Origin: a virus
Virus record (IMG/VR): IMGVR_UViG_3300038761_000006
Span: 1 to 46,326 of that record
Strand: one strand, 5' to 3'
DNA length: 46,326 bases
In this document: positions 1 to 46,326 of the stretch, piece after piece
Layout: each line of letters opens with the position of its first letter
Numbering within the stretch: position 1 is the stretch's first letter
Notes under the pieces: model-generated
Databases searched by the model: none
Told to the model about the DNA's origin: nothing
The model's input: the letters and a program-made list of their open reading frames with translations, nothing else
Translations under genes and position numbers: made by a program

Positions 1-954
1 ATGCGCGAAGATAAGTTAAAATTCTTGAGTCCTAGGTCTGACATTACGTTTAAGTGTGATGCGTGTATGCACGTCTGGGATTCAGAACCCGAAGACATTG
101 TTGATGCGCCAGAATTGGCTCACCCATACCGATATTTTGCAACGTGTGACAAATGCCGAGCGACGGCCCAGCAGATCCCCTGGCAACGTGGTTTATTCAG
201 CAGTTATGTGAAATCGACCGGCCCTAAGACTATTGAAGGCAAAGCAGCGTCTGCTGCCAACCTCGACGGCCATCCAACACCAGAGGAAGCCATGCGGACC
301 CGTTTTAATGCGCTGAAGCATGGTGCTGCGGCTAAGCAAGCATTGTACTTCCCTGCAAAGCCCGGAAAGTATGACGCCTGTGAAACCTGTGATATAGATC
401 ACGATTACTGCTCTCAGCAAGTCGCTTGTATGCGGCGAACTGAGTTGTTTATGCGCCATTTGATTGCCATACAAAACGGTGATCCTGAAATGCTCAGGGA
501 AAACCATGCCATCCAGCAGGCTAACTTTGCTGCACTAATGGACGACATGCTTTTAAGCGTCATTTCTAAAGGTGTCGCGCTTGAAGCGCCGGTGTATTCG
601 TTCGATAAAGAAGGTGGTTTCCACTTAGGCAATTATAAGGATCCTACTACCGGCGAAACAAAACTACTTACTGAGCTAAAAGCTAACCCGTTGCTTAAAC
701 ATATTTTCGACTTGATCGGAAAAAACAACCTGTCGCTGTCTGATTTAGGAATGACGCAGAAAGTACAGGATGACAACGATATTAAAATGGGTAAGTTGCA
801 GCAGGATGGAGTTGAAAAACAAAGCTTACTTTCTTTCCAGGAGAAGCAAGCGGAGCAACTGGGTAAACTCACTGAAATGATGAAGTCCAGTAAAGAGAAC
901 CTGAAAAACGATCCTATCCTGATAGAACACAACCAGAATAGCGGCGATGGCTGA
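1..954 (+). CDS. Putative terminase small subunit with zinc-finger-like cysteines
   Basis: The 317-residue protein ends inside the start of the terminase large subunit gene (8-base overlap), so position argues for the DNA-recognition subunit of the packaging motor. Two cysteine clusters look metal-binding: C19, C22, C49, C52 and C127, C130, C137, C143. Between them is a STGPKTIEGKA segment followed by RFNALKHG, a pattern seen in many phage proteins next to terminases. The C-terminal third is rich in Lys, Glu and Gln and probably helical. The gene starts at the first base of the window, so its RBS and promoter cannot be seen. The call rests on position and the Cys/TGPKT pattern; I recognise no fold with certainty. 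Confidence 0.6.
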   Translation: MREDKLKFLSPRSDITFKCDACMHVWDSEPEDIVDAPELAHPYRYFATCDKCRATAQQIPWQRGLFSSYVKSTGPKTIEGKAASAANLDGHPTPEEAMRTRFNALKHGAAAKQALYFPAKPGKYDACETCDIDHDYCSQQVACMRRTELFMRHLIAIQNGDPEMLRENHAIQQANFAALMDDMLLSVISKGVALEAPVYSFDKEGGFHLGNYKDPTTGETKLLTELKANPLLKHIFDLIGKNNLSLSDLGMTQKVQDDNDIKMGKLQQDGVEKQSLLSFQEKQAEQLGKLTEMMKSSKENLKNDPILIEHNQNSGDG

Positions 955-2545
955 GCGTGTAACGGCTAAAGAACGCCGAACTCTGCAACATTTAGCAACT
1001 ACTGAAATAGAGCGCTATGCCGGTGATCATGCGCTTTGGCACAAACATATTCACGATACCACACTGGACCCAATGCAGGTGCTTAAGTGTTACGAAATGG
1101 ATAAGTATCCCAACACCATTGATAACAGTTGCCGTCGAACCGGTAAAACAGCCGTTAAAGAAATGTGGGATCTTAAGTACCTGGCCTGCAACTCTGACCA
1201 GGAACTGGGAATTGTGGCGCCAAAGGAAGCGCAGAGCCTGGTTAACCTTGGCTATCATTTAGATGCAATCCGCCGCAGTGACGTGCTCAGCAATTACATA
1301 GAGTACCGCAATGGCCGCAAGCAAATGAGCGATACTTATTACCGCTTTTGCAATCGCAGTATTGCCCGGGGCTATGGCATATTCAGTCAAATTGATGGTG
1401 GTGACTTAACGGTTGCCAGTATTGAAGAGGTTGACGATCTCGATCAGGAGCGGTTAAACAGTCGATTCTTATTAACCATGGGCGCTACCCGCCGTTTGGG
1501 CGCCGATGAAAACGCTATAAATAATCCGATCATTCGTATCACTGGTGTATTTAAAGGAGCATCGGTACTTTCTAACTTACTCGAAACTGGCAAATATCAC
1601 TTACTTCCTACCGTCGATTGTCACCTTGGCATAGAACTCGGGATCCTTAATCAGAAATTTATTGAGGATATGAAAGTTCAACTTTCACCGGTTGAATATA
1701 TACGCCAGCTGCTGTGCATCAACACCAGTTCCCGCAATCTGATTTGGGAAAAATTCATACGTGCCGCTATTCAGATGGGCGCTAAGACTAACTTTGACAT
1801 AGTGGTACCAGAGCCTGGCGAACGCTACCGCAAACGAGGGCTTATTAGCTTTGGTTATGATGCGGCCGGCCACGGTGAAAATGCCAATGCATCTAAACAT
1901 GCATTCATTGTGACTGAGCAGATCGGTAATTACGTGGTATTTATTTTTGCCAAAACCTGGGCGGCCGGTACCGATGATTCGGTTGTGAAGAACGACTTAA
2001 AATCATTCTGGCGCTATTTTAACCCTGATTACGCAGTAGGGGATGCCTTCGGCCTTGGCATGATCACCCAGTTAAACCACGAACTGTTTAGTGAAGGGTT
2101 AACGCATATCAACATTAAAACCATCAATAATGGTGAGTCGAACGCCAGTGCCTGGAATGAATGGCCGTTTGCACCCATGCGTTTTGAAGGTGGTGTGAAG
2201 CATAATATGGCATCGACATTGCGCGGTGTTTTTCACCATTCACATGCGGTGATCCCGTATGTCGACCATTTAGAGCCGACCGGCTTGGATGCTGACAGCC
2301 TGGCTATCAGCGATATGCAAATGTTTATTCGCCAGCTACCTAATATAAAACCGGAAGAAACAAGCAAAAGCTATTCAAGCTATGTGATGGTATTAAAAAA
2401 ACTCGGTGATGACTTATTTGATGCAGCGATGGCGGCAATCTGGGCGCTGGCCACCAGAGGTCAGCCAAAGCCCGCTACGGCTGTAACAACCAGCAGCAAA
2501 ACACGCGAAGACCTGTTAGGCAACAACTTAAATTTACTGGGGTAA
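947..2545 (+). CDS. Terminase large subunit (packaging ATPase-nuclease)
   Basis: This 532-residue protein is the motor that cuts concatemeric DNA and pumps it into the prohead. The N-terminal ATPase domain shows a Walker A-like CRRTGKT at residues 62-68 and a Walker B-like VASIEEVDD at 156-164 with the catalytic Glu. The C-terminal RNase H-like nuclease shows its acidic residues at D305 (FGYDAAG), D366 (VGDAFG) and about D492 (DDLFDAAMAA). Length is normal for the family. It overlaps the upstream gene by 8 bases and is followed 6 bases later by the portal gene, the usual order for tailed phages. Confidence 0.93.
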   Translation: MAERVTAKERRTLQHLATTEIERYAGDHALWHKHIHDTTLDPMQVLKCYEMDKYPNTIDNSCRRTGKTAVKEMWDLKYLACNSDQELGIVAPKEAQSLVNLGYHLDAIRRSDVLSNYIEYRNGRKQMSDTYYRFCNRSIARGYGIFSQIDGGDLTVASIEEVDDLDQERLNSRFLLTMGATRRLGADENAINNPIIRITGVFKGASVLSNLLETGKYHLLPTVDCHLGIELGILNQKFIEDMKVQLSPVEYIRQLLCINTSSRNLIWEKFIRAAIQMGAKTNFDIVVPEPGERYRKRGLISFGYDAAGHGENANASKHAFIVTEQIGNYVVFIFAKTWAAGTDDSVVKNDLKSFWRYFNPDYAVGDAFGLGMITQLNHELFSEGLTHINIKTINNGESNASAWNEWPFAPMRFEGGVKHNMASTLRGVFHHSHAVIPYVDHLEPTGLDADSLAISDMQMFIRQLPNIKPEETSKSYSSYVMVLKKLGDDLFDAAMAAIWALATRGQPKPATAVTTSSKTREDLLGNNLNLLG

Positions 2546-2551
2546 CCTGCT

Positions 2552-3946
2552 ATGGGACTGCTATCAAAAATATCAAATGCCTTCAGTCGCCACCCGACGA
2601 CCGCGGCGACTATGGACAAAAAAAGCGACACCGGCGGTACTACCACCAAAGACGGTACCGTTGCCAACAGTGAAAGCTATATTCGTTTGTTGTATGACCA
2701 ACTCTATATTTCTCCTGAGTATAAAACGTCGGTGCTCGAAGTTCGGTTGATGGATAAAACGGATCCAAGGGTTAAGCGTATTCACCGGCGAATGGCCCGT
2801 GATGCAACAAAGAATGGCATTCGATTGCAGTGGGAAGGCCAGGAGAACAAACGCATTACCCGATTATTCAACGAGTATAAAATCCGCCTCGGCCTGAACA
2901 ATGCGCAAAAACTCCATAGCGATGCCCGGGGCGCGGTCAAAGAGGGATCATTAGTACTGCAATGGGTGGTGAATGATAAACGCCAGGTGGTTTCTGCGTT
3001 GCGTATGCCGGCAGAAACTATGTACCCGGATTGCTTACCCACCGGGCAGTTAAAGAATATCGCCGCCGCTTACAAACAGTTGGATCCGATCGGTGGTTAC
3101 CAGGTGATTGCCGAGTTTGCATTCTGGCAAATCTCTATGGTGCGATTAGATCCTGATAACTTTGATGATTTTTCCTCTCCCGGACGTCCTTACCTTGATG
3201 CCGCCAGAAAAACCTGGAAACAACTTACCATGACGGAAGACGACTTAGTGATCCGCCGTCGTACCCGGGCACCTCAGCGTTTTAGCCATGTTTTAGAAGG
3301 TGCCAGTGAGAAAGAGTTAATCGCTTACAAGAATGAACAGGAATCGAAAAAAGGCCTTATAACGACCGACTTTTACCAAAACCATAAAGGCGGGGTAGAG
3401 GCACTTAGTGGTGATGCACAGCTTGATCAGATTGCTGATGTGGTGCACTTACTCGATACGTTCTTTAGTGGCGCCCCAGCACCAAAAGGCCTCTTTGGTT
3501 ACGCGGATGGCTTAAACCGGGATATCCTGGAAGACTTAAAACAAGACTACTTTGAAGAAATCGAAGGCCTTCAAGACACATTAAGCCAGGCTTATTACGA
3601 GGGCTTCCGCCTGCAGCTGCTGCTGCAGGGCATTGATCCGGACAGCCATAAATTTACGGTGCAGTTTGCAGAGCGAAAAACCGAAACCCGTAATCAACGC
3701 GCAGACCTGGCATTAAAGTACCAGGCACTGAAGATACCTGATGCAATGGTTTGGGAGACGGCCGGTTTAGAGCCTGACTATGTGATGGATAAAATTAAAG
3801 ACCAGCGCAAAAGCAAGGACCCTTACCCCAGCGAAGAGGACGACGACGAGGGCACGCCAACCAACGATGACAAACCTGGCAAAATCAAAGTGACGCCAGG
3901 CAATCAACCCAAGGGTGAGTCGGCTACCTATGTGCGAAACAATTAA
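2552..3946 (+). CDS. Portal protein
   Basis: The 464-residue protein lies between the terminase and the MuF-like gene, the standard portal position. Portals form a dodecameric ring at one head vertex, dock the terminase and join head to tail. Residues 70-100 (LMDKTDPRVKRIHRRMARDA) and the central region with RMPAETMYPD fit portal-type proteins. The last ~50 residues are highly charged and disordered (stretches of Asp, Glu, Lys). The 3' end overlaps the GroES-like gene by 17 bases, suggesting translational coupling. Confidence 0.85.
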   Translation: MGLLSKISNAFSRHPTTAATMDKKSDTGGTTTKDGTVANSESYIRLLYDQLYISPEYKTSVLEVRLMDKTDPRVKRIHRRMARDATKNGIRLQWEGQENKRITRLFNEYKIRLGLNNAQKLHSDARGAVKEGSLVLQWVVNDKRQVVSALRMPAETMYPDCLPTGQLKNIAAAYKQLDPIGGYQVIAEFAFWQISMVRLDPDNFDDFSSPGRPYLDAARKTWKQLTMTEDDLVIRRRTRAPQRFSHVLEGASEKELIAYKNEQESKKGLITTDFYQNHKGGVEALSGDAQLDQIADVVHLLDTFFSGAPAPKGLFGYADGLNRDILEDLKQDYFEEIEGLQDTLSQAYYEGFRLQLLLQGIDPDSHKFTVQFAERKTETRNQRADLALKYQALKIPDAMVWETAGLEPDYVMDKIKDQRKSKDPYPSEEDDDEGTPTNDDKPGKIKVTPGNQPKGESATYVRNN

Positions 3947-4208
3947 GCCGCTGCACGATATGGTGGTGATTACCGATGAAGCCGCAACCCATGATTGCTC
4001 ATTAGTGGTTATTGATGGCCGGCCATCGGATCGGGCTACCGTGATCGCGGTGGGTCCGGGGCGAATATTAAAGAATGGCCGCAATGCCCCCATGAGCGTA
4101 AAAAAAGGTGATCGGGTAATGGTCGGTCGGTACGCCGGTTATCGCTATGAACTGGATAGCGGCCCCGTTCGTCTGGTTGATATCAATGAAATTGTGGCGG
4201 TGATATGA
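3930..4208 (+). CDS. Phage-encoded GroES-like co-chaperonin
   Basis: The 92-residue product matches the GroES plan along its whole length. IKPLHDMVVI (5-14) corresponds to the IRPLHDRVIV start of GroES. Residues ~15-35 are a flexible segment whose LVV (25-27) sits where the GroES mobile loop carries the IVL that grips GroEL. VIAVGPGRILKNGRNAP then matches the core strand and roof hairpin, and VKKGDRVMVGRYAGY plus DINEIVAVI match the C-terminal half. ATG at 3930 is preferred, preceded by AAGGGTGAG; a GTG at 3915 would add five residues. It overlaps the portal gene and its stop overlaps the MuF-like start (ATGA). T4 gp31 is the classic precedent: it replaces GroES for capsid folding. A role in folding this phage's large capsid fusion is an inference. 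Confidence 0.88.
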   Translation: MCETIKPLHDMVVITDEAATHDCSLVVIDGRPSDRATVIAVGPGRILKNGRNAPMSVKKGDRVMVGRYAGYRYELDSGPVRLVDINEIVAVI

Positions 4209-5254
4209 GTGAACTGACCCGCAAAAAGGCTCTTATTAAACGCGCTCAGCAATTGGCGATCAGTGACTATCTAACACTGGATAGCGAAACGCTGAATGAG
4301 CTACGCGGCCATTATGAGTCGAGCCTGGAAGAAATACTTACTATCCTGGCCTTTTACGGTGACAGCCTTAGTATTATTCGCCTGCAAAACCTGCAGGCGC
4401 TTCGCGGTGATGTTGAAAGGGTATTAGGTGAACTCAGCACATTGCAAGCGGCGTTACTCAATACCGGCATTGCCAGCGCGGCTAATATTGGCACCCGCCC
4501 GTTTTTAAGTTACAACACCGCGCAATCCGCCCTGGATATCAGCCAGCGTACCACACGGTTTGTGCAAACCTTTACCCACGCTGATGGGCTACAGTTATCC
4601 GACAGGCTCTGGATTTTAGACGACAGCCACAAAAACACCATTATTAGTGCCATTAACCGCGCCGTGATCATGGGTCAGTCAGCCAGCGAAGCAACGGCCG
4701 CTTTATTAGCCAATGGCGAACAGCCACCTAAATCCATGCTGGATAAAGTGAATGCCGCCAGTGAAGGCAATATTGGTAAGGTGCTCAAAGCCCAGTATTT
4801 TGATGAAGATGCCGCCTATTGGCAGGCACGGCGTATGTTTCGCACGGAAATTAATCGGGCGTATGGTATGGCCTATCAAAATAGTCTGGAAGAGGACGAT
4901 GATGTAATAGGCACCCGCTTTGTACTAAGCCCAAATCACCCACGGGTGGATATTTGCGATATGCATGCCAGTGTAAACCGCTTTGGTTTAGGTAAAGGTG
5001 TGTACCCGAAGGGTAAGAACCCTTGGCCAGCGCACCCCAACACACTTAGCTATGTGGAAGCTGTATTTGTGGATGAGGTGACCGACGAAGACCGGGCCGG
5101 GAAGGAAACCCGCATTGATTGGTTAGCTAACCAACCTTACAACCAGCGAGTAGGTGTACTGGGCGTGTATAAAACTAACCTGCTCCAAAATGACTTACTC
5201 AAAGAAACAATGATTAACAGCCGCGTTAAAACACTTAAAAGGCGCTTTGGCTAA
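4205..5254 (+). CDS. MuF-like head morphogenesis protein
   Basis: The 349-residue protein has an N-terminal helical half and a C-terminal Mu F / SPP1 gp7-type domain. That domain starts around residue 200 with RTEINRAYGMAYQ and continues with a Cys/His/Pro-rich segment (SPNHPRVDICDMHA, then GKGVYPKGKNPWPAHPN). Family members are minor head proteins bound to the portal and needed for head assembly or DNA delivery. ATGA overlap with the GroES-like gene couples their translation. A repeated promoter-like element follows it. Confidence 0.85.
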   Translation: MSELTRKKALIKRAQQLAISDYLTLDSETLNELRGHYESSLEEILTILAFYGDSLSIIRLQNLQALRGDVERVLGELSTLQAALLNTGIASAANIGTRPFLSYNTAQSALDISQRTTRFVQTFTHADGLQLSDRLWILDDSHKNTIISAINRAVIMGQSASEATAALLANGEQPPKSMLDKVNAASEGNIGKVLKAQYFDEDAAYWQARRMFRTEINRAYGMAYQNSLEEDDDVIGTRFVLSPNHPRVDICDMHASVNRFGLGKGVYPKGKNPWPAHPNTLSYVEAVFVDEVTDEDRAGKETRIDWLANQPYNQRVGVLGVYKTNLLQNDLLKETMINSRVKTLKRRFG

Positions 5255-5262
5255 CCTGGTTA

Positions 5263-5303
5263 AACTTTTACCCTAACTTTGCGCATTTCATCCTGACACA
5301 CTG
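5263..5303 (+). promoter_or_regulatory. Late promoter-like repeat, copy 1 (before capsid gene)
   Basis: This 41-bp stretch with core TTTTACCCTAACTTTGCGC recurs at 9857-9897 with a single mismatch. It lies between the MuF-like stop and the capsid gene start, about 30 bases before the ATG. It contains no clear sigma70 -35/-10 pair, so a phage-specific or activator-dependent promoter is likely. Function is inferred from position and repetition. Confidence 0.65.
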
Positions 5304-5332
5304 CCAATAAGTCATTGTTACAGAGTGTCACT

Positions 5333-7861
5333 ATGCGCAATTCCCGCACTATCCGTTTAGAAGCCTCACCCACCCGGGCTGTGCGCTTCCTGGCGTCGTC
5401 GGTTTCAGTGGATGCTGAACGACAAACCAGTACGGTAACCGTTACCCGCACCGGCCAGTTCTTTGATCCCCGTTATGGTGAATTTGAGATCACTCATACC
5501 ATGCTGCAAAGCATGATTGATAACTTTAACGGCAACGTGTTTGGGCAGGATATTTGTATTGACTGTGCACACGACCCGAGAAATGGCGCAGCTGGCACCG
5601 TTACCCGCCTGTTCCTGGATGGGAACAAACTGCGGGCTGAAGTAGCGTGGACTCCCTTTGGTTTAGAGCTCATTAAAGACAAAGGTTATCGCTACCTATC
5701 TGCCGAATTCAGTGAAAACTTTGTAACCAACGAGCACCCCTTTACAGAGCATGGCCCGACCTTATTGGCGGCTGGCTTAGTGGTGCGCCCTTGTATCAAA
5801 AATTTAGATCGGGTGGAGCTATCGGAATCAGATGATTTTGACGGCTTACAACTGATCAGCGAACAACTCGCGAAAGAATTCAAAGAGGATTTAGTTATGG
5901 ATAAGTTACTCCAACTGTTTGAAGCTGCGCTTAAAAACAAAAAGCTCAGCGAAGAGGCCATTTCACAGTGGGTGAACACGGCTAAAAAGCTTTGTGCCAA
6001 TGTTAGCGATGAAACTGAGCAGGAAGCACTAATTGATAACCTGCAGGAAACTGCGTTATCACTTGCCGAAAGCGGCCAGTCACAAACAATCACCCTTAAC
6101 CAACCTGGTTTGTCTGCGGAAGATGCGAAAGCCTTGTTTGCCGAATGGCAGGCTGATGCCGCCAAACAACTGGCCGATGCAGAGGCGAAAACCACCGCCA
6201 ACCGTAAGCTACTGACTGAAAAAATCAATGCGGTAGAAGGTTTCAGTGATGAAACGAAATCGGTACTTCTGGAATCAGCTGATCTGGTAACTGGCGATAT
6301 GAGCGAAAGCCAAATCACCGCCATGGCTAACCAGCAAATCAAGTTGGGCCAAAGCCTTGAGTCGTCTAAGAAGTTAGCGGGCATGGGCTTTAACGGCGGT
6401 CAGGGCCCAAGTGGCTCTGTTATTATTTCGTCTGCGCATAATGCTAATGCCATGAAACTGGCTGAAGACGTGCGTAAAAACCTGAAACAAACCAGCGCTT
6501 TTTCAAATGGCAGCATCCGCTTGTCAGAGCATGTTGACCCATTTGTGAATAACGTACTGTCATTGTTTGACAACCAGTACAACGACAAACTCAATCGTGA
6601 ATATAAAGTGCTCTCAGGTGAGGGCAATATCAGCGACACAGAACTGCCTTATGCATTCCGCCGTGAAGTGATACGCGAAGCGTTGCACGATATGAACATC
6701 CTACAGCTGGTCGCGACAAATACTGACCCAGGTGCTCAGGCCACAACACAGATCCCGTATGAAGAACGCAAGCCATTTACCACTATCAACGATGGTATTG
6801 TGTTTGAACGGGGCGCTATCCCTAAAGCAGGCGTGACCCAAAGAATGGACATGGCCTACATCAATGCGATGAAACTGGCATTTAATATCTCTGATGAAAT
6901 GATGCATTTTACCAAGGTGAGCAATGTTAACTGGGATTCATGGGGTCGCCACGTGGCCACCTGTTCACGGATCCTGCGTGAAATTATTGTGCGCCGCCTG
7001 GCTAACGAAATGCTGCGCATGAGTGATAGCTTTTCTGCAGGTACTACCTCTAACGAGAGTATTGCGTCACAATTGGATGGTAGCAATGCAACCATTAAAA
7101 CGGCTAATTTTCCGATTGTTCGCCCGCATACAGTCTATGATTTGCAGGGTAACGTTGTTGGCAGTACCACCAACCCAATTACTGTGGCATTTGGTGGAAC
7201 TACTATCGAACCATTCGATGGCACCGGCAACCAGTCCGCAGGCACCTATTGGGTGATCGATAACGTAAATTTAGGGTATATCGCCTTTGTGGACGAAAGC
7301 GGCGATGCTGTTATGCCTAATGAAGCAACCGCTACAATCAGTTACAGCTACGCCACCAACGTTGCCAAGTTTGATACCGCTATTGCCACTGGTTTAACGT
7401 TGGAGCAGCACCTTAACGGTCTGTTACGAAAAATTGGTTCACGTAAAGCACTAATGAAGGATGATCGCTACATTGCGCCCAATTTCCTGATGATGAGCAA
7501 TACCTTAAATGATACTTGTACCAACGCCGATCAATTTGTGGTGAGTCTAAAGCGTGACGGCTCAGACACAAACAACATGGGCGACCTGGTAAATGTGAAA
7601 GGTATTCCAGCATGGGGGACTAATGCCCCAGGTATTGATTTGGGCGATGAACGGATCCTGATGGGCGAACGTGGTACTACAAATTACGTGGTTGCCAAAG
7701 CGTTCGCTATCGGTGAAATGCAGGAAGGCCGCGATCCGACGACCGGTGAACTAAACGGTACGAAAGAAGCGTATGGAACCGAGTTTAATGCTATCCATAC
7801 GCCTAAGCCTTTAGCAAACCGCTACACGTCTGTACTGGCATACAGCGCAACCAATCGCTAA
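5333..7861 (+). CDS. Fused prohead protease - scaffold - major capsid protein
   Basis: One 842-residue frame carries three head functions. Residues 1 to ~170 resemble the Mu gpI-type prohead protease: a FDPRYGEFEITHTML start, a His in IDCAHDP (H80) and a Ser in YRYLSAEF (S123), the likely catalytic pair. Residues ~190-380 are Lys/Glu/Ala/Gln-rich and helical like a scaffold. From ~390 the protein looks like a major capsid protein (for example LPYAFRREVIREALHDMN, and a conserved end with GTEFNAIHTPKPLANRYT). ATG 5333 is chosen over an in-frame TTG at 5315. An internal ATG at 5897 with a strong SD (AAAGAGG) could give a separate scaffold-capsid product. A terminator follows the stop. Confidence 0.85.
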   Translation: MRNSRTIRLEASPTRAVRFLASSVSVDAERQTSTVTVTRTGQFFDPRYGEFEITHTMLQSMIDNFNGNVFGQDICIDCAHDPRNGAAGTVTRLFLDGNKLRAEVAWTPFGLELIKDKGYRYLSAEFSENFVTNEHPFTEHGPTLLAAGLVVRPCIKNLDRVELSESDDFDGLQLISEQLAKEFKEDLVMDKLLQLFEAALKNKKLSEEAISQWVNTAKKLCANVSDETEQEALIDNLQETALSLAESGQSQTITLNQPGLSAEDAKALFAEWQADAAKQLADAEAKTTANRKLLTEKINAVEGFSDETKSVLLESADLVTGDMSESQITAMANQQIKLGQSLESSKKLAGMGFNGGQGPSGSVIISSAHNANAMKLAEDVRKNLKQTSAFSNGSIRLSEHVDPFVNNVLSLFDNQYNDKLNREYKVLSGEGNISDTELPYAFRREVIREALHDMNILQLVATNTDPGAQATTQIPYEERKPFTTINDGIVFERGAIPKAGVTQRMDMAYINAMKLAFNISDEMMHFTKVSNVNWDSWGRHVATCSRILREIIVRRLANEMLRMSDSFSAGTTSNESIASQLDGSNATIKTANFPIVRPHTVYDLQGNVVGSTTNPITVAFGGTTIEPFDGTGNQSAGTYWVIDNVNLGYIAFVDESGDAVMPNEATATISYSYATNVAKFDTAIATGLTLEQHLNGLLRKIGSRKALMKDDRYIAPNFLMMSNTLNDTCTNADQFVVSLKRDGSDTNNMGDLVNVKGIPAWGTNAPGIDLGDERILMGERGTTNYVVAKAFAIGEMQEGRDPTTGELNGTKEAYGTEFNAIHTPKPLANRYTSVLAYSATNR
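5882..5899 (+). promoter_or_regulatory. Internal RBS and start inside the protease-capsid fusion
   Basis: AAAGAGGA at 5882-5889 is followed eight bases later by an in-frame ATG at 5897. The site falls exactly at the boundary between protease and scaffold-like region. Starting here would give a ~654-residue scaffold-capsid protein without protease, comparable to the nested scaffold gene Nu3 within lambda C. Confidence 0.55.
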
Positions 7862-7882
7862 TTAGTCAGACCTCAAACCCAA

Positions 7883-7908
7883 AAGGCAGGCGCTTGCCTG
7901 CCTTTTTT
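7883..7908 (+). terminator. Intrinsic terminator after the capsid gene
   Basis: A 9-bp perfect stem (AAGGCAGGC with GCCTGCCTT) with a GCTT loop is followed by a T run. It lies 20 bases after the capsid stop and would limit transcription of the connector genes relative to the capsid gene. Confidence 0.9.
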
Positions 7909-7922
7909 AATACAGGTGCCTT

Positions 7923-8360
7923 ATGAAAGAACAACTCTATACCAATAACACAGCACAAATTCAGTTTGTCGGCGGTAAGCTTATTCCCCCTGGAGAATCC
8001 CGGCCGGTAATGGTGCGCCCTGTTTCAAATGCAGCACCAAAAGTCGACTACGACGCTATCCTTAACTGTAAGGTTAGTGAACTGGCAGAGCGCATAGAAA
8101 TTTTATCGCTCGATGCATTGCAGGCCATGCTGGCAGCAGAGGAAAACGGCGCCAACCGTAAGGGGGCAAAAGAGCTAATTAAAGAGCAGATCAGTGGCCG
8201 CGAATACGATCTGGATCTACAGGAATTCGCCCTTTCTTTAACTGACGTTGAAGATATCGATGCCTTGCTATTGTTAGTTGGTGACGATGAAAATAAAGTA
8301 GCAATGGTTGAAGAGGAAATTGCCCGCCGCGAAGAGCAAGCAAAGAATGACAATCAGTAA
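7923..8360 (+). CDS. Hypothetical head-region protein
   Basis: The 145-residue acidic protein has a short N-terminal beta-rich part (QIQFVGGKLIPPGESRPV) and a long helical, strongly charged C-terminal part (EENGANRKGAKELIKEQI, then DDENKVAMVEEEIARREEQ). It starts 15 bases after the capsid terminator with an AGGTG SD, and its 3' end overlaps the next gene by 14 bases. The position between capsid and connector genes suggests a head or head-tail function. I do not recognise the family. Confidence 0.6.
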   Translation: MKEQLYTNNTAQIQFVGGKLIPPGESRPVMVRPVSNAAPKVDYDAILNCKVSELAERIEILSLDALQAMLAAEENGANRKGAKELIKEQISGREYDLDLQEFALSLTDVEDIDALLLLVGDDENKVAMVEEEIARREEQAKNDNQ

Positions 8361-8955
8361 AGTTGATCTCATCAATGAATTGAAAGCATCGTTAACCAGC
8401 ACCACCAAGGTGCTGGACGACTTTGATCAAAGCGGCGTTTACGACGAGATTGTTAAAGCCGCAGTGACTGCGCTCACCGCTCTATCACCGGCAACCAGCG
8501 TCGACACCATTAAGTTACAAGCTAATGTTCAGGTCTACGAAGCACCAGCGGATTTATGGTCTTACAAAGAAACCACCTGGGGTATGCAACAGCCAGTAGA
8601 ACCCTGGGATCCTGGCTTTATTTCTTTACTACCCACGGTGCAAAGTAGTAATGGCCATATATTCTTTAATTTTGCGCCGACTGCCGCCATGCTGGCCAGC
8701 CTCGGATCCTCATTTACCTATTTGTATTTCAAGCTTTATAGCATTGACGAATCGGACAACATCAATGTAGAGAGCAATAAATTCACATTGCTGTTGTTAT
8801 TATGTCAGTGCGAAGCGATGAAAGTGCTTATGCTGCGCGAACCGAGCATTCAAGTTACCGCCAAAACCGGGCTCAGCAATTTACGCCGCGGCGATCCAGG
8901 CAATGTGTATCGCCAGTTGCTGGGCGATGCCAAGGAACTGGCCCGTAAATTATGA
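8347..8955 (+). CDS. Putative head-tail connector protein
   Basis: The 202-residue protein starts at ATG 8347 (MTISKVDL), overlapping the previous gene by 14 bases; a longer frame from 8308 would run deeper into that gene and has no SD. It has helical ends and a central aromatic beta-rich segment (ADLWSYKETTWGMQQPVEPW). The following gene resembles HK97 gp10 tail-completion proteins, so a connector or adaptor role is the best guess by gene order. No diagnostic motif was seen. Confidence 0.55.
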   Translation: MTISKVDLINELKASLTSTTKVLDDFDQSGVYDEIVKAAVTALTALSPATSVDTIKLQANVQVYEAPADLWSYKETTWGMQQPVEPWDPGFISLLPTVQSSNGHIFFNFAPTAAMLASLGSSFTYLYFKLYSIDESDNINVESNKFTLLLLLCQCEAMKVLMLREPSIQVTAKTGLSNLRRGDPGNVYRQLLGDAKELARKL

Positions 8956-9446
8956 ATACCGTTTCGCTCAACGTTAGTCGCCACGGGCTGTTGCAGGTCA
9001 TCAAAAAGTCACCGGCTCTGGCAGAGCAGGCAATAAACCAGATTTTTCGCCGGGCTACCCAGGAAGGTACACGGGAAGCAAAACGTGAAGCCCCCAAAGC
9101 GGATTCGACGTTAACCAATTCGATTGCGCCGAAGCAGTTAAGTTATACGCATCACCAAATTATTACCGGCCCGCATTATTCCCGCTATGTGGAAGAGGGC
9201 ACCGGCCCGGGCGGATGGGTACCGGATAAAACCATGGAAGACTGGTTAAAGGTAAAAGGCATTCGGCCTCGTGACCCGGATATGAGCATGGAACAGTTAG
9301 TTTATCTTATCCAAACCCATATTTTTTACACAGGCACACCGTCCCAACCGTACTTAAAACCCGCCGCAGCATTGATCCGCAAGCGCTTGCCGGCTATCGC
9401 GCCTCCAGTGTTAGAAAGAGTATTTAATAAAGGATTTAAGGCATGA
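8952..9446 (+). CDS. HK97 gp10-like tail completion / head-tail joining protein
   Basis: The 164-residue protein shows the usual layout of this family: a helical start, a REAPKADSTLTNSI segment (compare the family pattern of AP...G.L..SI), a GPHYSRYVEEGTGP segment and a C-terminal QPYLKPAAALIRKRL. These proteins sit at the head-tail interface in HK97-like phages. The start overlaps the previous stop by four bases (ATGA) and its end overlaps the next gene. Confidence 0.7.
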   Translation: MNTVSLNVSRHGLLQVIKKSPALAEQAINQIFRRATQEGTREAKREAPKADSTLTNSIAPKQLSYTHHQIITGPHYSRYVEEGTGPGGWVPDKTMEDWLKVKGIRPRDPDMSMEQLVYLIQTHIFYTGTPSQPYLKPAAALIRKRLPAIAPPVLERVFNKGFKA

Positions 9447-9850
9447 CACCAAATGACCGTATTCTTGCCCTTGTAAGTCGCCTGACGGCGCAGGTATCGC
9501 CCAATGTGGTGAGTCGAAACTACCAGGACGTGGATCGTTTCGAAGAACGGGACAAAGCGATTTTTGTCGTGATATCCGGTGGTTTTCCGCAATTTGGCGG
9601 ATTGTTTGACGAAGAGGACGAGCGCCACGAAGTCATGATCCTGGTGCAGCAATACGTTGCCGATGGCACATCAGGTGGCGACAGAGAGGCTCTGGAATTC
9701 GGTTTTATTAATACCATCCGCCAACTGGTAAAAGAAGACGGTACCCACAACGCGCCGTTAAACCTGGAAATGAAAAAAGCTCACAGCAGCCGGCAAATGG
9801 ATCCTAACCATGCCTGGGTTGTGGTTGAACTGGAATTTAACGACCTGTAG
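9443..9850 (+). CDS. Putative tail terminator / minor tail protein
   Basis: The 135-residue protein overlaps the gp10-like gene by four bases and is the last gene before the promoter-like element that opens the tail operon. Size and position match tail terminator proteins such as lambda gpU, which cap the tail tube and bind the head connector. The sequence has a beta-rich core (KAIFVVISGGF, EVMILVQQYV, AWVVVELEF). Assignment is by synteny, not by a recognised motif. Confidence 0.5.
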   Translation: MTPNDRILALVSRLTAQVSPNVVSRNYQDVDRFEERDKAIFVVISGGFPQFGGLFDEEDERHEVMILVQQYVADGTSGGDREALEFGFINTIRQLVKEDGTHNAPLNLEMKKAHSSRQMDPNHAWVVVELEFNDL

Positions 9851-9856
9851 AGCAAT

Positions 9857-9897
9857 AACTTTTACCCTAACTTTGCGCATTTCATCCTGCCACACTG
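9857..9897 (+). promoter_or_regulatory. Late promoter-like repeat, copy 2 (before tail genes)
   Basis: Forty of 41 bases match the element at 5263-5303, including the ACCCTAACTTTGC core and the CACACTG end. It lies in the only real gap between connector and tail-tube genes and stands 25 bases before ATG 9923. Such identity across 4.6 kb in non-coding DNA points to selection. Confidence 0.65.
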
Positions 9898-9922
9898 GAC
9901 CTATCATAACGAGGGTCCATCT

Positions 9923-10111
9923 ATGTCAATCACAGTCACCAATGCCAGTAAAGACGTTCAGCGTAGTGCTGGCATCGATTTCAAGCCAGGCAAGAACACT
10001 CTTTCTGCAGCGGCGTTAACGCCAGCAAAGCGGTGCCAGATTGAAGCCAATCCACATTTAACCATTAGCGAAGCCACCGAAACCGCTAAAAGCAAAGGGG
10101 AGGCCAAGTAA
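9923..10111 (+). CDS. Small hypothetical tail-operon protein
   Basis: The 62-residue protein opens the tail operon, just downstream of the repeated promoter-like element, with a GAGGG SD (in cataacgagggtcc) before ATG. It is basic to neutral, Thr/Ala/Lys-rich and without membrane segment or Cys. Its stop codon overlaps the tail-tube ATG by one base. No family recognised. Confidence 0.65.
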   Translation: MSITVTNASKDVQRSAGIDFKPGKNTLSAAALTPAKRCQIEANPHLTISEATETAKSKGEAK

Positions 10112-11061
10112 TGGCTGTATTTCAAAAGTATAAAACATCACGATTAGTACTCGCGCTTGCCGTGTTTAACGCGACGGCAGATCCGGCGTTAACGGTTGGC
10201 GAAGATTACATTGCAGCTGGTGAGACCCCTGTATATGTGCGTACTAAAAATGCCACGATAAACCTGCAAGTGGAACAACTCGACCGGGAGTTGGATGACG
10301 CAACTCTGGGTTTTAAAGAGCAACTATTGGTTGGTCACCACTTCACCATTGAATGTGAAGTTGAAATCGCCGGTCGTGGCACGGCAACAACCCCAGCTGC
10401 CTACGCTGGCCTCATTCAAATGGCTGCATTTGATCAGGATATTTCCAGTGGTACTCACGTTGACCATACCCAGTTAGATGATGACAGCTGGATTGATGGC
10501 ACGATTTATTTTTATGCCGCTGGTCGTTCTCATAAATTACTGAATGCACAGGTCGAATTGGGCTGGAATGTGAGTAACGGTGCTGTGGGCGTTTTCCCTT
10601 TAACCATTACTGGTGTTTATGGCGGTGTTGCCGCTGATGGCTTCCCATCTCCAACCTTTAACCAGGCTAAGCCGGTGAAAGTTGGCAATCAGTACACCAC
10701 GTTTACGCTCGATGGTGTCGAGTACGCCATGGTGAATTTTACCGGCAACCAGAACAACGAAGTTAACTATACCGACCTGCCTGGTTACGAAGGCGTGAGC
10801 ATTGACGATATTGCACCGGAAGGTGAAATCGAAATCTTAGCGCCTGCCCATGGTGACTTCGATCCGTTCGCCATTGTGAGATCTGAAACTCAACCGCTTT
10901 TGCCAGTGTCCGTGGTGCACGGCACCACCGCGGGAAACATTGTGACTATCAGCAACCCGCAAATCCAAATACTTGGCGTCGGTTATGGCGATTTTGAGGG
11001 TAAACGTACCTTTGTAATGCCATTCGGTGGCATTGGTAAAACTGCGATCCGGACGGCCTGA
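10111..11061 (+). CDS. Major tail tube protein
   Basis: The 316-residue protein is mostly predicted beta (for example ATINLQVEQLD, FTIECEVEIAGRG, GVFPLTITGVYGG), and lies directly before two small chaperone-like genes and the tape measure. That is the standard place of the siphovirus tail tube protein, which polymerises into the DNA conduit around the tape measure. An N-terminal region with KNATINLQVEQLDRELDD is typical for tube proteins. The stop is followed one base later by the next ATG. Confidence 0.8.
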   Translation: MAVFQKYKTSRLVLALAVFNATADPALTVGEDYIAAGETPVYVRTKNATINLQVEQLDRELDDATLGFKEQLLVGHHFTIECEVEIAGRGTATTPAAYAGLIQMAAFDQDISSGTHVDHTQLDDDSWIDGTIYFYAAGRSHKLLNAQVELGWNVSNGAVGVFPLTITGVYGGVAADGFPSPTFNQAKPVKVGNQYTTFTLDGVEYAMVNFTGNQNNEVNYTDLPGYEGVSIDDIAPEGEIEILAPAHGDFDPFAIVRSETQPLLPVSVVHGTTAGNIVTISNPQIQILGVGYGDFEGKRTFVMPFGGIGKTAIRTA

Positions 11062-11062
11062 T

Positions 11063-11380
11063 ATGAAGTTGAAAATTATTGAAACCAATGAAGTGACCTG
11101 GCCGGTAACCGTTAACCTGCCACAGGATGGTGGCGGGGTTACCACCACTACATTTTTTGCCCGTTTTAGACGCCTTTCAGAAGACCAGTTTAACGAGCTT
11201 GGCCAAAAAGGCGTTACGCCAATAGTTCGTGCTGCGCTGGTTGGGGCTGGTGAAACTGAAAGCGATGTGGAAAAGCTGAGTGAGGAAGAAAAAATAGAGC
11301 TCACAAAGCTCAGCAACTACCGTGCTGGCCTTTACGATGCCTACTTAAAAATGGACTCAGCGATAGAAACAAAAAACTAA
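11063..11380 (+). CDS. Tail assembly chaperone (gpG-like)
   Basis: The 105-residue acidic protein starts at ATG 11063, directly after the tail-tube stop; a longer frame from GTG 11027 would run inside that gene. It has a short beta N-terminus and a helical C-terminus (SDVEKLSEEEKIELTKLS). The two-gene set between tube and tape measure is the classic tail chaperone pair. Its last sense codons (ACA AAA AAC, then TAA) contain a slippery A AAA AAC heptamer in the correct phase, so part of translation may shift into the next gene to give a gpGT-like fusion. Confidence 0.75.
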   Translation: MKLKIIETNEVTWPVTVNLPQDGGGVTTTTFFARFRRLSEDQFNELGQKGVTPIVRAALVGAGETESDVEKLSEEEKIELTKLSNYRAGLYDAYLKMDSAIETKN

Positions 11381-11405
11381 TGGAACTCGCCCAAGGATGG
11401 GTGGG
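11371..11405 (+). other. Probable -1 programmed frameshift signal
   Basis: AAAAAAC at 11371-11377 is phased as A AAA AAC in the zero frame, immediately before the TAA stop (11378-11380). A -1 slip enters the frame of the next gene (CTA then ATG 11380), which is open to 11754. Eight bases after the heptamer lies a 7-bp stem, 11386-11392 with 11399-11405 (loop AAGGAT, one G-T and one T-G pair). Slippery site, spacer and stem are what -1 frameshifting needs, and lambda G/GT is the established parallel. Confidence 0.75.
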
Positions 11406-11754
11406 GCCATCGGTTACTCAGGCTGATCGAAACGACTACATAGATCAGCTTAAAGGATTAGGTAGTAGCGATGATGAAATTCAGGCAATTCTGGCAGAGG
11501 ATGACGATTTCAAGGACAGAGTTATCGAGTTACTTCCAGAAAATAAAACGGCTTTTTACTGGTTTTTGGATATCGATGACCTATGGCAATACACAGAAGG
11601 TATGCGTACCTGTTTAGATATACAGGCAATTCTGGCCGATGCGCAGATCACAGGTCGAAAGTATTCAAAGCTCGATTATCACAAATTGCGGATCATTGGT
11701 CGGCATGTTATTCACTGTTTAGCAGAGCGTTATCGTGAGCAAAAGCGATCTTGA
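11380..11754 (+). CDS. Tail assembly chaperone, downstream (gpT-like) part
   Basis: The 124-residue frame overlaps the previous gene at TAATG and lies in its -1 frame. It may be made alone from ATG 11380 but more likely also as the C-terminal part of a frameshift fusion. It is acidic at the N-terminus (SSDDEIQAILAEDDDFKD) and aromatic in the middle (TAFYWFLDIDDLWQY). In lambda the T domain recruits tail tube subunits while the G part binds the tape measure. Its end overlaps the GTG start of the tape measure gene. Confidence 0.7.
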   Translation: MELAQGWVGPSVTQADRNDYIDQLKGLGSSDDEIQAILAEDDDFKDRVIELLPENKTAFYWFLDIDDLWQYTEGMRTCLDIQAILADAQITGRKYSKLDYHKLRIIGRHVIHCLAERYREQKRS

Positions 11755-14641
11755 TATCTTTATCAATCTGATAGCCAATACTAAGGGCATGCGAGGTGAA
11801 TACCAGCAGGCCGCGGCTAAACAGGTGGCTTTAAACCGTGAAATGAATCGGGGAAAGCAAGCGGCGGCAACGGCGGCCAGCGGTTTAAACCAAGTTGAAC
11901 GCCAATCCTCTTTACTCAATACCAGCTTACGCTCAGTGGCCGGAACGGCGGCCACTGTTTTTGGCGTGTTATCTGCCAGAACAGCCGCTATCGACATTAA
12001 AGACACCCTGGCTGATTATCAGCAATTCTCAACGCGCCTACGTTTTCTGAGTGAAGATACTCAGGATTACACCAGCACCATGGCGTTTTTAGATAACCTT
12101 GCCGATGAACACGGTAAAACTATTCTGAGCCTTGGGGAAAGCTACACGTCGTTAGCAGCATTACGCAAAGGCGACTTGCTCACCATGCAGCAAAGCCGGG
12201 ACTTATTGACCGGCTTAAGTAATGCACAAAGCGCGTTAGGGGTCGAATCAAGCAAACTTGAACTAGTGCTTTATGGTTTAGGCCAGGCGATGTCACAGCC
12301 TGTAGTACAAACCGCTGAATTTAATCAGGTTGTCGAACCGTTGCCGGGATTAATGCAAGCCATGACCAGGGCTGCGGGTTTGCAATCAGGTTCGTTTAGA
12401 GATCTCGTGCTATCGGGAAAAGTCACCAGTGATATGTTGCGAGATATTCTCATCAAAGCCCTTAAAGAGTATGACGGTGCGGCAAAAGCCAATATTGATA
12501 ATATTACTGCACAAGAAGATGCATTAGAAAACCTACGGGTAAAAACTATCGCCGCCTTTGAAGACCCTATCAATAACGCCTATGGCGCCATGCTTGATAC
12601 CGCGGCGTCTTCGCTGGAATTTTTTAAGGACAATGCCCAGTCTGTTACTACCGCGCTTGAAGTATTAACGGTTGCTGGGCTACTCAGAGGTACCGCGGCT
12701 TTAGTCAATTACACCACTGCAACAGTGGCCAAGCGAACTGCCACCATTGAAGCGGCCAGAGCCGACCTTTTACAAGCCCAGAGTAATGTAAATGTAGCTA
12801 GAACCCAAGCAGGTGTAACGGGTATGTATGGCGCCTCTACGGCTGCTGCGACACGTTTAAAAGTGGCCACGGATACATTAACCGCTGCGCAGGCCCGCTA
12901 TAACGCGGTGGCAATTACCGGTACCGCCGTTGGTCGTGGCCTATTGGCCGTGATGGGCGGTATCCCGGGCGTGGTATTGCTCGGGGGCTATGCCTTGTAT
13001 TCCTGGGCAACGTCAGCGGATGACGCTACCGCAAAGGCCAAAGGCTTGACCGATCAGGTCGAAGCCCTAAACAGCGCCATGAACCCCTTCAGTAAATACA
13101 CCAAAACTCAGGCCACGTCTGCGCTACAACGTTATACCGGCCAGATGAAACTGGCTGAGCAAATGGCGCAGGAAATGCGTGAACGGTTCGACAATCCGTA
13201 CTTCGATGTAACAATAGAACAAGTGGTCGAAGCAGAAAAAGCGGTTGAAGACCTGGCCAATAAAATTGCACTGCTCAATCAGGTATTAAAACGCCCGACT
13301 GACACTTCTGGTCCCGTTGACAATGCCGCTATTGAAAAGTCAAAAACACTGTTGGCGAACTTGGAAAAGCAAGCTGCGCTGTATGGCACGGTGGGAGAAG
13401 CAGCGAAGATTGCCTATGAAACGGCGTATGGTTCGCTGAAAAATCTGTCAGCTGAAGAAAAGGCCCAGGTAATACTGGCCGCGACTAAACTCGATGCAAA
13501 AAAGTCTGAGATAGACCAGGCACGGCAACTTAAAGATGAAACTGATCTTTTAATCTCACAACGTCAACGTGAAATAGCGTTGTTTGGCAATACTACCCAT
13601 GAAGCAAAGATCCGCTACGACTTAGAGCATGGCTCATTAGTAGCGATTAATGAAGAAATTCGCAAAAAGCTCATTCTGCAAGCGCAGGAACTGGATAAAC
13701 TCAACGAAGCCAAACGGGTACAAGCTGAAGTCGAGCGAATTGCGGCCGGCGCACAAACCCCGACCCAGCGCGAAAATGCCAATTACAAAAGCAATATCGG
13801 CACCCTGGAAACCTACCGAGACAGCCTGCCAGAGCAAGACCTGGCCAAACGCCAGGAAATTAACCAGCTTATCGAGATGGAGCAGTTGCGCCATAACCGG
13901 GCGCTGGAAGACATTGCCCGCAATTCCAAAAGTGAAATTGATGCTATGTGGTCTGAAACGTTCGATCGTTTCGCGGCTGGCATTGGCAATGCCACCGCTG
14001 ATGCGTTGTTTGAATCTAAGAACCTGGGAGATGGGATCCGCTCTGTCCTACTGTCCACTGGCAAACAAGCTGTGGCTACCTTAGTGGAAATTGGTATCAA
14101 GCGAGCGGCACTGGCCGCTATCAATACTGCTTCAACTACAACGGAGGCCACCACGTCTGCTACTGCCATGACTACCGCGGCAGGAACTATCACAGGAGCA
14201 ATGGCGCCAGCTGCTGCAGCAACCACGTTGGCGACTGGCGGTACCAATGGTATTGGCTCATTGGCAACTATAGCGGCTGTAGGTGCTGCCATGTCGGCCA
14301 TGTTTGCCGGTCTCTTTGATAAAGGGGGCAACATATCGGCAGGTAAATTTGGGATCGTTGGCGAACGTGGCCATGAGTTAGTGCAAGGTCCGGCATACGT
14401 AACGAGCCGGCAACAAACCGAAAAAATGTTTCAGCAATCGGGTAATAAAAATGGCGCAACCAATATAACGTACATAGACAACTCACAGTTCAACGTTACC
14501 GGAGCAAACACAGAGGAAGTAATTTCTCAAATAAAACCCATGTTTGCGCAAAGTAAACGCGACACGGTTGCAGAGGTTGGCAGACAGCTAAGCAAGGGCC
14601 GTGGGCCTGTTTACGATGGATACAGGGTGGCTTCAGCATGA
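11735..14641 (+). CDS. Tail tape measure protein
   Basis: At 968 residues this is the longest tail gene apart from the tip protein, starting with GTG inside the preceding frame. It is Ala/Gln/Leu-rich and largely helical with coiled-coil stretches at 20-60, 340-400 and 520-760. A hydrophobic patch near 400-425 (GRGLLAVMGGIPGVVLLGG) and an Ala/Thr-rich hydrophobic segment near 810-860 are typical. The end (GIVGERGHELVQGPAYVTS) is commonly seen in tape measure proteins. It sets tail length and is ejected ahead of DNA. Confidence 0.93.
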   Translation: MSKSDLDIFINLIANTKGMRGEYQQAAAKQVALNREMNRGKQAAATAASGLNQVERQSSLLNTSLRSVAGTAATVFGVLSARTAAIDIKDTLADYQQFSTRLRFLSEDTQDYTSTMAFLDNLADEHGKTILSLGESYTSLAALRKGDLLTMQQSRDLLTGLSNAQSALGVESSKLELVLYGLGQAMSQPVVQTAEFNQVVEPLPGLMQAMTRAAGLQSGSFRDLVLSGKVTSDMLRDILIKALKEYDGAAKANIDNITAQEDALENLRVKTIAAFEDPINNAYGAMLDTAASSLEFFKDNAQSVTTALEVLTVAGLLRGTAALVNYTTATVAKRTATIEAARADLLQAQSNVNVARTQAGVTGMYGASTAAATRLKVATDTLTAAQARYNAVAITGTAVGRGLLAVMGGIPGVVLLGGYALYSWATSADDATAKAKGLTDQVEALNSAMNPFSKYTKTQATSALQRYTGQMKLAEQMAQEMRERFDNPYFDVTIEQVVEAEKAVEDLANKIALLNQVLKRPTDTSGPVDNAAIEKSKTLLANLEKQAALYGTVGEAAKIAYETAYGSLKNLSAEEKAQVILAATKLDAKKSEIDQARQLKDETDLLISQRQREIALFGNTTHEAKIRYDLEHGSLVAINEEIRKKLILQAQELDKLNEAKRVQAEVERIAAGAQTPTQRENANYKSNIGTLETYRDSLPEQDLAKRQEINQLIEMEQLRHNRALEDIARNSKSEIDAMWSETFDRFAAGIGNATADALFESKNLGDGIRSVLLSTGKQAVATLVEIGIKRAALAAINTASTTTEATTSATAMTTAAGTITGAMAPAAAATTLATGGTNGIGSLATIAAVGAAMSAMFAGLFDKGGNISAGKFGIVGERGHELVQGPAYVTSRQQTEKMFQQSGNKNGATNITYIDNSQFNVTGANTEEVISQIKPMFAQSKRDTVAEVGRQLSKGRGPVYDGYRVASA

Positions 14642-15240
14642 CATTACCCGTATTTCCACAACACATTTTGCCAACCCGCCTCACGTTTAAAATTGTGCCA
14701 AATTCAAAAACGGTCACAAGCGTAAACCGCATGAGTGAAGTTTGGACGCGCCCGGGGGCTTACTGGGTCTTTCAAGGTAGCTGGTCTCGTATTCGTTATG
14801 CCGTTTCTCGCGAACTCGATGTGTTTATTGACTCATTAGATGGGTCTGCGGGTGAATTTATGATGTGGGATTCAACGCATACGCAGTTAGGCGACTGGGG
14901 GGGAAGTATAGTTGTACATGGATCAGACCAAAGCGGCACCATTTTACAAATAAGAGGGGCAACGCCAAATGCACTTATTGCACCAGCTGGCGATCGCTTC
15001 CAATTAGACAATTATCTCTACAAATTAATGGTGGATGCCATCGCGGATTCAAACGGCATGTGCACTCTGAATATTAGACCTCAGCTATTTAAAGTCCCGC
15101 TCGACGGTGAATTACTCATTTCAGATGATCCAATGTGCAAAATGATGCTGCCTGATAATAACCAGGGGTTGTCCTTTGCGGAACGAAAGCTGGTGATCAG
15201 TGACTTTACACTGTCTGGCTATACGAGTAACCGCACATGA
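14638..15240 (+). CDS. Tail tip assembly protein (M/Dit-like position)
   Basis: The 200-residue protein overlaps the tape measure stop (ATGA) and opens a four-gene tip cluster whose order resembles gene transfer agent gp12-gp15 and lambda M-L-K-J. It begins with FPQHILPTRLTFKIVPNSKT and has many short beta strands. In that arrangement the first protein forms the distal end of the tail tube. Family membership is inferred mainly from order and length. Confidence 0.55.
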   Translation: MTLPVFPQHILPTRLTFKIVPNSKTVTSVNRMSEVWTRPGAYWVFQGSWSRIRYAVSRELDVFIDSLDGSAGEFMMWDSTHTQLGDWGGSIVVHGSDQSGTILQIRGATPNALIAPAGDRFQLDNYLYKLMVDAIADSNGMCTLNIRPQLFKVPLDGELLISDDPMCKMMLPDNNQGLSFAERKLVISDFTLSGYTSNRT

Positions 15241-15827
15241 GAATAATCGATCCGCAACTAGAAACCTTACTGGCTATGCCCAACAAAATAGCGGCATTAC
15301 TTGGGTACATCGAATGGTCATCAGGTGTTGCCCGTTTCCATAATGGTGTTAGCCAGGTTGTCTGGGACGGCGAAACCTACTATGGCGTTGGTGAAATGGG
15401 CGATATTTCCGGTATTAAAGAAGGTGCCGGTAGCGACATTACGCTAACGCTTCAGACCCATGACGTGAATTTGATTGAAGAGGCCATTAAAGACGACAGC
15501 TCCGGCGGGAATATTCGCCTTTATCTGGCGGCGTTTGATGAAAACATGCAAGTTTCCGCCGCCCAGTTAATTTATGCCGGTTTGGTTAATTTCACGCCAG
15601 TGAGCTATGGGGAAGTACCTAAAATAGCCGTTGAAGGGATTAGTTATAACCATCGTTGGAACATGCCCAAAGAACACACGACCTACACCGCGGCCTACCA
15701 ACGCTCCTTACATTCAGAAGATAGCTTCTTTGATGACGTTGAAAGTGTCACAAAAGGTCCACTATCCAGCTATCAAAGCAATCAAGCGGTTGGTCGTGGC
15801 AGCAGAGCGAGAGGCCATCGACGATGA
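15237..15827 (+). CDS. DUF2163/GTA gp13-like tail tip protein
   Basis: The 196-residue protein lies between the distal tail protein and the NlpC/P60-like peptidase, the position of GTA gp13 and lambda gpL. The N-terminal part (GYIEWSSGVARFHNGVSQVVWDGETYYGVGEM) has the pattern of a short beta-hairpin measuring domain found in DUF2163-like tail proteins. The C-terminus is basic and Ser/Arg-rich. Start and stop both overlap neighbours by four bases (ATGA), so the cluster is translationally coupled. Confidence 0.6.
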   Translation: MRIIDPQLETLLAMPNKIAALLGYIEWSSGVARFHNGVSQVVWDGETYYGVGEMGDISGIKEGAGSDITLTLQTHDVNLIEEAIKDDSSGGNIRLYLAAFDENMQVSAAQLIYAGLVNFTPVSYGEVPKIAVEGISYNHRWNMPKEHTTYTAAYQRSLHSEDSFFDDVESVTKGPLSSYQSNQAVGRGSRARGHRR

Positions 15828-16237
15828 ACATTAAAAGAGTAGAAAACTGGAAGCACAAACTCGGCCAGTTAATACAAAAAGACAGAAACCGCTCGTTTGA
15901 ATGGGGCGTTCACGACTGTTGCATGTTCGCCGCCAGCGCGATTGAAGCTCAAACCGGCCATGATCCCGCGGCGAAGTACAGAGAGACTTACCGTTGCGAA
16001 CGGTCAGCACTGGAAGTGATGAAAAAAGAAGGGTGCGAAGGTTTGCGTGACTTTGTGGAATTATTTCTTGGGGCGCCTGATGGATTGCTTAACGTACGGC
16101 GGGGTGATATAGCACTAATCAAATTTGAGGGGCGCGATACACTCGGCGTTGTTTATGGTGGCGTAATTGTTCCTGGCGAAAAAGGGCTGGTATCCGTTCC
16201 GCTGCAAAGCTGCATAATGAATTGGAGGGTTGGTTAA
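15824..16237 (+). CDS. NlpC/P60-like tail peptidase (DUF6950-type)
   Basis: The 137-residue protein contains WGVHDCCMFAASAIEAQTGHDP near residues 25-47, where the Cys preceding MFAA fits the catalytic Cys of phage NlpC/P60-type cell-wall peptidases. VRRGDIALIK and LGVVYGG later in the sequence match the region that normally supplies the His. Such proteins are carried in the tail tip to open peptidoglycan on entry. It lies between DUF2163-like and J-like genes, as in GTA gp14 and lambda gpK. Confidence 0.7.
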   Translation: MNIKRVENWKHKLGQLIQKDRNRSFEWGVHDCCMFAASAIEAQTGHDPAAKYRETYRCERSALEVMKKEGCEGLRDFVELFLGAPDGLLNVRRGDIALIKFEGRDTLGVVYGGVIVPGEKGLVSVPLQSCIMNWRVG

Positions 16238-19200
16238 TGCCTTCAGTCGTAGTGGGTGCAATCGTGGCGTATGGCGCTGCAGCGGTGGTTTCGGTTGGCT
16301 GGGCGGTTGCTATCGGTGTTGCGGCGGCAATCGCTTATGACAATATGATGGATGGCATGATGGCCGGCGTAGGCGGGCTCAGTACCGCTAACCAGGAATT
16401 GCGTGTAGAAGCCAATGCTGCGCAAATTATGATTGTCGGCAGAGCCGTAACCAGCGGCCCAATTACTAAATATGAAAAAAGAACCATCGATGGCGTTGCG
16501 TACCATTTATTCTTTACGCCTATTGCGGCTCACCCTTGCCATTTTGTGCAGTTGTATCAATTGGATGGTAAATCTAAAAGTTCGTTGTCTGGTAATGGTT
16601 ATCGCATTATTGTTAGCCTCGGGGATCAAACCGAACCGGTCCCTGAAGCGTTAGAAGAAATGGCCACCATCGACAATACCTTTGTTGGGTTTGGTTTAAC
16701 GCACGCCTACCACAAATATGAAATTAACCCTGATATTTTCCCCAATGGCGTTCAGGACGTTAAGTTTCTAGTTAACGGGATTAAAGTCTACGACCCTCGA
16801 AAGGATGACACAGCAGGCGGTTCAGGTCTGCACCGACACAATGATGAGTCAACGTGGGAATGGACTGATAACGCCGCACTAATAAATTTTCATTGGAAAC
16901 GCTGGATGGGCGACATCGAATTGCCTATTGAAATGTTTGACCTTCAAAATATCGCTTTTGAAGCAAACATATGCGACGAGCTTGTCACGTTCACAGATAG
17001 TAACGGTGACATTCAGACAGAAAAGCGTTTTACCTGCAACGGAGTCATTGATTTAACTCAGGGCCAACGAAGCGTTGAAGAAGAACTTTTAAGTAGCTGC
17101 GGTGGCCGCTGGATCGAAACTCCCGGTAAGTTTTATCTGGCGGTTGCAGCATATCGTGGTCCAGCCTCTGTTACGTTAAGTGACGATGATTTAAAGGGGG
17201 ATATCGAACGAAACCCCTTTACACCGCTGTCGCAACGATTCAACGCTATTACCGCTTCTTTTATTGATAAAAAGTCGTTCTACCAGGAGTCAAAATGTCC
17301 AGAAATCAGTAGTGCGTTTTATCAAACCAGAGACAAGCGGGTTATTAAAAAGAACCGCATTCTGGGTTACACGGACAGCGCTACTATGTGTCAGCGTTTA
17401 AATCGAATATACATGGAGCAGATAAACGCCGGAGATACATTGCGCGTTCAAGTAGGTTGGCGCGGCATTAAATGTGCCCCAGGTGTGGTTGTTAATACTA
17501 ATTTTAAAAACAACAATATCGTTGGCAAGGAATATGAAGTCATTGATTACGACTTTGACTCAGAAGAGTTTGTCTGGACGCTTACCTTAAAGGAAACTGG
17601 TGAGGCATTATATGACGACACAATTGTACCTTCTGAACTGGATTTACTGCCTAATTCGACGATAGATAATACTGTTGTCGACATACCAAATACACCAAGC
17701 TATTCCGAAACACCCAACGACAGTTGGAGGCAAGGCGTTATAACCTGGACACACCCGGAGCCTGGCAGTGTTCGACGATATATTGTTCTGCTTACCAAAG
17801 TGCCAGATGATGGTTGGAGTAAGGTTTATTATCCTACAGCGCCATCTATTGATCTGAATAACCTGGGTAATGGCGATTACTTAGTTGCGGTGAGTGCTGA
17901 AAACCGTTTTGAGAAAAAGAGTGAAGCAGTAACGATGCAGTTCAGCATCGGCTTGCCTAACACCCCAATAAACAATGTTACCTATCAAATTTTACCAGGC
18001 AGGGTGATCATTAATGCACCTACACCGCCGAACCCAGCAGCAACTTATGACTGGAAAATTTCTTATCAAGATGACTTTGAAACTGCGCAAAGCTACGGTA
18101 GGAACTTAACAATAACGGTAACCCCAACGCAGCAGGATGCGACATTGTACGTATGGTACAGGGTGGTCGATGGGGATTTAGCTGCGGCATCCTGGGTGTC
18201 ATTTTCAATCGAAAATCTCATTGGGTTATCTAGCGGCGAAGTGACGCCCGAATTGATTAGCAGCTTGACGTTGCCAGGGTTGCCGCAAACGCTACTTGAT
18301 ACCATTACCGGTGTCACTAGCGACATCAATAATTGGTCACAACAAACCGGCGAACTGGGCGGCGATTACTCCACGCTGCTGTATAACGTGACCGAAGCCA
18401 CTGGCGCAGCAGCGGCGAATTACTTGGATATTATCGCAATAAAACAATTGGTCGGTACCACAAGTGTAACGGCTCAAATCACCGAGTTTAAAAACGTGCA
18501 GATTGGTTATGAGGATGAGGATACGGGCGAATGGGTGGAAGGCGCAGCGTTTGCCCAGGCATTCAACGAAGTGCGCATTACCGATGCCGATGAAAACGAA
18601 CTGAGCATTCACCAATACTTTGAAGCCCTTGAAACCCGCACAGGCCTGCTGGAAGGCAAGGTTCAACTTGGTGTTACTGTTGAAGGCTCTTACACCGGTA
18701 TTGAAATACTGGCTGGTTCCAGTGGCCTAAGTTCCTTTCGGTTGTTTATGGATGAACTGGTGTTTGCCAGTCGCGCCGGTGAAATTGCCTATGAATATCT
18801 GGCAGCGTATGGGCGCCATGTTTGGTACGGCGCCACCGTAAAAATCGGCGCAACTGAAATGATTGTCGAAGATTTAGAAGCGCCGTTCGGGCCGGACAAT
18901 CTCGCCTATTGGCGCGGCCCTACCACACTCAACATGGGCGTACCAGACTTCGATAACCTCACCAAGGCGAATGCTAATGAATGGCGTGCGCCTAATGGAG
19001 AATGGTATCGCACCGGAAAAGCTACACTGGCAGCACCGGAATTAACCATTGTCGATAGCAACGGCGATCCGCTGATCGAGTACGACAGTGTTGCTGACAC
19101 CATTAAAAACTACGGTACGTTCTATGCCGCCAATATTATTGGTGGCCTGTATGGCTCAATCAATAAAACAGTTACCCAGCCAGCCAACGCAGTATCGACA

Positions 19201-19587
19201 ACACACCAGACTTTTTTAACGGTTACCGCTGCCGGTCAAATCGTTGGCGGTACTTTCGACAGAATTTTAAAATCCGAGCCGCTTCGCCTGACCTGGACAT
19301 CACCCAATAACGTTGATACGGCAACCTTTGTGGTTGATGTGCTCGTCGATGGTGCTGTTGTGGCAACTGCCAGTCAGTTCGCCACATCACCATCAGGTGC
19401 TGATATGGCAGTCACTTTCAGCATTCCAGCGTTTTTGGTTGATGTACCTGGCAACACATCAGGTACCACTATTGAATTCAGGGTATCAAGTACTGCAGCT
19501 ACCGCAGGACCAACAACCATAACCGGCCAGGCAGATGGTGGCGTTGTAAACCTATCTGTATTTAAAACTGATGGGAGCTTAACGTAA
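16237..19587 (+). CDS. Tail tip / host specificity protein J-like
   Basis: The 1116-residue protein starts at ATG 16237 behind GGAGGG, overlapping the previous stop as TAATG. A hydrophobic Ala/Val/Gly-rich N-terminal stretch (residues 2-35) is followed by a large baseplate-hub type region to about 470, two fibronectin-III-like segments around 490-680 (PNTPSYSETPNDSWRQGV, then NTPINNVTYQILPG) and a C-terminal fibre part with a VQLGVTVEGSYTGIEILA segment like DUF1983 in lambda J. It forms the tail tip and probably the central fibre that touches the receptor. The stop overlaps the tailspike ATG. Confidence 0.85.
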   Translation: MPSVVVGAIVAYGAAAVVSVGWAVAIGVAAAIAYDNMMDGMMAGVGGLSTANQELRVEANAAQIMIVGRAVTSGPITKYEKRTIDGVAYHLFFTPIAAHPCHFVQLYQLDGKSKSSLSGNGYRIIVSLGDQTEPVPEALEEMATIDNTFVGFGLTHAYHKYEINPDIFPNGVQDVKFLVNGIKVYDPRKDDTAGGSGLHRHNDESTWEWTDNAALINFHWKRWMGDIELPIEMFDLQNIAFEANICDELVTFTDSNGDIQTEKRFTCNGVIDLTQGQRSVEEELLSSCGGRWIETPGKFYLAVAAYRGPASVTLSDDDLKGDIERNPFTPLSQRFNAITASFIDKKSFYQESKCPEISSAFYQTRDKRVIKKNRILGYTDSATMCQRLNRIYMEQINAGDTLRVQVGWRGIKCAPGVVVNTNFKNNNIVGKEYEVIDYDFDSEEFVWTLTLKETGEALYDDTIVPSELDLLPNSTIDNTVVDIPNTPSYSETPNDSWRQGVITWTHPEPGSVRRYIVLLTKVPDDGWSKVYYPTAPSIDLNNLGNGDYLVAVSAENRFEKKSEAVTMQFSIGLPNTPINNVTYQILPGRVIINAPTPPNPAATYDWKISYQDDFETAQSYGRNLTITVTPTQQDATLYVWYRVVDGDLAAASWVSFSIENLIGLSSGEVTPELISSLTLPGLPQTLLDTITGVTSDINNWSQQTGELGGDYSTLLYNVTEATGAAAANYLDIIAIKQLVGTTSVTAQITEFKNVQIGYEDEDTGEWVEGAAFAQAFNEVRITDADENELSIHQYFEALETRTGLLEGKVQLGVTVEGSYTGIEILAGSSGLSSFRLFMDELVFASRAGEIAYEYLAAYGRHVWYGATVKIGATEMIVEDLEAPFGPDNLAYWRGPTTLNMGVPDFDNLTKANANEWRAPNGEWYRTGKATLAAPELTIVDSNGDPLIEYDSVADTIKNYGTFYAANIIGGLYGSINKTVTQPANAVSTTHQTFLTVTAAGQIVGGTFDRILKSEPLRLTWTSPNNVDTATFVVDVLVDGAVVATASQFATSPSGADMAVTFSIPAFLVDVPGNTSGTTIEFRVSSTAATAGPTTITGQADGGVVNLSVFKTDGSLT

Positions 19588-22163
19588 TGAGCAGCTACGT
19601 ATTCGAGCTTTCAGACGTATCGATTGCCAATGGCGACAACACGCTACATATAAATAACGCGGATAGCGTGTTTGGCGCAATACCCGGCAGCATGCTATGG
19701 ATTGATAGCTACCGCCCTCGCTTTGTTCAGAGCGTGGATAATACAGAAAGAACAGTAACACTCACTGCTGACTGGGATAGCACTTCAGTTGTTAATAAGG
19801 CAGCGGTTATCGCACCAGTAGCCAGTTTTAATGCTCATCAACAGGCTGTCGATGCCCTAAATAACACCCGCTCTGCTGTTGATAACTTAATCGAAAAATA
19901 TTCATACAACGAAGGCTCCAGCGTAAAAGGCTTCAACACTAAAACCGAACTGGCGGCGCTGAGCCCAACAGAGACCGGTCAAAATTTTTACTGCGTCAAT
20001 CCGGTGCGAGAGGATTATAAATTACGTGAAGTTACTTACGTTGCAAAAACAGGCGATATCACCTGTCAGAACGGGCGAATTCTTGAGCGTCTGACGCTCA
20101 TTGAGCCAGTAGCTTATCTTTCGGTCGCATTCAGCGATGACAGGAACGCGTTGATCGGCTGGGCGAGTAACGGCGGGGCTAAACTCAATGGCGTTTATGC
20201 TGTGGGAGGTGCGGATACTGAAGGCGTCGGCGCGGCGTCATGGCAATGCATTGATAAAGCAGTATCGCTCCCAGCCAATAGTGAGCCGGAAACCTTTGGT
20301 GCACTCACCGTAGGGTGGTTTGAAGGGGCGCTGTATATTCCGGTGGGCAGTAATTATGACCGCTTTATGCCTTATCGAAAGGCTGACTGTGCAGCTTATG
20401 GTGCAGGTCGTGAGTTTCATCTTTTTGAGGCGGTGAAGCGTGGCATTCGCTTGGATGGAGGTACGTTAACCCTAACCAAAGGGGTAACCGTCACGCTGAC
20501 CGATGAACAGGAAATTGTGGGGGCGATAGATACCCTGGCTGGCGGATATTCATTGGTCATTGAAAACACGGTGGGCGCAGACGTATCCGCCAGTGATATT
20601 GTGCGCGGGGCCTGGACCGTAGACGTTGCTAGTGCGGCTAGTTTTTCTGTTGGGCAGTATATCCAGATAAAAGGAGCCGTCGGCCATGAGAAATACACAC
20701 CAGGGCGTTATACGACAGGCTTATACTGCGCCAGAATACGAGGCATTGATGGGTTGTCGTTACAGCTGGATAGAACGGTTGAGTATATTTTAACGGGCGT
20801 CACCGTCTGCCCAGTGGATAACACAGCGGTCACATTAACCATTGAGCACATCGACGCGACTACATTGGCCGTTAATGATGTGCCGCGTGTTCGTCTGGAT
20901 TCACACAATGCATCGGGTAGCGTCGGGGATACTGACGGCGTGCGATTTGTTAGCGTCGAAAACGCCGCTTACGGTAATGTAAAATTTGAGGCGGATAGCG
21001 CTGAAGGTGTGTTTGGTGCGCTATTTAATAATATCAGCTCTGGACAAATTACCTATCATGGTGCCTGGGTCGGCGCAACTGCTGGGGAAAGTAAATCCTT
21101 CCGTGCGAATGGCCTGTGCAATCTACACTGTACCATTACCAATATCGGCAGCCGCAAAAAATCCGTTGGTATTCAGGGGGGGAGAAACTGCCAGTTCCGG
21201 ATCATCGATACTGGTGGTGGTATGGAACATTTTGACAGCGGCGCAACCAATGGCAATCGTTTGGAAACAATCAACCTGCTGGAGTGCGACAAATGCCCCT
21301 GCTATGTAGTTATAAAGCATGCGAACGATCAGGCGTTCGAATACGTATCCTGTACTGACTCTGAACTGTCCGGAGAAATTGAGCAGTCGCCATTATCCAC
21401 AGGCACTGAAGGGTGTGTCGTATTTAAAGGTGCCTCTTCTGGTCTCAGGTTAAGCGCCAAAGTAAAAGCCTATTACTCCATAGGTCTTAAAATCGAATGT
21501 GTAAACGGTATAAACGATGTTCACGTGCTGCCAACGGCAGAAATTCACTCAGAGTATGCTGCTCCCATTATCTTACGTGATCCATATGCCGCCTACGACA
21601 CCAACGTATTGATAGAGGGTAAACACTCTAGAGGGAGTGAAGGTGCAATTGTCACGCTCAGAGCGGATTGCAACAAGGTGCGTGTTGATATGATTGCAGA
21701 TATGACCCATGCCACTGTAGGGGTCCAGGTCGCCGCCAATGATTGTTTGGTTTCTGTGCAGGGCATCAACACCCAAACCAATAAAGAACTCGTGAATATC
21801 TCCCAGGGCACCGGGTTTATCCCAGGTAAAATTTTTGGTGATACGCTGGACGTATGGATCGAATACAACAATGAGACCATCGACCAGTTTGAAATGCGCC
21901 ATTGTGCCTTGGTACAGGGCGAAATTAAATTTTCTGGTTTACAGCAGTATTTCAGGGTGCGCGGCGGCGTGTTCTATTCCAATAACATTCCCACAAACGG
22001 TAATTTTCAAAATGGCGATAGGTACTACAGAGAGTCATATAACCTGATAGGCACTAACGACTACCTGTTTAACCAGGGGCCATTCAAGCTGGTTGAACTC
22101 GGTAGGCATTATCACAACGGGGAATGGTCGCAATCATGGTGTCTACAAAAGGTGGGAGTGTAA
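19587..22163 (+). CDS. Tailspike 1 with beta-helix domain
   Basis: The 858-residue protein follows the J-like gene with a one-base overlap. Residues 1-~250 form a distinct attachment region; from ~290 repeated short hydrophobic strands suggest a right-handed beta-helix of the pectin-lyase type, as in tailspikes that bind or cut surface polysaccharide. The C-terminal two thirds are paralogous to the next large gene: compare SVGQYIQIKGAVGHEKYTPG with TVGQYVVVQGDINHVDYTPA, and LFNNISSGQ with AFNNVSGGE. Its N-terminus probably docks on the J protein, and the second spike may attach through it. Enzyme activity cannot be read from the sequence. Confidence 0.78.
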   Translation: MSSYVFELSDVSIANGDNTLHINNADSVFGAIPGSMLWIDSYRPRFVQSVDNTERTVTLTADWDSTSVVNKAAVIAPVASFNAHQQAVDALNNTRSAVDNLIEKYSYNEGSSVKGFNTKTELAALSPTETGQNFYCVNPVREDYKLREVTYVAKTGDITCQNGRILERLTLIEPVAYLSVAFSDDRNALIGWASNGGAKLNGVYAVGGADTEGVGAASWQCIDKAVSLPANSEPETFGALTVGWFEGALYIPVGSNYDRFMPYRKADCAAYGAGREFHLFEAVKRGIRLDGGTLTLTKGVTVTLTDEQEIVGAIDTLAGGYSLVIENTVGADVSASDIVRGAWTVDVASAASFSVGQYIQIKGAVGHEKYTPGRYTTGLYCARIRGIDGLSLQLDRTVEYILTGVTVCPVDNTAVTLTIEHIDATTLAVNDVPRVRLDSHNASGSVGDTDGVRFVSVENAAYGNVKFEADSAEGVFGALFNNISSGQITYHGAWVGATAGESKSFRANGLCNLHCTITNIGSRKKSVGIQGGRNCQFRIIDTGGGMEHFDSGATNGNRLETINLLECDKCPCYVVIKHANDQAFEYVSCTDSELSGEIEQSPLSTGTEGCVVFKGASSGLRLSAKVKAYYSIGLKIECVNGINDVHVLPTAEIHSEYAAPIILRDPYAAYDTNVLIEGKHSRGSEGAIVTLRADCNKVRVDMIADMTHATVGVQVAANDCLVSVQGINTQTNKELVNISQGTGFIPGKIFGDTLDVWIEYNNETIDQFEMRHCALVQGEIKFSGLQQYFRVRGGVFYSNNIPTNGNFQNGDRYYRESYNLIGTNDYLFNQGPFKLVELGRHYHNGEWSQSWCLQKVGV

Positions 22164-22166
22164 TTA

Positions 22167-22310
22167 ATGGAAGAAGAGTCTTTGGTGGAAAGTCTGGTGG
22201 AAACGTTGGTTAAAGATTTATTTTTTAGACCGGGTTTGCTCATTCTAATAACAGATAATAACGAGCTGCTGGTCACAGATGATGATGAGCTGTTCTTACT
22301 GGAGGATTAA
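22167..22310 (+). CDS. Small acidic protein between the tailspikes
   Basis: This 47-residue frame fills the gap between the two tailspike genes. A GGTGGGAG SD stands 9 bases before ATG, and its end supplies GGAGG for the second spike. The product is very acidic with a hydrophobic middle (LFFRPGLLILITDNNELLVT). The VTDDDELFLLED-type ending resembles short tail-fibre linker or adaptor peptides but is not assignable. The tight fit between stop and start codons supports a real gene. Confidence 0.6.
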   Translation: MEEESLVESLVETLVKDLFFRPGLLILITDNNELLVTDDDELFLLED

Positions 22311-22312
22311 CG

Positions 22313-24136
22313 ATGGCGTTTACAAATGAGACGTTAAGTATTGCTGGCCAAAATATACCAGGCGTGAAAACACAAGGGTTAGGAAAAACAGCTCTTGAGA
22401 AAGCAATACTCGGGGCACTTTATGCATCCAGCAATGTGACGCATTTACAAGCCAGCACAGATTTAAGCAATGCGCTCGCAAGTACACGAGTAGTAGGCAG
22501 AAACTTTACGCTAAATACCACCATTACTCGAACAATGGCCGATGGCGATGTCGCTTATTTGGATGTGGACAAGCTAACCGGCACAGGGAAAATCAATTTC
22601 CATGCCGCAGAAACGCCAATCGGCACAGCAAGTGACATTAGCGTTGATAGTGATGCAGTCACATTAACATCGGGTAGCGTAACAGTTGGTCAGTATGTTG
22701 TCGTGCAAGGTGATATTAATCATGTGGATTATACGCCAGCGAGGTTGACCAGTGCGCGTGTTGTTGGTCGGGTCCTTTCTGTTAATGGCTCGATATTTGT
22801 GTTGGACAAAAATATACCTTACGGCATGACTAATGTGCAGGTGTCGGCAATCCCGAATTGCAAACTGATTATACTTGGTCAGATAGAAGGCGTGGCCATT
22901 GATATCGAAAATGTCCCCTACATTCAGATGGGGGTATCAATGCAAGGCAATATTAGCGAGCAAGGCACATACTTCGATATCAATACCTGCGCGAATCTGA
23001 AAGGGGCAATACATTTTGACAACGCAACATGCCTGATTGGAGCGGCATTTAACAATGTATCCGGTGGTGAGTGGCAAATCAGCCAGGAGGCGACGTGTGG
23101 CGACGATATAGGTTCTAAGGTATGTCGCGGCAATGCTGTCATCAATTCAAAAGTGACCTACATTGGCACCAATGCACGCTTTAAAGACTTTGGTTTTCAC
23201 GGCTGCCGGAATGTGATTTTTAATGTGAAAAGCCACCGTGGTGGTGCATTCATGCATGAAAGTGGTGATACCTCAAATAACCGATTGGAATCGGTTGTGT
23301 TAGCCGAATGTCAGGGCGTAGAAATTCATGCCATGATTAGTGAGGCCAACGACCAGGCGTTAGAATTGATTGCCTGCACCGATGTCGATATCTACGGCAC
23401 TATCAGCAATGGGAAGAACACCGTAACTAATGAGGGCGCGCTGATTATTAAAGGAGAATCCAACGATATTCGCGTCCATGGGCAAGTGCGCAGTTACGGC
23501 GGCCGAGGCGTAAAAGTGGAATGTTCGCTCGGGGCTAAGAATATTAAATTTAAACAGACCTGCGATATCTACTCCAGTACATCAGTCCCCTTATCAATCA
23601 GAGATTCAAGCAGCGCTTACCAGGCTGATATTGAAGTTTATGGTACCTTTCGCGGCGCGGGGCCAATAGAGTTGAACCAGGATGTGCTGGGTACAACCAT
23701 TGACGCCATTATCGACATGGGTAATACAACTGCCGGGGTTGTCCTTAAAGCACCAATTAAGATGCTGTCTATACGCGGTATAAATTGCGAATCGAATAAG
23801 CAGTTGGCTTCCATTGGCTCTGACTGCACGGCATACGCATTTGGAGTTGTCTATGGTGATAGTGATGGATGTTACATACAACTAAATAATGATGCACGAG
23901 ACATCTTTAGTTTTAATGCGGCTCGCCAGTTAAATTGCCGTGTTCAAATGGGTGGCAATAGCACTTATTTCGACTTTAGAGGCGGCGTCCCGTTCTCAAA
24001 CGTGGTGCCAACATTGGGGAACTACGTGGCCGGAGATTTCTATCACCGCTATGCCAGTAATAAGCCTTCTGGAACCATGGAAATTGGGCAGAAGTACGAT
24101 GGTAGTGCCTGGAATCAAATGTTCGCAAGCATATAG
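22313..24136 (+). CDS. Tailspike 2, paralogue of tailspike 1
   Basis: The 607-residue protein is a shorter relative of the preceding spike. It lacks the ~250-residue N-terminal attachment region and starts with its own ~55-residue head (TNETLSIAGQNIPGVKTQG). The beta-helix part and the end (GVPFSNVVPTLGNYVAGDFYH against GVFYSNNIPTNGNFQNGDRYY) line up with spike 1. GGAGG seven bases before ATG gives strong initiation. A second spike with a different N-terminus suggests a branched adhesin with two binding specificities, one spike carrying the other. Confidence 0.78.
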   Translation: MAFTNETLSIAGQNIPGVKTQGLGKTALEKAILGALYASSNVTHLQASTDLSNALASTRVVGRNFTLNTTITRTMADGDVAYLDVDKLTGTGKINFHAAETPIGTASDISVDSDAVTLTSGSVTVGQYVVVQGDINHVDYTPARLTSARVVGRVLSVNGSIFVLDKNIPYGMTNVQVSAIPNCKLIILGQIEGVAIDIENVPYIQMGVSMQGNISEQGTYFDINTCANLKGAIHFDNATCLIGAAFNNVSGGEWQISQEATCGDDIGSKVCRGNAVINSKVTYIGTNARFKDFGFHGCRNVIFNVKSHRGGAFMHESGDTSNNRLESVVLAECQGVEIHAMISEANDQALELIACTDVDIYGTISNGKNTVTNEGALIIKGESNDIRVHGQVRSYGGRGVKVECSLGAKNIKFKQTCDIYSSTSVPLSIRDSSSAYQADIEVYGTFRGAGPIELNQDVLGTTIDAIIDMGNTTAGVVLKAPIKMLSIRGINCESNKQLASIGSDCTAYAFGVVYGDSDGCYIQLNNDARDIFSFNAARQLNCRVQMGGNSTYFDFRGGVPFSNVVPTLGNYVAGDFYHRYASNKPSGTMEIGQKYDGSAWNQMFASI

Positions 24137-24145
24137 AGACTCATT

Positions 24146-24415
24146 ATGACCTACACAACTACTAAACATGAGGGTGTAGTAATTGAAGAGTATGTTACTG
24201 GAAGGATTCTTAGGATCACTCATAACGGGCAATCTTTTAAATTTTACGCTCACTCAGAAGGTGAACTCGAGGTGGCTATTTATATCGGTCACGGGAGGCT
24301 GACAAACGCTATAAAAAGAGCCATAAAGGCGTGGGCTAAAAGCGCAGGTATTTGCATTGCGTGCTGGGGAGATGCCCATGAGTTAAATAAAACCTGCAAG
24401 ATAAGGAAAAATTAA
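24146..24415 (+). CDS. Hypothetical protein
   Basis: The 89-residue basic protein begins nine bases after tailspike 2. The first half is beta-like (GVVIEEYVTGRILRITHNG), the second a cationic helix (NAIKRAIKAWAKSAGICIA) with three Cys in the last 30 residues. Its stop overlaps the next ATG by one base. No family recognised; its place suggests a moron or tail accessory gene. Confidence 0.6.
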   Translation: MTYTTTKHEGVVIEEYVTGRILRITHNGQSFKFYAHSEGELEVAIYIGHGRLTNAIKRAIKAWAKSAGICIACWGDAHELNKTCKIRKN

Positions 24416-24660
24416 TGAAAACTATTCAACATAATCAAGTTATTGAAGATATATCTGGCAAAAAGTATGTTCGGATTAACCCTGGTACTGGAACGGTTAC
24501 TATTTTCGGTAAAAACCATGACGGTAGTTTTGGTCCAACAGCTTTTAAGACCTTTGATCAGAATACGCCTGGTAACCAATTACGGTTTTACTTACCTACT
24601 GTTGTAGGCGAAGGATGGAAGTTTGAAATTACCGGTAATGCAGTAGCCGAGTATCACTAA
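24415..24660 (+). CDS. Hypothetical protein
   Basis: The 81-residue protein is predicted all-beta (KKYVRINPGTGTVTIFGKN, then NQLRFYLPTVVGEGWKFEI). It is the last gene before the lysis promoter-like element, whose first two bases are part of its stop codon. A small beta protein at the end of the tail operon could be a tail accessory or spike chaperone, but nothing in the sequence decides this. Confidence 0.6.
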   Translation: MKTIQHNQVIEDISGKKYVRINPGTGTVTIFGKNHDGSFGPTAFKTFDQNTPGNQLRFYLPTVVGEGWKFEITGNAVAEYH

Positions 24661-24677
24661 CTTTACCCTAACTTTGC
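24659..24677 (+). promoter_or_regulatory. Late promoter-like repeat, copy 3 (before lysis genes)
   Basis: AACTTTACCCTAACTTTGC repeats the first part of the elements at 5263 and 9857, missing one T. It stands 52 bases before the first lysis gene. The conserved part ends at TTTGC, which narrows the essential core. Confidence 0.6.
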
Positions 24678-24695
24678 TTGGACTAAAGTTGCAAA

Positions 24696-24731
24696 ATGGT
24701 GTCATCAAAAGGGGGGAGTTGGTGACACCAT
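24696..24731 (+). promoter_or_regulatory. Hairpin enclosing the RBS and start of the first lysis gene
   Basis: ATGGTGTCA (24696-24704) pairs perfectly with TGACACCAT (24723-24731). The 18-base loop holds the SD (GGGGGGAG), and the first two bases of the start codon (24730) lie in the stem. Folding would restrict initiation, which could delay lysis protein synthesis. Confidence 0.55.
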
Positions 24732-25089
24732 GGCAGAGCAAAAGGCAGAAGCACATTCGTGGTTTTACAATAATATCGGTACTTTGCTGCTTGCCGTTTT
24801 ATTATTTCTCGGTGAATTTGTATTTACCGACTTTCACAGTACCGATAAAAAACTGCAAGGCGACTTTGAGAAACTATCCATTCAGGTCGCAGAGCTTAAC
24901 GCCTCAATGCGCCCCATTATTGCCTCTTTTTCACTCATTAATACTACCCGTTATACGTCTGAAGATGCCGCAAAAGACAACCGGCGCATTCAGCAGCAGC
25001 TCGAAGAGCTTAAAGCCGTTGCCCAGCGCACCGAAAATCGCTTGCAGGATTACCAGCAGCGTTTATCCCGACTCGAAGCAAAACTATGA
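24730..25089 (+). CDS. Lysis-cassette membrane protein with coiled coil
   Basis: The 119-residue protein has one membrane segment at about 15-33 (NIGTLLLAVLLFLGEFVF) followed by a long charged helix predicted as coiled coil (75-119, RRIQQQLEELKAVAQRTENR). A cytoplasmic N-terminus with a periplasmic coiled coil is the architecture of an inner-membrane spanin (Rz-like), but a pinholin-type accessory is also possible. It opens the lysis operon and overlaps the next gene by ATGA. No nested Rz1-like lipoprotein was found. Confidence 0.6.
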   Translation: MAEQKAEAHSWFYNNIGTLLLAVLLFLGEFVFTDFHSTDKKLQGDFEKLSIQVAELNASMRPIIASFSLINTTRYTSEDAAKDNRRIQQQLEELKAVAQRTENRLQDYQQRLSRLEAKL

Positions 25090-25523
25090 TCACGGTTGTT
25101 CGTCAAATCACCGACGAGCAAGGTACTCCAGGGTTGATTAGCCTGGGGCCATGGACGGCCCACTCCCTAGAATTGCCCTGGCGCGATAACCAACGCGATG
25201 TGAGTTGTATAACTGCGGGCATTTATCCTATGGAAGTGGTCAAAACGCGGCGGCCTATCGGGGGGCGCAGTCACTTATACCTGATCAAAAACGTACCAGA
25301 ACGCACGGGCATTCTGGCCCATGCCGGTACCTGGGCAGGGGATACGTCAAAAGGGTATCGGTCCAGCGTGCTGGGTTGCCTGTTAATAGGCTATCGCACC
25401 GGTATCTATCAACAGCAACGCGCTATTTTTGATACCCGGCGAGCCATTGGCGATTTGTTGGCCATCACCGGTGGTCAGCCAACACAGATACAGTTTATCA
25501 ACGCCTGGGAGCAAGCAGCATGA
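25086..25523 (+). CDS. DUF5675-family lysis-cassette protein
   Basis: The 145-residue protein matches the DUF5675 pattern: SLELPWRDNQRDVSCITAG and YPMEVV, then YLIKNVPERTGILAHAGTW with a conserved His (residue ~78) and GDT, followed by LGCLLIG with a conserved Cys. The spaced His and Gly-Cys recall L,D-transpeptidase active sites, so action on peptidoglycan is plausible but unproven. It sits between a membrane/coiled-coil protein and a holin, where an endolysin is expected, and no other endolysin is visible. Confidence 0.7.
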   Translation: MITVVRQITDEQGTPGLISLGPWTAHSLELPWRDNQRDVSCITAGIYPMEVVKTRRPIGGRSHLYLIKNVPERTGILAHAGTWAGDTSKGYRSSVLGCLLIGYRTGIYQQQRAIFDTRRAIGDLLAITGGQPTQIQFINAWEQAA

Positions 25524-26056
25524 TTGAATGGTTTGGTGATGCCATCACAACGATAGTAAGCGGTGGGGTAACGGGGATTTTAGGATCTGCCGTGCAAAGT
25601 TATTCCAATTACAAAATGAAGCAGCTGGAAGGCGATCAGGAAAGTAAGCGTCTGGCCCATGACAAAGAAATGGTGAGAATTGAGGCCCAGGCCAATCTGT
25701 CGATTGTGGAGCAGGAACGCAGCGCACAGAACGACCTGTACCAGCAAAACCTGCAACTGGCCAGCTACCAACATGATAGTGCCAAGTATTTCACGGGGAG
25801 TAATGCACCAGCGTGGATTTTAGCATTACTGGGCCTGGTTGATGTGCTGCGCGGGTTAGTCCGCCCGTGTTTAACCACCTACATGGCCATTGTGGTGACG
25901 TTTATTTTGTTTGAAGCAAACACGCTGTTAGGTAACGCCAGCGTGAACACGGAACAAGCGGTGACCATTACTGGCGATATCTGGCAAACGGTTATGTATC
26001 TGGCAACAACGATTTTCTTTTGGTGGTTTGGTCAGCGTCCGCCGAAGCGCCCGTAG
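25520..26056 (+). CDS. Holin-like protein with three membrane segments
   Basis: The 178-residue protein has an amphipathic N-terminal part, a charged helical middle (YKMKQLEGDQESKRLAHDKE), then three hydrophobic segments at about 97-113, 117-138 and 152-170, ending in a basic tail (GQRPPKRP). This layout fits the three-TM holin family known from gene transfer agents. It would make the membrane lesion that ends infection. Its last 65 bases overlap the convergent repressor gene, so transcription of lysis genes would run antisense into the repressor. Confidence 0.75.
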   Translation: MIEWFGDAITTIVSGGVTGILGSAVQSYSNYKMKQLEGDQESKRLAHDKEMVRIEAQANLSIVEQERSAQNDLYQQNLQLASYQHDSAKYFTGSNAPAWILALLGLVDVLRGLVRPCLTTYMAIVVTFILFEANTLLGNASVNTEQAVTITGDIWQTVMYLATTIFFWWFGQRPPKRP

Positions 26057-26675
26057 TGAAAAATTCCATAAAATCGGCATCGGGGGTCGCTTTTTCTACC
26101 AGACCTTGTTTGGCTTTATCGCCGAACAGTTGATAGGTACCGTACTGACCCCGGATCAGGCTTCTAAATTCCAGGTCATCCAGTACAAAAGCATGGGTAC
26201 TGCTGTTTTTAAATACCTGACCATGGAAAATCGCATTTCTAATTTTTTCAGTGTAGGGGCCAACGACCACTTCTATTTGGCGGTACTGGATCAGTTTGTC
26301 TTTCTTTAGTGTATAACTGGCCGGCTGAGCGAAAATGAATACCGCTAATCCCTGCTCTTTATTCATCGTGAAATACACTTTGTAAGGCGAATCCGCATCA
26401 TGCATGCGAAGCATGGTTAAAAATGACTCGCTATTAAAGTGAGTATCAATGATAAAAGGCAGGCCCTGACCATCCAGCAGCCAGCTCAGGTTAGCGTTTT
26501 CGGTTCGCATGATGGCGGTGAGGATCTCTACACCAGGCGCTTCACCTTTTGATAGTCGGCTCATTGTGCCGCTGGTGAATCCGATATTTTTTGCCCACGG
26601 GGTGATCTTTCGACCCGCCAAAATCCACTCAAGGCGCTGCTTAAATTCTTTTTGGTTATCGTTTTCTAATTCCAT
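25992..26675 (-). CDS. CI-like phage repressor
   Basis: The 227-residue protein has an N-terminal helix-turn-helix of the phage CI type (residues ~8-65: EFKQRLEWILAGRKITPWAK and FTSGTMSRLSKGEAPGVEIL, then NLSWLLDGQG). The C-terminal part has no evident Ser-Lys S24 peptidase signature, so induction by RecA-dependent self-cleavage is doubtful and an antirepressor route is more likely. No SD is visible before ATG. Divergent to the early operon, with operator-like CCCA-N4-TGGG repeats between them; its 3' end overlaps the holin gene. Confidence 0.85.
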   Translation of the reverse strand: MELENDNQKEFKQRLEWILAGRKITPWAKNIGFTSGTMSRLSKGEAPGVEILTAIMRTENANLSWLLDGQGLPFIIDTHFNSESFLTMLRMHDADSPYKVYFTMNKEQGLAVFIFAQPASYTLKKDKLIQYRQIEVVVGPYTEKIRNAIFHGQVFKNSSTHAFVLDDLEFRSLIRGQYGTYQLFGDKAKQGLVEKATPDADFMEFFTTGASADADQTTKRKSLLPDT

Positions 26676-26698
26676 AGCGCTAATCGGTCTAATAAAAA

Positions 26699-26831
26699 CC
26701 CATATTTGGGGTGAAAAACCCGAATTTGGGGTTTATGATTATCTCAAAGCTTAAACTTCTTAATCTTATTAAGCATGTTAACACACAAGGAGCACAAAAC
26801 AGTGGCTAAACGCAAAAATCCCACAATTGGG
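26699..26831. promoter_or_regulatory. Three operator-like sites in the divergent control region
   Basis: CCCATATTTGGG (26699-26710), CCCGAATTTGGG (26719-26730) and CCCACAATTGGG (26820-26831) share CCCA-N4-TGGG. The first two are 20 bp apart, two helical turns; the third lies inside the RHH gene. A candidate rightward promoter GTGAAA (26711) with a 17-bp spacer and TATGAT (26734) brackets site 2, so repressor binding there would block the early operon. Confidence 0.6.
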
Positions 26832-26984
26832 TTTGTGGCCCCACCTGAATTACAGCAGCGAATTCAGGATCTGGCTATGAGAGAAGACCGCACGGTTTCA
26901 CAAATTGTGAAACGCTGCGTGGAAGAGGGTATTAGTTCGGTCGAACGGGCGGTAGGAGGTGAACATGCCAAACATAATGCTTAG
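26802..26984 (+). CDS. Small ribbon-helix-helix-like regulator, first early gene
   Basis: The 60-residue basic protein starts at GTG 26802, nine bases after AAGGAG; an in-frame ATG at 26775 lies upstream of that SD and is less likely. The sequence (NPTIGFVAPPELQQRIQDLA, then REDRTVSQIVKRCVEEGIS) fits a CopG/Arc ribbon-helix-helix fold. As the first gene opposite the repressor it holds the place of Cro. Operator site 3 is inside its own 5' end, hinting at autoregulation. It overlaps the next gene by 20 bases. Confidence 0.7.
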   Translation: MAKRKNPTIGFVAPPELQQRIQDLAMREDRTVSQIVKRCVEEGISSVERAVGGEHAKHNA

Positions 26985-27285
26985 CCGGATTGAAATTAGC
27001 GAGGATACGGTATTTGCCAATGGCTTTTTCGCACCGTATGAGCGGATCAAATTAATTAGCTTCTTTGGCGAAGTAGCCAATAGACCTATTTATGCTGCCC
27101 GATTTTACGTTGGTGAAAATCACGTTAGCTCAGCTGCACTCACCAAAGAAGACTTCCTAACGCTGTATCACGCCGTAAAACCTGAAGTTAGAGATGATTT
27201 GAATGTTTTAGGTATTGGAATGAAGAACGCCCCAAGCAAGGACCAGTTGCAAGGGGCAGGAACTAACAATTTTACACAGGTGTGA
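26965..27285 (+). CDS. Hypothetical early protein
   Basis: The 106-residue protein starts at ATG 26965 behind a perfect GGAGG six bases upstream. It has a mixed alpha/beta N-terminal part (IEISEDTVFANGFFAPYER) and a loosely ordered C-terminus. It overlaps genes on both sides or nearly so and so belongs to the early operon. No family recognised. Confidence 0.65.
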   Translation: MPNIMLSRIEISEDTVFANGFFAPYERIKLISFFGEVANRPIYAARFYVGENHVSSAALTKEDFLTLYHAVKPEVRDDLNVLGIGMKNAPSKDQLQGAGTNNFTQV

Positions 27286-27287
27286 CT

Positions 27288-27761
27288 ATGCAAAACCAAG
27301 CCAAGTATAACGCAGTTTTACATGCTGCGCATCTGCTGCTTAAAGCGATGCCGCAGGCGGCCGAGCAATACGGAGTCTTGTTAAATAAGTCCCCGAATTC
27401 CGTTCGCAATGAATTAAACCCCAACTTACCCGGGCACAAGCTAGGCGTACTTGAAGCGCTCGAAATGATGAATTACAGCCAGGCCTACGGCTTGTTGTAT
27501 CAACTCTGTGCCGCCTGCGGTTTTGTGGCCGTGCCTATGCCGCGGGAATTGGTCACCGACCATCATTTAATTGATGTGCTATGCCGCTGGCAAAGTTCGG
27601 TTGGCGGAGCTTGTCAAACCATTTGTGAAGCGCTCGAAGACAACATTGTTACCCCCAGCGAGTTTAACCGTATCAGCGGCGCTGCCAACGTCAAAATGGG
27701 CAACTGGTTTGTACTGCAGGAACGGTTACGTAAAGAAAGTGAGAAATGCCATGGGCACTAA
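27288..27761 (+). CDS. CII-like phage regulatory protein (CP76 type)
   Basis: The 157-residue protein matches the phage CP76/CII-type regulators: MQNQAKYNAVLHAAHLLLKA, then NKSPNSVRNELNPNLPGHKL with LGVLEALEMM. The family has an N-terminal helix-turn-helix and is found directly downstream of phage repressor/Cro pairs. ATG 27288 is preferred to GTG 27282. It probably influences the choice between lysogeny and lytic growth. Its 3' end overlaps the next gene by 11 bases. Confidence 0.75.
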   Translation: MQNQAKYNAVLHAAHLLLKAMPQAAEQYGVLLNKSPNSVRNELNPNLPGHKLGVLEALEMMNYSQAYGLLYQLCAACGFVAVPMPRELVTDHHLIDVLCRWQSSVGGACQTICEALEDNIVTPSEFNRISGAANVKMGNWFVLQERLRKESEKCHGH

Positions 27762-27990
27762 TAAAAAAATGGACCTACAGCCAACGGCAACGCAACTCGA
27801 CAACATGAGCCATGCCGATTTAAAAGTGCTGATCAAGCGATTGCAGTGCGAGCGCACGGTTTTACGTTCAATGAGCGCCGCGTTACTGCATTTATGCTTT
27901 GCCGATATCAACGCCAACCAGCGGGCAGGCCTGTCGAAACTCACAAAAATTCAGGCCGAAATGGTCGGTTTGGAGCTACCCCGTGAGTGA
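27751..27990 (+). CDS. Small helical early protein
   Basis: The 79-residue protein is almost all helix (NMSHADLKVLIKRLQCERTV, then LLHLCFADINANQRAGLSKL). It starts at ATG 27751, in the end of the CII-like gene; a longer frame from 27571 would be nested in that gene and lacks an SD. It overlaps the next gene by eight bases. Unknown function. Confidence 0.6.
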   Translation: MGTNKKMDLQPTATQLDNMSHADLKVLIKRLQCERTVLRSMSAALLHLCFADINANQRAGLSKLTKIQAEMVGLELPRE

Positions 27991-28156
27991 GATCCCCAGC
28001 GCATTAAAAAAAGCGGGCATTAAGCAGGTCAGTTCTAACCGCGGAGGCGATCAGCGGGTCCAGATTAAAGACGGCATGATCGGTTTGTTTTTTGGTGAAG
28101 AACTGGCGCAGCGACTGATCGCCAGGCAACAGCAAAGGAAGCAACACCATGGCTAA
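27983..28156 (+). CDS. Small basic early protein
   Basis: The 57-residue product starts at GTG 27983 with GGAG seven bases upstream and overlaps genes on both sides (8 bases each). It is basic with a Gln/Arg/His-rich tail (RQQQRKQHHG). The segment KKAGIKQVSSNRGGDQRVQI could bind nucleic acid, but no family is recognised. Confidence 0.55.
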   Translation: MSEIPSALKKAGIKQVSSNRGGDQRVQIKDGMIGLFFGEELAQRLIARQQQRKQHHG

Positions 28157-28778
28157 TGCACAAAGTTTAACCCGCGACGAAGAACGTCGCCTATTTTCTA
28201 CCATTCGTAAGTTTAAAGACCTGGAAGCCCAGCGCGACCTCAACTGGATGCTGTTTATGCGTCACACGGCCCGACGGGTGCAAACCGTACACTTACTGGA
28301 TATCGATGAAGCGGCCGCCGCCTTGGAGCGTGGTTATATGGATATTGCCAGTCATAAGCAAAAAGGCGGTAAGCAAGGCAATGCCCGGGGCTTAAATAAA
28401 TCACAGGAAATTTACCTCGTGGAACCGGCCAAACGAGCGCTTTCTGAACTGCTGCGCATTCGGCGCCAGATGATTAAGCGTTTGGGCATTGAAAGTCCAT
28501 CGTCAGCGCTGATCTTAAGCCGGCGCGGCCAGCGCATGAGCATTCGAAGCTATCAACATCGAATGACACATTGGTGCAATGTGGCCGGTATTGTAAAAGC
28601 CACACCCCATTGGTTGCGCCATACCTGGGCACATCGACGGTTACAAAATGCCACCACTGGCGAAGCCATCCGCCAAGTACAGGAAGTGCTGGGACATCAG
28701 CATCTAACCACTACTCAGGTGTACACAAAACCAAGTCGTGATGACCTGATTTCAGCAATGCAGGAGGCCGCACAATGA
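28149..28778 (+). CDS. Tyrosine recombinase, catalytic domain only
   Basis: The 209-residue protein carries the tyrosine recombinase catalytic set: Arg in HTARRVQTVHLLDID (R42/R43), HWLRHTWAHRRL with H154 and R157, GHQH with H183 and the nucleophile Y192 in QVYTK. It has no N-terminal SAM-like core-binding domain, so it is about 100 residues shorter than a normal integrase. It lies in the early operon between regulators and the primase, not beside an attachment site. A role in resolving phage DNA multimers or in DNA inversion is possible; it is unlikely to be the main integrase, which is probably the serine enzyme at the right end. Confidence 0.82.
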   Translation: MANAQSLTRDEERRLFSTIRKFKDLEAQRDLNWMLFMRHTARRVQTVHLLDIDEAAAALERGYMDIASHKQKGGKQGNARGLNKSQEIYLVEPAKRALSELLRIRRQMIKRLGIESPSSALILSRRGQRMSIRSYQHRMTHWCNVAGIVKATPHWLRHTWAHRRLQNATTGEAIRQVQEVLGHQHLTTTQVYTKPSRDDLISAMQEAAQ

Positions 28779-29092
28779 TTTTTAACACTGCTGCCTTTAA
28801 TCCGCTAAGGAATGAAATAAAAGCCCAGAGAGAGCGCCTTACCTCGCAGGATGGTTTGGCCAATGTACTGAATACGTTAGAGCAAGAACCGGTGCACAGT
28901 GATAACTGGATCCTGGTTAATACACTGGTTCAGCTCAACAACCACAACGAGTTAAGCCCTGCAGCATGGTGCACTTTAACGTCGTGCGGCCAACATACCT
29001 TAGTCATCATGCTGCAGGCCTATATGCGCGGAGAGTTCAGGCACCACCGGGCCAAAATCAGCCAATTACAACAAAGGTACAGCTATGAGTAA
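28775..29092 (+). CDS. Hypothetical early protein
   Basis: The 105-residue protein overlaps the recombinase stop by ATGA and the next start by eight bases. It is helical with several aromatic and Gln-rich turns (LISQLQQRYS-like end: HHRAKISQLQQRY). No motif or family recognised. Its place just before the replication genes suggests an early accessory role. Confidence 0.6.
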   Translation: MIFNTAAFNPLRNEIKAQRERLTSQDGLANVLNTLEQEPVHSDNWILVNTLVQLNNHNELSPAAWCTLTSCGQHTLVIMLQAYMRGEFRHHRAKISQLQQRYSYE

Positions 29093-29306
29093 TGAATTGT
29101 CGTTAGAGCAAGCTATTACCGAGCTGGAAACCCAATTTGCGATCGTTAAAGACGAGTTGGCCGCGGCGGCAAAAAAATACGGCGGTGCATATACCGACGA
29201 ATTTTGCGCTGAACACCATGCGCTTATTAGCAGGTTTACTCGAGTCGCCGCCGAGTTAACGCTTTTACGAATGATGTTGAACATATTCAACAAACTGACC
29301 CGCTGA
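29085..29306 (+). CDS. Small helical early protein
   Basis: The 73-residue protein is mostly helix with heptad-like spacing (LSLEQAITELETQFAIVKDE, then FTRVAAELTLLRMMLNIF). It overlaps the previous gene by eight bases and is the last small gene before the primase-helicase. Unknown function, possibly a coiled-coil dimer. Confidence 0.6.
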   Translation: MSNELSLEQAITELETQFAIVKDELAAAAKKYGGAYTDEFCAEHHALISRFTRVAAELTLLRMMLNIFNKLTR

Positions 29307-29339
29307 ACCGCGCACTAACATAAGAAATACGGAGCACGA

Positions 29340-32114
29340 ATGCTAAGCCAGGAAAACTTAGAAGCACGCATCCCTTTACCGCACGCCGCCCAGCGTTTGG
29401 GGTTGAAGCGGTTTAAAGCGTCCACTGATAGCGAGCTGTGGGGCCGACCGGATGCCATGCAGCCAGAACTCATGATCAACCTGCAACACTGCTTTTGGCG
29501 GGATATGCAAAGCCAGGGCGGCGGAAACGTCATTGACCTGGCCATGTGGGTGGATGGCTGCGACTTTCCCACCGCCTATAAAATGTTGCATGACATTTTT
29601 CACATCCATTACTTGCCAATTGCAGAACAAGTCGGCGACGAAAGCGAAGACAATCAACGATTGCAGTATATTGCTCAGCTCAACCTAGAACACGCCGAAA
29701 AGTGCCGGGACTATCTGAAAAATCAGCGCGGCATACCAGATCACATCATCAATGCCGGGATTCAGAATAAAACCCTAGGCTGGACCGATTACACCAACCC
29801 CAAAATAAAGCCTAATGAACCACACCACGGCGGTGAAGCGGTGAGCTTTTTAACGTATCTACCCGGCACCCGACAGCTGGCCGGGGTAGATTATCGGTAT
29901 TACGCTCCCGATCTCAACGGCGGCATGAAAACTAAAAGCCTGGGTAAGAAAAACAATGTGTATTGGACATTGGATCCCCGCGCTGTCGCATCGGCCACCA
30001 CCGTGTATGTGGTGGAAGGTCCTATTGATGCCCTGGCCATTGAAGCAGCCTTTTCGAATCGCCCTGATGTGTGCGCCATTGCGCTGCGTGGTACCCAGGT
30101 AACGATTGATTGGAAGCCATTCCGGGGCAAGAAAGTGATCAGCTGCTACGACAAAGATGCAGCCAAACCCGACAAACGAAACCCAGATGGGCCGTATCGT
30201 TGTTACAGCGCCGAAGCCGAATGGCGCATTCACGAAGAGTGCCTGGCGGCCGGCGTGGCGTGTTTCTTTGTCGATCGCACTGAATGGGAAATTGGCCAGG
30301 ATGCCAACGACGTCTGGAAATCTACGAAAAACAGGCACCACTTTGAACGCTTAGAGCCCTGGCTTATACCAGGCCTTAGCGGTAAAGCCAACGACGAAGA
30401 GCAGCAATACAAGCCGCGGCTTTATTTGCCACAGCATGATTACCAGCAATACTGGCGGTTTCGGGTAAAGCCTGACTTCACCAGTTACGTAAAGCTGAGT
30501 AAAAACGAAGACGGTGAAACCAGCGAAAGCCTCGAAGACGTTGCCGCCTTTAGAATAGCCGGGTTAAGTCGCGTAAAAATTGCCAGTGCTACCGCCACTA
30601 TGAGTGGTGAGAACGACAGCGCACCGCGCATCAGTTTTGTTGCTCAGTATCAAAGCGCCCGGGCCGGCTACGAACTGCAAAGCCGCGTGATGGAAGATGA
30701 ACAGATTTTCAATATCGACCAATGGAAGAAAGCTGGCCACGTCTGGCGCCCTGCGCAGTTCGCCCGGATGCTCAACATATTTGAGCGGACCATTAACGTA
30801 GGCAGTGTGCATGCCGCAAATTTTGTGGGTGTGTGTTACCTCAACGGCAAAGCCCGGGTTAATGAGGGAAAAGACTGTTTTTTCACCGAGCCAAAACAGC
30901 AATGCCCCTACCACGAATTCAGTTTTCCTCGCGGCCACCGGAGCCACGTTTACCCGGTGGTAACGGCCTACCAGGATACCTTTAAACAAAATGCCGCGGC
31001 GATGGCTCTAGTGTGGATCATCGGCGCACAACTTAAAATTTACCTGGGCTTTTGGCCGCACATGATCATGCAAGCAGATAAGGGCCGGGGTAAATCCACG
31101 TTAATCAAGCGCCTGGAACGTACCACGGGCATGAAAATGTTTTCTGGCCAGAGCATGGGCACAGAGTACCGGTTATTAACCAGCGTGAGCGGTACCAGTC
31201 ATCCCATTGGCTGGGAAGAGCTCAGCGCCAGAAAGTCAGACATTATTCAACGCGCCGTCAGTTTGCTGCAGGAATGTTATCAGTACACCGAAACCACCCG
31301 GGGCAGCGCGCAAACGCACTTCCTAATTAGTGCTCCGGTGTTACTGGCCGGTGAAGACGTGCCCGTTGAAAGTCTGACTGGTAAAACCGTTCGCACTAAT
31401 TTAAACCACGGTAAAGGCGAACTGCTGGACGAGAATTTGCCCAAATTCCCCATGTATGAATGGGCGCAGTGGTTAACGGAGTTATCTAAAGGTACCGTGC
31501 TCGACTGCTATAAAAACGCCCTGGGCAAATGCCAGCTGCACAGCCGGGCCCGTGATGATGATTCCGGCGCCCAGCGGATGATCCACAACTACGCCGCATT
31601 AATGACCGCCTGGCGGTTAATTCGCTCATTTGGCGGCTGGGAAGATCATTTCGAAGACTTTGAGCGTGATCTAATTACCGAAATGAACACCCACATTGCC
31701 GACACCAACAACGACCGTGAGCCTTGGATCTGGATAGTCGAGATTATCGCAGACGAAATATCTGCACAGCGCTACCAGTTCCCTTATTCCTTCGAAAAGC
31801 TCAAAGAGGGGGATCCTGAACCAAGTTTCCTGGTTATCCGCACGACGCACATCATGTCGCACCTATCGACCAGTATGGCGTTAAAGGACAAGTACAACCA
31901 CCTACCGGTCAAAACGGCCAGAGTACTTAAACGACAGATTGACCAGGCCGGTGTTATCGCCGAAGACGGTGTTACTCGCAGTATCCAGGGTAACCGTATC
32001 GGCCACATGCAAAAGCTCGACCTGAAAAAGCTGGAAGAGTACGGGGTATCAATGAGTGTGCCCGATAAATCCAAAGCCTTTTACGGAGAATCTAATGAAG
32101 GCCGCTTACTTTAA
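29340..32114 (+). CDS. Primase-helicase replication protein
   Basis: The 924-residue protein combines primase and helicase parts. The N-terminus has a degenerate CHC2-like region (CFWRDMQSQGGGNVIDLAMW). A TOPRIM domain follows, with EGPIDAL at 226-232 and the metal-binding YDKDAA at 270-275. The C-terminal ATPase has Walker A ADKGRGKST at 579-587 and a Walker B-like GWEE at 624-627. It would prime and unwind at the phage origin. A GGAG SD lies before ATG 29340. The 3' end overlaps the next small gene. This is the main replication gene; no separate initiator was found. Confidence 0.88.
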   Translation: MLSQENLEARIPLPHAAQRLGLKRFKASTDSELWGRPDAMQPELMINLQHCFWRDMQSQGGGNVIDLAMWVDGCDFPTAYKMLHDIFHIHYLPIAEQVGDESEDNQRLQYIAQLNLEHAEKCRDYLKNQRGIPDHIINAGIQNKTLGWTDYTNPKIKPNEPHHGGEAVSFLTYLPGTRQLAGVDYRYYAPDLNGGMKTKSLGKKNNVYWTLDPRAVASATTVYVVEGPIDALAIEAAFSNRPDVCAIALRGTQVTIDWKPFRGKKVISCYDKDAAKPDKRNPDGPYRCYSAEAEWRIHEECLAAGVACFFVDRTEWEIGQDANDVWKSTKNRHHFERLEPWLIPGLSGKANDEEQQYKPRLYLPQHDYQQYWRFRVKPDFTSYVKLSKNEDGETSESLEDVAAFRIAGLSRVKIASATATMSGENDSAPRISFVAQYQSARAGYELQSRVMEDEQIFNIDQWKKAGHVWRPAQFARMLNIFERTINVGSVHAANFVGVCYLNGKARVNEGKDCFFTEPKQQCPYHEFSFPRGHRSHVYPVVTAYQDTFKQNAAAMALVWIIGAQLKIYLGFWPHMIMQADKGRGKSTLIKRLERTTGMKMFSGQSMGTEYRLLTSVSGTSHPIGWEELSARKSDIIQRAVSLLQECYQYTETTRGSAQTHFLISAPVLLAGEDVPVESLTGKTVRTNLNHGKGELLDENLPKFPMYEWAQWLTELSKGTVLDCYKNALGKCQLHSRARDDDSGAQRMIHNYAALMTAWRLIRSFGGWEDHFEDFERDLITEMNTHIADTNNDREPWIWIVEIIADEISAQRYQFPYSFEKLKEGDPEPSFLVIRTTHIMSHLSTSMALKDKYNHLPVKTARVLKRQIDQAGVIAEDGVTRSIQGNRIGHMQKLDLKKLEEYGVSMSVPDKSKAFYGESNEGRLL

Positions 32115-32289
32115 TAAACACTACCCGGTGGGTAGTCAGTTCCGTTTTTACCCGGTAAAGGGCAATCACAATTTCAGTGTGGTTCGCACCACATCACCCG
32201 CGTGGGATATCGCCAGTAGTCGCCACGCTATCGTTAAAGTCTCAGGGCGCAGCGGCGGTGTCTGCGTGTCTCACTTGGAGGTTAATTAA
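32095..32289 (+). CDS. Small hypothetical protein
   Basis: The 64-residue protein starts at ATG 32095 with GGAG nine bases before it, inside the end of the primase gene (20-base overlap). It is beta-rich and basic (FRFYPVKGNHNFSVVRTTS). Nothing identifies a family. Likely a DNA-replication-linked accessory gene by position. Confidence 0.6.
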   Translation: MKAAYFNKHYPVGSQFRFYPVKGNHNFSVVRTTSPAWDIASSRHAIVKVSGRSGGVCVSHLEVN

Positions 32290-32291
32290 CC

Positions 32292-32540
32292 ATGTTAGCG
32301 TTCTTTCCTAACCTGGGCAGCATGCCCGTATCACCTGATCAAAATGTCAGTGTAATTTTAAATAACGACCACTTTCACGAAGGGCCAGCTGGCGATTTTC
32401 AGTGGCAGGAAGGTAGTAGCGATTCGGTACAAGGCTGGCGTGAAATGCAGCCAGGCGAAGTGCTTCACAGCGAACACCGGTTGCCAAATCGGCGCGGCAA
32501 TATTCGTATTCAAAGAGGAAACGATCATGCGCACGGATAG
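32292..32540 (+). CDS. Small hypothetical protein
   Basis: The 82-residue acidic protein starts three bases after the previous stop. It is rich in Gly, Glu, His and Asn with no clear helix pattern (for example HFHEGPAGDFQWQEGSSDSV). The end overlaps the next gene by 14 bases. No family recognised; the coding assignment rests on tight packing between neighbours. Confidence 0.5.
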   Translation: MLAFFPNLGSMPVSPDQNVSVILNNDHFHEGPAGDFQWQEGSSDSVQGWREMQPGEVLHSEHRLPNRRGNIRIQRGNDHAHG

Positions 32541-32709
32541 ATTATTTATGTTCACGATCGGTTTGTTCATGGTGCTGCTAACCGCCTTGTTTGAAGGCGG
32601 GTTCATGGCTGGTGTGGTTGGTTTTTTATTTATGGTGGTAATGGTCGAACGTAGCCGCCGTAAGCATGAAATTAACAACATTCGCCGAATTGACCGGTTA
32701 CACAAGTAG
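32527..32709 (+). CDS. Small membrane protein
   Basis: The 60-residue protein has two adjacent hydrophobic segments at about 6-20 and 24-40 (FMFTIGLFMVLLTALF and GFMAGVVGFLFMVVMV), then a basic tail. ATG 32527 has AGAGGA upstream. A small phage membrane protein in the early region could act in superinfection exclusion or in host membrane change, but no evidence picks one. Confidence 0.65.
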   Translation: MRTDRLFMFTIGLFMVLLTALFEGGFMAGVVGFLFMVVMVERSRRKHEINNIRRIDRLHK

Positions 32710-32720
32710 GAGAAAAGACA

Positions 32721-33086
32721 GTGGCAACCAGAGGCGTTAATAAAGTGATTTTGATGGGGCGATTAGGTGGCGATCCAGACGTTCGCTATACCCCATCAGG
32801 CAAAGCCGTTTGCAATATTACCGTGGCAACCAGTGAGGTTTACAAAGACCAGCACGGACAAAAACAGGAGATCACCGACTGGCACCGCATTGTGATATGG
32901 GGCAAGCAGGCCGAGATTGTCGGGCAGTTCCTGGGTAAAGGCGATCAGATTTACATTGAAGGTAAACAGCGCACCCGGGAATGGGACGACAACGGCATCA
33001 AAAAATACATTACTGAAGTCATTGTCGACCAAAGCGGATCGATGCAGATGATTGGTAATAAAGAACGCCCTTCGCAGGGCATTTAA
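32721..33086 (+). CDS. ssb: Single-stranded DNA-binding protein
   Basis: The 121-residue protein starts with GTG and the classic SSB sequence RGVNKVILMGRLGGDPDVRY, then SGKAVCNITVATSE and WHRIVIWGKQAEIVGQFLGK: an OB fold that coats single-stranded DNA in replication and recombination. The family's C-terminal disordered tail with acidic DDDIPF-type tip is absent; the protein ends NKERPSQGI. It may therefore not bind host SSB partners in the usual way. It fits with the primase-helicase upstream. Confidence 0.93.
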   Translation: MATRGVNKVILMGRLGGDPDVRYTPSGKAVCNITVATSEVYKDQHGQKQEITDWHRIVIWGKQAEIVGQFLGKGDQIYIEGKQRTREWDDNGIKKYITEVIVDQSGSMQMIGNKERPSQGI

Positions 33087-33129
33087 CTAAACCCGCGGAC
33101 CAGGCGGGCTATTTAACAAGGAACTAACT

Positions 33130-33300
33130 ATGCAAAACGACATTTTAAGCGCCGGGGATTTTCGCCGGTCATCCAAACCAAAGCAGTTAAGCCGACGTGA
33201 CAAGGAAAAACTGAGAAACCAGTTAAGAACGCGCCGCAGTATTGAACACATTCGGGAACAACTGGCAATTAAGGCCCAGTTTAAGGAAGTGTGGGAATGA
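33130..33300 (+). CDS. Small basic protein before the adenine methylase
   Basis: This 56-residue frame has an SD-like AAGGAA eight bases before ATG and ends in an ATGA overlap with the methylase gene. It is very basic and helical (SSKPKQLSRRDKEKLRNQLR). Such a composition suggests nucleic-acid binding. No family recognised. Confidence 0.6.
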   Translation: MQNDILSAGDFRRSSKPKQLSRRDKEKLRNQLRTRRSIEHIREQLAIKAQFKEVWE

Positions 33301-34040
33301 GCCACCAAGCCTGTAACCAAACCTCGTTTAACACTGAGTTGTATTCACCCGGTGAGCTGGTAGAAGCGGCCCGCCGAGTGATGGGCGATATAGACTTGGA
33401 TCCCGCTTCCAGCCTGAAAGCCAATCAACTGGTAAAAGCAAACCGCATTTTTACCAAGCGCGGTGATGGCCTTACAAAAAAATGGGCTGGCCGGGTGTGG
33501 ATGAACCACCCCTGGGGTGCCAAAGAAAACGCGTGTAAACCTAACTGTAATAAAAAGCGTTGTGAAACCCGCGGCTGGCACCTGGCTAAAGATTTTCCGG
33601 GCAATGCAGCGTGGATCAATAAACTGGTCGGTAGCTATGAAAATGGCGATGTGACCGAAGCCATGTGTATTACCTATGCCAGCACCAGTGAAGCCTGGTT
33701 TAAGCCACTCAAGCAATATGCAATTTGTTTTCTGGACGGGCGCACCGCGTTTCATGATCCACAAGGTAACGAACTGGATCAAAACACCAAAGGTTGTGCC
33801 GTTACTTATCTGGGGCCAAATATAGGCGACTTCTACGCTGAGTTTAGCGCCTTTGGTGATGTGATGTTGCCATTTATGCACAACCCACGAGGTACTGCCT
33901 TGCTCGATCAGTTGTTACACAGCTTACACATTAGCCACTTAACTAACGCCGGATTCGATGAACAGGATATTGCTTGTTTTGGTGAAGTGTTCCGCCAGGT
34001 TTCCCGCAAAACTGAGTTAATCGGGGAGATACATGAATGA
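33297..34040 (+). CDS. Dam-like phage DNA N6-adenine methyltransferase
   Basis: The 247-residue protein fits the phage N6-adenine methyltransferase family: YSPGELVEAARRVMGDIDLD with DLDPASS at 33-39, FTKRGDGLTKKWAGRVWMN, then the catalytic segment. Instead of the usual NPPY/NPPW this enzyme has NHPW at 70-73. An inserted CKPNCNKKRC (80-89) is Cys-rich and could bind metal. It would protect phage DNA from restriction or mark it for regulation. ATG 33297 overlaps the previous stop; a GTG two codons earlier is possible. Confidence 0.82.
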   Translation: MSHQACNQTSFNTELYSPGELVEAARRVMGDIDLDPASSLKANQLVKANRIFTKRGDGLTKKWAGRVWMNHPWGAKENACKPNCNKKRCETRGWHLAKDFPGNAAWINKLVGSYENGDVTEAMCITYASTSEAWFKPLKQYAICFLDGRTAFHDPQGNELDQNTKGCAVTYLGPNIGDFYAEFSAFGDVMLPFMHNPRGTALLDQLLHSLHISHLTNAGFDEQDIACFGEVFRQVSRKTELIGEIHE

Positions 34041-34555
34041 ACAAACCTTATGAAAACCGCTACTGCCCAGAGTGCTTTAAACCGGTCGACCCGGTAACCG
34101 GGGCGCACTGGCATTACTGTGATTATGAAGCCGTATTCGCCAAAGGTCGCTCAAATCCAGTGCAGTTACTAACTGAGCTCGAAATGCTAAACCGTAAGCT
34201 CGAAAACGCTAAACAGGGTTTAAAGCGCGACACCAAGTTAGTACACGATCTGCAGCAGCAAATTAAGGCGCTCAAAGAGCGTATGGCTATACAAGAGCAA
34301 GAGCTATTGCCGCAGGCACCACACTGCGGTTTATGCGGTAATCGCCACAACGGTGAGTGTTCGCCTGCAGATTTTGATTACTACCAATGTACCAAATGTC
34401 ATGCACCACAAAAGCTGCCCTTTGATGCATGTTTCATGGGCGGTTTGGATGGCATTAACTGCGGCTGTGGCGCAAATGCGGCAGAAGTGTGGCAAGAAAT
34501 TAGTTTGAAGCAATACGCAGATCTCACCAGCAACCAGGAGGACGACCAGTGTTAA
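34037..34555 (+). CDS. Multi-zinc-finger protein with central coiled coil
   Basis: The 172-residue protein has a Cys/His cluster at the N-terminus (C10, C13, H24/H26, C28), a coiled coil at about 42-92 and a second Cys-rich half (C97, C100, H104, C108; C118, C121; C142, C144). It probably binds several zinc ions. It overlaps the methylase stop by four bases and the next start (GTG). Function unknown; DNA or RNA binding is plausible. Confidence 0.65.
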   Translation: MNKPYENRYCPECFKPVDPVTGAHWHYCDYEAVFAKGRSNPVQLLTELEMLNRKLENAKQGLKRDTKLVHDLQQQIKALKERMAIQEQELLPQAPHCGLCGNRHNGECSPADFDYYQCTKCHAPQKLPFDACFMGGLDGINCGCGANAAEVWQEISLKQYADLTSNQEDDQC

Positions 34556-34824
34556 GCGAAAAACAAACCAGTAAACACTATTACCTGGCGTTGTTAGCAG
34601 CTGATGCCTGGTTAATGGTTGAGCGTGACAGTGGCCATACCAATGCCATAAGCATTAAGCAGGAAATTGATGCCCTCAAAGCCGATGTGAAACTGCTAAA
34701 AGCACACCAGCACGACATGAAAGACCAGGCCAGTATTAACCGTGCCACAGATTCAATTGTGCGCATTTATACCCGCATTTTTAACTTACAGGAGCTGCTG
34801 CGCTCACTGCGTCTAGTAGCTTAA
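34549..34824 (+). CDS. Helical hypothetical protein
   Basis: The 91-residue product starts at GTG 34549 with AGGAGG a few bases upstream. It is helical with a charged heptad-like middle (KQEIDALKADVKLLKAHQHD). The overlap with the previous stop (seven bases) supports the start. No family recognised. Confidence 0.6.
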   Translation: MLSEKQTSKHYYLALLAADAWLMVERDSGHTNAISIKQEIDALKADVKLLKAHQHDMKDQASINRATDSIVRIYTRIFNLQELLRSLRLVA

Positions 34825-34836
34825 AAGGACCAACCA

Positions 34837-35094
34837 ATGAAAATTATTGAACAAGTAAAAGCCCGGATAGAAGAACACCGCTACAGCGGTTCCTCTGAGT
34901 TTCTGGCCATGGCCCTGGCCTCAGCCTGCAATTCTCAATACAAAGTGAGCCTGATCGATGCGTCGGTAAAGCTGGATGCTGAAGCAAAAGAGATGATCTG
35001 GCAATTAACCAATATCGCCCAGCAACTCGATTTTAGTAATGCTGACCAAAGCCGCGCCCTGCACTGGCTGCGTGACAATGACTTTATCAAATAA
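34837..35094 (+). CDS. Helical hypothetical protein
   Basis: The 85-residue protein follows after 12 bases with AAAGGA as SD. It is helical throughout (MKIIEQVKARIEEHRYSGSS, LDASVKLDAEAK-like middle). Its stop codon begins the first of the AACTTTAACG-type RBS cassettes. Unknown function. Confidence 0.6.
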   Translation: MKIIEQVKARIEEHRYSGSSEFLAMALASACNSQYKVSLIDASVKLDAEAKEMIWQLTNIAQQLDFSNADQSRALHWLRDNDFIK

Positions 35095-35116
35095 CTTTAA
35101 CGAAAAGATCAAAGTT

Positions 35117-35314
35117 ATGGATATTGAGAAAGTATTTGCAGAACGATTTAAAACCGGAGTTACCCGGCGCTCAGATGAATTTAAAGCTGGGTACAGGGCA
35201 AGCCTGGAATTTGAGTCTAATGGCGTGAGAATTATCAATCCATACCGGATTGGTAGTGCGCAGGCTGATGCGTTCTGGGCTGGTGCGTTTGAGCGCCGCT
35301 TTACCAAAAATTAA
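35117..35314 (+). CDS. Small hypothetical protein
   Basis: The 65-residue protein starts at ATG 35117, after RBS cassette copy 1. A longer frame from 35039 would overlap the previous gene by 56 bases. The sequence (FAERFKTGVTRRSDEFKAGY and ASLEFESNG) resembles short phage proteins of unknown role. Codons and packing look normal for the operon. Confidence 0.6.
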   Translation: MDIEKVFAERFKTGVTRRSDEFKAGYRASLEFESNGVRIINPYRIGSAQADAFWAGAFERRFTKN

Positions 35315-35336
35315 CTTAACGAAAAGGTGGGAAACA

Positions 35337-36230
35337 ATGAAAAAATTATGTATTTATCACGGTAATTGCGCTGATGGTTTTGGCGCTGCTTGGGCTGTTC
35401 GTCATGCGCTGGGGGATGATGTGGAATTTCACGCTGGGCACTATGGTCATGAAGCGCCAGACGTTACCGGCCGCGATGTGATTCTGGTCGATTTTAGTTA
35501 CAAGCTTGATGTTTTGCAGGATTTGTCTTTTAAGGCAAATAGTATTCTGATCCTTGATCACCACAAATCAGCGCAGGAGGATTTGAAAGGGCTTGAACCG
35601 GTTAAAGAGAAGTTAGGCTATAAAGGCTTTTTTGATGAGCTCGGCCCTTGGTGTGATTCGCAAAATAAGCCGCTGATTGGTGCTTTGTTTGATATGGACC
35701 GTTCCGGGGCAATGATTGCCTGGGATTTTTTCCATGATGAGCCAGCGCCAGCCCTTATCCAACACATTCAGGATCGTGACTTGTGGCGTTTTAAATTGCC
35801 GGGCACCAAAGAAATCCAAGCTTGCGTTTTCAGTTATCCATACGACTTTGAATTTTGGGATAAGTTGATGGAGTGTGATCCCGCTGTACTTGAAAGAGAG
35901 GGTGAGGCGATCTTGCGCAAGCACATGAAAGACGTTCACGAACTGATTAACGTTGCCGCTCATCGCACCACAATCGCTGGCTATGATGTGCCGGTGATGA
36001 ATGCACCGTATTTCTACAGCAGTGAAGCTGGCAACATCATGAGCGAGGGCGAACCCTTTGCAGCCTGTTATTACGAAACCGCCAAAGGCCGGGTTTACAG
36101 CTTGCGATCTAAAGATAACGGCGTTGATGTTTCCGTTATTGCTTCACTCTTTGGTGGTGGTGGCCACAAAAACGCAGCGGGCTTTAGAATTGAATTTGAT
36201 AAGTTAAACACGCTGCAGGATGCCGCGTAA
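35337..36230 (+). CDS. DHH/DHHA1-family phosphoesterase
   Basis: The 297-residue protein has the DHH phosphoesterase motifs: HGNCADGFGAAW (8-19), D52 in VDFSY, LDHHKS with DHH at 74-76, D121 in FDMDRSGA and, at the C-terminus, GGGGHKNAAGF (about 273-283) of the DHHA1 substrate-binding part. Known relatives cut short RNA, cyclic dinucleotide products or related phosphodiesters using two metal ions. It starts at ATG 35337 just after RBS cassette copy 2. In a phage it could recycle nucleotides or destroy signalling nucleotides used in host defence; the substrate is not readable from sequence. Confidence 0.85.
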   Translation: MKKLCIYHGNCADGFGAAWAVRHALGDDVEFHAGHYGHEAPDVTGRDVILVDFSYKLDVLQDLSFKANSILILDHHKSAQEDLKGLEPVKEKLGYKGFFDELGPWCDSQNKPLIGALFDMDRSGAMIAWDFFHDEPAPALIQHIQDRDLWRFKLPGTKEIQACVFSYPYDFEFWDKLMECDPAVLEREGEAILRKHMKDVHELINVAAHRTTIAGYDVPVMNAPYFYSSEAGNIMSEGEPFAACYYETAKGRVYSLRSKDNGVDVSVIASLFGGGGHKNAAGFRIEFDKLNTLQDAA

Positions 36231-36252
36231 AACTTTAACGAAAAGGTGGGAT

Positions 36253-36438
36253 ATGGCGAAAGTAAAAGTTACTTACGTGGCAACAATGGTTGAAACCATT
36301 GATTGGCCAGATGATGAAATGGACGATTTCAACTATGACAACTTGTGTGTGAATCTCAACCCTGAAGAAGCCGCAAGCTGTTCGCCCGACGTTGAAATTG
36401 AAACCGTCCTGGTAAATGGCAAGAGCCACGATTTTTAA
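36253..36438 (+). CDS. Small acidic protein
   Basis: The 61-residue protein starts at ATG 36253, two bases after RBS cassette copy 3. It is strongly acidic (DWPDDEMDDFNYDN) with an N-terminal beta strand (AKVKVTYVATMVETI). Small acidic phage proteins often act as DNA mimics, but nothing specific supports that here beyond charge. Its stop is followed by cassette copy 4. Confidence 0.6.
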   Translation: MAKVKVTYVATMVETIDWPDDEMDDFNYDNLCVNLNPEEAASCSPDVEIETVLVNGKSHDF

Positions 36439-36457
36439 TTTAACGAATAGGTGGGAT

Positions 36458-36886
36458 ATGGAACAAGTAATGTTAATTGGCCCAAAGGGTGAGTTTGAAG
36501 CGCCGGGCAAGCGTCTTGATTATTGCACTCACTTTGCTGTCACGATGGCGCGATTTGGCTATTTTGATGTAACTCACGCGCCAAGTGGTAAAGGCATGAT
36601 CAGAAACTTTGAGAGAGCAATAAACGCTTTTGAAGCAATGATCCTTTTGCAAGAAGCTGCAGATGAACTAGGCATACCAGCGGATGCCGACGAACAAACG
36701 TTCCTTGGGGCAGTTAAGAAACCGGTAAAACTCAAAGCGCTAGGTGATTTAAAGTTCATCGAGTACTGCCAGATAAAGGACAGCGTTATTACTGGTGATG
36801 AATTTCCATGGGAAAGCGATGAAACTTGCCCTCATTACCGGGTTGCTGAACTGTGCGAAAAGCACGACATAGAATTTAACGTATAG
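36458..36886 (+). CDS. Hypothetical protein
   Basis: The 142-residue protein starts at ATG 36458, two bases after RBS cassette copy 4. It has a helical centre (ERAINAFEAMILLQEAADEL) and two Cys near the C-terminus (CPHYRVAELCEK). No family recognised. It belongs to the same cassette-linked gene block as the DHH phosphoesterase. Confidence 0.6.
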   Translation: MEQVMLIGPKGEFEAPGKRLDYCTHFAVTMARFGYFDVTHAPSGKGMIRNFERAINAFEAMILLQEAADELGIPADADEQTFLGAVKKPVKLKALGDLKFIEYCQIKDSVITGDEFPWESDETCPHYRVAELCEKHDIEFNV

Positions 36887-36897
36887 GTGGGATAGGG

Positions 36898-37569
36898 ATG
36901 AAAAACAGATTTTACCTTGCTTGTTTCAGGGATAACGTGGGGGCCAATGTCGGCTTTCACGCCATCGATGGCAAAGGCTATGTGACCGATATCGATAAGG
37001 CGCACCAGTACACACTGGAACAGGCACAAAGAGCCTGGGATTGTGGCCGCGAGATTGACCAGCCAATTTCTGCCGATCACGTTGATTCAATGTTTATGTG
37101 GAAAGTGGATTGCCAATACATACCACACGAAACCTTTCTTGATCCGCAATACGATCAATACGTGGCGTTTCAAAAAGGCCGATGGAGTGGTAACGATGTG
37201 TTTTGGCTTAATGATTATCAACTGCCAAGCGTTAATTTCAGTGAAGCGAAGCGCTTCAGCATCGATGAAGCAAAGGAATATAAGTACAGCGACAAGGTGG
37301 TGTATGTTCCCTTTGAAATGGCTGACAAGGCTAAGCGGCGCACGTTTGATTATGTGAAATTTGATGCGCGGATCATGGTGCAGGGTGCTGGGCTTAAAAT
37401 GCCGGATTGGTTGAAGCGTGAGAAGCGCCGGAGTAATAACCCAAAGGTGCGCTGGAATTGTCCATGCTGTGGAAAAATCAACTGGCAATTAAACCCGTAT
37501 GATTTTGACGGTTGCAGTGATAATACCTGTGAGGAATACCGAGGCGCTTACAAATTCTTTGTAGCGTAA
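36898..37569 (+). CDS. Hypothetical protein with C-terminal zinc finger
   Basis: The 223-residue protein begins after cassette copy 5. Most of it is aromatic and mixed alpha/beta without a known pattern. The C-terminal part has WNCPCCGKINWQ followed by DGCSDNTC (C188, C190/C191, C206, C211), a likely zinc-binding ribbon. A DNA- or RNA-binding role is possible. It ends at cassette copy 6. Confidence 0.6.
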   Translation: MKNRFYLACFRDNVGANVGFHAIDGKGYVTDIDKAHQYTLEQAQRAWDCGREIDQPISADHVDSMFMWKVDCQYIPHETFLDPQYDQYVAFQKGRWSGNDVFWLNDYQLPSVNFSEAKRFSIDEAKEYKYSDKVVYVPFEMADKAKRRTFDYVKFDARIMVQGAGLKMPDWLKREKRRSNNPKVRWNCPCCGKINWQLNPYDFDGCSDNTCEEYRGAYKFFVA

Positions 37570-37617
37570 AACTTTCACGAAAAGGGTGATTAGCCCGACA
37601 ACAAATAGGAACTAACA

Positions 37618-38157
37618 ATGACCGAACCAACAGTAAAATTTAAAACCATTATCGAATTTCACGGCATGTTTCTTACCGTGATCACTTTTGAGAATAAAGA
37701 CTACGTACCGCTAAAACCTATCGTGGAAATGTTAGGGCTACAGTGGAAATCGGCCAGAGAATCCGCCATCTCTGGCGATAATCGCGAATTATATGGGAGC
37801 TGTGAGTTAAAAGAGCCGGTTTTTAATAGTTTCGACACCCTTAAGGGTGCGAAAAACACGATGTTCATTCTGCTGGAATCGTGTGAGATATTTCTTGCGA
37901 GAGTAAACACGTCCAGAGTTAGGGCTAACGGTAACGAGACTGTGGCGGATAACCTGCTGGCCTTGCAAAAAGAATGGCGTAAAGCGCTGCATGACTACGA
38001 AACCAAAGGGATCGCATTTAAATCCAACAAGGGCAGTGACCTGGTTAAACTGGATAAAATCAAAGACCCACACATAAAAGCTGAGTACGCCCGGGATATT
38101 AACGAACGGTACGGTTTGCGTATTCCCATAGGTAAACAAAGCGCACTGGATGTATAA
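37618..38157 (+). CDS. Phage antirepressor-type protein (P22_AR_N-like)
   Basis: The 179-residue protein matches the N-terminal domain of P22-type antirepressors: IIEFHGMFLTVITFENKDY, then VPLKPIVEMLGLQWKSARES, with the later HDYETKG segment. P22 Ant inactivates phage repressors by binding them. Here it lacks a longer C-terminal effector, so it may act alone or with the Bro-N protein encoded after the structured leader. ATG 37618 is preceded by GGAACTAAC, a start context also seen before 33130 and 44752. Confidence 0.75.
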   Translation: MTEPTVKFKTIIEFHGMFLTVITFENKDYVPLKPIVEMLGLQWKSARESAISGDNRELYGSCELKEPVFNSFDTLKGAKNTMFILLESCEIFLARVNTSRVRANGNETVADNLLALQKEWRKALHDYETKGIAFKSNKGSDLVKLDKIKDPHIKAEYARDINERYGLRIPIGKQSALDV

Positions 38158-38176
38158 CGAACAAAAAGCGTAATAG

Positions 38177-38421
38177 TTGACACCCGATTCATTCAGGTGT
38201 AGCTTTTCAGGTACTAAAATATACAAGCGGTATTCCGCACCCGAAAGCCTTTGCGGTTTTTTTGTGCCTGAAAAGCAGTCACGCGCCATATTTTTATGGC
38301 GGGTTGAGAGGCGTAATACAATACCCGCAAGGGAAATAGGCCCGGAGCTACTTGTATAGCTTTAGTTGAGACCTGCCACCCAAAAGGTGGTGAATACTAC
38401 TTAAATATACAAGGCAATATT
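38177..38421 (+). ncRNA. C4-antisense-like structured leader between antirepressor genes
   Basis: This 264-base gap is full of pairing. GCTTTTCAGGTAC (38202-38214) pairs with GTGCCTGAAAAGC (38264-38276), enclosing GCGG-TATT-CCGC (38227-38238) and CGAAAGCCTTTGCG followed by T7. CGCCATA/TATGGCG (38284-38301) and CCACC/GGTGG (38376-38390) are further hairpins. CTTGTAT (38351-38357) is complementary both to 38221-38227 and to 38407-38413, the latter beside the SD of the next gene. A TTGACA at 38177 could start it. P1/P7 C4 RNA, which represses ant by antisense pairing to its leader, is the parallel. Identity as C4 is an inference. Confidence 0.5.
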
Positions 38422-38973
38422 ATGACAAACATTCAATCGGCCGAGTTACAGGCCAATACCAACCCGTTTCTTTACTCGAGTATTCAAATTAACACCGCCA
38501 TCGATGACAAAGGCGATGCCTGGTTAGTGGCAAAAGAGGTGTTTGAAGCCCTTGAAATTGCATGGAGAGGGACAAAAAGCCTGCAAAAACTGCCAGAAAC
38601 GTGGAAAGCTATACGGAGTTTCCGTACCCCTTCTGGCACTCAGGACACCATTTTCATAAACGAACCGGCCGTGTACATGGTGGCCTTTCGATCCAATAAG
38701 CCCGAAGCAGTTAAGTTTACCCAGTGGGTATGCGAAGAAGTATTGCCGGCCATTCGTCGCCAGGGCTTTTACGGTAGCGTAACGCTTAAAGAGCAAAACA
38801 CCCTGCGTAGCCAAAAAGTAAAGCTGCTGCAGCTGCTGGCCGCCACCAAAGACGCGTTTATGCACGACAGCTTAATAACCAGCCTGCGCAACGTAAGTAA
38901 CTTACTGGGTGAACCCATGCCAAGCACAGCTCTAATTGGTAAAGACGTTCGCCAGCTGCCGCTCGGGGTGTAG
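38422..38973 (+). CDS. Bro-N antirepressor-type protein
   Basis: The 183-residue protein carries a Bro-N domain at about 25-120 (DDKGDAWLVAKEVFEALEI, then WKAIRSFRTPSGTQDTIFI and NEPAVYMVAFRSNKPEAVKF with FTQWVCEEVLPAIRRQGFY). Bro-N proteins are common phage antirepressors and DNA-binding regulators. Together with the preceding P22_AR_N-like gene and the structured leader it forms an ant-type locus. An AAGG SD lies inside the ATACAAGG stretch that can pair with upstream RNA. Confidence 0.85.
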   Translation: MTNIQSAELQANTNPFLYSSIQINTAIDDKGDAWLVAKEVFEALEIAWRGTKSLQKLPETWKAIRSFRTPSGTQDTIFINEPAVYMVAFRSNKPEAVKFTQWVCEEVLPAIRRQGFYGSVTLKEQNTLRSQKVKLLQLLAATKDAFMHDSLITSLRNVSNLLGEPMPSTALIGKDVRQLPLGV

Positions 38974-38974
38974 T

Positions 38975-39151
38975 ATGGAAAATAAATACTACGAAGACCT
39001 GGTAATGATCAGCCAGTACGTTAACGGCTTACAGCATTTATTTGAAGCCATGCCCGACGGCCAGTTAGATGCCGTAGAGCCTATTGAAATGGTAAGACTG
39101 CTGGAACCGATGAGTAATAAACTGCGAAATATCCTGCAACTTACTGCCTGA
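38975..39151 (+). CDS. Small acidic helical protein
   Basis: The 58-residue protein starts at ATG 38975, right after the Bro-N stop, and ends 18 bases before a terminator. It is helical and acidic (MENKYYEDLVMISQYVNGLQ). It is the last gene of the long early operon. No family recognised. Confidence 0.6.
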   Translation: MENKYYEDLVMISQYVNGLQHLFEAMPDGQLDAVEPIEMVRLLEPMSNKLRNILQLTA

Positions 39152-39169
39152 TTACACGGTAAACAATCA

Positions 39170-39195
39170 AAGCCGCTGCAAAAGCGGCTTTTTTT
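39170..39195 (+). terminator. Intrinsic terminator of the early operon
   Basis: AAGCCGCT (39170-39177) pairs with AGCGGCTT (39183-39190) around a GCAAA loop and is followed by T's. It closes the rightward early operon that starts at 26802. Confidence 0.88.
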
Positions 39196-39247
39196 ATTGC
39201 GTGTTTTCCTTTAAGTTAAAAACAGTATTAACTAACAAGGAACAGGG

Positions 39248-39601
39248 ATGAAAGTTATTTTAATATTGGCAATGTGCCTGGCAGTACTATCGTGTAGTAA
39301 GAAAGGGCCACACCATCCAGATAAATGGGGCGCTTTGGTGGCGTGCCAGGATTCAGTTAAAAATCGTTTAAAAGACCCTCGAAGCGCAGAATTTGAGAGT
39401 TCTAGTAACGCCTCTATTACCGAGATAAAAAAAGTAAAGCTGGGTACTGGATATAAAACCACTTACCAGGTGCTCGGTTTTGTTTATGCAAAAAATTCAT
39501 TTGGTGGAGCAGTTCGCACAAAATATGGTTGCGATGTTATGGGGAGAACCCAGGAGAAAGGTTATCCAAAATGGACGGTATATAATGTGGTTGTTATGTA
39601 A
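39248..39601 (+). CDS. Putative lipoprotein (lysogenic-conversion type)
   Basis: The 117-residue protein has a signal peptide with a lipobox: MKVILILAMCLAVLSC, cleavage before C16, followed by SKKG. The mature part holds VKNRLKDPRSAEFESS, a pattern common in small bacterial lipoproteins and moron proteins. It stands alone between two terminators with its own AAGGA SD, as expected for a moron gene expressed in lysogeny. It may alter the cell surface or exclude other phages; this is inference. Confidence 0.75.
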   Translation: MKVILILAMCLAVLSCSKKGPHHPDKWGALVACQDSVKNRLKDPRSAEFESSSNASITEIKKVKLGTGYKTTYQVLGFVYAKNSFGGAVRTKYGCDVMGRTQEKGYPKWTVYNVVVM

Positions 39602-39604
39602 TAA

Positions 39605-39624
39605 GGGGCGTAAGCCCCTTTTTT
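39605..39624 (+). terminator. Intrinsic terminator at the group II intron 5' edge
   Basis: GGGGC (39605-39609) pairs with GCCCC (39614-39618) around a GTAA loop, followed by six T's. It ends the lipoprotein transcript. The group II intron starts directly after the T run. Confidence 0.8.
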
Positions 39625-40474
39625 GTTTGCCCAGCGAAGCTGGCAAACCCGTCAGGTTGAAAGAAACCTGAATCACCCTGACTGAGGGGAAGATAATCCG
39701 AATGGCAAGGGCGTTGTTGGCCAACGGCAGGGTCTGAAGGAAGCCATAGGAAGTTAGAGGTACACAACGCAAGTGAACCTGATTCGGCAAGACAGGAGGG
39801 TAAGCGTGCAAAATAGCGCGAAGCCCGATACTCAGTCAGTCCTGTTTTGTGTTTGAGGGTGGAATTTCTAACAGGGAGCCAGTGCAGTAACTGGGGAAGC
39901 CTGGCATTAGATCCAATCAAATGGTTGGACGTATCGTTCAAGGAGTGATCCAAGAATGTTGCGAGTGTGAGGTGGCAGATGAACCCGTAGTAGTGAGTAA
40001 GGCTAGGCCGATGAAAGCCAGTAATGGTGTGGAGGGTAAAACCAAGCCGACTATCAGCATTGTGTTTGATAGGATCTATTTTAGCCAAAAGCTTAAATGG
40101 ATTGCGAAGGGGGGAAGCAGACTTTAAGACTCTGATGAGTTGTGAGTTTTTTTATCATTGATACACAAGCCGCCAGATCAGCGGGACAAGTCGAATCGGT
40201 GCGCTAGGAATAGTGATGTCTGGTGAGACAGGCCGTATATGGGAAGTAATTGTAGTCAAATTTGGTAGATTGCCTCAGTGCTAGAACGCCAAACCCTGCA
40301 ATGAAAGTTACCACAATGTTAGAAAATGAACGATGTCCATAGGGCGCACGATACTAGATTGCAAATTAGCATTGTGTCACTTAGCAAGTGATATGAAGTA
40401 TGCAGGAGCCGTATACGAGGCCCGTACGTACGGTTCTGTGAGAGGGATGAGGCGCAAGCCTCACCCTACTCGAT
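39625..40474 (+). mobile_element. Group II intron without reverse transcriptase gene
   Basis: About 850 bases without a credible gene show group II intron features. Near the 3' end, GAGCCGTATACGAGGCCCGT (40406 on) with ACGTACGGTTC is domain V including the AGC triad. Domain VI follows at 40442-40474: GAG/CTC, AGGG/CCCT and TGAGGC/GCCTCA arms with a GCAA loop, a bulged A at 40468 seven bases from the end, and a CTACTCGAT 3' end. The 5' side (GTTTGCCCAGCGAAGCTGGC) and the GTCTGAAGGAAGCC segment are like bacterial intron domain I. The domain V tip is shorter than usual. No RT frame is present, so mobility would need help in trans. Start just after a terminator T run recalls intron insertion behind terminators. 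Confidence 0.8.
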
Positions 40475-40616
40475 AATCGTCGTTTGCGGCGTCTATACAG
40501 GTATTAATTAATTCGTGTAACGCCTGGTAATGATCACTATCATTTTCTTCCATAACTACCAGTAAATCCTTTATTGATGTAAGTAAATTGCTTACCAGAT
40601 ATAATTTATAATCCAT
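40461..40616 (-). CDS. Small acidic protein, 3' end made by the intron
   Basis: This 51-residue minus-strand frame has AGGAAG six bases before ATG (cat at 40614-40616). The product is helical and acidic (MDYKLYLVSNLLTSIKDLLV, then MEENDSDHYQALHELINTC). The last codons (from about 40474 downward) come from the 3' end of the group II intron, so the natural C-terminus was probably cut by the intron insertion. It lies downstream of the XRE gene on the same strand. Confidence 0.6.
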   Translation of the reverse strand: MDYKLYLVSNLLTSIKDLLVVMEENDSDHYQALHELINTCIDAANDDYRVG

Positions 40617-40662
40617 TATAACTTCCTGATTAACTTATCCTTTTGTTTAAGGCATTCCAAAT

Positions 40663-40703
40663 TAGCAATTAAATTTGCTATTTGTCTGTGAATTCAAATT
40701 CAC
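40663..40703. promoter_or_regulatory. Two palindromes between the small gene and the XRE gene
   Basis: TAGCAA-N6-TTGCTA (40663-40680) and GTGAATT-CA-AATTCAC (40688-40703) lie next to each other in the AT-rich gap. They could be operators for the nearby XRE regulator on the promoter of the small minus-strand gene. Confidence 0.4.
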
Positions 40704-40741
40704 ATTTAAGAACAATTGCTTATATATAATAAAAGGATTGC

Positions 40742-41005
40742 TTAATTTTCATCTAATAAGCCAATCAGGTATTTAGTGAATTCGGTTAAGTGTTCGTGGC
40801 TTACCCGGTCCTTACAGTTATAACACCACTGGTGAATAACAGACCAACGTAAACCACGAATGGCAGATGGCCTGTTGCGCTCTATAGCGCTAACCGATTC
40901 ACGGGTAATTTTAATGCGGTATGCAATATCCTGTTGCGTAAAGCCAGCCCGTAGCCGTAGTTCCTTCAATCTCCGCCCATCAAATAGCAATGGGATATCT
41001 TTCAT
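40742..41005 (-). CDS. XRE-type helix-turn-helix regulator
   Basis: The 87-residue protein has an XRE fold at about 9-45: GRRLKELRLRAGFTQQDIAY and RIKITRESVSAIERN. The rest carries two Cys (CYNC) and a helical end. It is divergent to the tyrosine integrase across a motif-rich gap of about 490 bases, so it may control that integrase. No strong SD is visible before ATG 41005. Confidence 0.8.
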   Translation of the reverse strand: MKDIPLLFDGRRLKELRLRAGFTQQDIAYRIKITRESVSAIERNRPSAIRGLRWSVIHQWCYNCKDRVSHEHLTEFTKYLIGLLDEN

Positions 41006-41109
41006 CTGCTACATGAACCCTGTGCACAACTATCGCTTAAAAGTGTCGATACAAGCCGACACCTAGGATGTTTAATTTTAAAGTAAGTGGGGGCGCATAT
41101 CTCAGTTTT

Positions 41110-41470
41110 CGGACAATTTAAGCATTAATTCGCCTTACTTTTTGTATGTTGTTGTTTTTATTTGTTTATTTTTTATTGCGCCTTTTGTTCCTGTCCATTT
41201 TCGTGTTGATTCTGTCCGTTTTTGTGTATTTGTTGCCCGTTTTCGTTGTTTTTTGATTCGGCCTTTATTTATTTATTTATTTTTTTCTTTAAAAAGAAAG
41301 AGATAAAAATAATAGTAAAGGTGGGCTGTCCGGATTGATTTTAGCTATCTGGTCGGAACTGTCCGGAAAAAATTGAGGTGATCGGTTTTTTCGGACAGTT
41401 TCGGACAGGCCTTTACCCTTGTTTTGCGCGGCCTGCATGGCTAAAAAAGGGGAAATGTCCGAATGTCCGG
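41110..41470. repeat. Array of about ten TGTCCG motifs before the tyrosine integrase
   Basis: CTGTCCG or its complement occurs at 41110 (reverse), 41191 (CTGTCCA), 41212, 41233 (TTGCCCG), 41326, 41359, 41392 and 41402 (both reverse), 41456 and 41464. The three at 41191, 41212 and 41233 are exactly 21 bp apart, with GTTTTCGT following. AACTGTCCG-g-AAAAAA (41357-41372) and TTTTTTCGGACAGTT (41386-41400) form a 15-bp inverted repeat with one bulge. Arm-type integrase sites, an operator array or iterons are all possible. The rest of 41006-41497 is AT-rich and holds no gene. Confidence 0.65.
41411..41429 (+). promoter_or_regulatory. Possible fourth copy of the late promoter-like element
   Basis: CTTTACCCTTGTTTTGCGC matches CTTTACCCTAACTTTGCGC of the other copies at 16 of 19 bases, the three mismatches being adjacent. 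It lies 69 bases before the tyrosine integrase start. It may be a chance match. Confidence 0.35.
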
Positions 41471-41497
41471 AAAAATCTGCCCCTGGGGGATATTTAT

Positions 41498-42496
41498 ATG
41501 CTGGATCACATTGAACAGTGGTTGCAGAAAAAAGTGCTAAACGAAGGCAAGTCAGACGAAACGGCAAAAAAATACCGCTATTACCTGCACCTGTTAAACG
41601 ACTTTTTCACCGAACTGGACATTAACTACCTGTTGGCAACCAATAAGCAGCTGGAAAGTTTTGTTGGTTTGTACCTGCATAAAAAGAAGCTGGCACCGCG
41701 CAGCCGGCGAACGGCAGTGGCAGCGGTGAAAGGGTTTTATAATTACTTAGATAGTGAGCATATCTGCCAAAGCAATGTGGCAGCGAGTTTACCCTATCCA
41801 GCAAGCGCTAACCGGATCCCGGTGGCGATGGGGCTAAAAAATTATGAACGGTTGCTGCAACAATGTGACCTGGACACCTTCACCGGTATTCGTGATGCGG
41901 CTATGCTAGCGCTAATGGGCGGTTGTGGTATTCGCCTGGCGGGCCTGACAGGGTTAAACCAGGGCAATGTTATTGTTTACGACTACAACGGCACCGAACG
42001 CCTGGCAATAAAAGTAATCGAAAAAGGCAAAAAAGAGCGGGTATTACCCGTACCGCTGGAAGCCCAGGTTTATTTGCGGGTATATATTGGCCACCCAGAG
42101 CTAAAACATATTAATCGCACCTTACCCAATGGCGACCAGGTGTTATTTGTCAGCACGCAAAATCGCAATGTAAACGAGTGGGATTATTACGGCGAAGCCA
42201 GGCGGATAAGCCGCCGTTCAGTTCAAAAAATGCTAACAAAGCTTGGCGAACGGGCAGGTGTTCCAGCTAATCAGTGCCACCCGCACGCCCTACGCCATTT
42301 AACCGGCGCCGAATACGCCGAAGAGGATCTTGATATCTTAACGCGGCAAATCCTATTGGGCCATAAAGATCCCAAGGCAACTGAAATATACACACAGCTG
42401 GCCCTGCGTAAGTTAACCAGCCAGGTTGATAAGGCCAACCCATTAGGCAAGGTAAAAACCGCTGTTACGCCGCTTATCGACGCGCTGCGTTCGTAA
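41498..42496 (+). CDS. Tyrosine integrase/recombinase, full length
   Basis: The 332-residue protein has an N-terminal SAM-like core-binding domain (residues 1-100) and a catalytic domain with R146 (GCGIRLAGLTGL), a Lys in EKGKKERVLPV (about 176-179), H263 and R266 (HPHALRHLTG), H289 (LLGHKDP) and nucleophile Y298 (EIYTQLA). The sequence is XerC/D-like in size and order. ATG 41498 has a GGGGGA SD nine bases upstream; the longer frame from 41378 runs through the TGTCCG array. It overlaps the convergent RHH gene by 23 bases. It probably serves a nested element or plasmid-like module rather than the tRNA-Asn junction. Confidence 0.9.
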   Translation: MLDHIEQWLQKKVLNEGKSDETAKKYRYYLHLLNDFFTELDINYLLATNKQLESFVGLYLHKKKLAPRSRRTAVAAVKGFYNYLDSEHICQSNVAASLPYPASANRIPVAMGLKNYERLLQQCDLDTFTGIRDAAMLALMGGCGIRLAGLTGLNQGNVIVYDYNGTERLAIKVIEKGKKERVLPVPLEAQVYLRVYIGHPELKHINRTLPNGDQVLFVSTQNRNVNEWDYYGEARRISRRSVQKMLTKLGERAGVPANQCHPHALRHLTGAEYAEEDLDILTRQILLGHKDPKATEIYTQLALRKLTSQVDKANPLGKVKTAVTPLIDALRS

Positions 42497-42899
42497 TTTG
42501 CTTTTTGATTAGGTCAAAATTGGGGTAGTTATCCCACTTTCTGGCAAAGTATTGCTGCAGGAAGTCGATCACCGCGTATTGTTCCGCCTGGCTCCATTCA
42601 CTGGCCAGCACCACTATTTTATTTAATTCGTCGCTTTGGGCTGATTGATTTAACAATAGCGCGGCAACATCGGCCGGCGGTCGCTGATCGCTAAAATCCA
42701 CCCCGGCCAGTGCGTCAATTAACACGCTCCATTGGTCGTTGGTGAGCTCAGGCAGGCTTACAGCTGTTAACCAGGCGTAACGGTTGATTAATTCATTAAG
42801 CAAGCCAGACATATTAATTTTTTCGTGCTCTGGTGATCGGTCAGCAAGCTTTACCATGCTGTCAGCTGAAAAATAAACGGTTGTTTTTTTAGATTGCAT
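42474..42899 (-). CDS. Putative RHH-like protein downstream of ardC
   Basis: The 141-residue protein starts with SKKTTVYFSADSMVKLADRS, which resembles a ribbon-helix-helix N-terminus, and continues with an acidic helical body (NDQWSVLIDALAGVDFSDQR). It lies 29 bases after the ardC stop with TGAGGT before ATG. It could regulate the pair through the palindrome upstream of ardC. Convergent overlap with the integrase 3' end. Family not firmly known. Confidence 0.55.
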   Translation of the reverse strand: MQSKKTTVYFSADSMVKLADRSPEHEKINMSGLLNELINRYAWLTAVSLPELTNDQWSVLIDALAGVDFSDQRPPADVAALLLNQSAQSDELNKIVVLASEWSQAEQYAVIDFLQQYFARKWDNYPNFDLIKKQITNAARR

Positions 42900-42928
42900 G
42901 TTGTGTTACCTCATAAGTAAAAGCGGCA

Positions 42929-43807
42929 TTAAGCCGCTTGCTGTGTAATTTGTTGTGCACCTTCTAAAAGGTATTCACACGCCGCCTTTGCTTTGCTGCT
43001 GGCGGTGAATATGGCTTTTTTGTCCTGCTTTAATACTTTGATCCAGCTTTGCAAGTACGCGGCATGTTGCAGCGTGTTTAATTCTACGTCCAGCTGCGCA
43101 CACAGGAACGCTGAGCCCATTTCGGCTATCAGCTCTTCAAATGCATAAGCAGCATCGCCAAAACGGCCGGTAAAATCGCGTTCCAAACGTGCCTTGTGCC
43201 CGGTCCAATGGGTTAATTCATGGGCTAACGTTGCGTCATATAATGCGGCCTCTTTAAATTGTTCCTGATGCGGCATAGCAATATAGTCGCGGGCCGGTGA
43301 GAAAAACGCTTTATTACCGCCATGAATCACGCTTGCACCGTTCGCCTGGGCAACTTCAAGCACAGTTGTATTATTAATTTCATTTGTAGCAGGAAGCGCT
43401 GCAATTTTGTTGCTATCGATGTTTTCACACTGCGCCAGGTTAAACACCGTGTAATGTTTTAAGAAGGGGATTTTTTCAATTTCACCGGTGTCTTTATCTT
43501 TCTTCTCAATCCAGTTCCAGAACACCACCAGGTGGCCAGACTCACCGCGTTTTACATTGCCGCCCATAGCTTTAGCCTGCTTGTAAGTTACATATTGCTG
43601 TGTTTCGTAGTGAAAGCCATCAGCCCAAAGCAGCATTAAATTAATACCGTTGTACGTTTTACCAGTGCTGGCATTGTGGGGAACCATGATGTTAGTTGCT
43701 GCTTTGCGATGCTCCCAGGGCTTTAACCAGGGAATATTGCCAGATTCCATTGCTGATACGATTTTGTTAGTTACTTCTTGATAGATATCACGTTTAGCCT
43801 TAGCCAT
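42929..43807 (-). CDS. ardC: ArdC-type antirestriction protein
   Basis: The 292-residue protein has an N-terminal ArdC single-strand-DNA-binding domain (about 1-130: IYQEVTNKIVSAMESGNIPW, then TGKTYNGINLMLLW and YVTYKQAKAMGGNVKRGESG) and a C-terminal zincin-like peptidase domain with HELTH at 196-200 and EELIAEMGSAF at 224-234. ArdC proteins on plasmids and phages protect incoming DNA from restriction. ATG 43807 is chosen because GAGGA lies six bases before it; an upstream start at 43831 lacks this. A strong palindrome lies about 90 bases upstream. Confidence 0.88.
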   Translation of the reverse strand: MAKAKRDIYQEVTNKIVSAMESGNIPWLKPWEHRKAATNIMVPHNASTGKTYNGINLMLLWADGFHYETQQYVTYKQAKAMGGNVKRGESGHLVVFWNWIEKKDKDTGEIEKIPFLKHYTVFNLAQCENIDSNKIAALPATNEINNTTVLEVAQANGASVIHGGNKAFFSPARDYIAMPHQEQFKEAALYDATLAHELTHWTGHKARLERDFTGRFGDAAYAFEELIAEMGSAFLCAQLDVELNTLQHAAYLQSWIKVLKQDKKAIFTASSKAKAACEYLLEGAQQITQQAA

Positions 43808-43894
43808 TTTATCCTCACTTAAGCCGCGCACTGTGTACCGGCTTTTCAGTTGGTTGATGTGGTTTAGTTACTCATCATTGCTGATGTGTTACTT

Positions 43895-43919
43895 AATGTA
43901 TTACATAGTGTAATACATT
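43895..43919. promoter_or_regulatory. Perfect 11-bp-arm palindrome upstream of ardC
   Basis: AATGTATTACA (43895-43905) and TGTAATACATT (43909-43919) are perfect inverted repeats around TAG. The symmetry and size fit an operator for a dimeric regulator such as an RHH or XRE protein, placed in the ardC promoter region. Confidence 0.65.
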
Positions 43920-44388
43920 GCAAGAGGTTAAAGTAAATTTCCTGCTATATCGTTACCGCAATATATAAAACACCCAAAGAAACCCGCCTATCCAGGCTCA
44001 ATAGGTGCACGGAAAATAAATACTATGGACCACCCAATTAGATATAATGTATGTTTATAGGGGTCTGCACGAATCCCTGAAACTCACCTAAATTACGGCC
44101 AATAGCATAAACCCATTAATTGCGCTTAATATACATAATACGCAATATATAAATTAATACTCCAATAGCAATAAGCTATGCAGCAATACACCATTAATAA
44201 AAAGCGCAATTAAATATTAAAATATCTAAGCTGATCACCTGAGTAATACACGACTTGTGTTATTTACCTGGGATCTACTGTTAAACTTAAGGGGTGGGGG
44301 ATCGGATCCAAAGGATCAGCCCATGCCAGGGGTAGGGTGGGTACCTGAATAACTGCACTATTTTTGAAACTTTGCTAAGGGGCGATTT
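43920..44388. other. Gene-free AT-rich interval between ardC and the Mor-like gene
   Basis: About 470 bases without a credible gene. CGCAATATATAAA occurs twice (about 43959 and 44141). TAATTGCGCTT (44117-44127) and AAGCGCAATTA (44202-44212) form an 11-bp perfect inverted repeat about 75 bp apart. The right part is G-rich (GGGGTGGGGGATC) near 44290. It may hold promoters for both sides or recombination sites; nothing decides this. Confidence 0.5.
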
Positions 44389-44724
44389 ATGCAATCCGAT
44401 GCCAGCATACAGCAGGACCTAAAACTGCAGGAAATTCTCAGTTTGAATTTACCCAAAGTTTGGCGCGAAATCGCGATAGCTATCGGGCCTGATAATTTTG
44501 TAAAAATTTGGCGAATTGTATCTACTCCTGAATTATGCAACACCGACAATAAATTATATGTCCCATCAATTAATAAATACCTCGAATATCAGAGAAGCCA
44601 AATAATTAAATCTTTACTCAACGACAATAAGAGTAAAAAAGAAATAATCGACGAATTAAGTCGCCACGGTTTTGAATTATCAACCGACACGTTGAGTAGG
44701 ATTATTAGAAAAATAACTCAGTAA
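44389..44724 (+). CDS. Possible Mor/MuC-type transcription activator
   Basis: The 111-residue protein resembles the Mor/C activators of Mu: a helical N-terminal half with LPKVWREIAIAIGPDNFVKI, a KLYVPSINKYLEY segment similar to the family's IYIP signature, and a C-terminal helix-turn-helix (NKSKKEIIDELSRHGFELST, then DTLSRIIRK). Mor-type proteins switch on phage middle or late promoters. ATG 44389 has AAGGGGCG as SD. Located just before the serine recombinase. Similarity is by pattern, so another HTH family cannot be excluded. Confidence 0.5.
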   Translation: MQSDASIQQDLKLQEILSLNLPKVWREIAIAIGPDNFVKIWRIVSTPELCNTDNKLYVPSINKYLEYQRSQIIKSLLNDNKSKKEIIDELSRHGFELSTDTLSRIIRKITQ

Positions 44725-44751
44725 GATAATTAATAAGAAATTGGAACTAAC

Positions 44752-46326
44752 ATGACCAAAAAGTGTGTAATTTATGCAAGGGTTTCCACTGCGAAACAGG
44801 CAGAAAAGGAACTCCCAGTACAAAGTCAGATAGGAAAATGCCAACAGCACGCTAAGGAACTGGGCTTAGAAGTTGTGAAGGTATTCACAGATGAAGGCAT
44901 TTCAGGTACATCAGATAACCGGCCCGCATTCCAACAAGCCATAACCTACTGTGAAAACTTTGACATTGATTACTTCATTTGCTGGAGCACATCACGGTTT
45001 GCAAGAAATTCACTTGAAGCAAAGCTAAATAAGCGCAGATTAGCCAGCAGCAATACCAAGATATCCTATGTGTCACAAAACATTGATGACGGCGATTCTG
45101 GCTTCATTTACGAGGGTATTTTAGAGCTCTTTGACGAGTATTATTCACGGCAGGTATCACAAGATACGAAACGATCGATGATTGCGAATGCACAGAAAGG
45201 TTTTTTCAACGGTGGTTATGTAACGTATGGCTACCAGGTTAAACCAGCAATAACAGACCGTAAAAAGCAAATGCTTGTACCTAACCCGCTCGAAAGTGGC
45301 ACAGTAAATCGAATTTTTGAATTAAAACTGGCCGGCTATGGAGGCAAACAAATTGCCGAGGTCCTAAATGGGGAAGGGCGACTTAAACGCGGCAGTAAAT
45401 GGACAAAGACAACCGTCCTAGAGCTACTACGTAACGAAAGGGTGGTAGGACGTATCGCTTTCGGTAAAAAAGGCCGTGACGGTGCTTTACCGCGCTCAGA
45501 ATGGATTGTTGTGGATAGCCATGAGCCGATAGTAAGCATAAAGACTTTCGAAGCGGTTCAGGCCATGATGGATGAACAAACAAATGTTGGCGTTAAAGAG
45601 CATGGATCACCTAAAAGCACACGATTTTTTACCGGTATATTAAAATGCGGAAAGTGTGGATCGGCCATGACGATTGAAAGGGCTAAGGGCGCCACAAAAG
45701 TGTATTACTATTACAATTGCAAAACTAAAAAGCAGGGAGGCGGTTGCGAAAACCGCAGAATCAACTCAGCTATATTTGATCCCTGGATGGTTGACGTTAT
45801 TTGCGCTGAAGTACTCACGGAAAAAAACCTGAAAAGCTTATTGGTTCAATTAAACGACTTGTGTGGATCCTGGGCGAAAAAGAAGCGAGAAAAATGCCAA
45901 GAGATTGCTGCGCAAATTAGAGACTTGGAGCGCCGTAATTCTCGTTTATACGAATTACTGGAAGATCCGGACGGTGAATATAATGTTCAGGACTTAGGCC
46001 CGCGACTTCGCTCTAATAATGCGTCTATTCGAAAGCTAACGACTGAATTAACATTAGCAGAGCAGGAACAACCACCGCAGCTCGAAATAACAGAAAGAGA
46101 TTTGAGCGAGCTTAGCGAACTGCTTATAGACATCATCAAAACCACTAAGAACCCCAGTAAAGTACGTACTTTTTTCCGTAGTTTCATTAACTCAATTCAA
46201 TTGAGAGATGATGATATTTTTGTTGAGTATCGTCCAGAAGCCTTGATTTCTGCCAACTCTGGGATAGTTCCCAGTGAGAAAAACTGGCTCCCCCTCCCCG
46301 ACTCGAACGGGGGACCTGCGGATTAA
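44752..46326 (+). CDS. Large serine recombinase, probable prophage integrase
   Basis: The 524-residue protein has an N-terminal resolvase domain (YARVST with nucleophile S12, SRFARN at 81-86), a recombinase domain (about 155-260, GGYVTYGYQ onward), a zinc ribbon (C299, C302, C323, C332), a long coiled coil (about 375-440) and an acidic end. That is the layout of large serine integrases, which join attP and attB without long arm sites. The final codons (WLPLPDSNGGPAD) and the stop are read from the antisense strand of a tRNA-Asn 3' part, so the gene runs into the attachment site. It lies at the right end of the prophage as expected for an integrase. Confidence 0.92.
   Translation: MTKKCVIYARVSTAKQAEKELPVQSQIGKCQQHAKELGLEVVKVFTDEGISGTSDNRPAFQQAITYCENFDIDYFICWSTSRFARNSLEAKLNKRRLASSNTKISYVSQNIDDGDSGFIYEGILELFDEYYSRQVSQDTKRSMIANAQKGFFNGGYVTYGYQVKPAITDRKKQMLVPNPLESGTVNRIFELKLAGYGGKQIAEVLNGEGRLKRGSKWTKTTVLELLRNERVVGRIAFGKKGRDGALPRSEWIVVDSHEPIVSIKTFEAVQAMMDEQTNVGVKEHGSPKSTRFFTGILKCGKCGSAMTIERAKGATKVYYYYNCKTKKQGGGCENRRINSAIFDPWMVDVICAEVLTEKNLKSLLVQLNDLCGSWAKKKREKCQEIAAQIRDLERRNSRLYELLEDPDGEYNVQDLGPRLRSNNASIRKLTTELTLAEQEQPPQLEITERDLSELSELLIDIIKTTKNPSKVRTFFRSFINSIQLRDDDIFVEYRPEALISANSGIVPSEKNWLPLPDSNGGPAD
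46285..46326 (-). tRNA. Partial tRNA-Asn (3' part), likely attachment site
   Basis: Read on the minus strand, the last 42 bases give anticodon-loop TTAA, stem TCCGC, variable loop AGGTC, T arm CCCCG-TTCGAGT-CGGGG, acceptor AGGGGGA and GCCA. Anticodon positions 35-36 are TT and the loop equals that of tRNA-Asn(GTT). The 5' part lies beyond the window. The tRNA 3' end is a usual integration site and the serine recombinase frame ends inside it. Confidence 0.85.

Follow-up and report, generated by a model that had tools for sequence, protein, structure and literature searches.

The window, i.e. the whole stretch of 46,326 bases that was analysed, is a viral record with genes for a head maturation protease, a portal-like protein, a tape-measure protein, a tail fibre, a primase and an integrase. 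Because of the head protease, portal-like, tail, primase and integrase genes, it is likely a temperate siphovirus-like phage. The right 6.8 kb of the window recurs with 100% identity on one contig of a MAG (G001) from an uncultured Alteromonas, and the two sequences may derive from the same source material. Within this part, a group II intron lacking a reverse transcriptase (RT) gene lies between a lipoprotein-like gene with its terminator and a small convergent ORF (Table 1). The hairpin (39603-39620) and the T-run (39619-39624) stand directly 5' of the intron and fold with -12.6 kcal/mol (z -3.6). The split stop turns the product of the small ORF from 47 aa (ending in AANDD) into 51 aa (ending in AANDDYRVG), with no further coding damage. 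Related IMG/VR phages share the genes neighbouring the intron; in one of them, IMGVR_UViG_2899557523_000001, the homologue of the lipoprotein-like gene ends at most 18 nt from the homologue of the small ORF with no intron between, so that, as gene order, the phage locus also exists intron-free. The phage and its MAG hold one copy each, and no second phage copy was obtained by exact-pattern scans of IMG/VR or by blastn in phage and E. coli collections.

Table 1 Features of the intron locus (positions of the window)
Feature	Positions	Strand	Basis
Lipoprotein-like gene	39248..39601	+	Upstream of the intron
Intrinsic terminator of the lipoprotein-like gene (7-bp stem, GTAA loop, T-run); target and 5' exon, IBS1 being the U-run	39603..39624	+	Fold, sequence
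RT-less group II intron (putatively IIC-type), 850 nt	39625..40474	+	RF02001 and RF00029; ends from G027 copies
Domain I, 5' part	39625..39883	+	94-100% per 50-nt block to RT-carrying introns from Alteromonas; 99% overall to G027 RT copy L222
Candidate EBS1 loop CAAAAU, complementary to the terminal T-run of the exon	39809..39814	+	Read from sequence, inferred
Reduced D2-D4 without ORF	40104..40402	+	Homology over its length confined to the other RT-less copies
Domain V, AGC triad 40407-40409, short tip	40405..40439	+	RF00029, fold
Domain VI, branch-point A 40468	40440..40474	+	RF00029, fold
Small convergent ORF, TAA stop split by the insertion; homologues in related phages	40461..40616	-	Sequence comparison

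The intron is complete, as seen from the Rfam matches, the fold and the exact ends taken together. The cmscan search yielded RF02001 (group-II-D1D4-3) at 39714-39883 with 62.4 bits (E 3.2e-10; gathering cut-off 32) and RF00029 (D5/D6) at 40404-40474 with 47.5 bits (E 2.3e-6; gathering cut-off 40). The D5-D6 region folds with -37.6 kcal/mol, compared with -21.8 +/- 3.0 for shuffled sequences (z -5.3, 0/200), D5 exhibiting, besides its AGC triad, a 2-nt bulge and a short tip (3 bp, 5-nt loop), and D6 a bulged A seventh from the 3' end. Both edges are exact, as copies inserted elsewhere, at unrelated sites, have the same ends, GTTTGCCCAGCG...CCCTACTCGAT, and the empty sites are seamless. The 3' end, AT, fits the AY rule; the 5' end is GTTTG versus the usual GUGYG, the same departure being found in the RT-carrying relatives. 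Base pairing is backed by a compensatory change in D1, A39797-U39840 in the window corresponding to U-A in the copies of the Alteromonas genome G027, as well as by 21 pairs with compensatory changes in the consensus fold of D2-D6, the latter being modest evidence as it comes from five sequences. The candidate EBS1 is constant across the family, the exons of which end in 5-7 T. It should be noted that a preceding sequence-only reading had already called a group II intron with these limits, its bulged A, the absence of an RT frame and the terminator T-run ahead of the 5' edge, all of which agree with the present results; the covariance search it had proposed as a check gave both Rfam matches above the gathering score. 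It had also described the D5 tip as shortened, which is correct. Degeneration as the cause was rejected, since this tip is shared by the RT-carrying relatives.

Concerning the missing gene, no RT frame is present in the intron, its longest ORF on the + strand counting 68 aa, and tblastn with a related RT found no match on the identical MAG contig, which carries this intron. A remnant of the ORF in D4 was also considered and rejected, the comparison of nt 665-785 with the end of the RT gene revealing weak gappy similarity only in local alignment, and the tblastn result being negative. The reduced D2-D4 retains a GTAGATTGCC...GCTAGAACGC motif, which in the RT-carrying relatives sits just before the ORF. 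As judged from sequence and fold, the ribozyme is complete (D1, reduced D2-D4, D5 and D6) and the RT/maturase gene is gone. The MAG holding the phage, which may be incomplete, contains no close RT (best identity 37%), which may leave the intron stranded there.

The RT-carrying relatives are about 2.09 kb long, encode an RT/maturase of about 423 aa and occur both on plasmids and in chromosomes, their hosts including Alteromonas, Pseudoalteromonas, Marinomonas and Vibrio, among others. Their RTs consist of the RVT_1 and GIIM domains only, with no endonuclease domain. Among solved structures, the best matches are the GsI-IIC RT (272 bits) and the group II RT/maturase 7uim (262 bits), LtrA scoring 155. 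Kinship of the RT, the terminator target—known as IIC behaviour (PMC4424553)—and the shortness of D5 speak for a IIC-type intron, the class being judged by RT kinship and targeting rather than by a full tertiary model. The class B-like character that the sequence-only reading had seen in D5 was thereby its weak part. Other terminator-associated RT types, i.e. g6, U1 and U2 (PMC8919778), may be alternatives to class C for the family RT. As a separate observation, a second group II intron, carrying an LtrA of its own, interrupts the YADD codons in the RT gene of one RT-carrying relative, located on the resident Vibrio parahaemolyticus plasmid pVPH2 (L123, ~4450-6320), and forms a nested twintron with it.

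A scan of 60 Alteromonas genomes led to G027, a single 4.48-Mb contig with copies of the 850-nt RT-less form. Of its 13 family 5' ends, seven belong to RT-less copies, six of them full-length and one duplicated internally, and the other six to RT-carrying copies (2.09 kb), four of which possess intact YADD frames of 434-442 aa. The full-length RT-less copies are 97-99% identical to the window intron and, copy-specific lesions aside, only 0-2 nt apart from each other; L214 bears a copy-specific insert of 14 nt. The window intron differs from the RT-less copies of G027 by 10 nt in 850, with the above-mentioned compensatory pair (39797/39840) included. In L212 (C1:1271906-1272756), also RT-less, the 3' strand of D5 is scrambled from GTACGTACGGTTC to GTAGCATAGTGTTC, the rest being intact, and this copy is probably dead. 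The copy with the internal duplication, L218 (C1:2467545-2468728), has nt 84-400 repeated in tandem and reaches 1184 nt in total.

A hairpin with a T-run directly precedes the window intron and all 15 relatives checked—13 in G027 and those from G220 and G249, two other Alteromonadaceae. The insertions in G027 are exact to the base after T-runs, with unrelated flanks and no target duplication; the L214 site is empty and uninterrupted in ten Alteromonas genomes (83-91%), and an empty L218 site is present in several. All 13 G027 copies follow one rule of orientation, being on the + strand where the GC skew is positive (0-2.25 Mb, with dnaA at 0, the contig start) and on the - strand in the negative-skew remainder, the sign of the skew changing between 2.25 and 2.4 Mb. 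This 13/13 orientation fits fork-primed retrohoming by RTs without an endonuclease, although a part of the bias may just reflect the orientation of genes, terminators being located 3' of them.

Full-length RT-less relatives are found in G220 (82%) and G249 (81.5%), collinear with the window intron over nt 1-850, and a 3' half of an RT-less intron is found in G058. The D2-D4 region exhibits full-length homology only among RT-less copies, i.e. those from the window, G027, G220, G249 and G058. Since the reduced D2-D4 recurs in the older copies (82%) of two other Alteromonadaceae, the RT-less introns are, on these alignments, a lineage rather than a one-off deletion. The lineage is sparse, because samples of about 400 genomes of the family and about 400 genomes of the order contained no further RT-less relatives except weak fragments. 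A close RT is at present found in G027 and G058 and not in G220 or G249. Two contigs of G058, C5 and C31 (L226 and L264), carry half introns covering nt 1-502 and 493-850 that adjoin transposon-like ends, which suggests that a transposon has inserted into an RT-less copy of this genome. In G249 (L263, 843-1813), the RT-less intron runs straight into a second, more diverged copy represented by its first 130 nt, as if a new copy had homed to the same terminator ahead of the old one. An intron of ~875 nt from an unrelated Proteobacteria MAG (G002, L079; also L228) has D5 and D1 of the same family (72% in D1) and, like the window intron, no RT. Its D2-D4, however, does not match that of the window intron, so it has probably lost its ORF independently.

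The first part of domain I tells a different story from the remainder of the molecule. Over nt 1-250, the identity of the window intron and the RT-less copies of G027 to RT-carrying introns of Alteromonas amounts to 92-100% in each 50-nt block, the window intron being 99% identical to the G027 RT copy L222. The G220 copy is there 94-100% identical per block to an RT-carrying intron from Marinomonas, with those from Pseudoalteromonas nearly as close. Past about nt 280 the RT-less copies resemble each other, the boundary lying at about nt 259-283. For nt 1-250, the evolutionary trees reject both a single RT-less clade (AU p 1e-54) and a clade of the window, G027 and G220 copies (5e-85). For nt 251-490, the latter clade is supported (96/86) and a single clade of RT-less copies could not be rejected (p 0.31). 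A tree that groups the RT-less copies of the window and of G027 with the RT-carrying copies of G027 is rejected for this segment (p 3e-4). The differences between the window intron and the RT-less copies of G027 are also concentrated in the 5' part (7/250 versus 3/600 elsewhere; Fisher p 0.009). In six of these seven cases the window intron matches at least five of the six G027 RT-carrying copies. The alignments and trees show that the 5' part of domain I (~250-280 nt) has had a separate history, tracking the RT-carrying introns. Less certain is the process behind it, which would be an exchange of domain I between RT-less and RT-carrying introns by template switching of the RT or by DNA recombination, in either direction. 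It should be pointed out here that contig C5 of G058, considered as a clean case of 5' exchange, was downgraded: its 3' half is missing, probably via the transposon, and it shares nt 131-389, not 1-250, with the RT-carrying copy of G058. A strict exchange of the 5' end only, as simple template switching predicts, is therefore not established.

The anatomy of the window intron, its distribution and the precedent of Thermosynechococcus elongatus (PMC2882425) argue for mobilisation in trans, and the intron is very probably a non-autonomous IIC-type group II intron moved by resident IIC-like RTs. The RT/maturase of a resident RT-carrying relative would bind the RT-less RNA and aid its splicing, whereupon the lariat would reverse-splice into the strand with the U/T run of a terminator (EBS1 CAAAAU versus IBS1 TTTTTT). 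The same helper RT would then copy the inserted intron, using a replication-fork primer since it has no endonuclease domain. The temperate phage would probably have gained its copy in an Alteromonas host possessing such an RT and could bring it into helper-free hosts. Exchange of domain I, a less certain step, would preserve the match between parasite and helper. The sequence-only reading had offered mobilisation in trans or a dying copy. The former is now favoured, seven near-identical RT-less insertions standing beside four intact RT-carrying relatives in G027, and the latter is disfavoured because of the multiple copies in G027 and of the lineage, 82% identical, common to Alteromonadaceae. 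The comparison with phages lacking the insertion, likewise proposed there, led to the locus empty by gene order in a related phage, and the search for an RT-carrying relative gave no close RT in the MAG and six RT-carrying copies in the related genome G027.

A dying copy would mean that the phage had received an RT-carrying intron, the ORF of which was then lost by deletion, leaving it inert. The single copy in phage and MAG and the lack of a close RT in the latter would agree with this; the same RT-less form, however, occupies seven sites in G027 and occurs, diverged, in G220 and G249, there is no recognisable remnant of the ORF, D5/D6 and the ends are intact, and decay looks different where it is seen, e.g. 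in the broken D5 of L212. This makes such an origin unlikely. Even less credence can be given to a self-sufficient RT-less intron that would splice by itself, stay immobile and play a regulatory role at the terminator, for which an independent RT-less intron, C.te.I1, might serve as a parallel (cited in PMC4424553). The ribozyme is indeed intact, the MAG has no close RT and the position is harmless to genes, but the fresh spread of multiple copies at unrelated G027 terminators indicates mobility for the same sequence class, and no position is conserved between hosts. The mosaic domain I implies that recombination or template switching between copies does occur, which leaves room for their spread by transposition or recombination at the DNA level instead of retrohoming. 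The base-exact insertions after T-runs, unrelated flanks, missing target duplications and the 13/13 orientation with replication, fitting fork-primed group II retrohoming, render it the least probable of all.

Preferring mobilisation in trans, a broader picture can be drawn, albeit only tentatively and with the odds somewhat against it in full. The long-lived RT-less terminator-targeting lineage of marine Alteromonadaceae might be a bacterial counterpart of SINEs, a parasite of resident IIC-like RTs that would repeatedly swap a part of its domain I for that of the local RT-carrying intron, by template switching or recombination, in order to stay matched to its helper, with temperate phages as vehicles.

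RT-less group II introns are described as rare in bacteria, and they occur in genomes with related RTs (PMC4424553). In T. elongatus, mobility assays revealed that such introns are mobilised in trans by 'driver' RTs (PMC2882425), the TeI3 introns being driven by the TeI4 RTs. As here, these are multicopy RT-less introns from one event of ORF loss, present beside RT-carrying relatives. The T. elongatus RTs are, however, closest to the EcI5 RT (53-55%), whereas the family RT here is IIC-like. Moreover, the available text of that report describes no terminator targeting, in contrast to the terminator targets, the one phage-borne copy and the exchange of domain I in the present case. Class C introns such as GsI-IIC likewise insert directly 3' of terminators, use an RT without an endonuclease and are biased to one replication strand (PMC4424553, PMC8919778), the window intron differing from them by the absence of the RT gene, the very short D5 tip and the 5' GTTTG instead of GUGYG. 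Group II introns of phages were systematically documented only in 2025 (PMC12350094). According to the available text of that study, six of 20 are RT-less, one (OQ555808) occupies a typical IIC position after a phage terminator and has, like the window intron, D1D4-3 among its Rfam matches, and mobilisation in trans was suggested for the Listeria jumbophage LPJP1. Unlike the phage introns described there, the RT-less terminator-targeting lineage of the window intron shows multicopy spread in a bacterial chromosome.

RT-less introns beside related RTs, mobilisation in trans, terminator targeting by class C and RT-less or terminator-associated phage introns have thus already been published (PMC4424553, PMC2882425, PMC12350094). 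In the literature searched, with subscription papers outside the search, no description was found of an RT-less terminator-targeting family in Alteromonas or of domain I exchange with helpers. What is new, on the comparisons presented above, is that the RT-less introns have a different history over their first ~250-280 nt, where they track the RT-carrying ones. The mosaicism of domain I is a concrete testable claim on the co-evolution of ribozyme parasites with the RT. With RT-less and RT-carrying forms together, many copies, empty sites and a phage carrier, the family offers a natural system for studying helper compatibility and spread by phages.

The phage itself has some further features. 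It encodes both a tyrosine integrase (41378-42496, +) and a large serine recombinase (44752-46326, +), the latter at the right end of the record, where a tRNA attachment site was suspected and discarded, no tRNA being detected by ARAGORN. An ArdC-like antirestriction protein is encoded at 42929-43831 (-). Just upstream of a BRO-N gene, at 38298-38385 (+), there is a match to the Rfam family sRNA-Xcc1 (55.8 bits; cut-off 53). Several related IMG/VR phages share the surrounding stretch, 38177-38774, at 73-83% identity, against only ~66% in the integrase region, so that a conserved phage small RNA at this position is possible.
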